Shown here: positions 1 to 64,000 of the stretch, piece by piece
How the letters are laid out: each line of letters opens with the position of its first letter
How positions within the stretch are numbered: the first letter of the stretch is position 1
NCBI RefSeq assembly: GCF_014295415.1
Contig: NZ_CP052909.1
Location: forward strand, 2,728,001-2,792,000
DNA length: 64,000 bases
Reading direction: 5' to 3'
Source: Constantimarinum furrinae
GTDB taxonomy: Bacteria; Bacteroidota; Bacteroidia; Flavobacteriales; Flavobacteriaceae
Translations under genes and position numbers: made by a program
Notes under the pieces: model-generated
What the model was told of the DNA's origin: nothing
The model's input: the letters and a program-made list of their open reading frames with translations, nothing else
The model's database searches: none

Positions 1-40
1 ATTGGTATAGCGTTCTTAATAAAGTCAACTAATTCCAACA

Positions 41-400
41 TTAGTAAACGTTTGGTGGCCAACCTCCAGTCCCAACATTAAATGGATCAATATCATAATT
101 GTTTGGTGAATTGCTATCGCTTCCATTGGTAGCAGAGAGAAAGACAGTTGCCTTATTAGAATCATCTGCACTATAGGCCGCGAAATAAATCCGAACACCG
201 GGATTATCTACTCCTAATTTCACCGATTCGTCCTTTACATAATCCAGAAATTCCTGTAGTTCGGCTACACTATAGACAAAATCACGGGTGTCTTCACTGC
301 CAATTGCCTCGGCAATTGGGGTTGCTCGTGTACTTATCCATTTGGCGTGCATCACTTTGGCGGCGCTTACTGAAATACATTTTGTTGGTCTTTTAGCCAT
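41..400 (-). CDS. Small conserved hypothetical protein, paralogue of the protein at 13660-14025
   Basis: Function not recognised. The 119-residue product has no signal peptide or membrane segment. Start taken at the ATG followed by Ala-Lys-Arg-Pro; an in-frame ATG 57 bases upstream would add a Lys/Asn-rich tail with no counterpart in the paralogue. Seen directly: the protein aligns by eye with the one at 13660-14025, sharing a Trp about 20 residues in, a leucine-rich helix (LQEFLDYVK against LQGAIDEIK), an NPGVRIYF/NPCARVYL strand, a DDxN turn, a TxxSD segment and a late Pro-Pro. It faces the patatin-like gene across a control region carrying two copies of ACAGGWAAAATCCT. Real gene: likely; role: unknown. 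Confidence 0.7.
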   Translation of the reverse strand: MAKRPTKCISVSAAKVMHAKWISTRATPIAEAIGSEDTRDFVYSVAELQEFLDYVKDESVKLGVDNPGVRIYFAAYSADDSNKATVFLSATNGSDSNSPNNYDIDPFNVGTGGWPPNVY

Positions 401-474
401 TTTGTTAAGTTTTTTGGTGTTTATATTTCTTAAAAATAGATAAAAACCTATTCTCAACTGCTATCATTCTTGAA

Positions 475-494
475 AAACAGGAAAAATCCTGTTT
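475..494. promoter_or_regulatory. Perfect 8-4-8 inverted repeat containing ACAGGAAAAATCCT
   Basis: Arms AAACAGGA and TCCTGTTT separated by AAAA, centred about 85 bp upstream of the start of the leftward gene at 41-400. No T-run follows on either strand, so an operator is more likely than a terminator. Near-identical copies lie at 593-606 and 37161-37174. Confidence 0.5.
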
Positions 495-592
495 CATTAA
501 TCAACCTCTACCTCTTAACCCTTCCTCCGCATTATAAATCAAGTTCTCAAATCTGACTTTTAGAACAGGCAGCTGATTAAACTATAAGTAAT

Positions 593-606
593 ACAGGTAA
601 AATCCT
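593..606. promoter_or_regulatory. Second copy of the ACAGGWAAAATCCT motif
   Basis: Reads ACAGGTAAAATCCT, one mismatch from the copy at 477-490. It is about 62 bp upstream of the rightward patatin-like gene and about 30 bp before TAAATTAG at 631-638, a weak match to the TAnnTTTG -7 element. One copy therefore faces each of the two divergent genes. Confidence 0.45.
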
Positions 607-667
607 CTTGAATAGTTCATTAACTCTCTGTAAATTAGCGGATAATTGATGCCCTAAAATTCTTCCA

Positions 668-3247
668 ATGCTCACAAAATTTATAAATGCAACCAACCAT
701 TTACTGAGTTCCTTTAAAAATTTTGTAAAATCTTCCTTTTTGAGTCTTTTAGTCATTATCATCATCCTTTTGCTATTAACGCAAATGGACCAGGCTTTCA
801 CTATGATGGTTGATCTTATTGAAAGTCATTGGCTATCATTACTTTTATCCTTCTTTTTGATCAACGCCCTTGCCATTGCCCTTTCCCACTACCCCATCTA
901 TAATTATTATGCGGCAAATCTCAATAATTCAGGGAATTACACTCGTTGGAAAAAAGTCTATCCCTTTACGTTATGGCCATTTAAAAAATTTCCGATCTAC
1001 ATTTTTACAACAAATAACGATACTGCCTATACACCGGATAATTGGGCCAATTATTTGAGATATTTTATCGGATTAATGATTCATGGGGTGTGGATCCATT
1101 TTATTGTAAGCAGCTTTGCTCCTAATTTTATATTTGAAAATTTTCCGTTTCAGCCTGTAAAAATTGTGATCTATATATTATTGCTCGTTCCCTTTGTGCT
1201 TTACATTATCTACAAGGAAAAATTTTCAAACCTCAGTGCTAAAACCAATAAACAGGGCATATTATTTTCGGAGGCGGAACGAAAAAAAAACTCACAAAGA
1301 CTCAACATTCTTTATAAACGTTTGGGGATCTGCTATTTTTTAATCGCCTTCCTCAGCGTATTGCTGTTAATTCTTACACTCATTATAGGAAATTTTAGTC
1401 CGGCCGGTTTTGTGCTATTGCTACTAACGAGCTATGCCTTTATTTTTAATTATGTTTTCTTCCGACTGTTGCGAACGCGCTTAAGCAGGATAAAAAAGAC
1501 CTTATCGAGCTCCCTGCTTTTACCCATTCAAATTTTTATAAGCGGAATACATTTTCTGGAGAGATCTGAAAATTATATTGCGCTTTTTCATTTTAATTTT
1601 TTGCTATCGGTCATCATCTTACTGTATTCTACCCTTGGAAGCTTATTGGGTTGGAGCCTGATTAACGGAATTCCTATACTGCTGGCTTTTTTCTATTTCT
1701 ACTACTTTGTGATCGCCAGTGCCGGTAAATACTTCTTTGTAGTGAAGAAAATGAACCTTTTCTCTACTCGAAAATATAAGGCGTTATTTGTAGGCTGTAT
1801 CTTCATAATCATACTCCTGATCATCTCTACCTGTACCAACGTAGAAGTGACAACCCACGAAATTGATCTGGTAGAAAATAACCGCTCCGAAATTACGGAA
1901 CAGCAATATATCGACAGTATTAAGACCAAAGATGATAACACGCTATTCTTCATAGCATCCCACGGTGGCGGACTCAAGGCAAATGTGTGGACTCTTAATG
2001 TATTGAACTCGCTGCAAGGCAAAACAGAAGGAAAATTACTGAACCAGACTATTGCAATATCGGGAGCTTCGGGGGGATCACTCGGACTGGCACTCTATAC
2101 CGGGTTGTACAAAGAAAACGGAACCGACACTAACACAATTCAGCAGAAAATAGATCACCTTTCCAAACAAAATTATACATCTGTAGATCTTACACTGACA
2201 TTCGGTCTGGATACCTATAGAAAATTGTGGCCCTTCAGTCAGCGAATAGGGTTAAAAGACCGTCCCTACTATGCGATGTTGAAATACCAGAATAATATAG
2301 AAAAAAAACAGAGTAAAACTTTATCGACGGTGTCTTTCCGGGATTATTGGAAAAGTGCTTTCACCAAGCACGGTTATTTTCCTTCCCTTATTATGAACAC
2401 CGCTGGAATTAAAGGAAATCGCGGCATATTATGGTCTGTGAAACAAGACGATTTTGATGCTATTTTTCCTTATGCAGAGAATCTGGCCGATCTCGATAAC
2501 GACAAGACCATTCCCTTTTATCAAGCTGTTTCTACTACCAACAGATTCCCGGTGTTTAGTCCAGCGGCGAAAATTCCCGGGTATGGTCATTTTATAGATG
2601 CCGGCGCCATAGACAACAGCGGGTTATTGGGCTGTTTGGATCTTCATAACTATTTGCTACGCGATCAGGCCATCCTGGGCAACAAACAGATCGCCTATAT
2701 TGAGATCATTAACAGCAAGGGGTTATATGTGAATTACCTCATAGAGAAATTTAAGAAAGAAAATGAAATTACACATATTGTTAAGAATGAAAATGAAACC
2801 GATAATCTTGTGGCAGATCTTAAAACCGGTCTGAATCTCGATAAAATACCCGGCTATCTCAGCGATTATATGAGCAATTGGGAAAATACACAGGAAGGTC
2901 GCCTACGATATTTTAAAATATTTATGCCGCATAAAGTGACTCTAGGAGACGTAGAAAGTTATTTCAACGGAACTCTGGTCGATGAAACCATTAAGCAAAA
3001 GCTAATTCGATTTTTAGCTGAAGAAAACAATATCATTCTGAGTATAACCGAAAAACCTGATAAAAACTTTTTCGATCCTTGGGAATATTACGAGCCAACC
3101 CTGTCCAGACATCTTAGTCAAAGCAGTCTACGGTATATAAAAGACATCCTGAAGCACCCGTTGCTAAGGGAACAGTTTTCAGAAATTGAAACCCTTATCA
3201 ATACCAAAAAAATTGAGAAGAACGTGAATCCTGAAATATCCTTTTAA
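668..3247 (+). CDS. Polytopic membrane protein with C-terminal patatin-like phospholipase domain
   Basis: Probable membrane-anchored lipid acyl hydrolase of 859 residues. Residues about 20-400 hold many hydrophobic segments. From about 425 the patatin signatures appear in order: glycine-rich oxyanion loop HGGGLKAN (near 427), the GxSxG nucleophile elbow as GASGGS (near 464), and the dyad aspartate in DAGAIDNS (near 643). Patatins use a Ser-Asp dyad to cleave phospholipid or lipid esters; the substrate here is unknown. The long N-terminal membrane region is unusual, since many bacterial patatins are soluble or secreted. The gene stands alone, ends 6 bp before the convergent pxpC stop, and has an ACAGGWAAAATCCT box upstream. 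Confidence 0.75.
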   Translation: MLTKFINATNHLLSSFKNFVKSSFLSLLVIIIILLLLTQMDQAFTMMVDLIESHWLSLLLSFFLINALAIALSHYPIYNYYAANLNNSGNYTRWKKVYPFTLWPFKKFPIYIFTTNNDTAYTPDNWANYLRYFIGLMIHGVWIHFIVSSFAPNFIFENFPFQPVKIVIYILLLVPFVLYIIYKEKFSNLSAKTNKQGILFSEAERKKNSQRLNILYKRLGICYFLIAFLSVLLLILTLIIGNFSPAGFVLLLLTSYAFIFNYVFFRLLRTRLSRIKKTLSSSLLLPIQIFISGIHFLERSENYIALFHFNFLLSVIILLYSTLGSLLGWSLINGIPILLAFFYFYYFVIASAGKYFFVVKKMNLFSTRKYKALFVGCIFIIILLIISTCTNVEVTTHEIDLVENNRSEITEQQYIDSIKTKDDNTLFFIASHGGGLKANVWTLNVLNSLQGKTEGKLLNQTIAISGASGGSLGLALYTGLYKENGTDTNTIQQKIDHLSKQNYTSVDLTLTFGLDTYRKLWPFSQRIGLKDRPYYAMLKYQNNIEKKQSKTLSTVSFRDYWKSAFTKHGYFPSLIMNTAGIKGNRGILWSVKQDDFDAIFPYAENLADLDNDKTIPFYQAVSTTNRFPVFSPAAKIPGYGHFIDAGAIDNSGLLGCLDLHNYLLRDQAILGNKQIAYIEIINSKGLYVNYLIEKFKKENEITHIVKNENETDNLVADLKTGLNLDKIPGYLSDYMSNWENTQEGRLRYFKIFMPHKVTLGDVESYFNGTLVDETIKQKLIRFLAEENNIILSITEKPDKNFFDPWEYYEPTLSRHLSQSSLRYIKDILKHPLLREQFSEIETLINTKKIEKNVNPEISF

Positions 3248-3253
3248 AGAAAC

Positions 3254-4102
3254 TTAGTCAATGAACTTAAACCTAACGGTGCTTCCTGCGGACTTCTGAC
3301 TCATTTTACTAATTGCCGACTCACTTAGTTGTAGTATTCTTGCATACCCCCCTGTGGTTTGCGCATCCCTCATCAAGACAGCACATTGGCCCGAAGGTGT
3401 TAACTGCACAGTTCCGGGTTGCACCGGAGCGGTGATGATCTCTTTTGCCGACAATCCTTCCAGTCCCTCCAGAATATATGCCATACGATTGCTTTGCGGC
3501 AGTACTTTAAGTTTATAAGAAGTTATCGTTTGCTGAATTTCTTCGGAAAGATCGTCGAATTCGGGTCCTTTAAAAACTTCCAGAATTTCATCTTCAAAAT
3601 GACTTACATTGTTTTTTACTGAAGCAGTAATCTTTCCGTTTCCGCTTGAAAGTTCTTTAAAATGCAATATATCTCCTTTGTGTAGCTTTGCTCTACTTGT
3701 AACGGAAGGATAGTAACTGAAACTTCCAAGCACATTCTCAGAAATAAATCCTCCGCGTATTGCGAGATACCCCCGCACTCCATAACTGGGAAGACCAAAT
3801 TTTAAAGTTGAATCCTTGTCCACCCGAACTCTTTTGTTAAGCGGTATTTCAACGTTATCGAGAGTTGGGGTAAATCCGGCACCGGTAATGGAGATCTGGG
3901 TAGCTTCCATAAACTGCAGTACAGGTCCCGTTTGCGTAATTTCCATTAAAGGGGCATAGATATCATTTCCCAATAGCGTATTTGCCAGTATGGCACTCAC
4001 TCTATCCATAACACCACTTAACGGCACTCCGCTTTTTCGATGCCCCCATCTTCCCTTATCCTGAATGCTCGAATACAACCCCGATGACAACACTTTAATC
4101 AT
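3254..4102 (-). CDS. pxpC: 5-oxoprolinase subunit PxpC (KipA/biotin-dependent carboxyltransferase-like)
   Basis: Third subunit of the bacterial PxpABC 5-oxoprolinase, which couples ATP hydrolysis to opening of 5-oxo-L-proline (pyroglutamate) to L-glutamate. The 282-residue product matches the KipA/PxpC family: a start around GLYSSIQDKGRWG, then GVPLSGVMDRVSAILAN, PSYGVRGYLAIRGG and a late PVQPGTVQLTPSGQ. Its start overlaps the end of pxpB by 8 bp, consistent with translational coupling. It is the last gene of the leftward unit and ends almost back to back with the patatin-like gene. Length and gene order are standard. Confidence 0.92.
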   Translation of the reverse strand: MIKVLSSGLYSSIQDKGRWGHRKSGVPLSGVMDRVSAILANTLLGNDIYAPLMEITQTGPVLQFMEATQISITGAGFTPTLDNVEIPLNKRVRVDKDSTLKFGLPSYGVRGYLAIRGGFISENVLGSFSYYPSVTSRAKLHKGDILHFKELSSGNGKITASVKNNVSHFEDEILEVFKGPEFDDLSEEIQQTITSYKLKVLPQSNRMAYILEGLEGLSAKEIITAPVQPGTVQLTPSGQCAVLMRDAQTTGGYARILQLSESAISKMSQKSAGSTVRFKFID

Positions 4103-4826
4103 AACTTTCCTCCATTTTTAAATGGTACACTCCCTCTTTAATTTCTTTCGAAATTCGTTTAAACTCCTGAAGCGTAATCGCGTAAAACCTTAATTTACTT
4201 CCCGGAGTGAGCAAGGAAGGCGGGTCATTGTTTACATTAAAAAACTGCAACGGACTTCTCCCTATCACATTCCAGCCTCCCGGGGATGTGGTTGGGTAGA
4301 CACCGGTCTGATTCCCTCCAATGGCCACCGAGCCTGCTTCAACATGTGTTCTTGAGGTGTTTTTTCTGGCTGTTATAAGTTGGTTGGGCAACCCAATTAA
4401 ATATGGAAACCCGGGGAGGAAACCATTAAATGCAACGCTATAGACAGGGCTCGAATGCAAGGCTATCACTTCTTTGGAAGTGAGTTTATTTTTTCTAGCA
4501 ACCTCCTTAAGATCGGGTGCCATTTCGACAGCATAGCAAACGGGTACCTGTATGATCATATCGTTACCATTCTCTATTTCTGTTGAGGAGATCTCTTGTA
4601 ATGACCTTAGTTTATCCATAAACGAATAAACCTCCACGAACTCGTGTAAATAGATCGCTAAAGCCGTATATGTAATCACGGTTTCCCGAATTTCTTCTGA
4701 ATAATGGTGCAATAGAAAACGATCCCACTTTAACATAAGTGCATGAGTACTTTCGTTAATTTCAGACTCCCAACTCAGTAACACTGAATGAGCTCCAAAC
4801 ATCTTTATTTTAGGAAAAAGTTTCAT
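4095..4826 (-). CDS. pxpB: 5-oxoprolinase subunit PxpB (KipI-like)
   Basis: Subunit B of ATP-dependent 5-oxoprolinase, 243 residues. The C-terminal half carries the typical PxpB/KipI segments: YSVAFNGFLPGFPYL, EAGSVAIGGNQTGVYP and PGGWNVIGRSPL. It overlaps pxpA by 4 bp (ATGA) and pxpC by 8 bp. KipI homologues were first described as sporulation-kinase inhibitors in Bacillus, but beside pxpA and pxpC the 5-oxoprolinase role is the straightforward reading. Confidence 0.92.
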   Translation of the reverse strand: MKLFPKIKMFGAHSVLLSWESEINESTHALMLKWDRFLLHHYSEEIRETVITYTALAIYLHEFVEVYSFMDKLRSLQEISSTEIENGNDMIIQVPVCYAVEMAPDLKEVARKNKLTSKEVIALHSSPVYSVAFNGFLPGFPYLIGLPNQLITARKNTSRTHVEAGSVAIGGNQTGVYPTTSPGGWNVIGRSPLQFFNVNNDPPSLLTPGSKLRFYAITLQEFKRISKEIKEGVYHLKMEESYD

Positions 4827-5557
4827 AAAAGTTGTATTCCCGCATTATGAAGTTGTGAATGAATATGATCCAGTATCACTAAAGCATTAGGATTATCTCC
4901 ATGAATACAATAGGTAGATGCAACAATGTTCCGTTGTAAGCCTTCTGAAGTAGTGACCTCATTTTTAAAGATCATTCCTTGTAGCTGCTTCCAGGCGGCT
5001 TCAGCTGTTTCGATAGTCGCATTAGGGTCACTTCTGGAAACCAGCCTTAGATCGTTATTATAAGTACGATCAATAAATGCTTCAAATTGCAATGGGATAA
5101 TATTTTCAGCTTTCTTATGTAATATTGATCCATACGGCAGGTATAGTTTTGGACGTATTTTGGTTTCCACTATGGCTTCAACTACTGCATCAGCGGCAGG
5201 AGCATCTATGGCCGCATAATTATAAAGTGCACCGTGCAATTTAATATGATTCACAGTGACTCCTTCAGTTTCGCAAACGGCATAAAAATGAAGCAACTGG
5301 TAGTACACAGCTTCAGAAAGTTCTTGCTTGGATAGGCTCATGACCTTTCTTCCGAAGTTATCCCTATCGGGAAAAGAAGGATGCGCGCCCACTTTCACCT
5401 TGTGCTTTTTTGCAAGGATCACGGTTCTGCGCATGGATTCATCGGTACCATAATGACCCCCGCAGGCGATACTACAGGAGGAAATAAGAGGCATTAGTGC
5501 TTCATCCTGCCCCATTCCTTCCCCCAGATCGGCGTTTATGTCAATTTCGATTACCAT
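4823..5557 (-). CDS. pxpA: 5-oxoprolinase subunit PxpA (LamB/YcsF family)
   Basis: LamB/YcsF-family subunit A of 5-oxoprolinase, 244 residues. Diagnostic N-terminal segment DINADLGEGMGQD, followed by SCSIACGGHYGTD and VKVGAHPSFPDRDNFGR, the conserved acidic and histidine positions of the family. The start lies inside the end of the upstream transporter gene (7 bp overlap) and the stop overlaps pxpB, so the four genes look like one co-translated unit that salvages pyroglutamate as glutamate. Confidence 0.93.
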   Translation of the reverse strand: MVIEIDINADLGEGMGQDEALMPLISSCSIACGGHYGTDESMRRTVILAKKHKVKVGAHPSFPDRDNFGRKVMSLSKQELSEAVYYQLLHFYAVCETEGVTVNHIKLHGALYNYAAIDAPAADAVVEAIVETKIRPKLYLPYGSILHKKAENIIPLQFEAFIDRTYNNDLRLVSRSDPNATIETAEAAWKQLQGMIFKNEVTTSEGLQRNIVASTYCIHGDNPNALVILDHIHSQLHNAGIQLL

Positions 5558-6774
5558 GAGATCTCCAATACTTTAATTAGGGCTCTGCCTCCCAGGACTA
5601 TGGTTCCTAAAAAGATGAGGCTACCTATAACATTTTGAAGTAAGGAGTTTTTATAGTTACCCAGCAACGCTTTCCGGTTTACGATCCAAAGCAGGAATCC
5701 GGTGATCACCGGTAATAATATTCCATTTGCGATCTGTGCAAATTTTATGATCTCTATGGGTTTCAATCCGATGGATGACACCACAATTCCAATAAGCAAA
5801 ACGGCTCCCCATGCTACCCGGAAACGAGTTGATTTCAGGTTTGAATCCCATCCAAAACAGCCTCTGGCAACATACGCTGCGGCTAAGGGTGCAGTAATCG
5901 CTGAAGTAATTCCGGCAGCAAATAAACCGGCGCTTAAAAAGTATTTTGCAAAGTTTCCGAACAGAGGTTCCATACTCAACGCAAGATCGGCAGCACTACT
6001 TATAGCTCCTTTTGGGATGGCGGCCGCTGCAATAATAACTGAAATAGAAACGAGTCCGCCCAACACTATAGAAACATACAGGTCTGTTCGCGCCTTTTTA
6101 AGATCGGCCACACCCTTCCATTTCTCCTTAACCAGAGAAGCATGGAGGAACAGATTATATGGCACTACTGTAGTTCCTATGAGTCCGATCACCGTTAGGA
6201 CTCCTTCTTCGGGAAATTTGGGAACAAACAACCCTTTTACAACTGAAATAAGATCGGGTTGTGTTAGTATCGCAGTTAAAATAAAGGATACGCTCATCAA
6301 AAGGACCAATCCAATTAAGCTGCGTTCAATAAGTTTATAACTTCCAGTATAGAGTAATATAAAAGCCAGCACTCCAATGACGAGGCTTAAATAATTTACC
6401 GAAAGGCTTCCAAGATCAACGGTGGTAGTCTTCACAAAGGTTTCAAGCCCTAATACTCCTCCGCTTATATTCCCGGCCTCATAGGCCGCATTTCCAATGA
6501 ATATGGCTGAAAATATTAAGAGCAGCGCTGCATATTTTAGTGCAGGAGAGCTTATTTCCTTTTTTACGGTTTCAACTAAACCTGTGCCACTTACTAATCC
6601 GAGTCTTGCTGCCATTTCCTGAAGGACGATGGTTGCGATTATGGAGAGTACCATGGCCCATAGGAGTGTAAAACCGAATTCTACACCAGCCAGCGTACAA
6701 ACTGTTACCGTTCCCGGACCAATAAATGCAGCTGTGACAAGAGTTCCCGGTCCGATATTTTTAAAAAGATTCAA
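5551..6774 (-). CDS. Nramp-fold (SLC11-related) transporter of the pxp operon, with altered metal-site motifs
   Basis: Integral membrane protein of 407 residues with about 11 hydrophobic segments and clear Nramp-family order. Canonical Nramps carry DPGN in helix 1 and MPHN in helix 6 for divalent metal binding. Here the matching segments read FIGPGTVT and VVPYNLFLHASLV, that is GPGT and VPYN, so the metal-ligating Asp, the helix 1 Asn and the helix 6 Met are all absent. It is the first gene of the pxpABC unit and overlaps pxpA. A similar pairing is known in Bacillus (ycsG beside ycsF). The substrate may not be Mn or Fe; transport linked to 5-oxoproline or another ion is an inference from context. 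Confidence 0.85.
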   Translation of the reverse strand: MNLFKNIGPGTLVTAAFIGPGTVTVCTLAGVEFGFTLLWAMVLSIIATIVLQEMAARLGLVSGTGLVETVKKEISSPALKYAALLLIFSAIFIGNAAYEAGNISGGVLGLETFVKTTTVDLGSLSVNYLSLVIGVLAFILLYTGSYKLIERSLIGLVLLMSVSFILTAILTQPDLISVVKGLFVPKFPEEGVLTVIGLIGTTVVPYNLFLHASLVKEKWKGVADLKKARTDLYVSIVLGGLVSISVIIAAAAIPKGAISSAADLALSMEPLFGNFAKYFLSAGLFAAGITSAITAPLAAAYVARGCFGWDSNLKSTRFRVAWGAVLLIGIVVSSIGLKPIEIIKFAQIANGILLPVITGFLLWIVNRKALLGNYKNSLLQNVIGSLIFLGTIVLGGRALIKVLEISW

Positions 6775-6818
6775 ATTGAGTCTGTGTTTTGGTAACTAAA
6801 TATAGGATAAATAAAACG

Positions 6819-6850
6819 AAAAAAGGGATGCTCTACGAGCATCCCTTTTT
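6819..6850 (-). terminator. Rho-independent terminator after the M16 peptidase gene
   Basis: Fourteen-base perfect arms AAAAAGGGATGCTC and GAGCATCCCTTTTT around a 3-base loop. It starts about 20 bp beyond the stop of the leftward peptidase gene, and the A/T-rich ends give a U-run in both directions. Confidence 0.9.
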
Positions 6851-6871
6851 CAAATTGATCTTAAACCAATA

Positions 6872-9736
6872 TTACATCTTAACATCATTCAGTTTCACTT
6901 CTTCACCATCTTTGTTGAGAAGTTTAACCTCATCAAAATCCATCTTTTTGAATTGCGCAAATTGAGTAGCGGCGTCCCCAACGACCAGATAAGCCATTTT
7001 AGATTCATCCAGATATTTGTTAGCGAGTGCCTTATGTTGTTCCAATGTCATACCTCTAATCACGTCTTCTTCGCTGGCGATGTAATCTGCCGGAAGATCG
7101 TAACTACTCATTTCCTGTAACATACCCAGTAAAGAGAACTGTGTTTCGAATCGACGTGCATTAGATTTAATTAAGGCGTTCTTCGTGAACTCAAGGTCTT
7201 CAGGTGCTATGCCATTTTTATATTCAGCGATTTGATCCTTAAAGATCTGCACCGATTCTCCGGTGGTATTAGTTCTAACACTGGAAGACGCGGTAAACGT
7301 CCCCGGGATCTTACTTCCGGAGAAATTAGTTCGTGCTCCATAGGTATACCCCTTCTCTTCACGAAGAATAAGATTTACATTTCCTGAAAATGATCCTCCT
7401 AATTTATAATTCATAACTTCCGCAGGATAGAAATCCTTGTCGGTTCTCGGTAATGCGATATATCCGATATTGATCACTGACTGTTTTGCATTCGGGATAT
7501 CTACAAAGTATAAGGAAGCCTTGTCGCGATTATTGGCAATCGGATACTCAGGTATAATTACCTCTTTGGCGGCCCATCGCTCCTCAAGACCGTTCAGGTT
7601 GTTAAGTGCTGTCTCTTTATCGATCTTACCAACTACGTGAAATGTACTTACAGAGGGTGAAAAGTTCTTAGTATAGAATTCCTTAAGATCCCCAATAGTG
7701 ATGGCATTAACAGAGGCTTCTGTACCGCTGGTTGGGTAACTGAATATATGGTCTTCTCCGTATAAAATCTTGTTGTACACCTTATTTGCAACCGCATTCG
7801 GATTGGATTCGGCACGCTTAATATCGTTGATCGTCTTGGTCTTGATACGAGCAAATTCTTCTTCATCCCATCGCGGCTCCAAGAGAATTTCTTCGATAAG
7901 CTTCATGGTTCTGTCGAAGTTTCGGGTCAACGTATTTCCACGAATAACGATCGATTCATTGGTCGTATACATATTAATAGACGCGCCAAGCATTTCGATC
8001 TCTTCTTCTAATTGCTCGGGGGTCTTATTAGCTGTACCTTCCATCATAATATCGGTCATCAGGTTAGCCACACCATTTTTGTCTTTATTATCCAATAAAT
8101 GACCTCCTTCTATAACTAAACTAAAGTTCACTGTTGGGATTTCATTCTGTTCAATACCATAGACATCCATCCCATTGGAAAGCTCGGCCGTCCATGAGGT
8201 TGGAATGTTCAGTTTTGGCGCTGGACCTTGTTCCGGCTCCACAGAACGATCGAATTTTGAAGGTGTCTTAGCGATCTCTTCATTCGATTCTTCGATAGTC
8301 TTGGTGACATTTTCTTTGATCTCTTCCTCTACAACAGGTGCTTTTGTCGAGTTTTCTGCGATGAGTTCCAGTTCCCCTTTCGGTACGAAGCTCGTCATGA
8401 TAAAAGGTTTCCCTTTGATGTACTTTTCGTATACCCTCATCACATCTTCCTTAGTCACCTTTTTAATATTTTCAATATCCTGCTCAATAAACCCGGGATC
8501 ACCCGCAAACACGTTATATTGTGCCAACTGGAAGGATTTACCTAACACGCTGCTAATTCCATTGTAAAAGTCTGTTTCCAGTCCGGCCTTAATACGCTCC
8601 ACATCGCGGTCTGTAACTCCTTCTGTTTCAAAAAGCGTAAACGCTTCGTTGATACCCGCTTCAACCTGGTCGAGGTCTACACCGCTGTTTGCCGTAATGA
8701 TAATATGAAATTCTCCGGCGATCTCCTGAGAATTATTGTAAGCCACTGTTCTAGCAGTAAGATCCTTTTCCTTTACAAGGATCTTATAAAGGGGTGCCTT
8801 TTTTCCGCGAGAAAAGATCTCAGCAAGAAAATCTAATGCATAGGCATCTTCAGTATATTGTTCAACCGTAGGCCAAACCATATCAAGACGCGGTGCACTG
8901 GCAAAATTATCTTCGTGGAATAATCTTTTAGTCTCAGAAATGGTAACAGGTTGTGGTTCTAATTTCGGAACTTCCTGACGACGCTTTATCTCACCGAAAT
9001 ATTTTTCGATCATCGCTTTGGCCTCATCGATCTCGAAATCACCCGCAAGTACCAACGTAGCGTTGTTTGGTCCGTAAAAACGATCGTAGAACTCACGCAC
9101 ATCTTCTACAGTAGCACTTTGCAGATCCACTAATTCGCCAATTACCTGCCAGTTATAGGGATGTCCTTCAGGATACAAATTTTTGTCAAGTACCCAACTC
9201 ACATGTCCGTAAGGATTATTATCTACACGTTGTCTTTTTTCGTTCTGAACCACTTCCTGCTGATTGTAAAATGCAGATTCAGTAACGGTATTGATAAGAT
9301 ATCCCATACGATCACTTTCTAACCACATAACAGTTTCCATGGCGTTCTTTGGAACTACCTCATAGTAAATAGTACCGTCTTTCCAGGTTCCTCCATTAAG
9401 CGTACCCCCTGCATCCTGGATCTTCTTAAAGAACTGATCCTGCGGAACATTTTCAGATTCCTGAAACAACATATGCTCAAATAAATGGGCAAAACCGGTT
9501 CTTCCGGTCTTTTCACGGTTTGACCCTACCCCGTACTGAATGGCAAGAGAAACTATTGGATCACTTTTGTCTTGATGCAGTACAACATCAAGGCCATTTT
9601 CCAATTCGTATTTTTCAAATTCTAAGGAAAGCTTAGCACTTTCTTCTTTTTTGTCTTTGGTTTTATCGCCACAAGAAATTACAGCGAAGGTAAATAAAGC
9701 CAGTATTGCGGCTTTAGTAAAGGTTTTTGATATCAT
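6872..9736 (-). CDS. M16 family (insulinase/pitrilysin) zinc peptidase, two-domain lipoprotein
   Basis: Probable periplasmic or outer-membrane-associated zinc metallopeptidase of 954 residues. The N-terminus is a lipoprotein signal ending in FAVISC with the lipidated Cys at about 22. The inverted zinc motif HxxEH is seen as HLFEH at about 84-88. Two consecutive M16 halves are present: the second begins near residue 515 after an acidic/Lys linker and lacks HxxEH, as in other fused pairs of an active and a regulatory half. Physiological substrate unknown. It is a single gene followed by a strong terminator; a 9-3-9 inverted repeat (9806-9826) lies about 80 bp upstream of its start. Confidence 0.9.
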   Translation of the reverse strand: MISKTFTKAAILALFTFAVISCGDKTKDKKEESAKLSLEFEKYELENGLDVVLHQDKSDPIVSLAIQYGVGSNREKTGRTGFAHLFEHMLFQESENVPQDQFFKKIQDAGGTLNGGTWKDGTIYYEVVPKNAMETVMWLESDRMGYLINTVTESAFYNQQEVVQNEKRQRVDNNPYGHVSWVLDKNLYPEGHPYNWQVIGELVDLQSATVEDVREFYDRFYGPNNATLVLAGDFEIDEAKAMIEKYFGEIKRRQEVPKLEPQPVTISETKRLFHEDNFASAPRLDMVWPTVEQYTEDAYALDFLAEIFSRGKKAPLYKILVKEKDLTARTVAYNNSQEIAGEFHIIITANSGVDLDQVEAGINEAFTLFETEGVTDRDVERIKAGLETDFYNGISSVLGKSFQLAQYNVFAGDPGFIEQDIENIKKVTKEDVMRVYEKYIKGKPFIMTSFVPKGELELIAENSTKAPVVEEEIKENVTKTIEESNEEIAKTPSKFDRSVEPEQGPAPKLNIPTSWTAELSNGMDVYGIEQNEIPTVNFSLVIEGGHLLDNKDKNGVANLMTDIMMEGTANKTPEQLEEEIEMLGASINMYTTNESIVIRGNTLTRNFDRTMKLIEEILLEPRWDEEEFARIKTKTINDIKRAESNPNAVANKVYNKILYGEDHIFSYPTSGTEASVNAITIGDLKEFYTKNFSPSVSTFHVVGKIDKETALNNLNGLEERWAAKEVIIPEYPIANNRDKASLYFVDIPNAKQSVINIGYIALPRTDKDFYPAEVMNYKLGGSFSGNVNLILREEKGYTYGARTNFSGSKIPGTFTASSSVRTNTTGESVQIFKDQIAEYKNGIAPEDLEFTKNALIKSNARRFETQFSLLGMLQEMSSYDLPADYIASEEDVIRGMTLEQHKALANKYLDESKMAYLVVGDAATQFAQFKKMDFDEVKLLNKDGEEVKLNDVKM

Positions 9737-9805
9737 TATTTGATTAATTTTTATTGGGCACTAAAGATACAATTGGGTATAGTTCCAAATCTTAATATTT
9801 TGTTA

Positions 9806-9826
9806 AAATGAATTTAGAATTCATTT
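9806..9826. repeat. 9-3-9 inverted repeat between yifB and the M16 peptidase gene
   Basis: Arms AAATGAATT and AATTCATTT with spacer TAG. It begins 13 bp past the yifB stop and about 70 bp before the peptidase start. No U-run follows, so it could be a weak terminator or an operator. Confidence 0.35.
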
Positions 9827-9838
9827 ATTCATAGAAGT

Positions 9839-11380
9839 TTAACCAAACCATCCATCCCTGTCCAAACTTCTATATTGAATGGCTTCCGAAATATGATTCC
9901 CCGTAATAGCTTCTGAAACTTCCAGATCGGCTATAGTTCGTGCTACTTTCAGGATCCTGTCATACGCTCGGGCTGAAAGATGTAAGCGTTCCATAGCCGT
10001 TTTTAGCAATTCTAATGAAGACTTATTTAATTTACAATACTTCCGAATCTGCTTTACCCCCATCTGTGCATTGTAATGGATATTCTCAAATTCTGAAAAC
10101 CGCAGGGTTTGAATCTCCCTGGCTCTGGTCACCCGCTCCCGAATAACCACACTTTGCTCACCCTTTCGTTCCTCACTCAACTTATCGAAAGGGACCGGGG
10201 TCACCTCTATATGAATATCGATCCGGTCTAACAAGGGACCCGAGATCTTGCTTAGATACCTTTGCATCTCCTGTGGTGAGGAAACTACCGGAGCTTCAGG
10301 GTCGTTGAAATACCCTCCCGGACTCGGATTCATACTCGCTACCAGCATAAAACTTGACGGATAGGTTACCGTAAATTTTGCTCTCGAAATAGTAACATCC
10401 CGGTCTTCCAGGGGCTGACGCATCACCTCAAGTACGCTGCGTTTGAACTCCGGAAGCTCATCCAGAAAAAGAACTCCGTTATGTGCCAGAGAGATCTCCC
10501 CGGGCTGCGGATAGGTCCCGCCACCTACCAATGCCACATCCGAGATAGTATGATGCGGACTCCGAAACGGGCGTGATGTCATTATTCCTCCCTTTTGTAA
10601 CGTTCTTCCGGCTACACTGTGGATCTTGGTCGTTTCCAGAGCTTCAGTGAGCGAAAACGGTGGCAGGATGCTGGGTAGGCGCTTGGCGAGCATGGTTTTC
10701 CCCGAACCCGGCGGACCGATCAAAATAATATTATGACCGCCGGCGGCAGCGATCTCCATACAACGCTTGACAGATTCCTGCCCTTTTACATCCGAAAAAT
10801 CGTATTCGGGGTTTTCAAGGTGTTCGTAGAATTCGGCTTCGATATCAATTTTAGTAGGAGTTATCGGTATATCTTCTGAAAAGAATTCAATGACCTGGGC
10901 TATCGTTTCAGCACCAAGAATTTCGATACCCTGTACAATAGCAGCTTCTTTGGCATTCTGCTTCGGAAGAATAAAACCTTTAAATCCCTCCTCTCTCGCG
11001 TTAATGGCAATAGGTAACGCCCCGCGAATTGGCTGAAGCTTTCCATCCAGTGATAATTCACCCATAATAATATAATCCTTTAAAGGTATGGTTTCAGAGA
11101 TCTGTCCCGTGGCCACCAATATCCCCATTGCCAAGGTAAGATCATAAGCCGATCCCTCCTTCCGCAGATCGGCAGGTGACATATTGAGTATAAGTTTTTT
11201 ACCCGGAATGCGATAACCGTTATTTTGAAGTGCGGCAGCGATCCTGTAGTTACTCTCTTTTATGGCGTTATCCGGCAATCCTACCAGATGATAACCAATA
11301 CCGTTATCCACATTTACTTCCACTGTGATGGTGGTTGCGTCTACACCAAACACAGCACTCCCGTATACTTTTGTGAGCAT
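9839..11380 (-). CDS. comM: YifB/ComM-type Mg chelatase-like AAA+ ATPase
   Basis: AAA+ ATPase of the YifB/ComM family, 513 residues, the usual length. In Vibrio and Haemophilus ComM is a branch-migration helicase that helps integrate DNA during natural transformation; that role here is by family only. Visible: N-terminal ChlI-type domain starting [18 protein letters not shown], Walker [11 protein letters not shown] near 218, Walker [10 protein letters not shown], an SPHHTISD segment, and the C-terminal Mg chelatase region with [18 protein letters not shown]. It lies alone between the M16 peptidase and the response regulator gene. Confidence 0.93.
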
Positions 11381-11525
11381 AATCTTTCAGCTTAAAAAAT
11401 ATAGGGGAGTTACTGCTGTATGAAGATACTAAATCTGTCTAAGGATTTCAATCGATGAATAATATTTTCCGAAGAAATTCTTCAATACATCCACAAAAAT
11501 TATCTGACCGAGAACTACTTGTCCT

Positions 11526-12200
11526 TTAATTTTCAATGATAATTGGCGGCACTAGATCATTGTTAATCGCAAAGATCACAAGTCCTGCGATATTTTTTAC
11601 TCCTGTCTTTTCCAATAGGTTTTTACGATGCACTTCTACCGTACGCGGACTAATAAAAAGTTTTTCGGCAATTTCATGAGTGGTGTTTTGTTTACATATC
11701 AGCTCCAGCACTTCCTTTTCTCTAGGCGTTATAAAGGATTCGTCAAAAACCGTTCGTTCCTCCAATTTACTACCGGAAGCAAAACGTTCATTCACAATAT
11801 CCATCACCGTTTTATCGTAATAAAAACCGTTGTAATAAACCTGCTTTATGGTGTGCAACACTTTAGAAGGCGGAGAATTTTTTACCAGATAAGCGCTGGC
11901 TCCCACATCGATCATATTTCTTATAAAAGGCTTGGAATTGTATGTCGTTAATGCAACAATACGAACCTCATCATAAGCCTTATGAATTACCTTGGTGGCT
12001 TCAACCCCGTTAAGCTCGGGCATCTTAATATCCATGATAATGATATGAGGAAGATCTTCTGTCCCCGCAAGGTACTCCAATAGCTCTTTACCATTGGAAG
12101 CTTCATGTACGATATTAATATCCGGATCCTTGGAAAGAATATGAGACATACCTACCCTGAACAATTCTTCGTCATCTGCTAATACAATATTGATCATCAT
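11526..12200 (-). CDS. NarL/LuxR-type response regulator
   Basis: Two-component DNA-binding response regulator, 224 residues. The receiver domain occupies 1-120 with the phosphoacceptor Asp at about 57 (HIIIMDIKMPEL), an early acidic pair in LADDEE and a Lys in YLVKNSPPS. The C-terminal LuxR helix-turn-helix is at about 150-215 (TPREKEVLELICKQNTTHEIAEKL and following). Its start is 2 bp from the sensor kinase stop, so the pair is co-transcribed and this is the cognate regulator. No target site was identified. Confidence 0.93.
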   Translation of the reverse strand: MMINIVLADDEELFRVGMSHILSKDPDINIVHEASNGKELLEYLAGTEDLPHIIIMDIKMPELNGVEATKVIHKAYDEVRIVALTTYNSKPFIRNMIDVGASAYLVKNSPPSKVLHTIKQVYYNGFYYDKTVMDIVNERFASGSKLEERTVFDESFITPREKEVLELICKQNTTHEIAEKLFISPRTVEVHRKNLLEKTGVKNIAGLVIFAINNDLVPPIIIEN

Positions 12201-12202
12201 AT

Positions 12203-13000
12203 TTAAATTGATATTTCTATCGTTCCTTTTATACCATTTCCCGGACTCGCATCCATCTTCAGATTACCGTCTAAAATTGCCACTCTGTTAACAATTCCGC
12301 TCATCCCCAGGCCTTTTGCATTTTTAACGGCAAAAGCATCAAAGCCCTTTCCGTTGTCTTCATAATGTAAAGATACCAAGTTTTCAGACGAATCTAAAGT
12401 AAGATGAATGGAAGTCGCTTCCGAATGTTTAATAGTGTTGTTTACCAATTCCTGCGCGATACGAAATAGATGCAGTTCACGATCGGCTGCTAGGGTTCCT
12501 GGGTCGTAATTGAAGCTATAATGAAGCGCATACTTTCCTGTTTCCAATAATTCTTCGCAAAGTTCTTCCAGAGCGGCCTGTAGCCCGAATTTTTCTAAAG
12601 TGGGTGGTAGCAGGTCGTGTGCGATCTGGCGTGAACTCTCTAAAACGGTTGTGGTTACTGCGAGTATGCTCGCACCTATTTTATTGGTCTCTTCCGAAGG
12701 AATGCCCTCTTCAGCCAACATATTGGCGTTAAGGGAAACGATATTCAATTTTGAAGATATCGCATCGTGAAGATCCTGAGCGATTCGCTGTCGTTCCTCC
12801 TCCTGAGTAATGATAGTCGCCTGAAGTATTTCCTTTTGATGATCAACTTCCAGTTTGGCCTTTTCGCGTTCACTTTTTATAACCCGCTTGCTGGAATAGT
12901 AAAAAAAGGCAATAATGGCAATAGACATCAAAGCCAGCAACCCGATCGCCAACATGATCACATAAACTACCTGATTATTTTCGGCTATAAGTGAATCCAT
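12203..13000 (-). CDS. Sensor histidine kinase, HisKA_3 type, with one membrane helix
   Basis: Histidine kinase of the LiaS/NarX/DegS-like class, 265 residues. One transmembrane helix at about 11-33, a short linker helix, then the HisKA_3 dimerisation box with phosphoacceptor His at about 78 (RIAQDLHDAI), and an HATPase domain with LFRIAQELVNNTIKHSEA (N box) and EDNGKGFD (G box). There is no extracellular or PAS sensor domain, so sensing may depend on the membrane protein encoded 3 bp upstream. It feeds the LuxR-type regulator directly downstream. Confidence 0.92.
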   Translation of the reverse strand: MDSLIAENNQVVYVIMLAIGLLALMSIAIIAFFYYSSKRVIKSEREKAKLEVDHQKEILQATIITQEEERQRIAQDLHDAISSKLNIVSLNANMLAEEGIPSEETNKIGASILAVTTTVLESSRQIAHDLLPPTLEKFGLQAALEELCEELLETGKYALHYSFNYDPGTLAADRELHLFRIAQELVNNTIKHSEATSIHLTLDSSENLVSLHYEDNGKGFDAFAVKNAKGLGMSGIVNRVAILDGNLKMDASPGNGIKGTIEISI

Positions 13001-13003
13001 TTG

Positions 13004-13657
13004 TTACATCAAACTATTAGGATTATTATTCTGTGATTTTGATGGGCGAAAGTTCCTGTACCACTCTACGAAGATCAATATTACAAAGATGAGGTAGAGT
13101 AAATCATTAAGAATTCCAATATATTTCATGGTCTCCGACGGGATATCTAGTTTTAGTATTAGATTTCCGGAAGCAAAAAACAATATGCTGGATACAAAAT
13201 AAAGAATTACCCCGGCGTTCACATACAAAAAACTTGCGTTCCCCGATAAGGACTTGTAATAATACAGAAGTGCATATATCGCAATGATACTTTGGGTGAT
13301 GGTCACTCCAAAACTATTATAACTATAAAATACCGAAAAGTCCAACGTATATTGAATACCCAGAAGTACAAGTGCTGCAAACATCACATAATAAACCCAT
13401 TTTTTATCAAATAAAAGTTTGTAAAAAACAGACATAAAAATAAACTGCCCTATAAAGTAATAATTGAACAGAAAAATATTCTCGGTTTTCATCGAGGCGT
13501 AATAAAACAGTAAACCCTGAATTACCGCAATAAAAATAAGGTAAACGGTAAAAACTTTATAAACCGCAGAATGTTTCTTAAAACTTATAAGATAGATGAT
13601 GGGTAATAGTATGGATAAAACTATGACCGAATTATTGAAAATTAAAATGTATTCCAG
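13004..13657 (-). CDS. Polytopic membrane protein of the two-component operon; start probably non-ATG
   Basis: Unknown function; candidate membrane partner of the adjacent sensor kinase. From the first ATG (13492) the product would be 162 residues with about five hydrophobic helices. Reading further upstream in frame there is no stop until 13679, and this stretch encodes two more helix-like segments (for example IFNNSVIVLSILLPIIYLI). That is unlikely by chance in AT-rich DNA, so the true protein is probably about 217 residues. No ATG, GTG or TTG is available there; CTG at 13655-13657, 2 bases after the TAG of the upstream gene, is the best candidate and would allow translational coupling. The exact start is uncertain. 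Confidence 0.65.
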   Translation of the reverse strand: MEYILIFNNSVIVLSILLPIIYLISFKKHSAVYKVFTVYLIFIAVIQGLLFYYASMKTENIFLFNYYFIGQFIFMSVFYKLLFDKKWVYYVMFAALVLLGIQYTLDFSVFYSYNSFGVTITQSIIAIYALLYYYKSLSGNASFLYVNAGVILYFVSSILFFASGNLILKLDIPSETMKYIGILNDLLYLIFVILIFVEWYRNFRPSKSQNNNPNSLM

Positions 13658-13659
13658 AA

Positions 13660-14025
13660 CTATTGATTTAAAGCACTGTTAGCATCACACCATGGCGGAC
13701 AAGGTTTTGAAAAATCCCAAAGACTATTGCCGTTGGTCCCGTAACCATCATCATTGGGTAAGAGATCTCTGTAAATGGTTCCTCCTTTTCCATCAGACTC
13801 CTGAGTAGTTCCCACCACGATCAGTTTTTCAGTATTGGTGTCGTCGATACCTAAATAGACTCTCGCACATGGATTTCCTCCTTGATTCTTTATTTCATCA
13901 ATGGCTCCCTGTAAATCCTCAAGCGGAAGCAAAAAAGCTCTGCAGTTGCTTTCAGGAGTATCTCTCCACTGACTGGTCCAGGTTTTGGCCTGTGCCAATG
14001 TGATCTTTTTATCTGTTTCGCTCAT
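13660..14025 (-). CDS. Small hypothetical protein heading the two-component operon, paralogue of the protein at 41-400
   Basis: Function not recognised; 121 residues, soluble-looking. It shares with the protein at 41-400 the Trp-containing N-terminal helix, the LxxLQxxxxxIK helix, an NPxxRxY strand, a DD-N turn and a Pro-rich tail (here PCPPWC with two Cys). No signal peptide. Its stop touches the probable start of the membrane protein, so it appears to be the first gene of a unit containing a membrane protein, a sensor kinase and a response regulator. The context suggests a signalling or accessory role, which is inference only. Confidence 0.75.
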   Translation of the reverse strand: MSETDKKITLAQAKTWTSQWRDTPESNCRAFLLPLEDLQGAIDEIKNQGGNPCARVYLGIDDTNTEKLIVVGTTQESDGKGGTIYRDLLPNDDGYGTNGNSLWDFSKPCPPWCDANSALNQ

Positions 14026-14115
14026 AATAAAATTGTATTAGTTAATGGTTTTTAAAAATAAAAAAACCCTTGATAGCGAACGAGGATTTGGAAGTAAATA
14101 TTTGTGCGTATGGGG

Positions 14116-15684
14116 TTATCTCATATCCAGCCATTTAGACATCAATTTCTTGGTGGAAGGTGAATTCACCATGTTAATTTCCTTATTTTCAATAGCTTTC
14201 AGAGTATTCTTAGCGATCTTTTTACCTAATTCTACTCCCCATTGATCAAAACTAAAAATATTCCAGACTACTCCCTGAACAAAGATCTTATGTTCGTACA
14301 AGGCAACCAAACCGCCTAAGCTTTCAGGTGTCAATTTTTTAATAAGCAGTGTATTTGAAGGTTTGTTGCCTTCAAATTCTTTATATCCTTTAATATTCTT
14401 ATCCTGAGTTCCTTGCATTAACGCTTCAGTTTGTGCAAAACAATTGGCTACAAGCTTTTGTTGGTTCACCGGATCGTTATAGAGTGATTCGGCAAAAAGA
14501 ATAAAATCGGTTGGAATAAATTTGGTACCCTGATGCAACAACTGAAAAAAAGCATGCTGGGCATTAGTGCCCGTACTACCCCAGACGATGGTACCGGTCT
14601 GGTAATCCACTTTCTTTCCGTTTCTATCAGTTTGCTTGCCATTACTCTCCATAGCTGCCTGTTGCAAATAAGGCACAAACTCGGTGAGATACTGCGAATA
14701 CGGTATCACCGCTTCACTTTCAGCATTAAAAAAATTGTTGTACCATACCGAAAGTAATGCTAAAATTACCGGTAGGTTTTCTGAAAAGTCGGCCGATCTA
14801 AAATGGCTATCCATCGTATGAGCACCTTTCAATAGCGATTCAAAATTTGAATACCCCAATCCGCAGCAAACCGATAATCCCACAGCACTCCACAATGAAA
14901 ACCGACCTCCTACCCAATCCCAGACAGGAAAAATATTTTCAGCGTGAATCCCGAATTTTATCGCTGCAGCCTCATTCTGACTAACAGCCACAAAGTGTTT
15001 AGCAATATCACGTTCCGAACCTTGTTTCAAAAACCACTTTTTGATGATCTTGGCATTGGTAAGTGTTTCCTGAGTAGAAAAACTCTTCGAAACCACAATA
15101 AACAAAGTTGTTTCAGGATCGAGAGTTGCTAGCGTTTGAGTGAGATGATCACCATCGACATTTGAGATGAATAGAACGTTAAGATGATTCCTATAATGAG
15201 ACATCGCCTCCATTACCATGGCAGGGCCCAGGTTACTGCCTCCAATACCAACATTCACGATATGGGTAATCGCTTTCCCACTATATCCCATATGTGTCCC
15301 ACGGATTATTTTTTCTGAAAAAGCTTTCATTTGTTTCAGTGCTCCCTTTATTTCCGGTTTCATAGCCGAAAGATCACGCAATGCAGTATGGAGTACCGCC
15401 CTGTCTTCGGTAACATTGATCTTTTCGCCTGAAAACTGTTGTTGGATCGCTTCCTTGAGTTGTACCTCCTCGGCCAGCTGAATCAACAACGAAATGCTTT
15501 CCTCGGTAATTCGATTTTTTGAAAAATCAAGATAAAAATCCTCAAAATGTATGCTGAACTTTTCAGCTCTTTGAGGATCATCGGTAAACTGTTGCCGTAT
15601 CCTAAGCGTTTTTATCTGCTCAAAATGCTCCTGAAGTTTCTTCCAGGCCTGGGTAGTCGTTGGATTTACAGAAGGCAGCCTCAT
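14116..15684 (-). CDS. pgi: Glucose-6-phosphate isomerase
   Basis: Interconverts glucose 6-phosphate and fructose 6-phosphate in glycolysis and gluconeogenesis. 522 residues with the phosphosugar isomerase signatures: VNVGIGGSNLGPAMV, VVSKSFSTQETLTNA, FPVWDWVGGRFSLWSAVGL and GSTGTNAQHAFFQLLHQG, plus a late Lys-containing SFDQWGVELGK. The start overlaps the end of the kinase gene by 4 bp (ATGA). It is the last gene of the leftward pfkA-gapA-kinase-pgi unit. Confidence 0.96.
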   Translation of the reverse strand: MRLPSVNPTTTQAWKKLQEHFEQIKTLRIRQQFTDDPQRAEKFSIHFEDFYLDFSKNRITEESISLLIQLAEEVQLKEAIQQQFSGEKINVTEDRAVLHTALRDLSAMKPEIKGALKQMKAFSEKIIRGTHMGYSGKAITHIVNVGIGGSNLGPAMVMEAMSHYRNHLNVLFISNVDGDHLTQTLATLDPETTLFIVVSKSFSTQETLTNAKIIKKWFLKQGSERDIAKHFVAVSQNEAAAIKFGIHAENIFPVWDWVGGRFSLWSAVGLSVCCGLGYSNFESLLKGAHTMDSHFRSADFSENLPVILALLSVWYNNFFNAESEAVIPYSQYLTEFVPYLQQAAMESNGKQTDRNGKKVDYQTGTIVWGSTGTNAQHAFFQLLHQGTKFIPTDFILFAESLYNDPVNQQKLVANCFAQTEALMQGTQDKNIKGYKEFEGNKPSNTLLIKKLTPESLGGLVALYEHKIFVQGVVWNIFSFDQWGVELGKKIAKNTLKAIENKEINMVNSPSTKKLMSKWLDMR

Positions 15685-16541
15685 TCGATGGTAAGTTTAT
15701 GTTCTTTGTAATACGATATAAGTCCGTCAATAGGCCTCTTAACGAAATTGCCGGCTTGTAAATTGTGTTTCTGTAAAGCGGTTTTAATAAGTGTTTCTGA
15801 AAAATGTGCAATAGAACCAACAAAATGAACAGGAAGTCTTTTGGCTTCAGTGAAGGTTAGGATCCGGCATTCAATAAATCGTTCAATTCCTTCTGAAAGC
15901 AATGCCGAGAAATAATCATTTTCAATTTCCGATAAAAAAATAAACTCCGCAAAAGAAGCAAGATAGGCATTGGGGTTGGGTTGTTTATACAACTGCATCT
16001 TTATATGATCCGGTTCAAGATCGAAACGTTTTGCAAATTCTGAAGCAACTTCCGTAGGCATTTTTTTATAGAAATAATCCCGAAGCAATTGCTTGCCAAA
16101 ATAATTTCCACTCGCCTCATCCATGACCGAATACCCCAGGGAAGGAGCATTTAAATGAACGGTTTTACCGTCGAAATAACAGCTGTTGGACCCGGTTCCA
16201 AGTATGCAAACAATTCCGGGCTCGTTGGTCACAGACAAAACCGCTGCCATAATATCTTCGTTCACCGAAACCTTAGCCTTAGGAAATAATTCCTGTAAAA
16301 GGTTCGACAGAATTGCAACCGGCGTTTCTGTCCCGCAACCTGCTCCAAAGAAATCTAGCGTAGTGACCTCTTCAACCACACCTTCTAATTCAGCATTCGA
16401 TAAAATTCGGGTTTTAAGTTCTTCGGAAGATATAACAGCCGGATTAAGACCTTGTGTCCTGGTTTTAAGTTGTACTTCACCCTTCTTATCCAGTAAGATC
16501 CAATCACATTTTGTAGAGCCTCCGTCGGTTATCAATACCAT
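15681..16541 (-). CDS. BadF/BadG/BcrA/BcrD-type ATPase, probable N-acetylglucosamine kinase
   Basis: Sugar kinase of the actin-like ATPase fold, 286 residues. The phosphate-1 motif is at the N-terminus (LITDGGSTKCDW), the GTGSNSCYFDG segment near 115, and the adenosine-type HFVGSIAHF near 250. The closest family reading is eukaryote-like N-acetylglucosamine kinase, which phosphorylates GlcNAc at O6. It sits between gapA (2-bp gap) and pgi (4-bp overlap), so a glucokinase-like or amino-sugar entry role into the same glycolytic unit is plausible. Exact substrate uncertain. Confidence 0.8.
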   Translation of the reverse strand: MVLITDGGSTKCDWILLDKKGEVQLKTRTQGLNPAVISSEELKTRILSNAELEGVVEEVTTLDFFGAGCGTETPVAILSNLLQELFPKAKVSVNEDIMAAVLSVTNEPGIVCILGTGSNSCYFDGKTVHLNAPSLGYSVMDEASGNYFGKQLLRDYFYKKMPTEVASEFAKRFDLEPDHIKMQLYKQPNPNAYLASFAEFIFLSEIENDYFSALLSEGIERFIECRILTFTEAKRLPVHFVGSIAHFSETLIKTALQKHNLQAGNFVKRPIDGLISYYKEHKLTIE

Positions 16542-16543
16542 AA

Positions 16544-17542
16544 CTAAACTGTTGCTGCATAAGCCGCCAGATCGATCAATTTGGCAGAATAGGCGTATTC
16601 ATTATCGTACCAGGCGACCAGCTTAAAGAAATTCTCATTCAGCGCGATCCCGGCTTCGGCATCAAAATTACAAGTGTGGGGATCGCTTACGAAATCCTGA
16701 GAAACCACCTGCTTCTCTGTATAATTTACAATACCCTGGTACGGTCCATCGGCTGCTTTTTTAAATAGCGTTTTAATTTCTTCATAGGTAGCCGATTTTT
16801 CTGTTCTCACAGTAAGATCAACCACAGAGACATCTGCCGTAGGCACACGAAATGCCATTCCTGTTAATTTACCATCCAATTGCGGAATCACCTTTGTTAC
16901 GGCAACGGCTGCTCCTGTAGTAGTAGGAATAATGTTTCGCAATGCGCTGCGCCCTAATCGGTAGTTCTTTTTTGAAGGCTGATCTACAGTAGACTGCGAG
17001 GCGGTCACAGAATGAATTGTTGTCATTAAGCCTTCAACAATACCAAGATGGTCATTGATGATCTTTGCCATGGGAGCCAAGCAGTTGGTCGTACATGAGG
17101 CATTGGAGATGATCACGTCGGTAGATTTCATTTGGGTATGGTTTACGCCCATTACAAACATGGGAGCCGATTTGGACGGTGCCGAGATCACTACTTTTTT
17201 TGCTCCGGCCTTTCGGTGTGCTTCGGCCGTTTCAACCTCTTTGAACACTCCGGTACAATCCACGACTATAGACGCACTAACCTCATCCCATTTCAGATTT
17301 TCGGGATCTCTTTCGGCGGTAACCCTAATCACCTTTCCATCTACCACTAGATTTCCGTCTTGAACCTCAACGCTGCCTGGATATTTTCCGTGCACCGAAT
17401 CGAATTCGAGCAAATATGCCAGATGCTCTACTTCTAGCAGGTCGTTTACAGCGACTATCTCAACATCTTTATGCTGTACGGCTATACGGAAGGCCAATCT
17501 ACCTATCCTGCCAAAACCGTTTATTCCAATTTTTGTTTTCAT
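16544..17542 (-). CDS. gapA: Glyceraldehyde-3-phosphate dehydrogenase, type I
   Basis: NAD-dependent oxidation and phosphorylation of glyceraldehyde 3-phosphate to 1,3-bisphosphoglycerate. 332 residues with the Rossmann start [16 protein letters not shown], the active-site segment [15 protein letters not shown] with catalytic Cys near 150, the partner His in [10 protein letters not shown], and [11 protein letters not shown] at the C-terminus. Spaced 9 bp from pfkA and 2 bp from the kinase gene, within one operon. Confidence 0.97.
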
Positions 17543-17551
17543 AGTTTTCTT

Positions 17552-18538
17552 TTACACAGAAGTAATATCTGCGACTCGTATCAATTCTTTATCCAATTCA
17601 TTTTCCCCTTTCGAAGTTTCGGTAAACGGAACTGAGGTCACCTTATTATTCACAATTCCCACCATAATATCACGCTCACCCTTAAGTAATGCGTCCACAG
17701 CACCCACACCTAGTCTGCTCGCCAAGACACGATCGTAACAACTGGGCGCTCCTCCGCGCTGAATATGACCCAAAACAGTGACTTTCACCTCGTATTCGGT
17801 GAGATTTTCCCGTATATAATCGGCTAATCCGAAAATATTCTTCCCAATCTGATCTCCTTCCGCAACTACAACTATGCTAGAAGATTTTCCCGCTTCCTTA
17901 CTGCGCTTCAGAGAGGCCACCAATCGATCTTTCCCCATATTCTGTTCAGGAATCAGAATTTCTTCAGCTCCAGCGCCAATACCTGCATTAAGTGCAATAT
18001 CACCGGCATCCCTTCCCATTACTTCCACCAAAAATAAGCGGTTATGAGAATGGGCCGTATCCCGTATCTTATCAATAGCCTCTACCACAGTGTTTAATGC
18101 GGTGTCATATCCAATGGTAAAGTCGGTTCCGTTAATATCGTTGTCGATGGTACCCGGGAGACCGACAATGGGAAAATTGTGCTCTTCATTAAAAACGACG
18201 GCTCCGGCAAAAGTCCCGTCGCCACCAATGGTCACAAGTGCATCAATTCCCTCGGCTTTGAGATTATCGAATGCTCTTTTACGTCCTTCTACGCTTAAAA
18301 ACTCCTTAGACCGCGCCGATTTAAGAAAGGTTCCTCCTCTATTGATTATGTTCTTTACAGACCGGGCATTAAGTGTTACAAAATCTCCTTCAATTAAACC
18401 CTGATACCCTCTATACACTCCCAAACATTCCAGTTGGTGATAGGTACAGGATCTAACCACAGCCCTAATAGCAGCATTCATCCCCGGAGAATCGCCGCCA
18501 CTTGTCAAAACCGCAATTTTTTTAATTTTTACCGACAT
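17552..18538 (-). CDS. pfkA: ATP-dependent 6-phosphofructokinase
   Basis: Commits fructose 6-phosphate to glycolysis. Start placed at the ATG before SVKIKK, giving 328 residues, the normal length; the longer frame adds 12 residues ahead of the conserved core. Signatures: KIAVLTSGGDSPGMNAAIRA, the GGDGTF nucleotide loop, GLPGTIDNDI and TVLGHIQRGG. It is the first gene of the glycolytic operon. A -7-like TATTATTG (minus strand, 18599-18606) and a perfect palindrome at 18629-18650 lie upstream. Confidence 0.96.
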   Translation of the reverse strand: MSVKIKKIAVLTSGGDSPGMNAAIRAVVRSCTYHQLECLGVYRGYQGLIEGDFVTLNARSVKNIINRGGTFLKSARSKEFLSVEGRKRAFDNLKAEGIDALVTIGGDGTFAGAVVFNEEHNFPIVGLPGTIDNDINGTDFTIGYDTALNTVVEAIDKIRDTAHSHNRLFLVEVMGRDAGDIALNAGIGAGAEEILIPEQNMGKDRLVASLKRSKEAGKSSSIVVVAEGDQIGKNIFGLADYIRENLTEYEVKVTVLGHIQRGGAPSCYDRVLASRLGVGAVDALLKGERDIMVGIVNNKVTSVPFTETSKGENELDKELIRVADITSV

Positions 18539-18628
18539 CGATGTAAAGCTAAGATTAATAAGTGTATTGTACAATAACCTTTACCTCGTATAACAATGCA
18601 ATAATATCATTGCAAATGACCGACTCTA

Positions 18629-18650
18629 AAATACGTGCTTACACGTATTT
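18629..18650. promoter_or_regulatory. Perfect 9-4-9 palindrome, candidate operator
   Basis: AAATACGTG-CTTA-CACGTATTT. Its centre is about 33.5 bp from a -7-like TATTATTG serving pfkA on the minus strand and 31.5 bp from TACATTTG serving the candidate small RNA on the plus strand. It is thus placed nearly symmetrically between two divergent promoters. The binding protein is unknown. Confidence 0.5.
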
Positions 18651-18684
18651 ACTGGTTAAGATATAGGTGTTACATTTGATATTA

Positions 18685-18828
18685 AATTAGTGAATTGTTG
18701 CTGGTGGAATTTTTTGTGGGGATAGAAAATTTAATCAGCGCTTTTTTCGAAGGATAACTTCGGATTTTTAATTTACTAAGTTAGGTTTGTTATGAGCATC
18801 CCGCCGTCTGGCCGGGATGCTTTTTTTT
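18685..18828 (+). ncRNA. Candidate small RNA of about 140 nt upstream of pfkA
   Basis: A TAnnTTTG-type -7 element (TACATTTG, 18671-18678) is followed by about 140 nt with no ORF, two simple hairpins (AATTTT/AAAATT arms at 18708-18731; CGAAG-GATAA-CTTCG at 18748-18762) and a terminator. It is transcribed away from pfkA. A 6S-type RNA (a flavobacterial 6S family exists) is one possibility, but the closing stem of a 6S RNA was not convincingly seen. The 5' end is estimated from the -7 element only. Confidence 0.45.
18796..18828 (+). terminator. Rho-independent terminator, rightward, with no rightward gene upstream
   Basis: Arms GCATCCCG (18796-18803) and CGGGATGC (18813-18820), a 9-base loop and an 8-T run on the plus strand. 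On the minus strand no U-run follows, so it does not fit the leftward S15 hydrolase gene that ends at 18881. Confidence 0.8.
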
Positions 18829-18880
18829 GAGAAATTCTAACCATATTCGGTCAATCTTAAAAACCTATCTAAGCAAAGAT

Positions 18881-20728
18881 CTATGGCTTGAGTACTGTAA
18901 ATTCTACCGAAGAATCATTAAATACCTTATGCGTTTGCTTTGTAAAATGAGAAGCTTCGGCTGCAAAGATGTTAGGTACAAAGGTTTGCGGATTAAGATC
19001 TATTAAAGGAAACCAGGTGCTCTGTACCTGAATTTGGATCTTATGCCCCTTTTTAAAGGTGTGATGAATATCCTGAAGCTTTATCTGTACTGCAGCTTTT
19101 TCGTTGGGAACAAAAGGTTCCGGTTTGGAGAAACTGTTTCTGAATCGTCCCCGCATTACTTCGCTCCTTACCATCATGTGATAATTCCCCATTTTCAAAT
19201 AATCCTGCGTCTCTTCATAATCTTCGGCATTGGGAGGATAGACATCAATTACTTTTACGATCCAATCGGCATCGGTTCCGGTAGTGGCTACATTAAGTTT
19301 TGCCAGTATATCCCCGGCCATAGTAATATCTTCGGTAAGCACCGGAGTTTCAAAAACCAACACATCGGGACGGCGAGCAGCGAATCGCTGATCGTCGGTC
19401 ATATATTTCCGCGGAGTGAAAACCATCTTAATGTCTTCGGAATAAGGAACCGGCTTTTTAGCATCGCTTACAAATTCTTCGAAAGTATAGCTGCGTTCGG
19501 CTCGTTCATTAAGTCTTTGATTGTTCTGAAGCCAATAGGTCTTTGTTTCTGTATTTTTAGGTGGCCATTCGCTATAGGATTTCCATTCACGAGTTCCGGT
19601 GTCAAACATATACGCCTCCGGCAACTTTGTATCTCCATTAGCATCCCCTTTTAGAAAATGATTAAAGAATGGTGTTTCTATATTCTTCTGAAAATCTTCA
19701 GAAATATTATCTCCAAAATACACATTACCTATCGCCTGTCGTTCGTTATTTCGTGCCCAGTCACCATGGCTCCATGGGCCAAAAACCACTGTATTATAGT
19801 TATTGCTCCGTTCTTCTATTTTTTCATAGGTTTCAAATGGCCCGTACAGGTCTTCGGCATCAAACAAACCTCCCACAACCATAACAGCCGGCTTTATATC
19901 TTTCAGATGCTGAATGATCCCTCGGGAACGCCAGAATTCATCATAGTTGGGATGGTCTTTTAACTGCTGCCAAAAAACATTATCTTCTTTATAATACTTG
20001 TCTAAGTTGCTCAGCGGACCCACATCCAAAAAGAACTGATATTGATCTTCGGTACCCAAATCAGGAAAGTTGTACCAAGGTTCGGTAGTCGGTTTTGATT
20101 TTTCATAACCAAATACGGCTGTTGCACGCCAGTAACTCAGTAAATACGCTCCGTTATGGTGAAAGTCATCAAAAAAGAAATCTCCGATACAGGCCTGAGG
20201 AGAAGAAGCTTTTAGGGCCGGATGCGCATCAAGTAGCGAATAGGTCGCATAAAATCCCGGATAGGAAATTCCCCAGGTACCTACTCTTCCGTTGTTATTC
20301 GGAATATTTTTTACCAACCAGTCTATACTATCGTAGGTATCACTGGCTTCATCAATTTGTTTTCCTTTTTTATTTGGAATATACGCGCGCATATTGTCGT
20401 ACACACCTTCGCTGTTCCACCGTCCCCGTACGTCCTGGTACACGATAATGTACCCATCTTTCATTAAAAATTCATTCGGACCTATTTTACTTCGAAACTG
20501 ATCCTCTCCGTAGGGTCTGCAGCTATAAGGGGTACGCTGAAAAAGGATGGGGTAGGTTTTAGACGTGTCCTTGGGAGCGTAAATAGAGGTAAATAGTTTT
20601 ACACCATCTCGCATGGTGATATACACTTCGGTCTTATTGAAATTGTCCTGCACATAGGAATCATCTGTTTGTGCCTTTGTTCCGGTTACGACAAAAATGA
20701 CAAGGATCGATAGAATTAATTTTTTCAT
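18881..20728 (-). CDS. Secreted CocE/NonD family hydrolase (X-Pro dipeptidyl-peptidase S15 type)
   Basis: Exported alpha/beta-hydrolase of 615 residues. Signal peptide about 1-19 (MKKLILSILVIFVVTGTKAQ). The catalytic fold follows with DVRGRWNSEG, then the nucleophile elbow GISYPG (Ser near 154), the acidic segment GGLFDAEDLYGPFE and the late GPWSHGDW His, and ends in the jelly-roll X-Pro dipeptidyl-peptidase C-terminal domain. Relatives include cocaine esterase, glutaryl-7-ACA acylases and alpha-amino-acid ester hydrolases; substrate undetermined. Its start overlaps the end of the DsbD-like gene by 4 bp. Confidence 0.9.
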   Translation of the reverse strand: MKKLILSILVIFVVTGTKAQTDDSYVQDNFNKTEVYITMRDGVKLFTSIYAPKDTSKTYPILFQRTPYSCRPYGEDQFRSKIGPNEFLMKDGYIIVYQDVRGRWNSEGVYDNMRAYIPNKKGKQIDEASDTYDSIDWLVKNIPNNNGRVGTWGISYPGFYATYSLLDAHPALKASSPQACIGDFFFDDFHHNGAYLLSYWRATAVFGYEKSKPTTEPWYNFPDLGTEDQYQFFLDVGPLSNLDKYYKEDNVFWQQLKDHPNYDEFWRSRGIIQHLKDIKPAVMVVGGLFDAEDLYGPFETYEKIEERSNNYNTVVFGPWSHGDWARNNERQAIGNVYFGDNISEDFQKNIETPFFNHFLKGDANGDTKLPEAYMFDTGTREWKSYSEWPPKNTETKTYWLQNNQRLNERAERSYTFEEFVSDAKKPVPYSEDIKMVFTPRKYMTDDQRFAARRPDVLVFETPVLTEDITMAGDILAKLNVATTGTDADWIVKVIDVYPPNAEDYEETQDYLKMGNYHMMVRSEVMRGRFRNSFSKPEPFVPNEKAAVQIKLQDIHHTFKKGHKIQIQVQSTWFPLIDLNPQTFVPNIFAAEASHFTKQTHKVFNDSSVEFTVLKP

Positions 20729-22722
20729 GGTTGTGTTTTATTTTCTGAATGCTTTTTTAACCCTTCATTTAGCCAATACAGATATTCATCGGCATCGGGT
20801 GTATAAGCGGTAGGTGTATTGAGGAGGTTAAGATCGGCGTCCATTAAGACATAATAGGGTTGCGAATTATTTTTAAAATTCACTGTCTGAAATGTGGCCC
20901 ATTTATCTCCAATCGTACGTATGGGTTTGGTAGCCCCATTAGGTTTTAAATACGTAAATTGCTCTTCTTCTGAAAGTTTCTTCCTGTCATCAACATAAAG
21001 TGAGATCAATATATATTCATCATTAATGACATCGAAAATATCCTGTCTGCTCCACACATGTTCTTCCATCTCCCTGCAATTTACGCATGCCCAGCCTGTA
21101 AAGTCCAGCATGATTGGTTTTCCCGAAGCTTTAGCCGCAGCAACTCCTTCATCAAAATCTTTATAAGAGGTCATTCCAGGCAAAGCACCGCTTCCGGTAT
21201 CGTAAATACTTTGAGAAAAAGGTGGCGCAAGGCCACTAAGCAGTTTTAAATTGGCATATTTCGTATTGGTGAGTCCGGGAACGAGGTATAACATAAATGC
21301 AATACTCGCAACTCCAAATACAATATTACCCCAGCCCAATCTTTTTCCTTTGGGTCCGTCGTGAGGAAACCGTATCACACGGAACAGATACAAGGCCATT
21401 CCCAGTGCACATAGCATCCAGATCGCGATAAAAACTTCTCTTTTCAGCAACCCCCAATGCTGTACCAGATCTGCGTTCGATAAGAACTTAAATGCCAGCG
21501 CCAACTCAGCAAATCCCAATATCACCTTTACGGTATTGAGCCATCCTCCACTTTTAGGGAGGGAGTTTAACCAATTCGGGAACAACGCAAATAATGCGAA
21601 CGGAAGCGCCAATGCCAAACCAAATCCACCCATACCAAACGTAAGTTGCATGGCACCTCCATCGGTTGTAAGTGATCCACCTAACAGCGATCCCAGGATA
21701 GGACCGGTGCATGAAAACGAAACGATCGCCAGGGTCAATGCCATAAAAAAGATTCCTACAAATCCCCCAATGCTGGTCGCTTTACTATCCATTTTTGAAC
21801 TCCATGAGTTGGGAAGGGTAAGTTCGAAATATCCAAAAAATGAAAAGGCAAAAACCACGAAGATCACGAAGAAGATTATATTGAGCGTGACGTTAGTAGA
21901 AATATTATTCAGAATTTCAGGATCTACCGAATCCAATAAGTGGAAGGGTATGCTAAGCAATACATAGATCAGAAAAATAAATAGCCCGTACATGATCGCA
22001 TTTGCCATCCCATTCTGCCTGTTTTTAGCGCTTTTTGTGAAGTACGATACCGTTAACGGGATCATAGGGAATACACAGGGCGTAAGAAGTGCGATCAAAC
22101 CACCTACAAAGCCCAGTAAAAATATGGTGAGATAACCTTGATCCCCGTCTTCCGTTTGTACGAGATAGGTTTCCTTTCCTTTGAGGTCCAGTGACAGTGC
22201 TGCAGTTTTTTCGAGATCCTCACTGTTAATTTCATCAACGGCCACTTTAGCTTTACCTGAATTCAAGTCCAGCTCAAACAGCTTGGTATCAGGCGGAAGA
22301 CAACGCTCATCATCACATACCGAATACATCACTTCCACTTCAATCTTTAGACCTTCAGGATTGATAACTTCAATGGCCTGAATAAACATTGCCTTGTCTT
22401 CAAAAAAGACAATATCCGCCTCAAAAACGGGATCGTAATAGGCCGGCACATCAGGTTCTTGGGTTTCTCCTATTAGTTTGTATGTATTGTCTGAGGCATT
22501 ATAGGTAAAAACTGTTGGAATAGGACTAATATCAAGATCAAGCTCTTCCTGACTGTACAAATGCCAACCTTCGTCAATTTGTGCTTTAAGTAGAATATTA
22601 TACCGATTACCCTCTTCCTGCTCTACCCTTACATCCCAGGAAACCGGATCGAGAAAATCCTGAGCAAAAATTGAAGAACTAGTAACAATTGTGAGTAAAA
22701 AGGCGAAAATTAATTTTTTCAT
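20725..22722 (-). CDS. dsbD: DsbD-family thiol:disulfide interchange protein
   Basis: Membrane reductant conduit of 665 residues that moves electrons from cytoplasmic thioredoxin to periplasmic thiols. Order: signal peptide (1-20), DsbD-alpha-like beta domain (about 25-170) with a Cys pair in VCDDERCLPPDT, an eight-helix-type membrane domain (about 190-500) with LTPCVFPMIPLT and SFSCTGPILGS, and a C-terminal thioredoxin-like domain with CxxC in GWACVNCREMEEHVW (near 545). All expected redox Cys pairs are present. Starts 3 bp after tilS. Confidence 0.92.
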   Translation of the reverse strand: MKKLIFAFLLTIVTSSSIFAQDFLDPVSWDVRVEQEEGNRYNILLKAQIDEGWHLYSQEELDLDISPIPTVFTYNASDNTYKLIGETQEPDVPAYYDPVFEADIVFFEDKAMFIQAIEVINPEGLKIEVEVMYSVCDDERCLPPDTKLFELDLNSGKAKVAVDEINSEDLEKTAALSLDLKGKETYLVQTEDGDQGYLTIFLLGFVGGLIALLTPCVFPMIPLTVSYFTKSAKNRQNGMANAIMYGLFIFLIYVLLSIPFHLLDSVDPEILNNISTNVTLNIIFFVIFVVFAFSFFGYFELTLPNSWSSKMDSKATSIGGFVGIFFMALTLAIVSFSCTGPILGSLLGGSLTTDGGAMQLTFGMGGFGLALALPFALFALFPNWLNSLPKSGGWLNTVKVILGFAELALAFKFLSNADLVQHWGLLKREVFIAIWMLCALGMALYLFRVIRFPHDGPKGKRLGWGNIVFGVASIAFMLYLVPGLTNTKYANLKLLSGLAPPFSQSIYDTGSGALPGMTSYKDFDEGVAAAKASGKPIMLDFTGWACVNCREMEEHVWSRQDIFDVINDEYILISLYVDDRKKLSEEEQFTYLKPNGATKPIRTIGDKWATFQTVNFKNNSQPYYVLMDADLNLLNTPTAYTPDADEYLYWLNEGLKKHSENKTQP

Positions 22723-22725
22723 AGA

Positions 22726-24036
22726 TCAATCAGGGCTATAAACAATTTTTAGAATTTTACGAGTATCATTTGTGACTTTAAAGCGATCATCCGACCGCAT
22801 TCCCACGATCCAGATAATCTGATCGTCACTGCAAAGAACCCGGATTTTTTCTTTAGCCACCAAAGATAACTTTTCATCTTTAAAAAATTTACTCAATTTC
22901 TTTTTTCCTTTCATTCCAAAAGGCTGGAAACTATCACCTTCTTTCCATTTTCTCAGAATTAATGGATATTTAAGTTTGGCGTAATCCAAATACGCCGTAT
23001 TTCGGTTTTTTCGGTTTATTTCCTCAACAATGGAAAATCTTAGTGAAATAGGAATTTCAATTCCCGAAGTATTTGCATCGATACTGATCTCTTTATCCTC
23101 TTCGGAGGTGATCTCGGTTAATAACAGCTGGTTTCGATCCTTTAGTAGACGATGTGTCTCCGAAACTATGTGTTTTCCGCTTTGAGCGTCTAAAAGGTTT
23201 ATTATATCCTCCCAGGCCGTAAATCCGAAACCTTGAAGTAATTCGAACAATAGAGCTTCAGTATGGGGTAATTCTTTCAGCTTTTCAATATTTACAGCAT
23301 AGCCATCTGTAGTTTCGGTCACGACAAGATTATACACCAAGGCCATATAATCATCAATAAGACTCTGAGAAGTGTTGAGGTGCTTCTGGGTGACAATAGC
23401 ATTCTCAAAAATGGCGCCGGTGGCTTCCTTTAGTTTAGGAATAACTTCTAATCGCAGATTATTCCGAAGATAATCTGGGGAAGCATTGCTACTATCCTCT
23501 CTCCAGTAAATTTTATTTGCCACGGCATACTTGAGCAATTGATCTCTTGTAAAAGGAAGCAAGGGGCGCACTATTCGGTCATTTTGTTCAGGAATTCCAG
23601 TTAGTCCGCGCAAACCCGAACCGCGGGACAAATTGATCAAGAATGTTTCCAGATTGTCATTGGCGTGATGTGCAGTAACTACAAAGTTGTAATTAAAACT
23701 TTCCAGGATCTCATAGAACCAGTTATAACGCAATTCACGTGCTGCCATTTGAACTGAGAGTTTTCGGTCGCCGGCATACGCCCTGGTATCAAATGTTTCA
23801 GTAAACACAGGAATAGAAAGCGATTCGGCAAGTTCGACCACAAAGTTTTCATCTTCGTCACTTTCCGTTCCGCGAAGCGAAAAATTACAGTGTATCAATG
23901 CAATTTCACAATCGATTTCTTTCAGTAAATGAGCTAAAGACACACTGTCGAGCCCCCCACTGCAAGCCACCAGAAGTTTGCTTTCCTTTAAAAAGGGAAG
24001 CTGGGCTTCGATATGTTCTTTAAAAGCGTCGGTCAT
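22726..24036 (-). CDS. tilS: tRNA(Ile)-lysidine synthetase
   Basis: Converts C34 of the CAU-anticodon tRNA(Ile) to lysidine, allowing AUA reading; essential in bacteria. 436 residues with the PP-loop VACSGGLDSVSLAHLL near 23-38, the HCNFSLRGTESDEDE segment, VTAHHANDNLETFLINLSRGSGLRGL and the C-terminal TilS domain with LRKWKEGDSFQPFGMKGKKK split over two strands. First gene of the tilS-dsbD-S15 hydrolase unit; separated from pabB by an AT-rich spacer. Confidence 0.95.
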   Translation of the reverse strand: MTDAFKEHIEAQLPFLKESKLLVACSGGLDSVSLAHLLKEIDCEIALIHCNFSLRGTESDEDENFVVELAESLSIPVFTETFDTRAYAGDRKLSVQMAARELRYNWFYEILESFNYNFVVTAHHANDNLETFLINLSRGSGLRGLTGIPEQNDRIVRPLLPFTRDQLLKYAVANKIYWREDSSNASPDYLRNNLRLEVIPKLKEATGAIFENAIVTQKHLNTSQSLIDDYMALVYNLVVTETTDGYAVNIEKLKELPHTEALLFELLQGFGFTAWEDIINLLDAQSGKHIVSETHRLLKDRNQLLLTEITSEEDKEISIDANTSGIEIPISLRFSIVEEINRKNRNTAYLDYAKLKYPLILRKWKEGDSFQPFGMKGKKKLSKFFKDEKLSLVAKEKIRVLCSDDQIIWIVGMRSDDRFKVTNDTRKILKIVYSPD

Positions 24037-24054
24037 TTCTCGATCAATAATTAC

Positions 24055-24110
24055 CTTATTGCTTATTATTATTCATTATTCATTAATCATTATTTATTGT
24101 TCATTATTTC
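24055..24110. repeat. AT-rich degenerate short tandem repeat between pabB and tilS
   Basis: Imperfect reiterations of ATTCATTATT/TTATTATT in the 100-bp spacer. This is simple-sequence DNA with no obvious function; it may contribute to a flexible tilS promoter. Confidence 0.5.
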
Positions 24111-24137
24111 CGGTTAACGACCAAATAACAAACATAA

Positions 24138-25457
24138 TCAATCGTGCTCTAAGTATTCATTTTGTCGTTCGAGAACCTGTCTCATTGCTTTAGCCTTTAG
24201 CAAGCATTCTTCATATTCATTTTCGGGAATCGATTTTGCCGTTATGGCTCCACCTACCGAAAAACTAACGTATTTCTTGGCGGCATTGTATAAAATACTT
24301 CGAATAACCACATTAAAGTCAAAATCCCCATTTGGAGTAAAATATCCTATTGCACCGCTGTACAATCCCCGCTTTGTGTCTTCGGCGCTTTCAATGATCT
24401 TCATCGCCGAGATTTTTGGGGCCCCCGTCATACTACCCATGGGGAAGGTATTTTTTATGATTTCGGCAGCACTTATCTTGTCATCCACCTTACAACTTAT
24501 GGTTGAGATCATTTGGTGTACCTGCTTAAACGTATAGATCACACATAACTCTTCTACGGTGACACTTCCTTTTTTTGCAAACCTTGAGAGATCATTGCGC
24601 ACCAGATCGGTGATCATGATGTTTTCGCTGCGTTCTTTAGGATCTGCTCTAAGTCTTGTTTTCTGATCTTCATCTTCCCTGGCATCTGCATGACGTCTGG
24701 CGGTTCCCTTTATAGGTTGAGAAACAACGGTATTACCATTTTTCTTAAGATAGCGTTCGGGGGAAGCCGATAGGGCAAAATGTTGGTTTAATTTTAAAAA
24801 AGTTGCAAAAGGTGGGTGAGAAAGCCGGTTAAGCTGTTGGTAGGTTTTTACAGGATCGATGATCACATTTTCTGAATAAAACTCCTGACAGAAATTAGCT
24901 TCATAGATATCTCCCCGTTCTATATGCTTTAAAATGCGGTCTAATTTCCGGAAATAGGCATCTTTAGAGGTACGAAGACTAATTTTTATGGCTTCTTCTT
25001 CAGAAAGTGCTTCATCTTCAACTGAAAGATCCTGAATATCGGTCAGATCCTGCTGCCATTCATCAGCCACCAGATTCAAATAGTGAAGTTCTACGGAATC
25101 TTCCGTAAACACAAAGATCTTTTTAGGTTGAAAAAAATAAAGATCTGTAAATTCCAGTCCGTCATAATTTTCAGAAGATAATTGCTCAACATCATTTTTA
25201 AGGTCATAGGTAAGATAGCCAAATAACCAGTCCTTAGTGTTTCCTTGGTATTCATTCAATTTTTCGAACGCCTTGTGAAAATCGGTTTTTATTAGCGTAA
25301 AAGCATCCACGGCCAAAATAGCGCTATAGGAACTGTGAAGTTGTGGATATTTGTTGGAATCCATCCATATCACTTCATCGAACTGTTGCGACCAGGTAAG
25401 TAGCTTCGCCTTGAGTTCGTCGGTGAGCAATAATGGGATCGATTTATGGAAACGCAT
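24138..25457 (-). CDS. pabB: Aminodeoxychorismate synthase component I-like (chorismate-binding) protein
   Basis: Chorismate-utilising enzyme of the TrpE/PabB fold, 439 residues. The C-terminal chorismate-binding domain (about 170-430) has QPIKGTARRHADARED, DPKERSENIMITDLVRNDL, FKQVHQMISTI, FPMGSMTGAPKISAMKIIE and GLYSGAIGYF. PabB makes 4-amino-4-deoxychorismate for p-aminobenzoate and folate. TrpE is an alternative, but no trp genes are nearby and the length suits PabB. Immediately downstream of the FMN reductase gene. Confidence 0.85.
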   Translation of the reverse strand: MRFHKSIPLLLTDELKAKLLTWSQQFDEVIWMDSNKYPQLHSSYSAILAVDAFTLIKTDFHKAFEKLNEYQGNTKDWLFGYLTYDLKNDVEQLSSENYDGLEFTDLYFFQPKKIFVFTEDSVELHYLNLVADEWQQDLTDIQDLSVEDEALSEEEAIKISLRTSKDAYFRKLDRILKHIERGDIYEANFCQEFYSENVIIDPVKTYQQLNRLSHPPFATFLKLNQHFALSASPERYLKKNGNTVVSQPIKGTARRHADAREDEDQKTRLRADPKERSENIMITDLVRNDLSRFAKKGSVTVEELCVIYTFKQVHQMISTISCKVDDKISAAEIIKNTFPMGSMTGAPKISAMKIIESAEDTKRGLYSGAIGYFTPNGDFDFNVVIRSILYNAAKKYVSFSVGGAITAKSIPENEYEECLLKAKAMRQVLERQNEYLEHD

Positions 25458-25999
25458 TAAGTATTTATTTGATGCTCAAAATTTTGGATGACATCCATAA
25501 AACCCAACAGGAGTACTTCGTTTGTGATCGTTTGTTTTTCTTCGGAAAAATTATCTTCAAACGACGGAAAGCTAAAACTCTCTACCACTTCTCCGCCAAA
25601 TCTTGGGATGACTCCCTTAGTGTATTCCAACGCTGAAGCTGCTCCGCGTTTACCGGGTGAGGTGCTCATAAGCAATATCTTTTTCTGAGCAAGAAACTTA
25701 TATTCTATCCGTGAAAGCCAATCGATCACATTCTTAAAAAACGCTGAAACAGCACCATTGTGTTCGTTTACGGAAATCATTAACGCATCGGCGTCCATAA
25801 TTTCATTACGAAGTAAGCTAAGTTCTACCGAATACCCTTGTTCCTTCTCAATATCTACACCAAAGAGCGGTAAATTATAATCGGTTAAGTTAATATGTTG
25901 CACTTCATGTCCGCTAATTTTTGAGGCTGCAAAATCGACTAGTTTTTGATTAATGGAAGTACTGCTATTACTTCCGGCAAATGCAAGTATTTTTTTCAT
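25457..25999 (-). CDS. NADPH-dependent FMN reductase-like flavoprotein
   Basis: Small flavodoxin-fold oxidoreductase of 180 residues. The flavin phosphate loop is at the N-terminus (ILAFAGSNSSTSINQKL), then NLTDYNLPLFGVDIE, and SVNEHNGAVSAFFKNVIDWLSR, the usual position of the NADPH-dependent FMN reductase signature. Likely reduces FMN, quinones or azo compounds with NAD(P)H. It abuts pabB (1-bp overlap), so the two are probably co-transcribed, although no metabolic link is evident. Confidence 0.88.
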   Translation of the reverse strand: MKKILAFAGSNSSTSINQKLVDFAASKISGHEVQHINLTDYNLPLFGVDIEKEQGYSVELSLLRNEIMDADALMISVNEHNGAVSAFFKNVIDWLSRIEYKFLAQKKILLMSTSPGKRGAASALEYTKGVIPRFGGEVVESFSFPSFEDNFSEEKQTITNEVLLLGFMDVIQNFEHQINT

Positions 26000-26194
26000 G
26001 ACTCAAAGATATTTAAATTCCTACTCATACCTTAAGTGGTTACACAAGTAAATTGGTTAAGATTATAATGAAGCGATGTATTTCACCGAAGGTTTAAAAC
26101 CTCTTATCGGTAAAACCCATCAAAATAGTCTGTAACACATTGATTATGAAATTAATAGAATATTTCCTGTTAAAATTCCTACCGTATATTACAC

Positions 26195-26211
26195 TTTATC
26201 GTCGATTAAAT
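26195..26211. promoter_or_regulatory. ATCG-T-CGAT palindromic motif, copy 1
   Basis: Reads TTTATCGTCGATTAAAT, with a palindromic core centred at 26202, about 44 bp before the -7 element TATATTTG at 26246-26253. A 16/17 identical copy lies at 38740-38756 upstream of another protein of the same family. Confidence 0.35.
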
Positions 26212-26245
26212 GACGTTGAACGAAAATACGTGAATATCACCGACT

Positions 26246-26253
26246 TATATTTG
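26246..26253 (+). promoter_or_regulatory. -7 promoter element TATATTTG for the 393-residue secreted protein
   Basis: Exact TAnnTTTG match 58 bp before the start codon; no well-placed -33 TTG was seen. Confidence 0.5.
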
Positions 26254-26311
26254 GACAGGTGTAGGATTATTCTGTAATATTGTCCACAGATAACCCCAAA
26301 TTATCGATAGA

Positions 26312-27493
26312 ATGAGAAAAACTACTTATGCAATTATTGCCGTATTTATTTTAGCAATTGCCCCCGCAATTGCACAAGTTGGAATCGGAACCACCGGTCC
26401 AAAAAGTGTCCTGGATATTCAGGCATCCAATGAATTGCTTCCTGCTTACAACGACGGAATTTTAATCCCTCGCGTTAGTGCATTTCCCCTCGTTAATCCG
26501 GGAGCCGATCAAGATGGAATGATGATCTTCCTAACCAACCCTATTGGAACCGACGACAAAGGATTCTATTACTGGGATGATACTCCAAAGCGATGGAGAA
26601 GTATTGGAGCCGAAGAATGGAAAGACGGTTCTAATGAAAGTGGCGATCAGTATATTTATGCAACACAGGCCAAACTCTTAGGAACCGACATGGTGATCAC
26701 CGATGACGGTCGCATAGGCTTTGGAACAGACGACCCCGTTGAACGTTTCGAGTTCAGAGGTCCCGGTGACAATGACTTTCAGATCACCAGTGCCAATACA
26801 AACCCACCAAACTTTATTTTATACAATACCGGTGGAACCATCGATGTTCCTACAGCTCTTGCAACCGATCAGGAAATTGGTGCACTAGTCATTAAAACCC
26901 ATGATGGTACCGGCGTTAAAGAAAATGGTGGATTCAGATTTTATATGGATGGAACCCCAGCCCCCGGGAGTGTTCCTTCAAAATTCGTGATTAGTACGAC
27001 CCCAAACGGTACAACAAGTCAGAGAGAACGTATCATTGTAAGAAGTACAGGAAATGTAGGTATAAGCGAATCCAATCCAACGGCTACCCTTCATTTGCGT
27101 GCCGGAACGGCTACCGCAGGATCTGCCCCCTTAAAATTCACTGCCGGAACCAATTTAGGTACCCCCGAAGCCGGAACTGTGGAATACGACGGAACCAACC
27201 TTTATTTCACACCCAATACGACAAGAAAAATATTACTAAAGGGGCTTACCAATACTGCAACCCTCGATTTTCCAAATATTCCGATCAACAGCTCGTCTGA
27301 ACTTACTGTTACAGTTAACGGCGCCACAGTAGGCAGCTCATGCTCCTGTGCACCAAACGCTGCCATCGAGGCCGGACTAACTTGGAGTTGTTATGTGAGT
27401 GCAGTGAATACTGTAAGGATTAGATTATCAAACATTCAGAATACTGCGATTAACCCAGTAGGTAAAAACTGGAAAGTCACTGTGATAGAATAG
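26312..27493 (+). CDS. Secreted protein with QVGIGT N-terminal module (393 residues)
   Basis: Exported protein of unknown function. Signal peptide about 1-21 (ending AIAQ), then the module shared by four other proteins in this window: QVGIGTTGPKSVLDIQAS, a GILIPRV segment and GFYYWDDTPKRWRSIG. The middle has no tandem repeat. The C-terminal 70 residues (from TATLDFPNIPINSSSELTV) resemble the beta-sandwich tail seen in phage tail-fibre-like and secreted Bacteroidota proteins, with SCSCAP and WSCYVS Cys. No anchoring domain seen. Followed by a strong terminator. Confidence 0.8.
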   Translation: MRKTTYAIIAVFILAIAPAIAQVGIGTTGPKSVLDIQASNELLPAYNDGILIPRVSAFPLVNPGADQDGMMIFLTNPIGTDDKGFYYWDDTPKRWRSIGAEEWKDGSNESGDQYIYATQAKLLGTDMVITDDGRIGFGTDDPVERFEFRGPGDNDFQITSANTNPPNFILYNTGGTIDVPTALATDQEIGALVIKTHDGTGVKENGGFRFYMDGTPAPGSVPSKFVISTTPNGTTSQRERIIVRSTGNVGISESNPTATLHLRAGTATAGSAPLKFTAGTNLGTPEAGTVEYDGTNLYFTPNTTRKILLKGLTNTATLDFPNIPINSSSELTVTVNGATVGSSCSCAPNAAIEAGLTWSCYVSAVNTVRIRLSNIQNTAINPVGKNWKVTVIE

Positions 27494-27540
27494 CAACTAC
27501 ATCGATTCCCCCGACACAGATCGATGTGTTGTGTAAAAGA

Positions 27541-27571
27541 ACCAGCTGTTAATTCAGCTGGTTTTTTTTTT
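27541..27571. terminator. Probable bidirectional rho-independent terminator
   Basis: Arms ACCAGCTG and CAGCTGGT around TTAATT, followed by nine or more T on the plus strand; on the minus strand the hairpin is followed by TCTTTTAC. It lies between convergent genes ending at 27493 and 27574. Confidence 0.85.
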
Positions 27572-27573
27572 GT

Positions 27574-28977
27574 TTAAATATGTAATGCTCGGTCTTCAGT
27601 GGCAGCTAAGGCTGCTTCCTTTACGGCTTCAGCATAGGTTGGATGTGCATGACTCATACGGGCAATATCCTCTGCACTGGCGCGGAATTCCATCGCAGTC
27701 ACCGCTTCAGCAATAAGATCGGCCACTCTGGCTCCTACCATATGAACCCCTAATACTTCGTCTGTAGTTTTATCGGAAAGAATTTTCACGAATCCGTCGG
27801 TATCGCCACTGGCTCTGGATCGTCCAAGAGCCCGCATGGGGAACTGTCCCACTTTATATTCAGTGTTTGTCTCCTTCAGTTGTTCTTCAGTTTTCCCCAC
27901 CGAAGCTACTTCTGGCCAGGTATACACCACTCCAGGAATTAAGTTATAATCGATATGCGGCTTTTGTCCGGCAAGGATCTCAGCAACCATTACCCCCTCC
28001 TCTTCAGCTTTATGAGCGAGCATTGCCCCACGTATCACATCACCAATGGCGTAGATATTCTTAATATTGGTTTGCAGGTGATCGTTTACCTCTATCATCC
28101 CACGTTCTGTAATCTTTACTCCGGCATTTTCGGCTTTGAGTCCGTCGGTAAAAGGTCTGCGACCTACTGAAACCAGACAATAATCACCCGTAAACGTAAC
28201 TTCTTTATCTTTTTTATCGGTTGCGGTAACCGTGATTTCGTTCTTCTTGCGATCTACTGCCGAAACTTTATGGGACACAAAGAATTTTACCCCTTGTTTT
28301 TTCATCACTTTGGTGAGCTCTTTACTTTGGGCGCTATCCATGGTTGGAATAATTCGGTCCATATATTCTACAATAGAAACTTCAGAACCCAGGCGACGAT
28401 AAACCTGGCCCAGTTCGAGACCAATCACTCCTCCCCCTATCACGATAAGGTGTTTCGGAACTTCTGAAAGGCTTAATGCTTCAGTGGAAGTGATGATGCG
28501 TTCCTTGTCGATTTTAATAAAAGGCAAGGATGCCGGTTTACTGCCGGTGGCAATGATCGTATTTTTGGCTTCAATGGTTTCAGTCTTCTTTCCGGAAGTT
28601 ATTTCTATATGTGTGGCATCCTTAAATGCGCCAATACCGGTAAAAACGTCGATCTTATTTTTCCCCATTAGAAATTCGATTCCCTTCGTAGTTTGATCTA
28701 CGACAGCCTGCTTACGCTCGATCATCTTTTTAAAATTGAGCTTTATTTCACCGGGGATCTCAATACCGTGATCTTCAAAATGCTTCATGGCGTCTTCGTA
28801 GTGATGTGAAGAATCTAATAACGCCTTGCTGGGAATACATCCCACATTAAGGCAGGTACCACCCAAAGTATTGTATTTTTCAATAATCGCAGTTTTCATT
28901 CCCAATTGTGCACAGCGAATAGCAGCTACATATCCTCCGGGACCTGAACCAATTACAGCAACATCATAGGAGCTCAT
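27574..28977 (-). CDS. lpd: Dihydrolipoyl dehydrogenase
   Basis: E3 flavoprotein of 2-oxoacid dehydrogenase and glycine cleavage complexes; reoxidises dihydrolipoamide with NAD. Start chosen at the ATG before SSYDVAVIGSGPGG (467 residues, the normal size); the longer frame adds a Cys-rich 23-residue extension unlike the family. Seen: FAD-binding GSGPGGYVAAI, redox disulfide GGTCLNVGCIPSKALL, NAD-binding VIGGGVIGLELGQVY and the C-terminal active base in MSHAHPTYAEAVKEAAL. A single gene. Confidence 0.96.
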   Translation of the reverse strand: MSSYDVAVIGSGPGGYVAAIRCAQLGMKTAIIEKYNTLGGTCLNVGCIPSKALLDSSHHYEDAMKHFEDHGIEIPGEIKLNFKKMIERKQAVVDQTTKGIEFLMGKNKIDVFTGIGAFKDATHIEITSGKKTETIEAKNTIIATGSKPASLPFIKIDKERIITSTEALSLSEVPKHLIVIGGGVIGLELGQVYRRLGSEVSIVEYMDRIIPTMDSAQSKELTKVMKKQGVKFFVSHKVSAVDRKKNEITVTATDKKDKEVTFTGDYCLVSVGRRPFTDGLKAENAGVKITERGMIEVNDHLQTNIKNIYAIGDVIRGAMLAHKAEEEGVMVAEILAGQKPHIDYNLIPGVVYTWPEVASVGKTEEQLKETNTEYKVGQFPMRALGRSRASGDTDGFVKILSDKTTDEVLGVHMVGARVADLIAEAVTAMEFRASAEDIARMSHAHPTYAEAVKEAALAATEDRALHI

Positions 28978-29095
28978 AAAGTATACATTTTTTAGATTAA
29001 CACAACCAGAGCCATACGTCCGGTGTTTGCAGATGCAAAAGTACAAATGTTTTATCGTAGTACAAGACGCTGAATAACCGAATATGTTGTACGGA

Positions 29096-29467
29096 TTATT
29101 TTTTTCTGAAGATATAAAAACCCATCCAGACAGCAGCTATAAGACCAAGTGCCGACAGTATTGCGAACCACAACGGATTTCCAATATGGTCTGTCGCAAT
29201 AAGATATGTCGTTTCTGTAGCGATAAGCATCGAAAGAAAAATATGCGGCCAAAAATTTCCTTTACCCCCAATGATCACTGCTAGAACACCGGATGCAACT
29301 CCGGCTGCAAGTGTAGCTACTCCTCCAATAATAAGATCTGATGTTGATGAAATCCCCCAGTGAACACCCTGAACTATTACACCCTGAGCCACGGTTGTTA
29401 ATAATGCCAAAGCCAGTTCACCTACAATAACAGCCAGTATGGTTCTTAAAATTAGTTTAGACTTCAT
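29096..29467 (-). CDS. Small four-helix membrane protein of unknown function
   Basis: A 123-residue protein made almost entirely of four hydrophobic segments (about 5-30, 42-68, 72-90, 97-118) with short charged ends, finishing FYIFRKK. No motif was recognised. It is 3 bp downstream of the Lrp-type regulator on the same strand, so the two are likely co-transcribed and it may be an accessory of that locus. Inner-membrane location inferred from hydrophobicity. Confidence 0.75.
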   Translation of the reverse strand: MKSKLILRTILAVIVGELALALLTTVAQGVIVQGVHWGISSTSDLIIGGVATLAAGVASGVLAVIIGGKGNFWPHIFLSMLIATETTYLIATDHIGNPLWFAILSALGLIAAVWMGFYIFRKK

Positions 29468-29470
29468 TTC

Positions 29471-29932
29471 TTATTTTATCTGAACAGCCGAAGTTCTTTT
29501 CACTTCATTTATCGTAAAAGAGCTTTGCGTACTGCCTATATGACGGAGGGTAGTGAGTTTTGTTACCATAAAACTACGGAATTCCTCCATATCCTTTACT
29601 ACGACTTTCAGCAAATAGTCATATTCACCGCTAATATGATAACATTCCAACACCTCATCGAGCTTGGCCACTTCTTTTTCAAATTGGGTAAGATATTCCT
29701 TGGTGTGCTGTATAAGTTTAATCTGACAGAATACAACAAATCCCGAATTGACATTCTTATAATTCAATAACGCCACATAGTTTTGTATGGTTCCTTGGCG
29801 CTCCAGCTTTTTTATCCTTTCATACACAGCTGTAACCGAAAGATCCAATTTGTGTCCCAATTCTTTATTGGTTTGCTTACAATCTTTCTGAAGATAGGCT
29901 AATAGCTTTTTGTCGGTTGCATCCAATTTCAT
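29471..29932 (-). CDS. Lrp/AsnC family transcriptional regulator
   Basis: Amino-acid-responsive regulator of 153 residues. N-terminal winged helix-turn-helix (about 3-60: LDATDKKLLAYLQKDC, NKELGHKLDLSVTAVYERIKKLERQG), then the RAM ligand-binding/oligomerisation domain (about 65-145: VFCQIKLIQHTKEYL, ECYHISGEYDYLLKVVVKD). It is divergent from the methionine gamma-lyase-like gene across an AT-rich 167-bp region, an arrangement typical of Lrp-type local control of an amino-acid catabolic enzyme. Confidence 0.92.
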   Translation of the reverse strand: MKLDATDKKLLAYLQKDCKQTNKELGHKLDLSVTAVYERIKKLERQGTIQNYVALLNYKNVNSGFVVFCQIKLIQHTKEYLTQFEKEVAKLDEVLECYHISGEYDYLLKVVVKDMEEFRSFMVTKLTTLRHIGSTQSSFTINEVKRTSAVQIK

Positions 29933-30035
29933 CTTAAAATTTTTTTTATTCTATCTCAAAAATAATACAAAATCTGAAAAATATACTGAAATAATGCATT
30001 TCTATAGATATATAATTTGAATATTTAAACATATC

Positions 30036-30066
30036 TTGATATAAATTATTATATAGGTTAGGTTTG
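30036..30066 (+). promoter_or_regulatory. Promoter of the methionine gamma-lyase-like gene
   Basis: TTG (30036-30038), 20 nt, then TAGGTTTG (30059-30066), a perfect TAnnTTTG. The -7 element overlaps an upstream in-frame TTG (30064), which therefore cannot be the translation start; the ATG at 30100 is favoured. Confidence 0.65.
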
Positions 30067-30099
30067 AAGAATAATCAACACATCTTTAGATATTCAAAT

Positions 30100-31299
30100 A
30101 TGACATTCAAACCGGCAAACAACATACAGGATCTTCAATATTTTGGCGAATTTGGAGGAGTAAATCCTTCCATTTCCGATTCTTCGACCTACACTTTTCT
30201 ATCGGCTAAAACCATGTTCGATACCTTTGAAGGCAATGCAGATGGTTGCTATTTATACTCGAGACATTCAACACCTTCTAATCTGTATTTAGGAGAAGCA
30301 CTTGCTGCTATGGAAGGCACAGAAACTGCAAATGTTGCCGCCAGTGGTATGGGTGCTATCACTCCTACAATCCTTCAGTTTTGTCGGGCAGGCGATCATA
30401 TTATTTCCAGCAGAACTATTTATGGTGGCACCTATGCCTTTCTGAAAAACTTTGCTCCGCGCTTAGGAATAAATACCTCCTTCGTGGATATTACCAAGCT
30501 CGACATTGTGGAAGCTTCAATTACTTCAGAAACCAAAATTATTTATTGCGAATCGGTAAGTAACCCACTATTGGAGGTTGCAGATATAAAGGCACTTGCA
30601 ATACTTGCTAAAAAACACAACTTACAACTGCTCGTTGACAACACCTTTTCACCTCTTTCAATTTCACCTGCTCAATTGGGAGCCAATGTGGTATTACACA
30701 GTCTTACTAAATTTATTAACGGTAGCAGCGATACAATGGGCGGTGTCGTGTGCGGTAGTCGTGAACTGATAGATTCACTACGAAATGTAAATGACGGAGC
30801 CAGTATGTTGCTAGGAGCCTCTATGGACAGCCTACGGGCAGCTTCGATATTAAAAAACATGAGAACGCTTCATATTCGAATAAAACAGCATAGCCATAAT
30901 GCCTTGTATTTGGCAGAAAAATTTGAAGCGCTCGGACTTAAAACCGTATATCCTGGATTGGCATCACATCCCGGTCATAAACTGTTCAAAGCAATGATGA
31001 ATGAAGATTATGGTTATGGCGGAATGTTCACCATAGATGTAGGAAATATTGATAAAGCGAATGAGCTTATGGAACTTATGCAGGAACGAAATCTTGGATA
31101 TCTCGCTGTGAGTCTCGGATTTTATAAAACCTTATTTAGTGCTCCGGGAAGCTCTACCTCTTCCGAAATTCCTGAAGAAGAACAAGTTGAAATGGGCCTA
31201 ACCGATGGTTTGATCCGGTTTTCTATTGGTTTGGATGCCGATATAGCCCGTACCTTTGAAATGATGCGAACTTGTATGACTCAAGTAGGAATTCTCTAA
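30100..31299 (+). CDS. Cys/Met metabolism PLP enzyme, methionine gamma-lyase-like
   Basis: Pyridoxal-phosphate enzyme of the cystathionine gamma-synthase/methionine gamma-lyase family, 399 residues from the ATG at 30100. Features: YSRHSTPSNLYLGEALAAMEG near the N-terminus, ASGMGAI substrate loop, YGGTYAFLKN, the VDNTFSPL segment and the Schiff-base Lys in LHSLTKFINGSSD. Methionine gamma-lyase splits methionine to methanethiol, ammonia and 2-oxobutyrate; related O-acetylhomoserine sulfhydrylases and cystathionine lyases cannot be excluded. A divergent Lrp-type regulator supports an amino-acid catabolic role. Confidence 0.85.
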   Translation: MTFKPANNIQDLQYFGEFGGVNPSISDSSTYTFLSAKTMFDTFEGNADGCYLYSRHSTPSNLYLGEALAAMEGTETANVAASGMGAITPTILQFCRAGDHIISSRTIYGGTYAFLKNFAPRLGINTSFVDITKLDIVEASITSETKIIYCESVSNPLLEVADIKALAILAKKHNLQLLVDNTFSPLSISPAQLGANVVLHSLTKFINGSSDTMGGVVCGSRELIDSLRNVNDGASMLLGASMDSLRAASILKNMRTLHIRIKQHSHNALYLAEKFEALGLKTVYPGLASHPGHKLFKAMMNEDYGYGGMFTIDVGNIDKANELMELMQERNLGYLAVSLGFYKTLFSAPGSSTSSEIPEEEQVEMGLTDGLIRFSIGLDADIARTFEMMRTCMTQVGIL

Positions 31300-31351
31300 A
31301 ACCATCTCGCTAACTGAATTTTTACTCATCAGTATATAAACAGAGCTCATA

Positions 31352-33958
31352 TTAATATTCCTTTTTGATGACAACATTGGTGGCATTGCTCGTGATTTGC
31401 GGTGAAGATGGACCACTAAAAACAGGTAATATTCTAAAAGTGACTACGTCGCCGGCATTTAAGGATAGATGGATGTTATAATTGTAATTTATTCCCCATG
31501 ACGCAGAGGTAGCGGCTTCTTTTTGATTGTATATCTGATCATAATAACTACCGTTTACATAAACACGAAATAGGCAAACAGCATTATTTGACGATGCGGA
31601 GGAAAACGAAAAATTTAGATTTGCAATAATATTGTAAACTCCCGAGTAAGGTATGGTGTATGCTCCCGTTGAGGTATTATGAAGACCCCCACCGAGATTA
31701 AAGATAGCCGTATTCATTATCAATGCGGTTTCCGAATTCGTTGTCATCCCCCCAAGGTTTGAAGATCTTCCTAATCTTACAATGGCTTTATCTTCATTTA
31801 TAGGGTCCACCCAACTCAAATTTCCTGCACCATCAGTTTGTATGATCTGATTTGCCGTTCCCCTGGATGCAGGGAACGTATAAGTGTTCGATCCATTTGT
31901 TCCTATTGCGACAGCCCCCTGAAAGTAACCTGCAAAACTATTTGTTTTTAAGACAGAAGAATATACGCCGTAATGGGTACCTCCTGCAGTATTGTTTATA
32001 AAATTATATAAACCGTATTTTACGCCGGTCCCGGATCCGGACAGACTATTTCTAACTCCGTAATGAATTCCGTTTCCACTATCAATTATATTATTATAAA
32101 CGCCTGTTTTAGTTCCATTACCGGTTCCGGCTAATCTGTTTTCTACTCCAATTTGAGGCCCCGCTCCGGATCCCGTAAATTGGGTATACATCCCTTTATG
32201 CTCACTATTAGCTGTGCTTAACATATCATTTCTAACACCCGTTTGATCTCCTGTGCTGCTGTTGGAGAAGGAATTATATGTAGCGAACTGGGCAGTCGAT
32301 CCAGTATTTCGCATTTGATTGAGAGTACCAAATTGATTCCCAGCTCCTGTTCCAATAAGCTGGTTAAGTGTTCCATAGTGAGAACCATTTCCACTTACAC
32401 TAATACTGTTATAAGACCCGTATTGAAATCCAGCAGAGATCCCCGTTAAAACGTTGTTAACACCCATAGTATCACCATTGGCACTTTCAATTTCGTTAAA
32501 CACTCCTTTCTTAAGTCCGGTAGCGCCCACAGTTCCAAAATCGATATTGTTGTGGATCCCTGTCTTGTCTCCTGTTCCGTCCACAAGTAGATTATTAGAA
32601 ATTCCCGTAATATTCCCTGTTGTTCCAAGTACCGTATTGGTTATATTTCCGGAATTTCCGGTTGAACCTAATTGCGTAAAAGATCCTGCGATACCAGAGG
32701 TATCATTTTCAACATCCAGTTTAGCATTCGCCGTAGTTTTTCCAATGGCTACGTTATCTGTAGTGTTTGTGGGATATAATATGGTACTTCCAGTAGTGTC
32801 GATGACCCAATCCTCATCGTCTAAGGTGGATGGATCGACCCAACTTATATTACCACTGCCATCTGTTTGCATTACCTGTGCATTAGTTCCCCTTGAAGCG
32901 GGAAAAATGTAATGATCGGGAGTGCCGGTTCCAAAGGGATTGTTCGTGCCAATCGCAACGTCACCTACGAAAAAACCCGCAAAGCTGGCTGGCTTTAATA
33001 CATTTGAAAGCACTCCATAATGTGTCCCCCCGGCAGAGGGATTAACAAAGTTATAAGACCCTACTTTACGCCCGCCTCCACTACCCGTAAGTGAATTACT
33101 AACACCAAAATGATCACCACTACCTGTTCCACTTAATTGATTTTGAAGACCTAATAAAAATCCACTGTTTGTATCGGTCATATCATTATAAAACCCTCTA
33201 ACTAATCCTGTTCCACTAGAATTAATCTCGTTATGAACCCCGGCTACAAGATTATTTGTAGAATTTTGAATGTCATTCCAGATTCCGTATTTGGTGCCAG
33301 AGCTTGAAAGTGTATTTCTTACACCGTATTTTGCACTGGAATTGGATCCGTTAAGAAAATTAGAGACCCCGTAATGTGCTCCTGTTCCTACTCCATCAAC
33401 AAGGTTATAAGACCCGTGATGATTTCCACTACCTGTATTGCTATTTTGGCTGTAAATACCATATGCCGTGGTATTATCTGCACCGGAAATGCGAGCACTT
33501 ATCGCTCTTATTCCCGAAGTTGCCTCAACATCCAAAGGGTAGGTGGCGTTATTCTTACCAATGGCGACATTTCCCAAGGTATATATCTCATCATTAATAT
33601 CGTTCGGCGCGCTAGTCGTTCCCTCCTCATACCAATCGGCATCATCGGAAGCAGTAGATGTAGTCACCAGTCGCTCCCAGATGGTTCCGTTAAAATAATA
33701 GTATCCAACCCCAGAACCGCCAGATACCGATGCATTGGTGTTATATATCAACAAGCCGCTAGCTGCGGTATTAGTGCCGTCGAGCATCGTAGATGTCACA
33801 TCACCTAATGAAACCCTGGGTATTAGTATTCCCTTATCGGTTGCGCTAATATCCAGAGCGGAAGAAGCGTCAGGAGTTGTTGTTCCGACACCTACCTGAG
33901 CATCTATAGATAAACTTGTAAATAGAATGAAAATTACGAGGAGGATAGCTTCTTTCAT
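31352..33958 (-). CDS. Secreted 15-residue-repeat protein with QVGVGT module and C1q-like tail (868 residues)
   Basis: Exported repeat protein. Signal peptide about 1-20, then QVGVGTTTPDASSALDISATD, GILIPRVSLGDVTSTMLDG, GLLIYNTN and a GYYYFNGTIWERL segment shared with its neighbours. The body is two blocks of imperfect 15-residue repeats of the form GVxNxLxGTGxGxxx, probably a fibrous beta structure. Both blocks end in the same SFAGxFxGxVAIGTN unit, which looks like an internal duplication. The C-terminal 135 residues form a C1q/TNF-like jelly roll (YSGVYNIIANLNFSF to VVTFRILP). An ATGTAACA 21-bp direct repeat lies 57-85 bp upstream of the start. Extracellular adhesin or fibre is the likeliest role. 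Confidence 0.8.
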   Translation of the reverse strand: MKEAILLVIFILFTSLSIDAQVGVGTTTPDASSALDISATDKGILIPRVSLGDVTSTMLDGTNTAASGLLIYNTNASVSGGSGVGYYYFNGTIWERLVTTSTASDDADWYEEGTTSAPNDINDEIYTLGNVAIGKNNATYPLDVEATSGIRAISARISGADNTTAYGIYSQNSNTGSGNHHGSYNLVDGVGTGAHYGVSNFLNGSNSSAKYGVRNTLSSSGTKYGIWNDIQNSTNNLVAGVHNEINSSGTGLVRGFYNDMTDTNSGFLLGLQNQLSGTGSGDHFGVSNSLTGSGGGRKVGSYNFVNPSAGGTHYGVLSNVLKPASFAGFFVGDVAIGTNNPFGTGTPDHYIFPASRGTNAQVMQTDGSGNISWVDPSTLDDEDWVIDTTGSTILYPTNTTDNVAIGKTTANAKLDVENDTSGIAGSFTQLGSTGNSGNITNTVLGTTGNITGISNNLLVDGTGDKTGIHNNIDFGTVGATGLKKGVFNEIESANGDTMGVNNVLTGISAGFQYGSYNSISVSGNGSHYGTLNQLIGTGAGNQFGTLNQMRNTGSTAQFATYNSFSNSSTGDQTGVRNDMLSTANSEHKGMYTQFTGSGAGPQIGVENRLAGTGNGTKTGVYNNIIDSGNGIHYGVRNSLSGSGTGVKYGLYNFINNTAGGTHYGVYSSVLKTNSFAGYFQGAVAIGTNGSNTYTFPASRGTANQIIQTDGAGNLSWVDPINEDKAIVRLGRSSNLGGMTTNSETALIMNTAIFNLGGGLHNTSTGAYTIPYSGVYNIIANLNFSFSSASSNNAVCLFRVYVNGSYYDQIYNQKEAATSASWGINYNYNIHLSLNAGDVVTFRILPVFSGPSSPQITSNATNVVIKKEY

Positions 33959-34014
33959 AACGAATTAGTTTAGTAGCTAAAAGTACTGGCTCAACATCTA
34001 AACCAATGCGACAT

Positions 34015-34043
34015 ATGTAACAAGTAATGGTCGGGATGTAACA
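34015..34043 (-). promoter_or_regulatory. 21-bp direct repeat of ATGTAACA upstream of the 868-residue protein
   Basis: ATGTAACA at 34015-34022 and at 34036-34043 (plus-strand reading; TGTTACAT toward the gene). The -7-like TACTTTTA (minus strand, 33978-33985) lies 30 bp downstream of the nearer copy. Same period as at 52818-52846 and 55874-55902. Confidence 0.6.
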
Positions 34044-34067
34044 TTTAAATTAGCGGAAGCAAGAATC

Positions 34068-37000
34068 TTATTGTTTCTGATTTATATGTACTGAAAGAAA
34101 TGCTTTGATTTCTGAAAGTTCTGTGTTAAGATGATCCAATTTTTGTTGTTGATTATCATATAATTTTTTTAGAGAATCAATTTGTTCCTGTTGTTCCTGA
34201 ATGGCTTTTGTTAAAATGGGAACCATACCTATATAGTTTACACTTTTAATTAGCCTTTCATCATTGGAAGGATCGTTAAAGTCTCCTGAAGTCAGTTTAG
34301 TAAGCACTACTAAATTCGGAAATACATTTTCCATTTCCTGTGCTATAAACCCAATTTGCTTGTTTCTTGGAAAACCGTATTTTTCTGCTTCTGTACTTCT
34401 GAAATAATAATTCGTTACTCTCAGGTTTCTCACTTTATCAATAAGCGTTTCGGTATTCTGAATTCTATCCTTCAAAATCTCATCTGAAGGATTTGTAAAT
34501 GTGCCCGAAACAAACACATCTCCTGCAAAATAACCCGCATAACTCGATGCTTTAGTGGCTGAAGAATACACACCATAATGTGTTCCACCTGCCGTATTTG
34601 ATATTGAACTGTATACTCCATACTTATTTCCGGTTCCACTTCCGCTTAAGACATTTATGGTTCCAAAATGATTTGAATTGCCTGTATTCACAATGTTTGA
34701 ATAAAAACCTCGCTGAATCCCGGTGGCATTGCCTCCTATCGATGCCACAAATCCTCGGGTTTCACCAGACCCATCACCTACCATGGACGCATAAAACCCT
34801 GAATGTGTGCCCGATCCACTTCCATCTAAGAGGTTATAGGTACCGTTGTGTTGTCCGTTTCCGGTTCCGGAGAGTGAATTGTAGGTACCGTGATGAATGC
34901 CATCACCCGGACTACTGTTCGCGCTATAATTCCCGTATTGCGTTCCGGTTCCCGTCACAGAATTCTGGATTTGTGTATATATACCGGCCAGAACACCATT
35001 GCCTCCGGCAAAATAATTATTAAATGCACCTATTTGGTTACCATTGCCAATAGTACCCGAAAATTCATTCCAGGTCCCGGTAAGGTGCCCTGTTCCTGCC
35101 GAAAAGGTATTTCGAGTTCCCGTATGAAAACCACTGCCGGTTCCGGACAATGTGTTTTCTGCTCCCATGTGATCTCCGTTTCCTGTATTCGAAATAATAC
35201 TCCTCATACCTAGTTGATTACCAGCTCCTGTACCAGCTAAAAGTTGATAGGATCCATAATGAACCCCTCCACCCGGACTGGAATTCTGAAGATACATTCC
35301 GTACTGCGAACCGGTACCCAAGGCCGTAGTAGAAATACTCGTATAGGAGCCGGCCAGAATTCCATCACCCCCGGCTAAAAATGTATTATAAGCCCCTAAT
35401 TGGTTACCATTTCCAACGTTATCAGAAAATTGCGTCCATGCACCTGTTAAATTCCCGGTTCCTTCAGTAAAACTGCTAAACATCCCCGTGTGTAAGCCGG
35501 AACCAGTTCCTGAAAACGTATTATGCATACCCCAATGAGATCCACTTCCCGTATTGTTTACACTATTCGCTACACCATATTGGATACCGTCACCGGTTCC
35601 CCCTAAAGAGCTATAAACGCCCCAGTGCTCCCCTGTTCCGGTATTTGATATAATATGTCTGCTACCTACCTGAGGTCCACTGCCTGTTCCTGTCAAATCG
35701 GTGCGCACCCCATAGTGAACATTAGTTCCTCCCCCGGTCAATAGATTATATACACCATAATGAGCGCCATTACCGTTACCCTGTAAATAATTTACTCCAC
35801 CGTAATGGTCACCATCTTGATTATTGGCTATATTGGCATAAAACCCTCTGTGTATTCCTGTTCCTGTTCCTATTACCGACGCGACAAATCCTCTGGTTTC
35901 TCCAGTCCCACTACCGGTAAGTGAAGCGTAAAATCCACTTTTAGTACCGTTCCCGGTACCGGACAAAGAATTATAGGTGCCGCGCTGTGTTCCACTACCT
36001 GTTCCATTCAAACTTTGATATGTCCCGTAGTTGATTCCGCTTCCGGTACCGCTAATACTATTATACGATCCATAAAAATCGCCATTTCCGGCGCCATTCA
36101 CGGCAGATAATGTTCCAATGGCATCACTGTCATTTCCCGCATCGGCAGTGATGTTGTTATTCACCCCATATTGTATAACATTACTTGCCGTGGCCACAGT
36201 ATTTTGCACTCCGGTTTGAGATCCTGTAGCTGTCCCTTGAATACTGTTGTTCACTCCGGTCTTAGAACTTCCGCTTCCCGAGATCGTATTGCGAACTCCG
36301 GTTTTAGCGCCTGTTGCGGTAGCACTTGAAAGATCGTTTCTCACACCATTTATAAGTCCGCTACCACCCCGCCCTATATTATTGAATACTCCATCGGAAT
36401 TACCACTGGCACCCGACCCGAGAATATCGTTTCGCACACCAATATGCCAACCAGTTCCCGTATGCTGCACATTATTGTTTATGCCCGTTACGGCTCCTGA
36501 ACCACTACCGCCCAGTAAATTATACATCCCTCGCATTCCCCCGGTACCCGTGAATGTGGTTTGGTTGTGAATATTGGCTGTGTTGGTGGTCGCAGCATTC
36601 GTTGAGTTTATATTAATCACCCTGGTTGCCGTTGTATTAATGATCTCCTCCACCTCGAGCCTGTAATCGGCTGTATTCTTGCCTATAGCAACGTTACCTG
36701 AAGTAAATATATCATCTGTAATTGCTGTCGGACTTGTGGTTGTCCCCTCCTGAAACCAGTCGGAATCACCGCTTACCGAAGCCGTAGTTATCAATTTTTC
36801 CCAGATCGTTCCGTTAAAATAATAATAACCTATTCCTGCCCCACCGGTAACTCCGGCATTGGTGTTATAGATCATCAAGCCAGTCGCCGCAGTATTAATA
36901 CCGTCTAACATGGTATCTGTTATTGCGCCAAGTACAACATTTGGAATTAACACCCCTTTATCTGTAGAGGACACTTCCAGCATGGAAGAGGGGTCGGGGG

Positions 37001-37079
37001 TAACGGTTCCAATACCTACCTGGGCATTCAAAATAAACGTGGGGAAAATAAGCGCCGAAAATAATATTATCCTTTTCAT
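34068..37079 (-). CDS. Secreted 15-residue-repeat protein with C-terminal S74 chaperone domain (1003 residues)
   Basis: Exported fibre-like protein. Signal peptide (1-19), QVGIGTVTPDPSSMLEVSSTD, GVLIPNVVLG and GIGYYYFNGTIWEKL as in its neighbours. Residues about 150-850 are tandem 15-residue units such as GTYNSLSGTGNGTKS and GFYASLTGSGTGETR, rich in Gly, Ser, Thr and aromatics. The C-terminus is a peptidase_S74/endosialidase-type intramolecular chaperone: NPSDEILKDRIQNTE with the Ser-Asp cleavage site and Lys, QIGFIAQEMENVFP, then a coiled coil. S74 domains trimerise and release themselves from phage tail spikes and similar fibres. A clean -7 element and an ACAGGAAAAATCCT palindrome lie upstream. 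Confidence 0.83.
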   Translation of the reverse strand: MKRIILFSALIFPTFILNAQVGIGTVTPDPSSMLEVSSTDKGVLIPNVVLGAITDTMLDGINTAATGLMIYNTNAGVTGGAGIGYYYFNGTIWEKLITTASVSGDSDWFQEGTTTSPTAITDDIFTSGNVAIGKNTADYRLEVEEIINTTATRVININSTNAATTNTANIHNQTTFTGTGGMRGMYNLLGGSGSGAVTGINNNVQHTGTGWHIGVRNDILGSGASGNSDGVFNNIGRGGSGLINGVRNDLSSATATGAKTGVRNTISGSGSSKTGVNNSIQGTATGSQTGVQNTVATASNVIQYGVNNNITADAGNDSDAIGTLSAVNGAGNGDFYGSYNSISGTGSGINYGTYQSLNGTGSGTQRGTYNSLSGTGNGTKSGFYASLTGSGTGETRGFVASVIGTGTGIHRGFYANIANNQDGDHYGGVNYLQGNGNGAHYGVYNLLTGGGTNVHYGVRTDLTGTGSGPQVGSRHIISNTGTGEHWGVYSSLGGTGDGIQYGVANSVNNTGSGSHWGMHNTFSGTGSGLHTGMFSSFTEGTGNLTGAWTQFSDNVGNGNQLGAYNTFLAGGDGILAGSYTSISTTALGTGSQYGMYLQNSSPGGGVHYGSYQLLAGTGAGNQLGMRSIISNTGNGDHMGAENTLSGTGSGFHTGTRNTFSAGTGHLTGTWNEFSGTIGNGNQIGAFNNYFAGGNGVLAGIYTQIQNSVTGTGTQYGNYSANSSPGDGIHHGTYNSLSGTGNGQHNGTYNLLDGSGSGTHSGFYASMVGDGSGETRGFVASIGGNATGIQRGFYSNIVNTGNSNHFGTINVLSGSGTGNKYGVYSSISNTAGGTHYGVYSSATKASSYAGYFAGDVFVSGTFTNPSDEILKDRIQNTETLIDKVRNLRVTNYYFRSTEAEKYGFPRNKQIGFIAQEMENVFPNLVVLTKLTSGDFNDPSNDERLIKSVNYIGMVPILTKAIQEQQEQIDSLKKLYDNQQQKLDHLNTELSEIKAFLSVHINQKQ

Positions 37080-37130
37080 ATCATTAAAATTTATGAAGCA
37101 GGATAATGATCAAGAAGAAGAGGGATATAT

Positions 37131-37138
37131 CAAATATA
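37131..37138 (-). promoter_or_regulatory. -7 promoter element of the 1003-residue repeat protein
   Basis: CAAATATA on the plus strand, that is TATATTTG on the coding strand, a perfect TAnnTTTG about 52 bp before the start codon. The palindrome at 37161-37174 is centred 30.5 bp upstream of it. Confidence 0.6.
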
Positions 37139-37160
37139 AAACATTCTTATTGAAGTAAAT

Positions 37161-37174
37161 ACAGGAAAAATCCT
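37161..37174. promoter_or_regulatory. Third copy of the ACAGGAAAAATCCT motif
   Basis: Identical over 14 bases to 477-490. Its centre (37168.5) is 30.5 bp upstream of the -7 element of the 1003-residue repeat protein gene, a position suited to an activator. Confidence 0.5.
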
Positions 37175-37303
37175 AAATTTAAACAGGGTGTAACCCCCTT
37201 TTATTTATTTAAATAATTGTAGAAAAGCTTATGAGAATTTATACTACCTATTAATGAAAATACACGGTATAATTAATTAGCATAAGGTCAAGAGTGCGTT
37301 CTA

Positions 37304-38659
37304 TTAATCAACTAATTCGATATTAAAATACGTACCATCGGGTAAAATGCTAATTGCGTTATTTGAAGCGTCTGAAAATACGTAAAGCTGATCATAGGCA
37401 TTCAATTGTACATATTTGGTTACCGTAATAGTCGTAGTGTCACCATTTCCTACAAAACCATATCCTGCCGACCCCTGAACTGCATTGGAAGAACCCCAGC
37501 CTTTTGCAAGATAAAATTTTACATTGGTATCTGAACCATTCGCTTTACTCACCGAAATGGCATATGTAACCCTGTAAACACCCGATTGAACTACCTGGAA
37601 GCCATTAGAACTTGTATTAATTCCTTGCGTGATCACGGTATTTCCAAAATTTATTGGATTATATTGTGACAAGGAACTAGTCGAATTAGCGTTCATCTCA
37701 GCAAATATTTTTTGTTCACCCGAAACTTCTTGCCAACTGGCGTTTCCATTCGCATCAGATGTGAGCACTTTACCATTCCCTTGGGTTCCATCGGTGATCT
37801 TTAAGATTCCATCAATCTTAACATTCCCCTTTACTTCTAACTTTTCAGAAGGAGTGTTCGTTCCTATACCTACTTTGGTTGCATTCCAGTTTGTAATATC
37901 ACTTATTGAATTTCCTAAAATAATGGTATTAGCATTAGTTGCGTTTGCACCATATCCTACGGCGGTGGCATTCTGTCCGGAAGCTGTAGAGGAATTTCCA
38001 AAAACAGCACTGTTTAATCCACTAGCAACAGCATTGGCACCCAGTGCCAAGCTGTAATTATTGGTTGTTGCCTGAGCATTATATCCTATTGCCGTAGATC
38101 GGTATCCGGAGGCAATCGTTGAATATCCCAAGGCAATGGATTCGTTTGTAGTAGCACTAGCGTTGGTACCGATAGCTATTGCATTATTCACATTTGAAGC
38201 AGCTCCAAGGCCTAGTAATAATCCACCATTTGGATGGAATGAAGCTATTTTTTGGTTATTTACTTTAAAGGTTAATGCGCTCCAATTTGTAGATCCTATA
38301 AAGTCATTTGCAGTAAGTTCATTTCCTTGCAAAGTCCATTTGTGAGGATCTGAAGAGCCACCTCCGGAAGCATTGGAGCTAAATTCGGTCCATTGGGAAC
38401 CGTTCCAAAAATAGAATCCCGGTGTAATTTCACTATTACTCGTAGTGTTGTACACTAACAGACTTTCGACCGGATTTAATATTGTTGTGGTATCATTCAG
38501 TCCTATTAGAGCAATTCTAGGAATCAGCAAACCTTTGTCTGAAGCACTTATATCTAAAATACTGGATGCGTTAGGCGTAGTTGTATTTATTCCAACCTGA
38601 CCATTTATAACGGAAAAGGTTAGCATGAATAACAGAGTAAGAGGAGCTAAAAATTTCAT
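37304..38659 (-). CDS. Secreted protein with YadA-like head repeats and QVGINT module (451 residues)
   Basis: Exported protein. Signal peptide (1-20), QVGINTTTPNASSILDISASD, GLLIPRIALIG, SLLVYNT and GFYFWNGSQWTEF as in the family module. Residues about 155-250 are 14-residue YadA-head units (SIALGYSTIASGYR, SLALGANAVASGLN, SAVFGNSSTASGQN), which form left-handed trimeric beta rolls in adhesins. A C1q-like beta sandwich occupies the last 130 residues (SSLSQYNPINFGN to GTYFNIELVD). There is no YadA membrane anchor, so it is probably released or held by another protein. Leftward, just downstream of the two 15-residue-repeat genes' control region. Confidence 0.8.
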   Translation of the reverse strand: MKFLAPLTLLFMLTFSVINGQVGINTTTPNASSILDISASDKGLLIPRIALIGLNDTTTILNPVESLLVYNTTSNSEITPGFYFWNGSQWTEFSSNASGGGSSDPHKWTLQGNELTANDFIGSTNWSALTFKVNNQKIASFHPNGGLLLGLGAASNVNNAIAIGTNASATTNESIALGYSTIASGYRSTAIGYNAQATTNNYSLALGANAVASGLNSAVFGNSSTASGQNATAVGYGANATNANTIILGNSISDITNWNATKVGIGTNTPSEKLEVKGNVKIDGILKITDGTQGNGKVLTSDANGNASWQEVSGEQKIFAEMNANSTSSLSQYNPINFGNTVITQGINTSSNGFQVVQSGVYRVTYAISVSKANGSDTNVKFYLAKGWGSSNAVQGSAGYGFVGNGDTTTITVTKYVQLNAYDQLYVFSDASNNAISILPDGTYFNIELVD

Positions 38660-38963
38660 AAGTATTAATTTGGGATGGCAAATCTAATATTAGAAACAAT
38701 TCCTACAAATTTCCAGATATACTTTTCGATAATTTGTGTTTTATCGTCGATGAAATACATAAAAAGTAGGTTTTATCTTAATAATTTGTGTGATAATTTT
38801 TATTCTTCCTACACAAGATCAATGGAATGGAAGTCCAATCTCCAAGTATTAAACTGTATTATTTTAAACTTTAGCTTCCTATCGATAGATATTCATAGCG
38901 AATTTCAAATTTGCATACCTTTTTACAAAATCGTAACATTACATTTCATAAAAACTAACCGGC
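38660..38963. other. Divergent intergenic region between the YadA-head protein and nhaC
   Basis: No convincing gene. It holds CAAATCTA (38679-38686), a perfect minus-strand -7 element (TAGATTTG) about 20 bp before the leftward start, and the motif TTTATCGTCGATGAAAT (38740-38756). Toward nhaC a weaker TACCTTTT-type element is present near 38917. A 99-codon frame here has no coding character. Confidence 0.5.
38740..38756. promoter_or_regulatory. ATCG-T-CGAT palindromic motif, copy 2
   Basis: TTTATCGTCGATGAAAT, 16 of 17 identical to 26195-26211. It is centred about 61 bp from the leftward -7 element; the spacing differs from copy 1 (44 bp), so a common regulator is only suggested. Confidence 0.35.
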
Positions 38964-40451
38964 ATGCAGGATAAGGACAACCTTTCAGAAATTAAAATTG
39001 ATGACCAGAAGATCGTAGAAAACCTAGAATTGAATATCTGGGAGGCATTAATTCCCGTCTTCGCGCTTGTTGCCATGCTTTTTTACAACGTTTTTTACGC
39101 CTATGGCGACTCCGCCTTAGATGGAAGCAATCAATTTATTCTTTTATTGGGCGCTGCGGTGGCGGCTATAGTTGGGACATTTAACAAAGTCTCCTATACC
39201 CGAATGGTGGAAGAAGTGGCCGAAAATATCAAATCGACCACAGGAGCCTTATTAATTCTTTTAATGGTTGGTGCGCTGGCAGGCACCTGGCTTATTAGCG
39301 GAATTATTCCAACAATGATATACTATGGTATGCAAGTCCTTAATCCAACGATCTTTCTGGCTTCCTGTGTAATTATTTGTTCTGTGATCTCAATTGCTAC
39401 AGGGAGTAGCTGGACCACGTCTGCCACTGTAGGTATTGCTCTAATCGGTATTGCAGAAGCACTTGGAATTTCCCTGGGAATGACTGCGGGAGCTGTTTTG
39501 TCGGGGGCGTATTTTGGAGACAAGCTTTCCCCTCTTAGCGATACAACAAACCTTGCTCCGGCAATGGCGGGCACCGATTTGTTTACTCATATTAAATATA
39601 TGACCTATACCACGGTACCCACCATAATTATCACTTTACTGATTTTTATTATTATCGGATTCGGATTGGATCCACAAGGAGCAGCAGATACCACTTCTAT
39701 TCTAAATTCAATTGATGCATCTTTCAATATAAGCCCGTGGTTGTTTGTGGTTCCTCTGTTAGTTATCGTAATGATCATTAGAAAAACTCCCCCACTTATA
39801 GCGCTATTAGCTGGGACCCTATTAGGCGGACTCGCTGCCCTGATCTTTCAACCCAATATCGTTGCGACGGTGGGTGGCGGAACAAATCTTGACTTTACTA
39901 CGGGTTACAAAGGAATTATGAACGCAATTACCGTTGATACTTCGGTTGCTACCGATAGTGAGGCGCTTAATGATCTGTTTTCGGCAGGTGGAATGAGTGG
40001 TATGTTGGGCACCATCTGGTTGATCATCTGCGCCATGGTCTTTGGAGGCGTCATGGATGCCATCGGGGCTTTAGCAAGGATAAGTAAGGCGCTCTTAAAA
40101 TTATTTCATACCACCTTCGGATTATTTGCTAGCACGGTAGCAAGTTGTCTTGCGCTAAACCTTACCGCAAGTGATCAATATCTGGCCATTGTGGTCCCTG
40201 GAAAAATGTACAGTAAAGCATTTAAGGAAAAGGGACTGGCGCCCGAAAATCTATCTCGTACACTCGAGGATAGCGGTACGGTAACTTCGGTTTTAGTTCC
40301 ATGGAATACCTGTGGTGCGTACCAGAGTGGTGTTCTAGGTGTACCGGTACTCGATTATTTCGCCTTTGCTATCTTTAACTGGCTGAGTCCGTTTATGACT
40401 CTTATTTTTGCCGGATTCAGAATAAAAATAAGGCAACTCACTACAAAATAG
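38964..40451 (+). CDS. nhaC: NhaC-type Na+/H+ antiporter
   Basis: Inner-membrane antiporter of 495 residues with about 12 hydrophobic segments, exchanging Na+ for H+ and suited to a marine host. NhaC-family features include TGSSWTTSATVGIALIGIAEALG, SGAYFGDKLSPLSDTTNLAPAMAGTDLF, LNLTASDQYLAIVVPGKMY and DSGTVTSVLVPWNTCGAYQS. A short acidic cytoplasmic N-terminus precedes the first helix. Monocistronic in appearance. Confidence 0.93.
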   Translation: MQDKDNLSEIKIDDQKIVENLELNIWEALIPVFALVAMLFYNVFYAYGDSALDGSNQFILLLGAAVAAIVGTFNKVSYTRMVEEVAENIKSTTGALLILLMVGALAGTWLISGIIPTMIYYGMQVLNPTIFLASCVIICSVISIATGSSWTTSATVGIALIGIAEALGISLGMTAGAVLSGAYFGDKLSPLSDTTNLAPAMAGTDLFTHIKYMTYTTVPTIIITLLIFIIIGFGLDPQGAADTTSILNSIDASFNISPWLFVVPLLVIVMIIRKTPPLIALLAGTLLGGLAALIFQPNIVATVGGGTNLDFTTGYKGIMNAITVDTSVATDSEALNDLFSAGGMSGMLGTIWLIICAMVFGGVMDAIGALARISKALLKLFHTTFGLFASTVASCLALNLTASDQYLAIVVPGKMYSKAFKEKGLAPENLSRTLEDSGTVTSVLVPWNTCGAYQSGVLGVPVLDYFAFAIFNWLSPFMTLIFAGFRIKIRQLTTK

Positions 40452-40523
40452 ACCTTTGCGCAACAGGAATACTTTTTTCTAAAAAAATAGAGAAATTGGT
40501 TTTTAAATAGCTATTAGAATTTG

Positions 40524-40531
40524 TACTTTTG
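40524..40531 (+). promoter_or_regulatory. -7 element TACTTTTG for the AhpC-type peroxiredoxin
   Basis: Perfect TAnnTTTG; a TTG at 40496-40498 is 25 nt away, slightly long for a -33 element. The predicted leader is about 100 nt. Confidence 0.55.
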
Positions 40532-40573
40532 CACCCGCATTTGAGAGATGGTTTTTATCTTAAAAATGCCGGC

Positions 40574-40600
40574 GAACCGATACCTTTTTCATTTCGGTTT
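40574..40600 (+). other. Hairpin in the leader of the peroxiredoxin mRNA
   Basis: GAACCGA (40574-40580) pairs with TCGGTTT (40594-40600) across a 13-base loop, about 40 bp before the start codon. No T-run follows, so it is not a terminator. It may be a stabilising or regulatory leader element. Confidence 0.35.
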
Positions 40601-40638
40601 ACGATTAAAATATTAGTATAATTCTAAAAGAAAAAAAT

Positions 40639-41283
40639 ATGTCAATTGTAGGAAAAAAATTCCCGAATCTGTTTGTTGATGCAACTTCTAAAAGCGGAAT
40701 TACCCAAAAACTGAATGTTCTTGAAAAAGCTACAACGGAAGGAAAAAAAGTGATACTGTTCTGGTATCCAAAGGATTTTACCTTTGTTTGCCCAACCGAA
40801 CTTCACGCTTTTCAGGCTGCAATGGACGAGTTTGAAAAGAGAAATACAATCGTTATTGGTGCTTCGTGTGATACTCCTGAAGTTCATTTTGCATGGCTGA
40901 ATACGCCAAAGAACCAGGGAGGGATTCAAGGTATTACCTACCCTATCCTTGCAGACAGCAACCGAAACCTGTCATCACAATTGGATATCCTCGATATCAC
41001 CAACGAACGCTATGACGAAGAAACCGGAAATGTGCTTGTTGATGGTGACAATGTTACCTATCGTGCCACTTATCTAATTGACGAAGAAGGAACGGTATTT
41101 CACGAAAGTGTAAATCATATGCCATTAGGACGCAACGTTTCCGAATTTCTAAGACTAATAGATGCATACAGTCACGTTCAGCAAAACGGAGAAGTTTGTC
41201 CTGCTAACTGGCAGGAAGGAGCTACTGCAATGAACGCAGACCGCGATGGTGTTGCTGCTTATTTAAGCGAGCATATGAATTAA
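40639..41283 (+). CDS. 2-Cys peroxiredoxin (AhpC/Prx1 type)
   Basis: Thiol peroxidase reducing H2O2 and alkyl hydroperoxides, 214 residues. Peroxidatic Cys at about 51 in DFTFVCPTELHAFQ and resolving Cys at about 187 in GEVCPANW, the typical 2-Cys arrangement; YLIDEEGTVFHESVNHMPLGRN is also characteristic. It has its own promoter and a structured leader, and is followed by a terminator, so it forms a single-gene unit next to a second peroxiredoxin gene. Confidence 0.95.
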   Translation: MSIVGKKFPNLFVDATSKSGITQKLNVLEKATTEGKKVILFWYPKDFTFVCPTELHAFQAAMDEFEKRNTIVIGASCDTPEVHFAWLNTPKNQGGIQGITYPILADSNRNLSSQLDILDITNERYDEETGNVLVDGDNVTYRATYLIDEEGTVFHESVNHMPLGRNVSEFLRLIDAYSHVQQNGEVCPANWQEGATAMNADRDGVAAYLSEHMN

Positions 41284-41334
41284 AAATTTAAACTGAAAAG
41301 TTTATAGTTAAGTTAAGTTAGGTTAAGTTTCAAG

Positions 41335-41371
41335 ACCCCTTCGGTTTATTCTGAAGGGGTTTTGTGTTTTA
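41335..41371 (+). terminator. Rho-independent terminator after the peroxiredoxin gene
   Basis: Arms ACCCCTTC (41335-41342) and GAAGGGGT (41353-41360) followed by TTTGTGTTTT. A run of GTTAA repeats (about 41307-41328) precedes the stem. Confidence 0.85.
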
Positions 41372-41393
41372 AGTACGGAAGTCGTTAATCATA

Positions 41394-41401
41394 TAATTTT
41401 G
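41394..41401 (+). promoter_or_regulatory. -7 element TAATTTTG for tpx
   Basis: Perfect TAnnTTTG, 62 bp before the tpx start codon. Confidence 0.5.
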
Positions 41402-41463
41402 AGAAAACAAATCTTCAAACTTATTTCATTTATGTATTTTTATAGTTCTTAAATTCAAAAAAC

Positions 41464-41964
41464 ATGGCAAAAATAACTCTGGGTGGAAATCCGGTAGAAA
41501 CATTAGGAAGCCTTCCCGATGTGGGATCGAAAGCTCCCGAGTTTACACTCATAACCACCGATTTGTCTTCAAAGAGCCTATCGGAATACAAAGGCGTGAA
41601 AGTATTGCTCAATATTTTCCCCAGCATCGATACAGGTATTTGTGCAACCTCCACCAGAAAATTTAATGTTGAAGCCGCCGGTCTGGAAAACACCAGAGTT
41701 TTATGCATATCCCGGGATACTCCGTTTGCACAGAAAAGATTTTGCGCTGCAGAAGGCATTGAGCATGTGGAAATGTTATCAGATTTTAATAAAGGTAGTT
41801 TCGGAAAGGATTACAATCTGGAAATGATTGACGGAGCCATGCAGGGATTTCACTCACGGGCCATAGTGGTATTGGACGAATTTGGCACCGTACTTTATAA
41901 GGAGCAGGTCCCCGAAATTGGAAAGGAACCCGATTATAAAGCTGCACTTAATGCCATAACATAA
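41464..41964 (+). CDS. tpx: Thiol peroxidase Tpx (atypical 2-Cys peroxiredoxin)
   Basis: Periplasm- or cytoplasm-acting lipid hydroperoxide peroxidase, 166 residues, normal size. Peroxidatic Cys at about 60 (PSIDTGICATSTRKFN) and resolving Cys at about 94 (KRFCAAEGIEHV), exactly the Tpx arrangement. No signal peptide seen, so cytoplasmic here. The stop overlaps the start of the next gene (ATAATG), so the two are coupled. Confidence 0.95.
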   Translation: MAKITLGGNPVETLGSLPDVGSKAPEFTLITTDLSSKSLSEYKGVKVLLNIFPSIDTGICATSTRKFNVEAAGLENTRVLCISRDTPFAQKRFCAAEGIEHVEMLSDFNKGSFGKDYNLEMIDGAMQGFHSRAIVVLDEFGTVLYKEQVPEIGKEPDYKAALNAIT

Positions 41965-42323
41965 TGTGGAACAGCTTTCTTGGTAAACGCCTTAAGGGAT
42001 GTGGTTATGCGATAAAAGGCGCGTGGATGCTCATTAGAAATGAAGCCAGCATTCAGGTGCAGGTATTCATTGGAATTATTATGACCATCGCCGGCTTCTA
42101 TTTCGATATTTCTACTACAGAATGGATCATGCAGTGTTTTGCAATCGGACTTATTCTCAGTGTTGAAGGATTAAATACCGCCGCCGAGGAGATCGCCAAT
42201 TTTGTACACCCCGATTTTCATAACAAGATCGGCTATATTAAAGATGTGGCAGCAGGAGCCGTTTTCTTCGCTGCAGTTACGGCGGTTATTATCGGGTTAA
42301 TTATATATCTTCCAAAATTTTAG
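41964..42323 (+). CDS. dgkA: DgkA-type diacylglycerol/undecaprenol kinase
   Basis: Small integral membrane kinase of 119 residues with three helices. The DgkA hallmarks are seen: NEASIQVQVFIG with the conserved Glu, and GLILSVEGLNTAAEEIANFV, the catalytic/metal-binding helix. Family members phosphorylate diacylglycerol (proteobacterial) or undecaprenol (Gram-positive); which applies here cannot be told from sequence alone. Its start overlaps the tpx stop. Confidence 0.9.
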   Translation: MWNSFLGKRLKGCGYAIKGAWMLIRNEASIQVQVFIGIIMTIAGFYFDISTTEWIMQCFAIGLILSVEGLNTAAEEIANFVHPDFHNKIGYIKDVAAGAVFFAAVTAVIIGLIIYLPKF

Positions 42324-42425
42324 AACTCCCAAACATTTGATTGACAGGTAATTATTAGCGAATTCCATTTAATTGTTTAGAATTTTTCTCTAATTTTAAA
42401 TGCTAGCTCATATCAAATATCTATT

Positions 42426-43430
42426 ATGAAAAAATTACTAAGGCTTTCGAGCATTGGTTTTTACATCTTAATGTTATTCACTTTTTTTATCATCGGACTC
42501 TATTTTGCGGAATTTATTGGAGCAGGTAAGAATCAAGGATTAGCCGGCGGTGCTATCGTACTTGGCTACGGAGTTCTGTTTGCGGGAATTGCCTTTTTTG
42601 CCTCATTTTTTATCGCATATTATGTTGAAACAAAATTGTTAAGAAAAATAAACTGGGTGCTGTTGACCCTCTTGTTAATTGCCTGTGGTAATAAATACTA
42701 CGAGTTTAAACAACGTGATGCGCTTCAGCAAGAACAAAACAAACCCTATCAACAAAACCCTAAACAGGAAAGGAAAGTTACAGCGCCTGCGTCGGCACTT
42801 CCTACTGCGACCAATCTCTTTAAAAGAATAAGAAAACCCGAAATCGACGCGGAACAATACAACGACAGTAATATTATGGGATTGGGGTATTTCAGTCCGA
42901 ATTTTTATGAAAATAACGTGTTGTATTTCTACGGAAATCTCAATCTGGAAAAATCTATCATGGAACATAGTCCGTATGATAGTATCACCTTTAAAAGGAA
43001 TAAACACAATGTGTTTGAAATAGCCACAGCACCTCCCTGGCTGGTGCCCGATATGCTAAAACTGGACTATGATATGTTGTATTTTAAGATCGTAAGTGTA
43101 AGTCAGGAATTTGCTGAAGTTGTGGTAAATGCAACAACGAATCAGACATCCTTTGTCGATCGTCGATCCGGAGATATCGCGTACTGGCCCGATTTTTTAA
43201 TGAGTGTTCATTCGGTTGAATTTATCGATTCGAAAGAAAGAGTAAAAGTTCGCGATTTTGAAGAAAGCGGAGATGTAAACACTTCCTTCGCCTTTATGAA
43301 ACCTGTTAAAGTAAAGGATGATTGGATGTATGTCTTTTTGTTGGATGGTGAATTTAATAATGTGGGGAAAGGCTGGATACAGTGGAAAAGAGACGGAAAA
43401 TTGTTAATTCTGTATAATTTATTGAGCTAA
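42426..43430 (+). CDS. Membrane protein with three N-terminal helices and a C-terminal soluble domain, unknown function
   Basis: Not recognised; 334 residues. Hydrophobic helices at about 8-30, 38-64 and 75-92 are followed by a Gln/Lys-rich linker (about 95-130) and a mostly beta-rich domain to the end (segments such as NNVLYFYGNLNLEK, FEIATAPPWLVPD, GKGWIQWKRDGKLL). The second helix pair is followed by a Cys in LLIACGNKYY, which resembles a lipobox but sits inside the third helix, so it is probably not lipidated. Stands alone between dgkA and ftsK. Confidence 0.75.
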   Translation: MKKLLRLSSIGFYILMLFTFFIIGLYFAEFIGAGKNQGLAGGAIVLGYGVLFAGIAFFASFFIAYYVETKLLRKINWVLLTLLLIACGNKYYEFKQRDALQQEQNKPYQQNPKQERKVTAPASALPTATNLFKRIRKPEIDAEQYNDSNIMGLGYFSPNFYENNVLYFYGNLNLEKSIMEHSPYDSITFKRNKHNVFEIATAPPWLVPDMLKLDYDMLYFKIVSVSQEFAEVVVNATTNQTSFVDRRSGDIAYWPDFLMSVHSVEFIDSKERVKVRDFEESGDVNTSFAFMKPVKVKDDWMYVFLLDGEFNNVGKGWIQWKRDGKLLILYNLLS

Positions 43431-43465
43431 TAAGTATTCAGGTGTTTTAGAAAATTTTATGTAGT

Positions 43466-43492
43466 TTGGGACGTTTTGTTATTGTATTTTTG
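43466..43492 (+). promoter_or_regulatory. Promoter of the ftsK-lolA-lptF unit
   Basis: TTG (43466-43468), 16 nt, TATTTTTG (43485-43492), a perfect TAnnTTTG, 23 bp before the ftsK start. Confidence 0.6.
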
Positions 43493-43514
43493 CTAAAAGA
43501 CAACCCTACCATTA

Positions 43515-45896
43515 ATGGCGAAGAAAAAGACCCGAACATCTAAAAAAGCCACAACTCCGCGTAAAAAACTTTCCTTTACGCTTTCTAAACAACAAAAGAT
43601 CATTTTGGGCAGTTTTCTGTTCCTGCTGGGAATAGCGCTTATTTTTTCATTTATATCGTATGTCTTTACCTGGCAGACCGATCAGAGTACTATTGGTTTA
43701 CTTAGTGAACGCGAGCTGGAGTCGGAGAATTGGTTAAATAAGTTCGGGGCCTATCTCGGAAACCTTTTTATCTATGATGGTTTTGGTGTCGCAGCGTTCA
43801 TTCTGGCCTTTCTCATTACACTTACCGGCGTTTATTACTTCTTCGATTATGCTAAAAAACAGCTGTTCAAATTCTGGTTCTGGGGAATTCTGGTGATGTT
43901 ATGGCTCTGTGTTTTCTTAGGATTCTTTACTTCGGACACTAATATCTGGAGTGGCGTCATTGGTTTTGAACTCAACGATCTTTCTCAGGACTATATCGGT
44001 CTAACCGGTACTATTCTGCTTATGATCTTTCTCGCTATCTTTTATATGGTGGTACGCCTGAAACTTACTCCGGAAAAGGTTGGAACTGCCTTAAAGCGCA
44101 CAAAAAAGGATATAGCATCCGATTTTACTGCGGAAGCTTCAGAGGCTTCAGGAACTGCCTCAGATATAGATCAAACCGATTATGAAAAGGACGTCCTTGA
44201 AGCGGTGACGGTTGAAAAGGAAGAGGATCTTTCCGAAGAAATTATAGAAGAGCCTGTGTTAAAAACTACATCAGAAGAAATAAACCACTCCGGGGATGAT
44301 GTCCAAATGGAAGTAGAAGAAACCAGGGAAGAAGAGATGGTTGAAGATAGCCTCAGTAAAAAACTGGTAGAAGATTTTGGGGAATTCGATCCCACACTGG
44401 AACTGAGCAACTTTAAATTTCCAACCATTGAATTGCTAAAGGATTATACCGGAGGAAAGGGAATTACGATCAATCAGGAAGAGCTTGAAGAAAATAAAAA
44501 CCGCATCGTAAATACCCTTAATAATTATAAAATTGGAATTGCCAATATTAAGGCGACAGTAGGACCAACCGTGACACTTTACGAGATCGTTCCTGAAGCC
44601 GGGATTAGAATTTCAAAGATCAAAAACTTGGAAGATGATATTGCGTTATCGCTTTCGGCCTTAGGAATTCGCATCATTGCTCCCATTCCTGGACGAGGAA
44701 CCATTGGTATTGAAGTTCCCAATAAGAATCCGAAGATCGTTTCCATGCGTTCTGTGATAGCTTCCCCTAAGTTTCAGAATGCCGAAATGGAATTACCATT
44801 ATCTCTGGGTAAAACTATTAGTAACGAAACCTTTGTCGTCGATCTAGCAAAAATGCCTCACCTTTTAATGGCCGGAGCTACGGGCCAGGGGAAATCGGTT
44901 GGACTGAACGCCATTCTTACCTCCTTGCTGTACAAAAAGCATCCGGCGGAAGTGAAATTCATACTTGTAGATCCAAAAAAGGTTGAACTCACCCTATTCA
45001 ATAAAATTGAACGTCATTATCTGGCGAAGCTTCCCGATACCGAAGAAGCCATCATTACCGATACCAATAAGGTGATCTATACGCTTAACTCCCTGTGTAT
45101 TGAAATGGACGACCGTTATGATCTGCTTAAAGATGCAATGGTACGGAACATTAAGGAGTATAATACCAAATTCAAGGCAAGAAAGCTAAACCCTAATGAG
45201 GGACACAGATACCTGCCGTATATTGTACTGGTCATTGACGAATTTGCCGATCTAATTATGACAGCCGGTAAGGAAGTAGAAACTCCTATAGCCAGATTAG
45301 CACAATTGGCCAGAGCCATTGGGATCCACCTCATTATTGCGACACAGCGTCCGTCGGTGAATGTGATCACCGGAATCATTAAAGCAAATTTCCCCGCTCG
45401 TATAGCGTTCAGGGTGACCAGTAAGATCGATTCGCGCACCATCTTAGACAGTTCAGGAGCCGATCAACTTATAGGTCGAGGAGATATGTTGTTTACCCAA
45501 GGGAATGACCTAACCAGACTTCAATGTGCCTTTGTAGACACCCCTGAAGTGGCTGATATTACCGACTATATCGGTTCTCAAAAAGCATACCCCGATGCAC
45601 ATATGTTACCTGAATATGTGGGGGAAGAAGGTGGCACAAATCTTGATAATAATATCGAAGAGCGGGACAAGCTATTTCGGGAAGCAGCCGAAGTTCTTGT
45701 CATCGCACAACAGGGATCGGCATCTCTGTTACAACGAAAATTAAAATTAGGATACAATCGTGCCGGGCGAATTATCGACCAACTGGAAGCTGCAGGAATT
45801 GTAGGTCCGTTTGAAGGTAGTAAAGCAAGGCAAGTGATCGTACCCACAATTGAAGCATTAAACCAACTTTTAGACAACGAACATAACGACAATTAA
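43515..45896 (+). CDS. ftsK: FtsK/SpoIIIE DNA translocase
   Basis: Septal DNA pump for chromosome segregation, 793 residues. Basic N-terminus, four membrane helices (about 27-180), an acidic linker rich in Glu (about 195-300), the alpha/beta RecA motor (about 320-720) with Walker A GATGQGKSVGLN near 453 and Walker B IVLVIDEFADLI, a TQRPSVNVITG segment and a C-terminal gamma winged helix (QQGSASLLQRKLKLGYNRAGRIIDQLE) that reads KOPS-like sequences. The linker is much shorter than in E. coli FtsK, as usual in this phylum. Confidence 0.96.
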   Translation: MAKKKTRTSKKATTPRKKLSFTLSKQQKIILGSFLFLLGIALIFSFISYVFTWQTDQSTIGLLSERELESENWLNKFGAYLGNLFIYDGFGVAAFILAFLITLTGVYYFFDYAKKQLFKFWFWGILVMLWLCVFLGFFTSDTNIWSGVIGFELNDLSQDYIGLTGTILLMIFLAIFYMVVRLKLTPEKVGTALKRTKKDIASDFTAEASEASGTASDIDQTDYEKDVLEAVTVEKEEDLSEEIIEEPVLKTTSEEINHSGDDVQMEVEETREEEMVEDSLSKKLVEDFGEFDPTLELSNFKFPTIELLKDYTGGKGITINQEELEENKNRIVNTLNNYKIGIANIKATVGPTVTLYEIVPEAGIRISKIKNLEDDIALSLSALGIRIIAPIPGRGTIGIEVPNKNPKIVSMRSVIASPKFQNAEMELPLSLGKTISNETFVVDLAKMPHLLMAGATGQGKSVGLNAILTSLLYKKHPAEVKFILVDPKKVELTLFNKIERHYLAKLPDTEEAIITDTNKVIYTLNSLCIEMDDRYDLLKDAMVRNIKEYNTKFKARKLNPNEGHRYLPYIVLVIDEFADLIMTAGKEVETPIARLAQLARAIGIHLIIATQRPSVNVITGIIKANFPARIAFRVTSKIDSRTILDSSGADQLIGRGDMLFTQGNDLTRLQCAFVDTPEVADITDYIGSQKAYPDAHMLPEYVGEEGGTNLDNNIEERDKLFREAAEVLVIAQQGSASLLQRKLKLGYNRAGRIIDQLEAAGIVGPFEGSKARQVIVPTIEALNQLLDNEHNDN

Positions 45897-45897
45897 A

Positions 45898-46539
45898 ATG
45901 AAAAATTTATTTATCATTTGCATGCTGCTTTTAACTTCGGCACTCACACAGGCGCAATCGGCAAAATCCCTGCTCAATGAGGTTTCGGCAAAGGCAAAAA
46001 GCTATAACAACATTGAGATCGATTTTAAGTACAATTTAAACAATGCCAAGGAAGGTGTAAATCAGGATACACGCGGAAATGTTACCCTTCAGGGAAATAA
46101 ATATGTATTGAACATGCTGGGAACCACCCGAATGTTCGATGGCAAAAAGATCTACACCATTGTGCCCGAGGATGAAGAAGTGACTATTTCAAATTACGAT
46201 GCGGCAGACGACAAGGAGATCACTCCTTCAAAAATGCTCACTTTCTACGAAAAGGGCTATACCTATAAAATGGACATCGTGCAGGACGTAAAGGGTCGAA
46301 AAATTCAGTATGTAAAATTAATTCCTATTGATTCCAGAGCGGAGATCAAGGATATTCTATTGGGAATTGATGTTCAGACAAAACATATTTACAGGCTTAT
46401 TCAAACCGATGCACAGGGTACCAAATACACGTTGACGGTAAATTCTTTTAAAACCAATCAGCCGTTATCCAAAACTCTTTTTACCTTTGATGAAGCCAAG
46501 TACAAGCAGGATGGATATTACATCAATAAGCTTGACTAG
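45898..46539 (+). CDS. lolA: LolA-like outer-membrane lipoprotein carrier protein
   Basis: Periplasmic lipoprotein chaperone of 213 residues. Signal peptide about 1-20 (MLLLTSALTQAQS), then a LolA-type half-barrel: SAKAKSYNNIEIDFKYNL, GNKYVLNMLGTTRMFDGKKIYT and TKYTLTVNSFKTNQ. It starts 1 bp after the ftsK stop and precedes an Lpt permease, so the unit joins division with envelope biogenesis. Bacteroidota LolA proteins are divergent, hence like. Confidence 0.88.
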   Translation: MKNLFIICMLLLTSALTQAQSAKSLLNEVSAKAKSYNNIEIDFKYNLNNAKEGVNQDTRGNVTLQGNKYVLNMLGTTRMFDGKKIYTIVPEDEEVTISNYDAADDKEITPSKMLTFYEKGYTYKMDIVQDVKGRKIQYVKLIPIDSRAEIKDILLGIDVQTKHIYRLIQTDAQGTKYTLTVNSFKTNQPLSKTLFTFDEAKYKQDGYYINKLD

Positions 46540-46547
46540 CTGATGCT

Positions 46548-47981
46548 TTGAAAATACTGGATCGGTACATATTAGTGACATTTTTGAAGACGTTTTTTAG
46601 CGTCTTCATTATTTTGATGTTCATTTTTGTATTACAAACCATCTGGCTGTATATTTCTGAATTGGCCGGAAAGGATCTGGACATATGGGTTGTACTTAAA
46701 TTCTTATGGTATGTATCGCCTCGGCTTATTCCATTAGTACTACCCCTTACAGTTTTAGTTACTTCCCTGATGGTCTTTGGGAGCTTTGCCGAGAAATACG
46801 AATTCGCGGCTATGAAATCGACCGGAATCTCGCTTCAGCGTGCTATGCGCAGCCTCACGGTCTTTATTCTTTTGTTGGCGCTAACGGCGTTCTTTTTCGC
46901 GAATAACGTTATTCCGTATTCCGAATACAAATGGCAGAATTTACGACGTAACATCGCTCATGTGAGTCCATCCATGGTTATTGCCGAAGGTCAGTTTAGT
47001 CAGATTGGCGATAATTTCAACATTAAAGTAGGTGAAAAAAGTGGCGACCGTGATCAGTTTTTACACGATGTGGTGATTCATCAGAAAAAACCGGATCGCC
47101 CCAACGGAAATTACAATGTGACCATAGCCGACAATGGTGAACTTGCCAGTGAAGAAGGAAGTAACACACTTTCATTGATACTAAAGGATGGTTATTATTA
47201 TGACGAAGTGATCACAAAAGATGTAAATAAACAACGACGGCAACCTTTTGTAAAAAGTTATTTTGAAGAATATACCATTAATATAGATCTCACCGAATTC
47301 AACAATACCGATGTTGATAAGGAAAACGAGTTGAGCAATCACAACATGTACAATTTATCTGAACTATTTGTAGAAATAGACTCGCTTTCTAAAGGATACA
47401 CCAGAGATATTAAGATGTTTTCAGACAATATGTATTACCGAAGCGGTGTGGCAAAATTTAATGATGATCTCGTAAAATCCAGATTAGTTCCGGATACTGT
47501 GCAGTCTGTACTGGACATCTACAAACCCAGACAGCAATCCAATGTGCTTTCTATGGCTCTTAATAATGTGAGAGGAACCTTGCAATCTATCAATGCTAAA
47601 AAAACTGAATTTCAGATCAAAACCAAACGAATCAATAAACACGAGATCGCTTTGCACGAAAAATATGTCCTGGCTTTTGCGGTTATCATTCTTTTCTTTG
47701 TTGGTGCGCCGTTGGGAGCAATCATCCGTAAAGGAGGTATGGGACTTCCTATGGTAGTGGCAGTATTGTTGTTCCTAACCTATCATTTTATTGGGATTTT
47801 CGCCAAGAACAGTGCTGAGGACGGGACCATGCATCCCTTTATAGCAAGTTGGATAAGTACGGTGATCATGCTTCCGTTAGGGGTTTGGCTCACGTACAGA
47901 GCCACGACCGATCAAGGGATCTTCGACATAGATTCTTTTCTGCAACGTATCGGGAAATTATTCGGAAAGAAAGAAGAATAA
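46548..47981 (+). CDS. LptF/LptG family permease
   Basis: Inner-membrane component of the LPS export ATP-binding cassette, 477 residues. YjgP/YjgQ topology: three helices near the N-terminus (about 10-32, 60-85, 100-120, with [10 protein letters not shown]), a large periplasmic jelly-roll domain (about 130-360), and three C-terminal helices (about 370-460, [21 protein letters not shown]). It is 8 bp downstream of lolA. LptF and LptG cannot be told apart by eye. Confidence 0.92.
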
Positions 47982-48045
47982 ATTTCATCTATTGTACGAT
48001 TTAAGTTTACGCCATATTCCGTCGGGAGTAATAATTTACATTCCG

Positions 48046-48053
48046 TATCTTTG
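48046..48053 (+). promoter_or_regulatory. -7 element TATCTTTG for ribBA
   Basis: Perfect TAnnTTTG that overlaps an upstream in-frame TTG (48051), so translation must begin downstream, at the ATG 48072. Confidence 0.55.
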
Positions 48054-48071
48054 CACCACAGAATTAAGACT

Positions 48072-49217
48072 ATGATTTCTACTGAAAGTACCGCTATAAA
48101 ACTAAATACCATTGAAGAGGCCATTGAGGATATAAAAAATGGTAAGATCATCATTGTGGTCGATGATGAGAATCGCGAAAATGAAGGAGATTTTATCGCC
48201 GCAGCCGAAATGGTGACCCCCGAAATGATCAACTTTATGGCATCTAAAGGCCGTGGACTCATTTGTGCACCCTTAACAGAGGAACGTTGCAAGGAGCTCG
48301 ATCTCACCATGATGGTTGAAAACAATACGGTGCTGCATCATACGCAGTTTACCGTTTCGGTCGATCTAATTGGTCATGGTTGCACCACAGGAATTTCTGT
48401 GCATGACAGAGCTAAAACCGTAAAAGCTCTGGTGGACGAAACTACAAAACCGGGAGATCTGGGCAGACCAGGTCATATTTTTCCACTACGCGCTAAGACC
48501 GGAGGTGTTTTAAGAAGAACCGGACATACCGAAGCGGCCATTGATTTTGCTCGTCTGGCAGGCCTAAAACCAGCCGGGATCCTGGTAGAAATACTCAACG
48601 AAAACGGTACTATGGCCCGACTGCCGGAATTGGTGGAAGTGGCTAAAAAATTTGATCTAAAATTAGTTTCCATCGAAGACCTGGTAGCTTACCGAATGGA
48701 GCACGATTCTCTAATTCAGAAAAAAGAAGATTTCAAGATCAATACAAAATTTGGGGAATTCAGACTAAGAGCCTACCAACAAACCACAAACGATCAGGTT
48801 CATATTGCACTAACAAAAGGAACTTGGAAAGACAATGAAGCCGTATTGGTACGCGTAAATGCCAATTTGGTAAATAATGATCTTTTGGGTACACTTACCA
48901 GTGATGCCGAAAAGCGATTGGATGATATGTTCAGAGTTATCAACGACGAAGGAAAAGGAGCTGTTGTATTTATCAATCAGGAGAGTCAATCATTAAATCT
49001 CTTAAAGCGATTAGAAGAATTAAAGGAGAGTCAGGTAGAAGGTGAAGTGGTTAAAGCCCCTCAAATAAAAATGGACGCCAAGGATTTCGGGATCGGGGCA
49101 CAGATCCTTCATGATCTTGGCATCCATAAAATAAGGCTGGTTTCAAACAGCGTTCAGACCAAGCGAGTAGGTATGATTGGATACGGTTTAGAAATAACCG
49201 AATATGTAAATTATTAG
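48072..49217 (+). CDS. ribB: 3,4-dihydroxy-2-butanone 4-phosphate synthase with degenerate GTP cyclohydrolase II-like domain
   Basis: Riboflavin pathway enzyme, 381 residues from the ATG favoured by the promoter position. Residues 12-205 are a complete DHBP synthase: [34 protein letters not shown] and [17 protein letters not shown]. Residues 215-381 align with GTP cyclohydrolase II, but where the zinc-binding CLTGDxxxSxRCDC segment belongs the protein reads [13 protein letters not shown] with no Cys at all. This half cannot bind catalytic zinc and is probably non-enzymatic; a separate GTP cyclohydrolase would be needed elsewhere. Confidence 0.93.
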
Positions 49218-49221
49218 ACCA

Positions 49222-52200
49222 TTAATTATTCGATAATATAGCCTCTAGCTTTTTTAGTCGATCCTCTTGATCTACAAACTTCTTTAAAGCCTCCTCGAGA
49301 GTCTCAATTTTCTCGTCTTGTTCCTGAATCGCTTTTATAAGGATAGGGATCAATTCGGTATAATTAACACTCAAGGTCCTATCCTCGTCATCCCGCGTCA
49401 CTACAAGATTCGCTATGACATTCTCAACATCCTGAGCGATGAGTCCGAGGCTTTTACTTTCTGCTACTGAACGATCCTTCCAATTATACTGTTTAGGTTC
49501 AAGTTTCAAGATTTCCTCTAAACCAAATGAAATAGGTTCTATATCCTTTTTCAACCTTCGGTCGCTGGTATGGACTACAGCACCTCCAACCAATACATTT
49601 CCGCCGTCCAATTGTAAATGTAGGTCGCCCGCAACTCCATTATTTCTAGCCATGATCTCATTGTTATCAATCACAATGTTTGTAGTTCCCACATCTCCTA
49701 GCGTTATATATCCCCCTCCGCCTAATGTGGCATCGGAACCCCCTTCTATATGCAATCTTGTATCCGGAGTTGTAGTTCCTAATCCAATATTATCGGCAAA
49801 ATAATTCGCAGTTCCTCCAAAGCCCCAGCTAAAATAAGTTCCATCATACCAAATAGCTTCCGATCCGTTTACACGTAGTGCTATACCGGAGGCGATCCCA
49901 TTGTTTAGATTTGCAGTTCCGTTAACATCTAACGGGTAATTTGGAATATTTGTTCCTACCCCTACCCGATTTGTTGTTGAATTCACAAACAAGGTGTTCG
50001 TATCTACCTCAAGATCATTTCTTACCTCCACATCTGCATTCAACCGTAAAAGATCGGTATCGAATTCGCCATAAATTAGGGCATTGGCAGTATTAGCTGA
50101 CGAATTTTCAATATATAATTTATTACTGCCTGATTCATTATAACCTGCCTGATAGCCTAAAAACACATTTGCGCTTCCCGAAACCGATTGACCTGCACTA
50201 AAACCTAGAGCTGTATTATTATCACCGGTTGTATTTCCGAGGAGAGCGGACGCCCCTATTCCTACATTTCCGCTACCAATGGTATTAAATTGTAATGCAT
50301 TGTTTCCTAAGGCTGTATTTATAGACCCTGAAGTATTAGACTGTAGAACTTCCAAACCAATTGCAACATTTGCATTTCCCGTGGTATTGCTATTTAAAGC
50401 GAAATATCCCAGACTGTAATTAGAAGCCCCTGTCGTGTTCGATTGTAAAACATAAGGACCAATTGCCACGTTAGTAAATCCGGTTGTATTATTTTGCAGA
50501 GCATCTACACCAATTGCCGTATTGGCATTACCCGTTGTATTCAATTCGAGTGCTCTATAACCCACTGCTGTATTATCACTTGCGGTAGTATTCCTGTATA
50601 GAGCATTTCTACCGATTGCAACATTGGAATTACCAACTGTATTCGCATTTAAGGAAAAATAACCTACAGAAACGTTGTTGGTTCCAGTAGTATTAGCCAC
50701 TGCAGCATCCGCTCCTATGGCAACATTGTTCAGCCCTGTCGTATTATTAAATAAAGCTCTATATCCCACTCCAACATTGAAATTTGCTGTTGTATTATTA
50801 TAAAGGGCACTTCTCCCGATGGCTACATTATTACTGCCTGTCGTATTAGTAAACATAGAGCTAATTCCCATAGCAACATTATTATTACCGGACGTATTAT
50901 TGCTTAAAGAATAACTGCCAATTCCAACATTCGATTGACCAATTGTGTTGTCCAACAACGAATTGGATCCCACAGCAGTATTGTTTACTCCGGTTGTATT
51001 TGCGTCCAAAGCACGATATCCTATCCCCGTATTATCACTCCCTGTTGAATTGGTATACAAAGCATTCCGTCCAATAGCGGTGTTGGAATTACCGCTTGTG
51101 TTACTGTACAATCCGTAACTCCCGACTGATACATTATTGGTTCCTGTCGTATTGAGTACAAGCGTTAAGGCTCCAAATCCGGTGTTGTAACCACTTGTCG
51201 TGTTATACATAGACAAATAGCCTATTGCCGTATTATAAGGTCCCGTACTATTGGTTTGCAATGAACTAAATCCGATCCCTACATTGCGATTGTCTGAACT
51301 GTCGTCACCGGCTCCCGCATTCAGACCCAAAAAGATCGAAGAACCATTGTTTGATCCATCCACATCCGATTTACCATCTGTAAGATCATCGATCCGATTT
51401 GCTCCGGTAACACTACCCCATGACAACGCACCCGCTCCATTGGTGGTTAAGGCTTGACCAACAGCCCCATCGGCTGTGGGCAGTGTATAGGCTTCATTGA
51501 TAATGACCCTTCCGTCCTTCCATACCTCAAATGCATTGCTTCTGTTTGAACCATTGACACCATTACCCACAACAAAGGCGCGGTCCGCCAGATTAAAACC
51601 TGCTGTACTTGAAGGTGTATACAGCCTATTATTGGTTCCAACTGCCATTTCAGAATAACTCAATGCTTGCGTAGATTCTCCGAAACTTGAACTTCCTAAA
51701 CCCGATGAAATACTAAATAAGCCTTGCGCAAAGGAATATTCCCCCGAAGCAATCGTACTATTATTTATCGAAAATGAACTGTTTCCACTTGCCGTGGTAC
51801 CATTATTGGCAGCTACAGAACTGTCACCACTGGCTATGCTACCAAAATTTAATGCAATACTGCTGCCTCCGGAGGCAGTAGCATTCCAACCGATCGCTGA
51901 AGAGGTAGAACCGCTTACAATATTATCTACTCCCGAAGAAAAGGAATAAAGTCCGCTAACATTATTATTCGTTCCTGATACTAACGTACCAGCCCCACTG
52001 GCTATGTTGTAATAGCCAAATGCAGCAGATCCCTCACCAACATTGGCATCGTCCCAATTCGTGTTGGAAACATAGCCTGCCCGTATGGCAGCTTTTCTAG
52101 GATTGAAATAGAATTGAGAATCAAAAGAAGTATCCAAAGCAATGATCTCACCTGCTCCGGTATTGCCTCGTATCAACAGACCGTCCGATCCGGTTATTAG

Positions 52201-52578
52201 AACCGATCCGTTATCTGCTTCTATCTGTCTTCCGGTACCGGCTCCTCCTTGATCATAAGCCTCATCCAATGTATTCTTGTCACCGTTAATTCCAACCCAA
52301 GCGGTTATACCCTGGTCCCAATAATAAAATCCTTTTGCCGGAGTTCCGGCTCCGGTTGCATATACCATCATACCATCCTGTGAAACAGTTGGAGGAGTAA
52401 CCGGGAAATTATCAACCTTCGGAATAAGTATTCCATCGGTATTAGCCGGTGTAACTTGATTACTGGATCTTATATCCAATTGAGAATTAGGAGTCACCGT
52501 TCCAATTCCTACCTGCGAATAGAATTGATAACTGACCAAAATAAGTAGGGCTGTGAGATAATGTTCTAGACGCTTCAT
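49222..52578 (-). CDS. Giant secreted protein with 17-residue NTTG head repeats and S74 chaperone domain (1118 residues)
   Basis: Exported fibre-like protein. Start at the ATG before KRLEHYLTALL, which gives a clean signal peptide; the longer frame adds 29 residues. The family module follows: QVGIGTVTPNSQLDIRSSNQ, GILIPKVDNFPV and KGFYYWDQGITAWVG. Residues about 190-330 are YadA-head-like units. Residues about 440-800 are roughly 21 tandem 17-residue units such as NTTGSNNVAIGRSALYN. The C-terminal part has SDRRLKKDIEPISFG, SLGLIAQDVENVI and a coiled coil, the S74 self-releasing chaperone. Probably a trimeric surface or released fibre. Convergent with ribB, 4 bp apart. Confidence 0.85.
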   Translation of the reverse strand: MKRLEHYLTALLILVSYQFYSQVGIGTVTPNSQLDIRSSNQVTPANTDGILIPKVDNFPVTPPTVSQDGMMVYATGAGTPAKGFYYWDQGITAWVGINGDKNTLDEAYDQGGAGTGRQIEADNGSVLITGSDGLLIRGNTGAGEIIALDTSFDSQFYFNPRKAAIRAGYVSNTNWDDANVGEGSAAFGYYNIASGAGTLVSGTNNNVSGLYSFSSGVDNIVSGSTSSAIGWNATASGGSSIALNFGSIASGDSSVAANNGTTASGNSSFSINNSTIASGEYSFAQGLFSISSGLGSSSFGESTQALSYSEMAVGTNNRLYTPSSTAGFNLADRAFVVGNGVNGSNRSNAFEVWKDGRVIINEAYTLPTADGAVGQALTTNGAGALSWGSVTGANRIDDLTDGKSDVDGSNNGSSIFLGLNAGAGDDSSDNRNVGIGFSSLQTNSTGPYNTAIGYLSMYNTTSGYNTGFGALTLVLNTTGTNNVSVGSYGLYSNTSGNSNTAIGRNALYTNSTGSDNTGIGYRALDANTTGVNNTAVGSNSLLDNTIGQSNVGIGSYSLSNNTSGNNNVAMGISSMFTNTTGSNNVAIGRSALYNNTTANFNVGVGYRALFNNTTGLNNVAIGADAAVANTTGTNNVSVGYFSLNANTVGNSNVAIGRNALYRNTTASDNTAVGYRALELNTTGNANTAIGVDALQNNTTGFTNVAIGPYVLQSNTTGASNYSLGYFALNSNTTGNANVAIGLEVLQSNTSGSINTALGNNALQFNTIGSGNVGIGASALLGNTTGDNNTALGFSAGQSVSGSANVFLGYQAGYNESGSNKLYIENSSANTANALIYGEFDTDLLRLNADVEVRNDLEVDTNTLFVNSTTNRVGVGTNIPNYPLDVNGTANLNNGIASGIALRVNGSEAIWYDGTYFSWGFGGTANYFADNIGLGTTTPDTRLHIEGGSDATLGGGGYITLGDVGTTNIVIDNNEIMARNNGVAGDLHLQLDGGNVLVGGAVVHTSDRRLKKDIEPISFGLEEILKLEPKQYNWKDRSVAESKSLGLIAQDVENVIANLVVTRDDEDRTLSVNYTELIPILIKAIQEQDEKIETLEEALKKFVDQEDRLKKLEAILSNN

Positions 52579-52585
52579 AATTAGC

Positions 52586-52738
52586 TTATTTATCCTTAGT
52601 GAAATTTGTTCGTTTAATGATCCTGTTCTTATGAATGATATGCAACGTGTACTCCCCTTTTTCAAGATAGTTTACATTCAGGTAGATGGTCTGACTCTGA
52701 AAGGTCTCAATACTACCTGATAAATTCTTCTTCTTCAT
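52586..52738 (-). CDS. 50-residue ORF upstream of the 1118-residue fibre protein
   Basis: Too short for routine gene finding. It begins MKKKNLSGSIETFQSQTIYL, continues NVNYLEKGEYTLHII and ends HKNRIIKRTNFTKDK, stopping 7 bp before the fibre gene start. The pattern of a turn (EKGEYTL) followed by two strands and a basic end resembles the C-terminal half of a T9SS sorting-tail-like beta domain (GxYxLxI...KxIxxKxF). There is no signal peptide. It is probably co-transcribed with the fibre gene from the unit bearing the ATGTAACA repeat. A real protein is likely; function unknown. Confidence 0.55.
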   Translation of the reverse strand: MKKKNLSGSIETFQSQTIYLNVNYLEKGEYTLHIIHKNRIIKRTNFTKDK

Positions 52739-52817
52739 CTTGGGGTTAGATGTAAATCATTCATAAATAAACAATAGGATAAAGCTAAGAATAGGAGTAT
52801 TAGTAAGGCTAAAACGT

Positions 52818-52846
52818 ATGTAACAAAACCTTGAAACTATGTAACA
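52818..52846 (-). promoter_or_regulatory. 21-bp direct repeat of ATGTAACA upstream of the 50-residue ORF and fibre gene
   Basis: ATGTAACA at 52818-52825 and 52839-52846 (plus strand). A -7-like TAGCTTTA (minus strand, 52780-52787) lies 31 bp from the nearer copy. The site sits between the hybrid AraC regulator gene (stop 52862) and the unit it would control. Confidence 0.62.
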
Positions 52847-52861
52847 CTGAATGAAGAATTA

Positions 52862-55780
52862 CTACTTTTTGGATCCTGCACCATATTCGGAAGGAGAAAT
52901 ACCAAACTGATCTTTAAAACGCTTGGTGAAATACGACGGATCATTAAATCCAACAGCATATCCCACCTCAGAAATGGTAGCATCACTGTTTAGAAGCAGA
53001 GAGGCTGCCATATTTAATCGTTGAGTTCGTATGAACTCGGAAGTTGAATTACCGGTAAGAGCCTTTAGCTTTCTGTGTAATTGCATACGACTCATTCCTG
53101 CCAGATCACAAAATTCCTGTACATTGAATTCCGGAGATGTTAAATTATTATCCATGATCTGCTGTATCTTTTCCAGGAATTTTTCATCAACCTTATCCAG
53201 CGTTATATCTTTTGGTTTCAGAATAACCTCATTACTGTAGCGCTCACGTAGTTGCTCTCTGATCTTTAACAGATTAGCGACCCTTACTTTTAGATTCTCG
53301 ATCTTAAAAGGTTTTGTAATATAATCGTCGGCTCCTGTCTTTAAACCTTCTAGTTTATCAGAGTCGTCATCTTTAGCGGTCAGCATCACAATAGGTATAT
53401 GACTGGTCCTTTCATCGGATTTCAACTGCTTTGAAACCTCTATCCCGCTTAGTATCGGCATGGAAATGTCCAAAATGATTATATCGGGAATTACCTCAAC
53501 TGCGCTATCAAGCGCTTCTTGCCCGTTGGTTGCTTCAATTATTTTAAATTCTGATTTAAATTCCGAAGCAATAAAATTTCGAATATCCGAATTATCATCT
53601 ACCACCAATAGTATTGCCTTGTCAATATCCAAAAGGCTCGCCGCTTCAGAAGATACAATAGCCTTATTGGTAGGGTATTCAATATTATTTACCAATTCAT
53701 CCTCATTGTAACTGGTACGATCTATCGGAATACTGACCTTTACAACAACCGAATTATGATCTGTTCTTGAAGCTGAAATAGTTCCCCGATTCAGATCTAC
53801 TAGCTCCTTGACCAAAGAAAGTCCGATCCCAACTCCGGATTGATGAACATCTGACTGATAGAAACGAGTGAACCATTTGTCTATTTGGACGCTGTCATCC
53901 AGTTGTGTTTCGTTCTCGACCTTTAATAAAAGTAGATTCTCAGACCTTTCAGCTCGCATCGAGATCGTACCACCATCAGGAGTATATTTAAAGGCATTGG
54001 ACAACACGTTGGTGGTGATCTTTTCGATGGCATCTTTATCGTACCAGGATTCTTCCATCTCAGAGACTTGATAATCAAAAATGATTTCTTTTTCATTGGC
54101 TATATGCTGAAATGAAGAAGCAATAGATCGTAAAAGTAATGACAGCTCTCCTTTAGATACGGACATTTTCAATTGTCCAGCTTCCAATTTTGAAACATCG
54201 AGGATCTGATCGACCAATGTGACCAAACGTTGAGAATTTCGATTAATAACCTCAAATTCTTCCCTTAAGGTTTGTTGAACCTTGCTATCCTTAGCTCGCT
54301 TTTCGGAATAACCGGCAATAAGTGTAAGGGGAGTTCGGAGTTCGTGAGAGATGTTAGCGAACAGCCTCGATTTGAATCGCTCAACTTCCATCACTTTCTT
54401 TGCAGTATGCTGTCTGTTTCGGTATAAAATGTAAAGGAATATCAACCCTAATAAAGCTAAGATCCCTCCTGCCCATAACAGATTTCTTTGATTTTTTTGT
54501 TCTTGTTGAGCCAGCGCATTCTCTGTTGTCAACATCCGGATCTCTTGTTCCTGCTGCTCACTTTTATACTTCGCTTCCAGATCTCTAACAACCTCTTCCT
54601 GTCTTAGTTCGCTTAAGCTGTCATTTATCTTAACGTGTTCATTTAAATACTCGTACGCAAGTTCATAATTTACGGTTGCAGCTTCGATCTTAGCTAGCTG
54701 CAATAAGGCCTGGGACCGTAATGCATCATTCTTTAATCGTTCTGCCAGCTCCTTAGCTCGTAAATAATGTATTTTGGATTCCGCGTATTGTTCTAATTCA
54801 AAATAAAGGTCGGCCAATCGTAATTCCAAGTTCATGATACTGGTCACGTCTTTCATCATTTCAGAAAGTTCAATAGCCTCAATAAAAATGTCTTCGGCCT
54901 CCTCAAACTCATCAGACTCAACCAACATTTTTGCCCGTAAACTTTTAGCCTGAACCAAATAAGGCAAAGCATTAATACCTTTAAAAAATTCTTCTGCGTT
55001 TAATACTGCTTCTTTATCCGAATCTGTAGCTCTATCCAAATTCAGGTTCACATCTGCAGCACGTATGGCGCATACATGATAACCAAAGGTAAAATCAGCG
55101 GTCGATGCCAGTTCTTTCCCTTTCATGAAATAACTATATGCCTGCTCGTAATCCTTTAACTGATAGAAAAGCTCACCAAGATTAACAAGGACATTGACCG
55201 TGGTCTGTTCCTTTTCTCCATCTTTCTCCAACAATTCAAAGCTCTTCAGATAATAATCTATTGCATTTTTAGAATCGAAATTATCGTTATAATAATTTCC
55301 GAAAGCGCGGTAAAGATTAATCTTAAGATCATTATTGGCCACATTCTCATGATGTTCAATAGCATTCTCTGCGGTCTTCAAATGATCCAAAGCTTCCTCA
55401 AATTCTCGTTTTACAATGTACACCTGACTTAACAACACGTGATTTTCATTAAAAAGCATAGGGTCATCTTCAAAATTCAAATTCCGAAGACTTTTCTTAT
55501 AATAAAAAATACAACTGTCTGCGTTTCTTTGATTAAAGTAATATGTACCCTTAAAATGATCTTTCCATGCTTTTATTAAGTCATCAGAGGAATATTCGGG
55601 AAAAGCATTTTTTACGAAGCCTAAAGCATCATCCGGCGCACTAAAATACAATCTCTTGAAATGCGATCGCATGGAATCGATCGCCAAATCCTTCTTCTCC
55701 CTCTTGGTTTCATTCTGTGAATGAACCATACCGGTAAAAAACACTAAAATTATTATCAAGCAGATCCTATTCATTATCAA
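52862..55780 (-). CDS. Hybrid two-component regulator: TPR sensor, histidine kinase, receiver and AraC DNA-binding domain
   Basis: Single-chain signalling protein of 972 residues. Signal peptide (1-21), periplasmic TPR array (about 30-400), one membrane helix (about 437-455), HisKA with His near 482 (ANISHELRTPLTLIAGY), HATPase (about 590-690, with VLSNAFKYTPDGG and GVGIGLSLVKEL), receiver with Asp near 767 (DIIILDISMPILSG) and Lys in MLTAKDDD, and a C-terminal AraC-type double helix-turn-helix (about 870-968, ISEVGYAVGFNDPSYFTKRFKDQFG). Bacteroides HTCS proteins have beta-propeller sensors; this one has TPRs instead. Its own upstream region and two fibre units carry the same 21-bp direct repeat, so it is the likely binder. 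Confidence 0.92.
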   Translation of the reverse strand: MIMNRICLIIILVFFTGMVHSQNETKREKKDLAIDSMRSHFKRLYFSAPDDALGFVKNAFPEYSSDDLIKAWKDHFKGTYYFNQRNADSCIFYYKKSLRNLNFEDDPMLFNENHVLLSQVYIVKREFEEALDHLKTAENAIEHHENVANNDLKINLYRAFGNYYNDNFDSKNAIDYYLKSFELLEKDGEKEQTTVNVLVNLGELFYQLKDYEQAYSYFMKGKELASTADFTFGYHVCAIRAADVNLNLDRATDSDKEAVLNAEEFFKGINALPYLVQAKSLRAKMLVESDEFEEAEDIFIEAIELSEMMKDVTSIMNLELRLADLYFELEQYAESKIHYLRAKELAERLKNDALRSQALLQLAKIEAATVNYELAYEYLNEHVKINDSLSELRQEEVVRDLEAKYKSEQQEQEIRMLTTENALAQQEQKNQRNLLWAGGILALLGLIFLYILYRNRQHTAKKVMEVERFKSRLFANISHELRTPLTLIAGYSEKRAKDSKVQQTLREEFEVINRNSQRLVTLVDQILDVSKLEAGQLKMSVSKGELSLLLRSIASSFQHIANEKEIIFDYQVSEMEESWYDKDAIEKITTNVLSNAFKYTPDGGTISMRAERSENLLLLKVENETQLDDSVQIDKWFTRFYQSDVHQSGVGIGLSLVKELVDLNRGTISASRTDHNSVVVKVSIPIDRTSYNEDELVNNIEYPTNKAIVSSEAASLLDIDKAILLVVDDNSDIRNFIASEFKSEFKIIEATNGQEALDSAVEVIPDIIILDISMPILSGIEVSKQLKSDERTSHIPIVMLTAKDDDSDKLEGLKTGADDYITKPFKIENLKVRVANLLKIREQLRERYSNEVILKPKDITLDKVDEKFLEKIQQIMDNNLTSPEFNVQEFCDLAGMSRMQLHRKLKALTGNSTSEFIRTQRLNMAASLLLNSDATISEVGYAVGFNDPSYFTKRFKDQFGISPSEYGAGSKK

Positions 55781-55873
55781 CTGAATTATTGACCGAATGA
55801 AATTTACTGAAAGTTTTTAAACGCTCTTAAAACTAAGCAATAATATTGATATAGAATCCTTAACAGTAGAAGT

Positions 55874-55902
55874 ATGTAACAGAATATGATATGTAGGTAA
55901 CA
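55874..55902 (-). promoter_or_regulatory. 21-bp direct repeat ATGTAACA/AGGTAACA upstream of the hybrid regulator gene
   Basis: ATGTAACA at 55874-55881 and AGGTAACA at 55895-55902 (plus strand). A -7-like TATTATTG (minus strand, 55839-55846) lies 28 bp from the nearer copy. Suggests autoregulation. Confidence 0.58.
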
Positions 55903-55931
55903 GAAATTATTAATCAGTGGTCATTTCAGTT

Positions 55932-57125
55932 TTATAGAACTGAACGCAATGTGGTTTTGATCTTTTCTACCCTATCATTCAATTCTGAAGTAGACCATCC
56001 CAATTTGATAAGGAATGATAAGGTTCTTCCCATCCAGGCATCGCTTTTTGAAAAGTCGGTTTGATTCAAATTTTGGATCTGATCTTTTATTTCTGAAGGT
56101 AAATTACCTAAAGACTTTAAATTGCGAAGGTGTTCCCAGCCGTTTATATAATGCCAGTTATTCGTATACCAGTAAAAACAACCATCCACACCGGCTTCCG
56201 ATAAAGCTTTATGAGCCTTTTCCGTTAGTTCAGCAGAAGGCAGGAATATATTCAGAAAAGAATAGTTCTCTTCTCCTCCCTCAGGAACTCTTCTAAAAGT
56301 CACTCCGTTTACCGCTTCTAATGCGGTTCTTAAGGTTTCGTAATTATTCTTCTGAAGCTTTAATATCCCTTCCAGCTTATCTAATTGTGCAACCCCTACG
56401 GCGGCATTTAATTCAGAAATTCTGAAGTTGTACCCCAGAGTAGGATGTCCTTCGGCACCCCGATCGTTTCCTATATGATCATGGCCGTGATCCTGATATT
56501 GATCGGCGTTTATTTTAAACTGATCGTTGTTGGTAATCACGGCTCCTCCCTCACCGCAGGTGATGGTCTTTACAAAATCGAAGGAAAAGCAGCCCAGATC
56601 ACCAATACTTCCTAAAGGCTTCCCGTCGTAGGTTCCGCCGAGTGCTTGGCAGGCATCTTCAAGAAGAATAAGATCGTGCTTATCACAAATTGCCTGAAGG
56701 GCATTTAGATCTGCCATAGACCCACACATATGCACGGGCATTACACATTTTGTTTTAGGCGTGATCGCTGCTTCAACTGCTTCAGGATCGAGTGTTAGCG
56801 TATCGTCAATATCTACGAGCACCGGAACGGCTCCTAGCATCATAATAGATTCAAAACTGGCGACAAAGGTAAAGGTTGGCATGATCACTTCATCCCCTGC
56901 TCCTATTCCGGCTGAAGCTAAAGCAACGGTAAGCGCCGCAGTACCACTGGAAACCAACTGACAATGTTGAGTCTGCATCCTTTCTGCAAAAGCCGATTCA
57001 AATTGTTTGGCTTTCCAATGACCGTTTCGCATTCCGTCGAAGCCATAGCGCATTAAGACTCCGCTTTCCAATACATCACTCACTTGTTTGCGCTCTTCGG
57101 CACCAAAAACTTCAAATCCGGGCAT
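55932..57125 (-). CDS. DegT/DnrJ/EryC1/StrS family PLP aminotransferase
   Basis: Sugar aminotransferase-fold PLP enzyme, 397 residues. It has VSSGTAALTVALASAGIGAGDEV, MPTFTFVASFESIMMLGAVP, EDACQALGGTYDGKPLG and the Schiff-base Lys near 183 in FDFVKTITCGEGGAV. Such enzymes usually aminate nucleotide-linked keto sugars for LPS, capsule or antibiotics, and some act as deoxysugar dehydratases. No other sugar-nucleotide gene is nearby, so the substrate is open. Its own promoter is clear (TTG-N20-TACCTTTG). Confidence 0.9.
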   Translation of the reverse strand: MPGFEVFGAEERKQVSDVLESGVLMRYGFDGMRNGHWKAKQFESAFAERMQTQHCQLVSSGTAALTVALASAGIGAGDEVIMPTFTFVASFESIMMLGAVPVLVDIDDTLTLDPEAVEAAITPKTKCVMPVHMCGSMADLNALQAICDKHDLILLEDACQALGGTYDGKPLGSIGDLGCFSFDFVKTITCGEGGAVITNNDQFKINADQYQDHGHDHIGNDRGAEGHPTLGYNFRISELNAAVGVAQLDKLEGILKLQKNNYETLRTALEAVNGVTFRRVPEGGEENYSFLNIFLPSAELTEKAHKALSEAGVDGCFYWYTNNWHYINGWEHLRNLKSLGNLPSEIKDQIQNLNQTDFSKSDAWMGRTLSFLIKLGWSTSELNDRVEKIKTTLRSVL

Positions 57126-57164
57126 AGATAAATTATTTTAAGAATTCAGGAAATAGATTCAGGA

Positions 57165-57195
57165 CAAAGGTAAGCGTTGCGTTAGCATTTAACAA
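57165..57195 (-). promoter_or_regulatory. Promoter of the DegT-family aminotransferase gene
   Basis: Minus-strand TTG (57193-57195), 20 nt, TACCTTTG (57165-57172), a perfect TAnnTTTG, about 40 bp before the start codon. Confidence 0.65.
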
Positions 57196-57239
57196 AGTTA
57201 GATAGAACGGCTTTTTAATTCGTTTGCGTGTTCAGTGAA

Positions 57240-57875
57240 TTACATCTCTATAATAACATTTCCAACACCGCGTCGCACTTTTTTAAGTTGCGAAAACATG
57301 TCGGTCTCATCGCGATATCCAACCGCAAGAACCAATACCGAGCGAAGACCTAGACTTCTTAATTGTAAAATCTCGTCATATTTCTGAGGCTCAAAACCTT
57401 CTATAGGGCAAGCATCGATATCTTCCAATGCACATACGGTTAGCAGATTTCCCATAGCGATATAGGCTTGCTTTGCCATCCATTGCGCAATATCCTCGGG
57501 GTTTTTTTCTGAAAATTCATCAACCAGGAACAATTCAAAAGGCTGAAGGATAGCTCTGGGGGTATTTCTGGTTGCTTCAACCCGACTAAAGTGTTGTTTT
57601 ATATATTTTTTATCTACGATATTCTCGGTGCAGAGCACAAGTACATGCGATGCATCCCTAACCTGAGTTTGTGACATAGTAAGAGGCACTAATTCGCTTT
57701 TTAACCTTGCATCGCTAATGACCACCATTTTTAAAGGTTGGAGTCCGTAGGATGTTGCGGTAAGATTAAAAGATTCTTTTAAGACATTCAGTTTTTCTTC
57801 GGAAAGAATTTTTGAAGGATCAAACTTCTTCGTAGCATATCTCCATTTCAGTTTCTCAATTGTGTTTGATATCAT
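57240..57875 (-). CDS. Nitroreductase family NAD(P)H oxidoreductase
   Basis: FMN-dependent oxidoreductase of 211 residues. N-terminal KWRYATKKFDPSKIL with the conserved Arg/Lys flavin contacts, LTATSYGLQPLKMVVI, then AYIAMGNLLTVCALEDIDACPIEGF and a C-terminal YRDETDMF...KKVRR tail. Similar to NfsB/dihydropteridine-type nitroreductases; the physiological substrate may be quinones or flavins. A minus-strand -7 element TAAATTTG (57895-57902) lies 20 bp upstream. Confidence 0.92.
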   Translation of the reverse strand: MISNTIEKLKWRYATKKFDPSKILSEEKLNVLKESFNLTATSYGLQPLKMVVISDARLKSELVPLTMSQTQVRDASHVLVLCTENIVDKKYIKQHFSRVEATRNTPRAILQPFELFLVDEFSEKNPEDIAQWMAKQAYIAMGNLLTVCALEDIDACPIEGFEPQKYDEILQLRSLGLRSVLVLAVGYRDETDMFSQLKKVRRGVGNVIIEM

Positions 57876-57968
57876 TTGCAGTATCTTTGATAGACAAATT
57901 TAGCAAACCTCAACTGATTCAGAAAACTCCTGTAATAGCAATAATTTATACTTCTAAAACAAAATCCG

Positions 57969-58361
57969 ATGTCTGAAATTGAAATACTGAAGAACAAAAG
58001 TGAAACGCGCATTTTTAAAGCCGTCTTTCCTAATACCACGAATCATTACGACACTTTATTTGGAGGGACTACGCTACATATGATGGATGAAGCTTCTTTT
58101 ATTTGCGCCACCCGATTCAGCAGAAAGAAAATGGTAACTGTTTCAACAGATAAGATCGATTTTACGACGCCTATCCCTCAGGGTAGTATCGTAGAGTTGG
58201 TAGCACGGGTCGACAAAGTGGGTAGAAGCAGTTGCGTGGTAAAGACTGAAGTATTTATGGAAGATATGTACAGTGACGACCGCGAAAAGGTTGTCACAGG
58301 GTATTTCACTTTTGTGGCCATAGGAGAAGACAAAAAGCCTATTCTCATCCTTAGTGAATAA
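57969..58361 (+). CDS. Acyl-CoA thioesterase, hotdog fold (YciA-like)
   Basis: Hydrolyses acyl-CoA to free acid and CoA. 130 residues, a single hotdog domain: FPNTTNHYDTLFGGTTLHMMDEASFICATRFS with the catalytic Asp, VSTDKIDFTTPIPQGSIVELVARV, and a GYFTFVAI strand. Chain-length preference cannot be read from the sequence. Divergent from the nitroreductase gene. Confidence 0.9.
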   Translation: MSEIEILKNKSETRIFKAVFPNTTNHYDTLFGGTTLHMMDEASFICATRFSRKKMVTVSTDKIDFTTPIPQGSIVELVARVDKVGRSSCVVKTEVFMEDMYSDDREKVVTGYFTFVAIGEDKKPILILSE

Positions 58362-58473
58362 AAACATACTTCCTTCTGGGTGATAGCATTGAAAATGACT
58401 TCTTTACTAGAGCTAAATTAAGGAAGGAAATTTAATAATGTGATCCTCGATAAATATATTAAAGCGGCCCAAA

Positions 58474-58485
58474 TGATATATATCA
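58474..58485. promoter_or_regulatory. FNR/CRP-type box 1 (TGAT-ATAT-ATCA)
   Basis: Core of the 14-base perfect palindrome ATGATATATATCAT (58473-58486). Its centre (58479.5) is 29.5 bp upstream of the -7 element TACTTTTG at 58509-58516, that is about -41.5 from the expected start of transcription. Confidence 0.65.
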
Positions 58486-58488
58486 TAG

Positions 58489-58516
58489 TTGTTGGTTTAG
58501 CATAATATTACTTTTG
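58489..58516 (+). promoter_or_regulatory. Promoter of the TSUP transporter gene
   Basis: TTG (58489-58491), 17 nt, TACTTTTG (58509-58516). Full match to the flavobacterial promoter pattern, 20 bp before the start codon and just downstream of FNR-type box 1. Confidence 0.7.
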
Positions 58517-58535
58517 GGACCATATACGTCAATGT

Positions 58536-59264
58536 ATGCTGTCTCGCTATCTTCCGATCTTTATAATTTTATCAATTATTGCTGAAATTTTAGGAACTGT
58601 GGGCGGATTTGGTTCATCAGTTTTTTTTGTACCCATTGCAAATTTCTATTTAGACTTTCAATCTGTTTTGGGTATTACCGCGTTATATCACGTTTCCAGC
58701 AACCTTACTAAAATAGCATTTTTCAAAAAAGGACTAGAAAGAACGGTAATCATTCAATTAGGTGTGCCTGCTGTCATTTTTGTAATTATCGGAGGATTTC
58801 TAAGTCAATTTTTTGACCCGGTTATCCTTACTTATATGTTAGGTATTTTCTTGGTTCTTCTCAGTTTAGCTTTTCTTATTTTTAAGAATTTGATTGTCAA
58901 ACCCACCACTAAAAATGCATTTATTGGAGGAACACTGTCCGGACTTAGCGCCGGAATTCTAGGAACAGGTGGTGCAATTCGTGGTCTAACCTTATCCGCC
59001 TTCAAGATGAATAAAGATAAATTTATAGCTACGTCTGCTGTAATAGATTTGGGTGTCGATTTTAGTAGAACCATAGTGTATTATTTTAACGGATATATGC
59101 GGAAGGATCTATTATATCTAATTCCTATTTTAATTGTTGTAGGAATTATTGGCACTTGGATTGGTAAACAGATTATAAATAAAATTTCCCAAGAACAGTT
59201 TCGTTATATTGTGTTACTTCTCATCTTAGGGATAGGGTTAGCAAGTATTATAAGCACTTTATGA
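58536..59264 (+). CDS. TSUP (TauE/SafE) family transporter
   Basis: Inner-membrane protein of 242 residues with about seven hydrophobic helices. TSUP hallmark glycine-rich repeats: GTVGGFGSSVFFVPIANFYLDF in the first half and GGTLSGLSAGILGTGGAIRGL in the second. The family moves sulfite, sulfoacetate and other organosulfur anions; the substrate here is unknown. It sits under an FNR-type box and heads a cluster of stress genes. Confidence 0.88.
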   Translation: MLSRYLPIFIILSIIAEILGTVGGFGSSVFFVPIANFYLDFQSVLGITALYHVSSNLTKIAFFKKGLERTVIIQLGVPAVIFVIIGGFLSQFFDPVILTYMLGIFLVLLSLAFLIFKNLIVKPTTKNAFIGGTLSGLSAGILGTGGAIRGLTLSAFKMNKDKFIATSAVIDLGVDFSRTIVYYFNGYMRKDLLYLIPILIVVGIIGTWIGKQIINKISQEQFRYIVLLLILGIGLASIISTL

Positions 59265-59650
59265 TATACTTGGTTTATGTAGAGATTTTATGTCCCTAGC
59301 GTCCTTTACTATAGAATACTTACTTGCATACTTCACAATCCATCCTTCATATATAGACTCGTAAAATTGCATTAATACATCCCGTTTACATAGCTTAAAT
59401 CATACTCTCCTACAATTAAATACAATTTAAGCTCCGTTATTTTGTGGATTACTAAAACAGAGATAGCACTCAGCGCCTGTACGTCAATTCTATGTAAATA
59501 ATAATCATGAGGTTGTGTAAATTGCATCTGCCATCTTAAAATTCAGTAATCTTCCCATATCAAAATTGCTCCATAAACGACCACTGATATTTATCATAGT
59601 TTAACACTTTGTGAGTTCTTAGATTTGAGACATAATATTAATCAAACGTT
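59265..59650. other. Gene-free region between the TSUP gene and hpf
   Basis: No ORF with coding character on either strand. It holds an inverted repeat AGCTTAAAT-N24-ATTTAAGCT (59392-59433), FNR-type box 2 (59585-59596) and the -7 element TAGATTTG (59620-59627). Confidence 0.55.
59585..59596. promoter_or_regulatory. FNR/CRP-type box 2 (TGAT-ATTT-ATCA)
   Basis: Centre 59590.5, exactly 29.5 bp upstream of TAGATTTG at 59620-59627, the -7 element of the hpf-usp unit. Confidence 0.65.
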
Positions 59651-59962
59651 ATGACTATCCATATCCAATATGTAAAAATGAAAAGTAGTGAGAGTATGTC
59701 TCAATATGTCAGCAAAAAACTTCAGAAAATTGCAAAGAAATACAGCTGGGTTATCAGAGTTGATGTTTTATTTAAGCAGGAAAATGACCCTACAGAAAAA
59801 GGGCACATCTGCGAAATGGAATTCAGTTTACCCGGTCCTAAAATCTTTGCGGTTTCCAATGAAAAAAATTATGAGATGGCTGTAAAAGAAACCATAAGCG
59901 ACCTCGAAAGACAACTTAAAAAACGAAAGGCAAAATTTACAAACCAAAATATATCATCATAA
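59651..59962 (+). CDS. hpf: Ribosome hibernation promoting factor (short HPF/RaiA, S30AE family)
   Basis: Binds the 30S decoding region and inactivates or protects ribosomes under stress. 103 residues, the short form: IHIQYVKMKSSESMSQYVSKKLQKI, KENDPTEKG-like loop, and YEMAVKETISDLERQLKKRKAKF with the basic C-terminal helix. It overlaps the universal stress gene by one base (TAATG). An FNR-type box upstream suggests induction under oxygen or energy limitation. Confidence 0.9.
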   Translation: MTIHIQYVKMKSSESMSQYVSKKLQKIAKKYSWVIRVDVLFKQENDPTEKGHICEMEFSLPGPKIFAVSNEKNYEMAVKETISDLERQLKKRKAKFTNQNISS

Positions 59963-60795
59963 TGAAAAAAATACTCATACCAGTAGATTTCTCCGAACAC
60001 TCAGAATATGCTTTAGAAGTGGCTGCGAACTTAGCAAAAAAGCATAAGGCTTCTTTAGTCATCCTACATATGATGGGCTTGTCTGAAGCCGTATTAACAC
60101 GAGATGAGTCACAAGAAATGTTAGAAGCGATTTATTATATGAAGCTGGCCGAAAAACGGTTTAGTGAATTTTTAGATAAGAACTATTTAAATGGCATTAC
60201 TATAGAAACTACTGTCCAAAACTATAAAGAATTTCATGAGATTAATAGTGTTGCTAAAGATTTTGATGCGGATTTGATTGTAATGGGTTCCCACGGTGCT
60301 AGTGGCTTAAGAGAGGTGTTTGTAGGTAGCAACACCGAAAAAGTAGTTCGCACCTCAGAAATTCCGGTATTGGTTATAAAAAATCGTGTTAAAGATTTTA
60401 AATTGAATAAGGTGGTTTTTGCATGTGACTTTAACATGGATTTTATAGGCGCATTTAAAAATGCGTGGGAATTCTTTGAAAAAATAGGATCCGAATTTCA
60501 GATGGTTTTTATTAACACTCCGGAAAAATTCCGTAGCAATAAAGAAATGCAAGAGCTCGCATTTAAATTCATACTACATAGTGGGGTTGATAATACCGAT
60601 GTTTATGATAATACAGCTTATTATTGTGACTATAGATTAGAGCACGGGATTTATAGTTTTAGCCATGAGATTGAAGCAGATTTAGTCGTTATCCCAACTC
60701 ACGGGAGGCGAGGTCTAGCTCATTTCTTTTCTGAAAACATTGGCGAAGCAATCGTGAATCATAGTGATCTTCCTATAATTACGTTTAAGGTGTAA
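59962..60795 (+). CDS. Universal stress protein, tandem UspA domains
   Basis: Cytoplasmic stress protein of 277 residues with two Usp folds. The first (about 1-145) opens KKILIPVDFSEHSEYALEVA and carries the full ATP motif G-x2-G-x9-GS as GSHGASGLREVFVGS. The second (about 150-277) ends PTHGRRGLAHFFSENIG and lacks the final Gly-Ser/Thr of the motif, so only one half may bind nucleotide. Coupled to hpf, which suits a dormancy or low-energy response. Confidence 0.93.
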   Translation: MKKILIPVDFSEHSEYALEVAANLAKKHKASLVILHMMGLSEAVLTRDESQEMLEAIYYMKLAEKRFSEFLDKNYLNGITIETTVQNYKEFHEINSVAKDFDADLIVMGSHGASGLREVFVGSNTEKVVRTSEIPVLVIKNRVKDFKLNKVVFACDFNMDFIGAFKNAWEFFEKIGSEFQMVFINTPEKFRSNKEMQELAFKFILHSGVDNTDVYDNTAYYCDYRLEHGIYSFSHEIEADLVVIPTHGRRGLAHFFSENIGEAIVNHSDLPIITFKV

Positions 60796-60851
60796 TGGTA
60801 TCGGTATCCTGGTTGAAAGAACATTCTAAATCGGGATTCCCCATTTTTATG

Positions 60852-61307
60852 TCAAAACTTTCGCATTCTTCCGGTAATTTCATCGATCCTAATAGTGAAA
60901 ACAATAGGTTCGTCATCTATATAGATCTTACTCGAAAACTGACTGATGAAATCCAAATCCCGCATCTCTTTACGTAAAATAAGATCTTTAACGCCCAATG
61001 AAAACGTATGCAAAAGCGCTTTGGCGGAAGAACTTTCTTCTTCGATATATGTCCCTTGAACTAATACCGATCTCCAGTCGTTGACCGAGCTTATATCGGT
61101 TACAGATAAGGAGGCTGATTTGTTTTTCCGTAATGCATTAATCTTATGTCCTTTTGCAGAATAACAGATGATGTTTTTTTGTTCATCATTGTAGAAATAA
61201 GTTATGGGCACTACAAATGCTCTATTCTGAAATACGTAGCCCAAATGGCCTATATAGTTAGAGCTAAGTAATACTAAATTTTCTTTGTTGCCGAGAGTTT
61301 TGATCAT
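60852..61307 (-). CDS. Pyridoxamine 5'-phosphate oxidase-like FMN-binding protein
   Basis: Split-barrel flavoprotein of 151 residues. Opens IKTLGNKENLVLLSSNYIGHLGYV, then VPITYFYNDEQKNIICYSAKGHKINALRKNKSASLSVTDIS and WRSVLVQGTYIEE, the usual order for nitroimidazole-resistance/PNPOx-like proteins. Function unknown; cofactor FMN or F420-like by family. Preceded by FNR-type box 3. Confidence 0.82.
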   Translation of the reverse strand: MIKTLGNKENLVLLSSNYIGHLGYVFQNRAFVVPITYFYNDEQKNIICYSAKGHKINALRKNKSASLSVTDISSVNDWRSVLVQGTYIEEESSSAKALLHTFSLGVKDLILRKEMRDLDFISQFSSKIYIDDEPIVFTIRIDEITGRMRKF

Positions 61308-61360
61308 AATTATTAGAGGTAGGTTTTATTAAAATTAATAAGTTTGACTCATTAAGAGAA

Positions 61361-61372
61361 TGACTTATATCA
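61361..61372. promoter_or_regulatory. FNR/CRP-type box 3 (TGAC-TTAT-ATCA)
   Basis: One half-site is TGAC instead of TGAT. Centre 61366.5, exactly 29.5 bp from the 5' T of the minus-strand -7 element TAATTTTA (61330-61337) of the PNPOx-like gene. Confidence 0.5.
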
Positions 61373-61424
61373 ATACTTTTTACTGCTTCCAAGATCTTAA
61401 TAACTACGTAGCCAAGTACTGTGA

Positions 61425-61556
61425 TCAATTTCTTATTAAACGATTTAAACGCGTCAAATGCTGCTCATTTTTATAGCTTAAGCAATAGCCATGACAATTT
61501 TTTTTACAAAATTTAAAGAGCTCTTTGCGGCTTTCTTCCCCGGTTAGTTGAATCAT
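61425..61556 (-). CDS. 43-residue Cys-containing ORF downstream of thioredoxin
   Basis: Lies in the 313-bp space between the PNPOx-like gene and thioredoxin. It reads MIQLTGEESRKELFKFCKKN, then CHGYCLSYKNEQH and LTRLNRLIRN; three Cys lie within nine residues (CKKNCHGYC). It could be a small zinc- or redox-active protein co-transcribed with thioredoxin. The start codon is embedded in the inverted repeat CATAACG-N6-CGTTATG (61554-61573). Coding status is uncertain. Confidence 0.4.
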   Translation of the reverse strand: MIQLTGEESRKELFKFCKKNCHGYCLSYKNEQHLTRLNRLIRN

Positions 61557-61573
61557 AACGTCTAACCGTTATG
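61554..61573. repeat. 7-6-7 inverted repeat downstream of thioredoxin
   Basis: CATAACG and CGTTATG around TCTAAC. It overlaps the first codon of the 43-residue ORF and lies 48 bp beyond the thioredoxin stop. It could be an operator or an mRNA hairpin hiding a start codon. Confidence 0.4.
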
Positions 61574-61620
61574 GTAACTATTATTAGGGTGGGTTCAAAT
61601 TGGTATGCGAATGGATAACA

Positions 61621-61917
61621 TTATTTACTTTTAACAATTTGCACGATTTCGTTTTTTTGTAACACTCCAGATTGTCTCCACACCTGCTTTCCATTCTTAA
61701 ATAAAATCATTGTAGGAATACCACGAACTTGAAATTGCGCAGCCAGAGGTTGATTTTTATCTACATCAATTTTTACAATCTTCACGGCATCGCCTATTTC
61801 TTCTTTCACCTGTTTAAGAATTGGTGAAAGTGCTTTACAGGGGCCACACCATTCTGCAAAAAAATCTACCAAAACGGGAGTGTCAGAATTAATAATGGAG
61901 TTAAAGTTACTTTTCAT
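61621..61917 (-). CDS. trxA: Thioredoxin
   Basis: Disulfide reductase of 98 residues from the ATG before KSNFNSI; an ATG 12 bases upstream is possible. Active site FFAEWCGPCKAL with Cys near 24 and 27, the buried Lys in KIVKIDVDKN, and the cis-Pro in VRGIPTMILFKNG. Last of four close genes on this strand, probably sharing the promoter with FNR-type box 4. Confidence 0.93.
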   Translation of the reverse strand: MKSNFNSIINSDTPVLVDFFAEWCGPCKALSPILKQVKEEIGDAVKIVKIDVDKNQPLAAQFQVRGIPTMILFKNGKQVWRQSGVLQKNEIVQIVKSK

Positions 61918-61939
61918 CTTTATGTACATGTCGTTTTAA

Positions 61940-62551
61940 CTATTTATTAAATTTCATCATGGAAATTGAACCGTCGTTGCTTTTAAATTGATAACAAGTT
62001 AGTGCATAAAACAACCATCCAAAGGCTCCTAAATATAAAATACGTTGATGTAATCCTCTATATTCAGGGAATTGCCACATCAACAAAGGTGCAATGATTG
62101 CTAGTGAAAATGCCCCGAAAGTTTGCCATTTATGATTCTTTTTTTCAATTATGAAAATAAATGAAATACAAAAAAGACAGAATGCAAACCCCGCAATTAT
62201 TGTAAAAAGCGAATGGAAAGCATCATCAGTATAATTAAAAATATATTGATATGTATCAGGACTGGCAAGTTGATACACCCCTGTTAGCAAAAAGGAAAAA
62301 CAAAAAAAATAAAGAATAGCAAGCTGTTTCCAATACAAATTTAATTGTTTAGTGGCTAAAAGTGCAATTGCCAAGCTTAATATAACAATCGTATCATTGG
62401 CAATCCAATTGCCGGGTACTTTTTGCGCACCTAATTCATTTATTGAATTTTGAGCAACTGAATACCCTTCAAAAGAAAATAGAGGGAGTAGAAAAATAGT
62501 GATTATAAATAGTGCATAAGCAATTATGTATATTTTAGCATATAATCTCAT
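61940..62551 (-). CDS. DUF998 family membrane protein
   Basis: Integral membrane protein of 203 residues with about six helices and little soluble sequence. The order ENxxSELGA-like (SINELGAQKVPGNWIAN), QLASPDTYQYIFNYTDDAFHSLFTIIAGF and late YRGLHQRILYLGAFGW matches the DUF998 family, whose function is unknown. It is 1 bp downstream of the lipoprotein gene and 22 bp upstream of thioredoxin. Confidence 0.82.
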   Translation of the reverse strand: MRLYAKIYIIAYALFIITIFLLPLFSFEGYSVAQNSINELGAQKVPGNWIANDTIVILSLAIALLATKQLNLYWKQLAILYFFCFSFLLTGVYQLASPDTYQYIFNYTDDAFHSLFTIIAGFAFCLFCISFIFIIEKKNHKWQTFGAFSLAIIAPLLMWQFPEYRGLHQRILYLGAFGWLFYALTCYQFKSNDGSISMMKFNK

Positions 62552-62552
62552 A

Positions 62553-63449
62553 TTAAAGAATAAGAGGATTTAGGTTGAATTTTCTTAGTATAGGAAGCAA
62601 TCGCTCCAAAGGAATTTCTACCGAAAATGTACCAGTGTATGATGGGCAAATCACGCAATCATCAAAATAGTATTCCACCTTATAATCGTTTATAACGAAA
62701 TTATTTTTGTATTCAAAAAAATCGTCAAAGGTTATTTCCCAGCAGTCATAATACATATCTCCTTTATAAATCTGATCTGTAATAATTTCGTTGAGGATTT
62801 TGGTCATTTCTTCTTCAGTTCCCTCATTAAAAAAATCTTCATAGTTCATAAACACTGAACGATTTAAATCAAAATTTAGACAATCAAAACTATAAGTTGG
62901 ATGCAACGTACCAGAGTAATAATTCTCCTTGTAAAAAAGTATACTTATAAGCTTTTCATTGAGAGCGTATAATTTATAATCAATCAAGCGTTGTTCTTTA
63001 AACCGATTGATACGAACCGTGTCACAGATCATCTCTTTATCTTCTAAAATGCTTGCCTCCACACCTTCAATATTCAAATATGTCTCTTCTAGATATTCGT
63101 TAAAATTGTGGTAAGATTCTTTGAGGGATTCGTTCAAGTAAGGATACTTAAAATCTATTAAATATAGATCTTTATCCTTTTTATAATTTTTGTGAACGAT
63201 TAGTTCATCCAGCGCTGCCTTGTCATCTTTTTTATCGATAAGGTTTTGTCGTTTTATGATTATAGATTTGGATTTATTGAGCTCAGTATCATTGTGTGTA
63301 TACAAGCTGTCAAACGGTAATACCTGCTCAAAAGGCACTAGGTCTGTTTCAATAGTACCGGAAAAGTCTTCTGGGTCCTGAGTTTTTTCAACCTCATTTT
63401 TACAGGAAACTATTAAAAGAATTATTAATGCAAGGCTTATATATTTCAT
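62553..63449 (-). CDS. Lipoprotein with RsiV/DUF3298-like domain
   Basis: Exported lipoprotein of 298 residues: signal with lipobox LIVSC, Cys at about 16. The body resembles the DUF4163/DUF3298 (RsiV-like) family: YYSGTLHPTYSFDCLNFDLNRSVFMNYEDFF, an EMTKILNEIITDQI helix, and VEYYFDDCVICPSYTGTFSVEIPLERLLPIL. RsiV of Bacillus binds lysozyme, but many DUF3298 proteins have no known role. Co-directional and tightly spaced with a TerB-like gene upstream (10 bp) and DUF998 downstream. Confidence 0.75.
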   Translation of the reverse strand: MKYISLALIILLIVSCKNEVEKTQDPEDFSGTIETDLVPFEQVLPFDSLYTHNDTELNKSKSIIIKRQNLIDKKDDKAALDELIVHKNYKKDKDLYLIDFKYPYLNESLKESYHNFNEYLEETYLNIEGVEASILEDKEMICDTVRINRFKEQRLIDYKLYALNEKLISILFYKENYYSGTLHPTYSFDCLNFDLNRSVFMNYEDFFNEGTEEEMTKILNEIITDQIYKGDMYYDCWEITFDDFFEYKNNFVINDYKVEYYFDDCVICPSYTGTFSVEIPLERLLPILRKFNLNPLIL

Positions 63450-63459
63450 AATTATAGAT

Positions 63460-63867
63460 TTAGTTGTTTTTAAACAGCAATTGCAATTTTGTAATCATTA
63501 TTAACTCACTCTTATTTGTTCCACTAAAAGCATCGGCAATTTCCTGAACCGTATTCAGAATAAGGATTTTTCTTTCTTCTGAAAATAGATTCTTATGATC
63601 CTTGTAATATTCACTAAAACTCTCGAAACAGTCATCAGCCTCCATACTCTCATAATCAAACCACTCAAACACAATTGAAATTTGGTATGCGGCATCGGTT
63701 CCAAATTGATCTTCGAAATCATCTTTTGCTTTCCACTCTTCTTCAACAAAACGTGTGAGTTCTATATATTCAGATCGCCGTACGACGTTATCTGATGCTG
63801 CAATAGCGTAGAAGAGTTCTCCCAGTTTTTGGTAGAATAACAATTCCGTTTGGCTCACTTTTTTCAT
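63460..63867 (-). CDS. TerB-like small acidic helical protein, unknown function
   Basis: A 135-residue protein predicted to be all-helical and acidic. The segment LGELFYAIAASDNVVRRSEYIELTRFVEEEW resembles the helix-turn-helix core of TerB/DUF-type tellurite-resistance-related proteins (AIAxADGxVxxxE). There is no signal peptide. First gene of the unit ending in thioredoxin, with FNR-type box 4 about 57 bp upstream of its start. The TerB assignment is tentative. Confidence 0.65.
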   Translation of the reverse strand: MKKVSQTELLFYQKLGELFYAIAASDNVVRRSEYIELTRFVEEEWKAKDDFEDQFGTDAAYQISIVFEWFDYESMEADDCFESFSEYYKDHKNLFSEERKILILNTVQEIADAFSGTNKSELIMITKLQLLFKNN

Positions 63868-63918
63868 AGTTTAATTTATTGATAGTATAAAAATACCTTC
63901 ATGAAATAGGATTCACTA

Positions 63919-63930
63919 TGATATTTATCA
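63919..63930. promoter_or_regulatory. FNR/CRP-type box 4 (TGAT-ATTT-ATCA)
   Basis: Same 12-base core as box 2. Centre 63924.5, exactly 29.5 bp from the 5' T of the minus-strand -7 element TATTTTTA (63888-63895) ahead of the TerB-like/lipoprotein/DUF998/thioredoxin unit. Confidence 0.62.
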
Positions 63931-64000
63931 GTTTCAGAAATTTTGAGAGCTTATTACTTATCTTTGGAGTATGGATGTTTTTAATAAGGGTAGCAACGTT

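Follow-up and report, generated by a model that had tools for sequence, protein, structure and literature searches.

A putative FixL-FixJ-FixK-like low-oxygen circuit, with receiver and activator in one protein, for a Dos-like survival island of Constantimarinum furrinae

Four promoter boxes in a 64,000-nucleotide stretch of the Constantimarinum furrinae genome (hereafter the window) are probably activator sites of a regulon confined to one locus, with at least seven promoters, as part of a low-oxygen circuit resembling FixL-FixJ-FixK, in which receiver and activator form one protein and which would drive a Dos-like survival island. This reading is built on the boxes, their invariant spacing and conservation, the gene order, the domain make-up of the proteins and the co-occurrence of regulator and box, all taken from sequence. 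The proposed regulator combines an N-terminal phospho-receiver (REC) with a Crp/Fnr body that has lost the cAMP-contacting residues and holds no FNR-type cysteine cluster. Upon a drop in oxygen, the adjacent kinase would phosphorylate the receiver, and the Crp part would dimerise on TGAY-N4-RTCAT at -41.5, adjoining the sigma factor and RNA polymerase, presumably activating rather than repressing. The output would comprise universal stress proteins, a ribosome hibernation factor, OsmC, Hsp20, thioredoxin and the nitrous oxide (N2O) reductase operon.

An earlier note on this DNA had described one TGAY-N4-ATCA box before each of four transcription units, with its centre 29.5 bp from the first T of a TAnnTTTR -7 element. 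Direct reading and pattern matching gave the same positions (Table 1), and the gap between box and TAnnTTTR is 23 bp in all four cases. The consensus needs one change: box 3 reads TGATATAAGTCA on the strand of its own unit, and the consensus therefore becomes TGAY-N4-RTCA, with a T directly behind. Box 4 lies in the intergenic gap between the TerB-like unit and the divergent kinase gene.

Table 1. Boxes, -7 elements and genes of the four units, with the adjoining regulatory genes (window coordinates).
Feature	Position	Strand	Remarks
Box 1, TGATATATATCA	58474..58485	+	upstream of TSUP gene
-7 element, unit 1, TACTTTTG	58509..58516	+	23 bp downstream of box 1; first T at 58509
TSUP/TauE-SafE membrane protein	58536..59264	+	PF01925, 2.4e-28
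Box 2, TGATATTTATCA	59585..59596	+	upstream of hpf-usp
-7 element, unit 2, TAGATTTG	59620..59627	+	sequence reading; first T at 59620
Ribosome hibernation-promoting factor	59651..59962	+	PF02482; TIGR00741 over cut-off
Universal stress protein, two Usp stretches	59962..60795	+	PF00582, 2e-39
PNPOx-fold protein	60852..61307	-	PF12900, 2.5e-11
-7 element, unit 3, TAATTTTA	61330..61337	-	sequence reading; first T at 61337
Box 3, TGATATAAGTCA	61361..61372	-	upstream of PNPOx-like gene
Thioredoxin	61621..61929	-	PF00085
DUF998 membrane protein	61940..62551	-	PF06197
Lipoprotein-like protein with DUF3298	62553..63449	-	PF11738
'TerB-like' protein (label of the earlier note)	63460..63867	-	unit 4, first gene
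-7 element, unit 4, TATTTTTA	63888..63895	-	sequence reading; first T at 63895
Box 4, TGATAAATATCA	63919..63930	-	upstream of TerB-like unit
Kinase gene (PAS-PAS-HisKA-HATPase), first 30 nt	63971..64000	+	runs to window-equivalent 65476 (L022:6471-7976)
REC-cNMP-HTH_Crp gene	window-equivalent 65489-66538 (L022:7989-9038)		downstream of kinase gene; Pfam domains

In class II FNR/CRP-dependent promoters the activator box is centred at -41.5. A study on Flavobacterium psychrophilum places the TAnnTTTG box at -12 to -5 (PMC9723704); if the first T of the -7 element is taken as -12, the predicted box centres fall at -41.5, in agreement with the class II position. Unlike class II FNR/CRP promoters, which have TATAAT at -10, these promoters are built on TAnnTTTR, the -7 element of Bacteroidota.

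The conservation on which the earlier note had staked its case was found in related Flavobacteriaceae, and at one single spacing. In 61 stretches around fusion genes, mostly of 20 kb, 141 TGAYN4ATCA sites have a gap of 23 against 0-7 at each other gap from 0 to 60, and the GTCA variant gave 93 sites at gap 23 and at most two at each other gap from 10 to 40; a single stretch (L084) had no exact site. All of 75 further named loci (80 minus five with the same DNA as the first set), drawn from few genera and many of them from Aquimarina, carry a site, with 280 sites at gap 23, at most 20 at other gaps and none in the reversed control. The 80 named loci include those of Ulvibacter litoralis and Dokdonia pacifica, two culturable relatives that have the fusion. 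Across 149 genomes of the family we counted 1214 sites versus 52 for the reversed control. An ORF starts within 400 nt of 207 of 234 sites, at a median of about 20 nt from the predicted transcription start. In the sequence logo, a T directly follows the box in 97% of sites, although it was not part of the search pattern, and a T-rich stretch lies behind the box; little of the 23-bp spacer is conserved, and no second element was seen in the logo beyond the T-rich stretch. Two other motifs were rejected: in the 61 stretches, the E. coli-type TTGATN4ATCAA matched 20 times and the CRP motif TGTGAN6TCACA twice, neither ever at gap 23.

These data bear on whether chance, or descent from duplicated promoters, could explain the equal spacing. 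The DNA is AT-rich and the plain box is not rare: its ten matches in the window compare with 5.9 expected and are equalled by 13 of 100 shuffles, and we rejected it as evidence by itself. However, box and fixed spacing together occur four times in 57901-64000 (6.1 kb) against 0.0025 expected, the mean of 2000 dinucleotide shuffles of that interval, which never gave more than one. These counts, the sharp gap-23 peak in both sets of loci and a spacer that is mostly unconserved next to a nearly constant T refute accident and duplication, to which we give practically no credence, and uphold the earlier view that the alignment was not inherited from one duplicated promoter.

The 'compact stress regulon' proposed for the four units does form one locus, but a larger one: a scan of the whole genome, as the earlier note had suggested, found seven exact sites rather than four, all around the fusion gene within C1:2786474-2805272, an 18.8-kb stretch that starts in the window and extends beyond its right edge. 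A relaxed -7 element raised the number in the cluster to ten. Allowing up to two mismatches gave 72 sites in the genome versus 65 for the reversed control, an absence of excess that lends no support to weaker sites elsewhere. Beyond the right edge follow the kinase, the receiver-Crp/Fnr fusion and then Usp, OsmC and Hsp20 genes, and site 7 precedes the N2O reductase operon, which fits low oxygen. The regulator gene had been placed outside the window; this is true of the DNA-binding protein, whereas the kinase gene has its ATG inside. The suspected dormancy or low-oxygen response gains from the Crp/Fnr-type regulator and FixL/DosP-like PAS kinase that adjoin the cluster, and from the N2O reductase operon.

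The fusion protein matches cNMP_binding (PF00027, 7e-18) and HTH_Crp_2 (PF13545, 7.3e-12), both over cut-off, which places it in the Crp/Fnr superfamily, and its N-terminus is a response-regulator receiver (PF00072, 6.5e-27). Of the phospho-Asp, acidic pair and Lys that mark such receivers, Asp9, Asp52 and Lys104 are kept in 60/60 relatives and D10 in 55/60; Cys51, beside the phospho-Asp, is invariant, and so are Glu315 and Arg319 of the recognition helix in the 60 fusion relatives. The predicted structure has a pTM of 0.57 and a weak linker at 132-139. FNR proper has an Fe-S cysteine cluster near its N-terminus, where the fusion has its receiver, and 47 of the 60 relatives possess one or two cysteines in total, the rest three to five. 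In CRP proper, cAMP is contacted by E. coli Glu72 and Arg82; matched by eye in the alignment of 60, one of these positions (210) is F or Y in 49 and the other lies around E221-T222. The protein is likewise distinct from FixJ, a receiver with a LuxR-type HTH output, and from the DosR/DevR system, which joins DevR, also with a LuxR-type HTH output, to a haem-GAF kinase: here the output is cNMP plus HTH_Crp_2 and the kinase is a PAS protein, GAF being absent among its Pfam matches. The likely reader of the boxes is this receiver-Crp fusion, neither an Fe-S FNR nor a cAMP-CRP. The earlier note had proposed to look for a Crp/Fnr gene with Fe-S cysteines or a haem domain; beside the cluster lie a Crp/Fnr gene with no FNR-type cysteines and a kinase gene with a FixL/DosP-like PAS. 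Open-licence PMC papers yielded no direct account of a receiver-Crp fusion or its regulon.

The kinase (PAS-PAS-HisKA-HATPase), encoded directly upstream of the fusion gene, is the presumed phosphate donor. The 14 best PDB sequence matches of its PAS1 are DosP/Ec DOS, FixL or 10jx (a haem-binding PAS by its PDB title), the weakest about 18 bits above the next match, a LOV domain, and by these best matches PAS1 appears closest to FixL and DosP, which sense oxygen through haem; PAS2 drew two weak PDB matches only, none titled haem sensor. FixL-type haem PAS kinases bind haem in a PAS domain that has a proximal His and a distal Arg. The equivalent of the FixL proximal His (H66) is found in 58 of 62 kinase-labelled proteins. 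As the haem-pocket Arg equivalent (R86) accompanies H66 in only 44 of the 62, and LOV (flavin) PAS structures rank close behind haem ones in Foldseek, PAS1 is at most a putative haem-binding domain.

Targets in relatives point to low oxygen in part. In all 30 nosZ loci examined, the best matches among 71 genomes with nosZ, a site lies within 1.5 kb upstream (9/9 in fusion-only genomes), as against two sites at gap 23 when the other strand of those stretches is read. At 30 of the 31 sites of two fusion-only genomes, inspected by eye, first genes included four Usp, two HemN, two TerB-like, one CcoS and one cytochrome c, and most others had no evident low-oxygen role. Relatives of the 'TerB-like' protein, itself without a match in Pfam or NCBIfam, are first genes at 22 of the 207 sites with a nearby ORF start. 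Of 60 genes downstream of the box that were scanned with Pfam, 8 are FixS genes; no FixS match was found in the own genome, and cbb3 oxidase was rejected as a target there.

Could another Crp/Fnr protein, a classical FNR or CRP, read the boxes, with the fusion as a bystander? Among genomes at least 90% complete, median sites per genome were 14.5 with fusion and FNR (n=34), 8 with the fusion only (n=28), 4.5 with Cys-FNR only (n=46) and 0 with neither (n=17; fusion-only vs neither, p=3e-8 with kinship ignored). Fusions were sought among the 14 best first-look candidates per genome (five in one further search), which gave 65 fusion genomes; a repeat that queried with the Crp half and scored up to 20 candidates per genome recovered 64 of them, missing a distant member (G001), and added none. 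In fusion-only genomes (28 of 30, those with a fusion-gene stretch), 60 of 254 TGAYN4ATCA sites fall inside these stretches. The box is not fusion-specific, an idea rejected because FNR-only genomes of many genera carry it too, and the 225-residue Cys-type FNR of Flavobacteriaceae (L078) has a nearly identical recognition helix. That FNR differs from the fusion in its N-terminal Cys-X2-Cys and lack of a receiver, and was not found in the own genome at E<=1e-40. Three other matches to HTH_Crp_2, two of them above the family cut-off, do exist in the own genome, but they lie elsewhere and their helices differ: RVETVIR (next to a short globin-like ORF), SSRVVVSR (within a TSUP/metallo-hydrolase-rhodanese cluster; both neighbourhoods named by eye) and ITPESLSR. 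With all seven exact sites surrounding the fusion gene, another reader appears quite improbable here. Elsewhere a third reader may exist, since sites occur without either regulator in one complete genome (G137, six) and two incomplete ones (G048, 17; G146, 13).

A more serious alternative, still unlikely in our view, keeps the circuit and exchanges its signal for nitric oxide, redox state or another PAS ligand such as flavin. The nosZ operon would also fit nitric oxide, the invariant Cys51 could allow redox control, 18 of 62 kinases lack an Arg at the R86 position, and LOV structures are close fold matches; against this stand the lead of haem sensors over LOV in the PAS1 sequence matches and the low-oxygen genes FixS and HemN-like behind the same box. 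Oxygen would remain the preferred signal.

The proposed low-oxygen circuit resembles the alphaproteobacterial FixL-FixJ-FixK cascade in its FixL-like PAS kinase, receiver protein, FixK-like Crp/Fnr activator without Fe-S, TGAY-N4-RTCA boxes, and FixS and HemN-like targets in relatives; the fusion can occur together with an FNR that goes with the same box, just as FnrN occurs beside FixK (PMC4999443). In contrast, a single polypeptide here unites the FixJ-type receiver with the FixK-type activator, so that one transcription step is gone; Usp, HPF and N2O reductase genes head the targets, and the box has no outer T (TTGAT). DosT/DevS-DevR of Mycobacterium and OsdKR of Streptomyces share a two-component pair near many usp genes, Usp, heat-shock and redox targets (PNPOx in Streptomyces) and a low-oxygen response, whereas they use a GC-rich box and a haem GAF sensor (PMC5069765) and have a DevR-type output; the output here is Crp/Fnr and the sensor PAS. 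Gene content is similar and the regulator different, which suggests a Dos-like gene set under an unrelated regulator.

On a wider reading, to which we give an even chance, many Flavobacteriaceae would switch on survival at low oxygen with a haem-PAS kinase and with FixJ and FixK merged into one protein, a receiver fused to a ligand-blind Crp. The box set, fixed at -41.5, would be common to the fusion and Fe-S FNR where both exist, and because it is kept when either is absent, two oxygen readers of different chemistry would be interchangeable on one regulon, which would couple N2O respiration with ribosome hibernation and Usp production and would have arisen in convergence with the Dos regulon of mycobacteria. 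For a family with many marine members, the analysis names a regulator that can be tested and, for low-oxygen control, a site code that can be read from genomes, whose strict spacing permits target prediction with little noise. The circuit would also link a sink for a greenhouse gas, the reduction of nitrous oxide, with the stress-survival programme of the cells that carry it out.

Reading and pattern matching of the window confirmed the four FNR/CRP-type boxes described in an earlier note, as well as their single fixed distance: in all four cases a TAnnTTTR octamer (the -7 element) follows after exactly 23 bp, on the strand of the box's own unit. The consensus given there, TGAY-N4-ATCA, had to be relaxed to TGAY-N4-RTCA, since the third box reads TGATATAAGTCA on its own strand. 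A plain box is not rare in window DNA (10 seen versus 5.9 expected), whereas a box with the fixed spacing is: a 6.1-kb stretch holds four, while 2000 dinucleotide shuffles averaged 0.0025 and never gave more than 1. A palindromic box, TGATATGTATCA, within the DUF998 gene lacks a -7 element at the required distance and appears to be a chance match.

The whole-genome scan proposed in that note (one contig, 2,987,299 bp) returned seven sites matching TGAYN4RTCAT-N22-TAnnTTTR without mismatch, all in one 18.8-kb stretch. Seven further sites carried one mismatch, two of them inside this stretch, before OsmC and Hsp20, and five elsewhere; at up to two mismatches there was no excess (72 sites versus 65 for the reversed control). 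With a relaxed -7 element, 10 sites were listed in a scan of 36.5 kb. The likely regulator gene, correctly said to be absent from the window, was found to its right, where it encodes a receiver joined to a Crp/Fnr body (REC-Crp fusion). The seventh exact site precedes a Sec-dependent nitrous oxide reductase operon, which encodes a cytochrome c, a protein with a fasciclin domain, NosZ (TIGR04246, 1e-284), a Pfam-less protein, NosL, NosD, an ABC ATPase and a protein that weakly matches an ABC-2 permease.

Features in and around the window (C1:2728001-2792000); L022 and L025 are fetched stretches of the same genome
Feature	Position	Remark
Box 1	window 58474-58485
Box 2	window 59585-59596
Box 3	window 61361-61372
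Palindromic box	window 62247-62258	within DUF998 gene
'TerB-like' protein	window 63460-63867	no Pfam or NCBIfam match
Box 4	window 63919-63930
PAS-PAS-HisKA-HATPase kinase	ATG at window 63971	runs right of window
REC-cNMP-HTH_Crp protein	right of window, after kinase	349 aa
Cys51 codon of fusion	L022:8139-8141
Three usp genes	right of window, beyond REC-Crp gene
ATP-cone protein and beta-CASP metallo-hydrolase	L022:11778-13986, right of window
OsmC, Hsp20, fourth usp	right of window, after beta-CASP metallo-hydrolase
Seven exact sites	C1:2786474-2805272
Further Crp/Fnr gene and neighbours	L025:3125-6748	by-eye naming

The ATP-cone protein has a weak Mrr-type nuclease match and recurs with the beta-CASP hydrolase as a pair in the cluster; the hydrolase scores 376 of 800 bits, below cut-off, against a type VII CRISPR Cas14 model. 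The further Crp/Fnr gene adjoins TSUP, a metallo-hydrolase with a rhodanese-like part and a YeeE-like protein, and perhaps belongs to a different regulon.

The fusion occurs in 67 of 149 family genera (E<=1e-30), 65 of these counted as full length, and its Crp half alone recovers 64 of the 65 genomes. Across the phylum (E<=1e-40), 61 of 395 genomes matched, the five most distant through the receiver only. As the earlier note would predict, the boxes are kept in related Flavobacteriaceae: in 61 stretches around fusion genes, mostly of 20 kb, the gap from TGAYN4ATCA to the -7 element had a single peak, at 23 bp (141 sites, against 0-7 for each other gap), and the GTCA variant gave 93 at this gap and at most 2 at the others shown. 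A second set, 75 named loci with no overlap with the first, gave the same picture: 280 sites had gap 23, no other gap exceeded 20, and the reversed control had none. Gap 24 was in slight excess in both sets (6 and 20). Among 234 sites, the box was directly followed by T in 97%, a position that no search pattern fixed, and preceded by A or C in 94%. An ORF started within 400 nt in 207 (25 farther, 2 without ORF), at a median of about 20 nt behind the predicted transcription start; these first genes include 90 Usp relatives, 11 Hpf and 22 TerB-like, the commonest labelled non-Usp gene. A frequent order in relatives is TerB-like, box, kinase, fusion, box, usp. Six stretches (L111-L116) hold a second REC-Crp fusion group, 41-44% identical, with gap-23 sites nearby and, in five of the six, long kinases of 972-1109 aa alongside.

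Over the 149 family genomes, TGAYN4ATCA-N23-TAnnTTTR occurred 1214 times versus 52 for the reversed pattern. A 225-aa Cys-type FNR, with relatives in 90 of these genomes (E<=1e-40), is the other candidate reader. Among genomes at least 90% complete, one per genus, median sites were 0 with neither regulator (n=17), 4.5 with FNR only (n=46), 8 with the fusion only (n=28) and 14.5 with both (n=34); kinship ignored, both single-regulator classes differed from neither (fusion p=3e-8, FNR p=1e-7). Exceptions were one complete genome with neither regulator and 6 sites (G137), and two incomplete ones with 17 and 13. The box is thus shared with FNR in other genomes. The present genome is fusion-only, and its three other Crp proteins differ from the fusion in recognition helices and neighbours; taken with the counts, this makes the fusion the likely reader here.

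The earlier note had looked to a Crp/Fnr-family protein with Fe-S cysteines or a haem domain; the family was right, but in 60 relatives the fusion has no N-terminal cysteine cluster. The cAMP-contact residues are lost, and receiver residues Asp9, Asp52 and Lys104, like the recognition-helix Glu and Arg, are kept in 60/60, so that phosphorylation is the likely input. Cys51, next to the phospho-Asp and invariant in 59 aligned fusions, is a possible redox input. A kinase adjoins the fusion gene in the 60 stretches where the latter was called. The first PAS domain of the kinase best matches FixL and DosP, with the FixL proximal His in 58 of 62 kinases and His plus Arg in 44; the model (pLDDT 83) is nearest to Ec DOS and FixL haem domains, LOV domains being not far behind. 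These likenesses make haem and oxygen sensing probable. The second PAS domain showed no likeness to FixL/DosP.

The circuit would work like FixL-FixJ-FixK as outlined in part of PMC4999443, but with the last two components fused. In gene content it is similar to the dormancy regulons of DevR and OsdR in excerpts of PMC5069765; membership in either was rejected by membership tests. No published account of this REC-Crp fusion was found in searches of the open-licence PMC literature. In F. psychrophilum, oxygen limitation raises cbb3 oxidase and haem synthesis, with no regulator named in the portion consulted (PMC9723704), and a CRP/FNR study of a bioreactor community places, in the section available, a Flavobacteriales protein in MalR (PMC8510549).

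nosZ was present in 71 genomes, and all 30 best-matching loci carry a gap-23 site (9/9 in fusion-only genomes), 1.16-1.31 kb upstream in 27 and 0.62-0.65 kb in three. In two fusion-only genomes (G031 and G069; 30 of 31 sites inspected), first genes named by eye include four Usp, two HemN, two TerB-like, one CcoS and one cytochrome c, most others lacking an evident low-oxygen role. FixS, the commonest Pfam family among downstream genes otherwise without label (8/60), has no match in the present genome. The predicted target set, which combines N2O respiration and ribosome hibernation with Usp, OsmC, Hsp20, thioredoxin and PNPOx, fits survival without oxygen.
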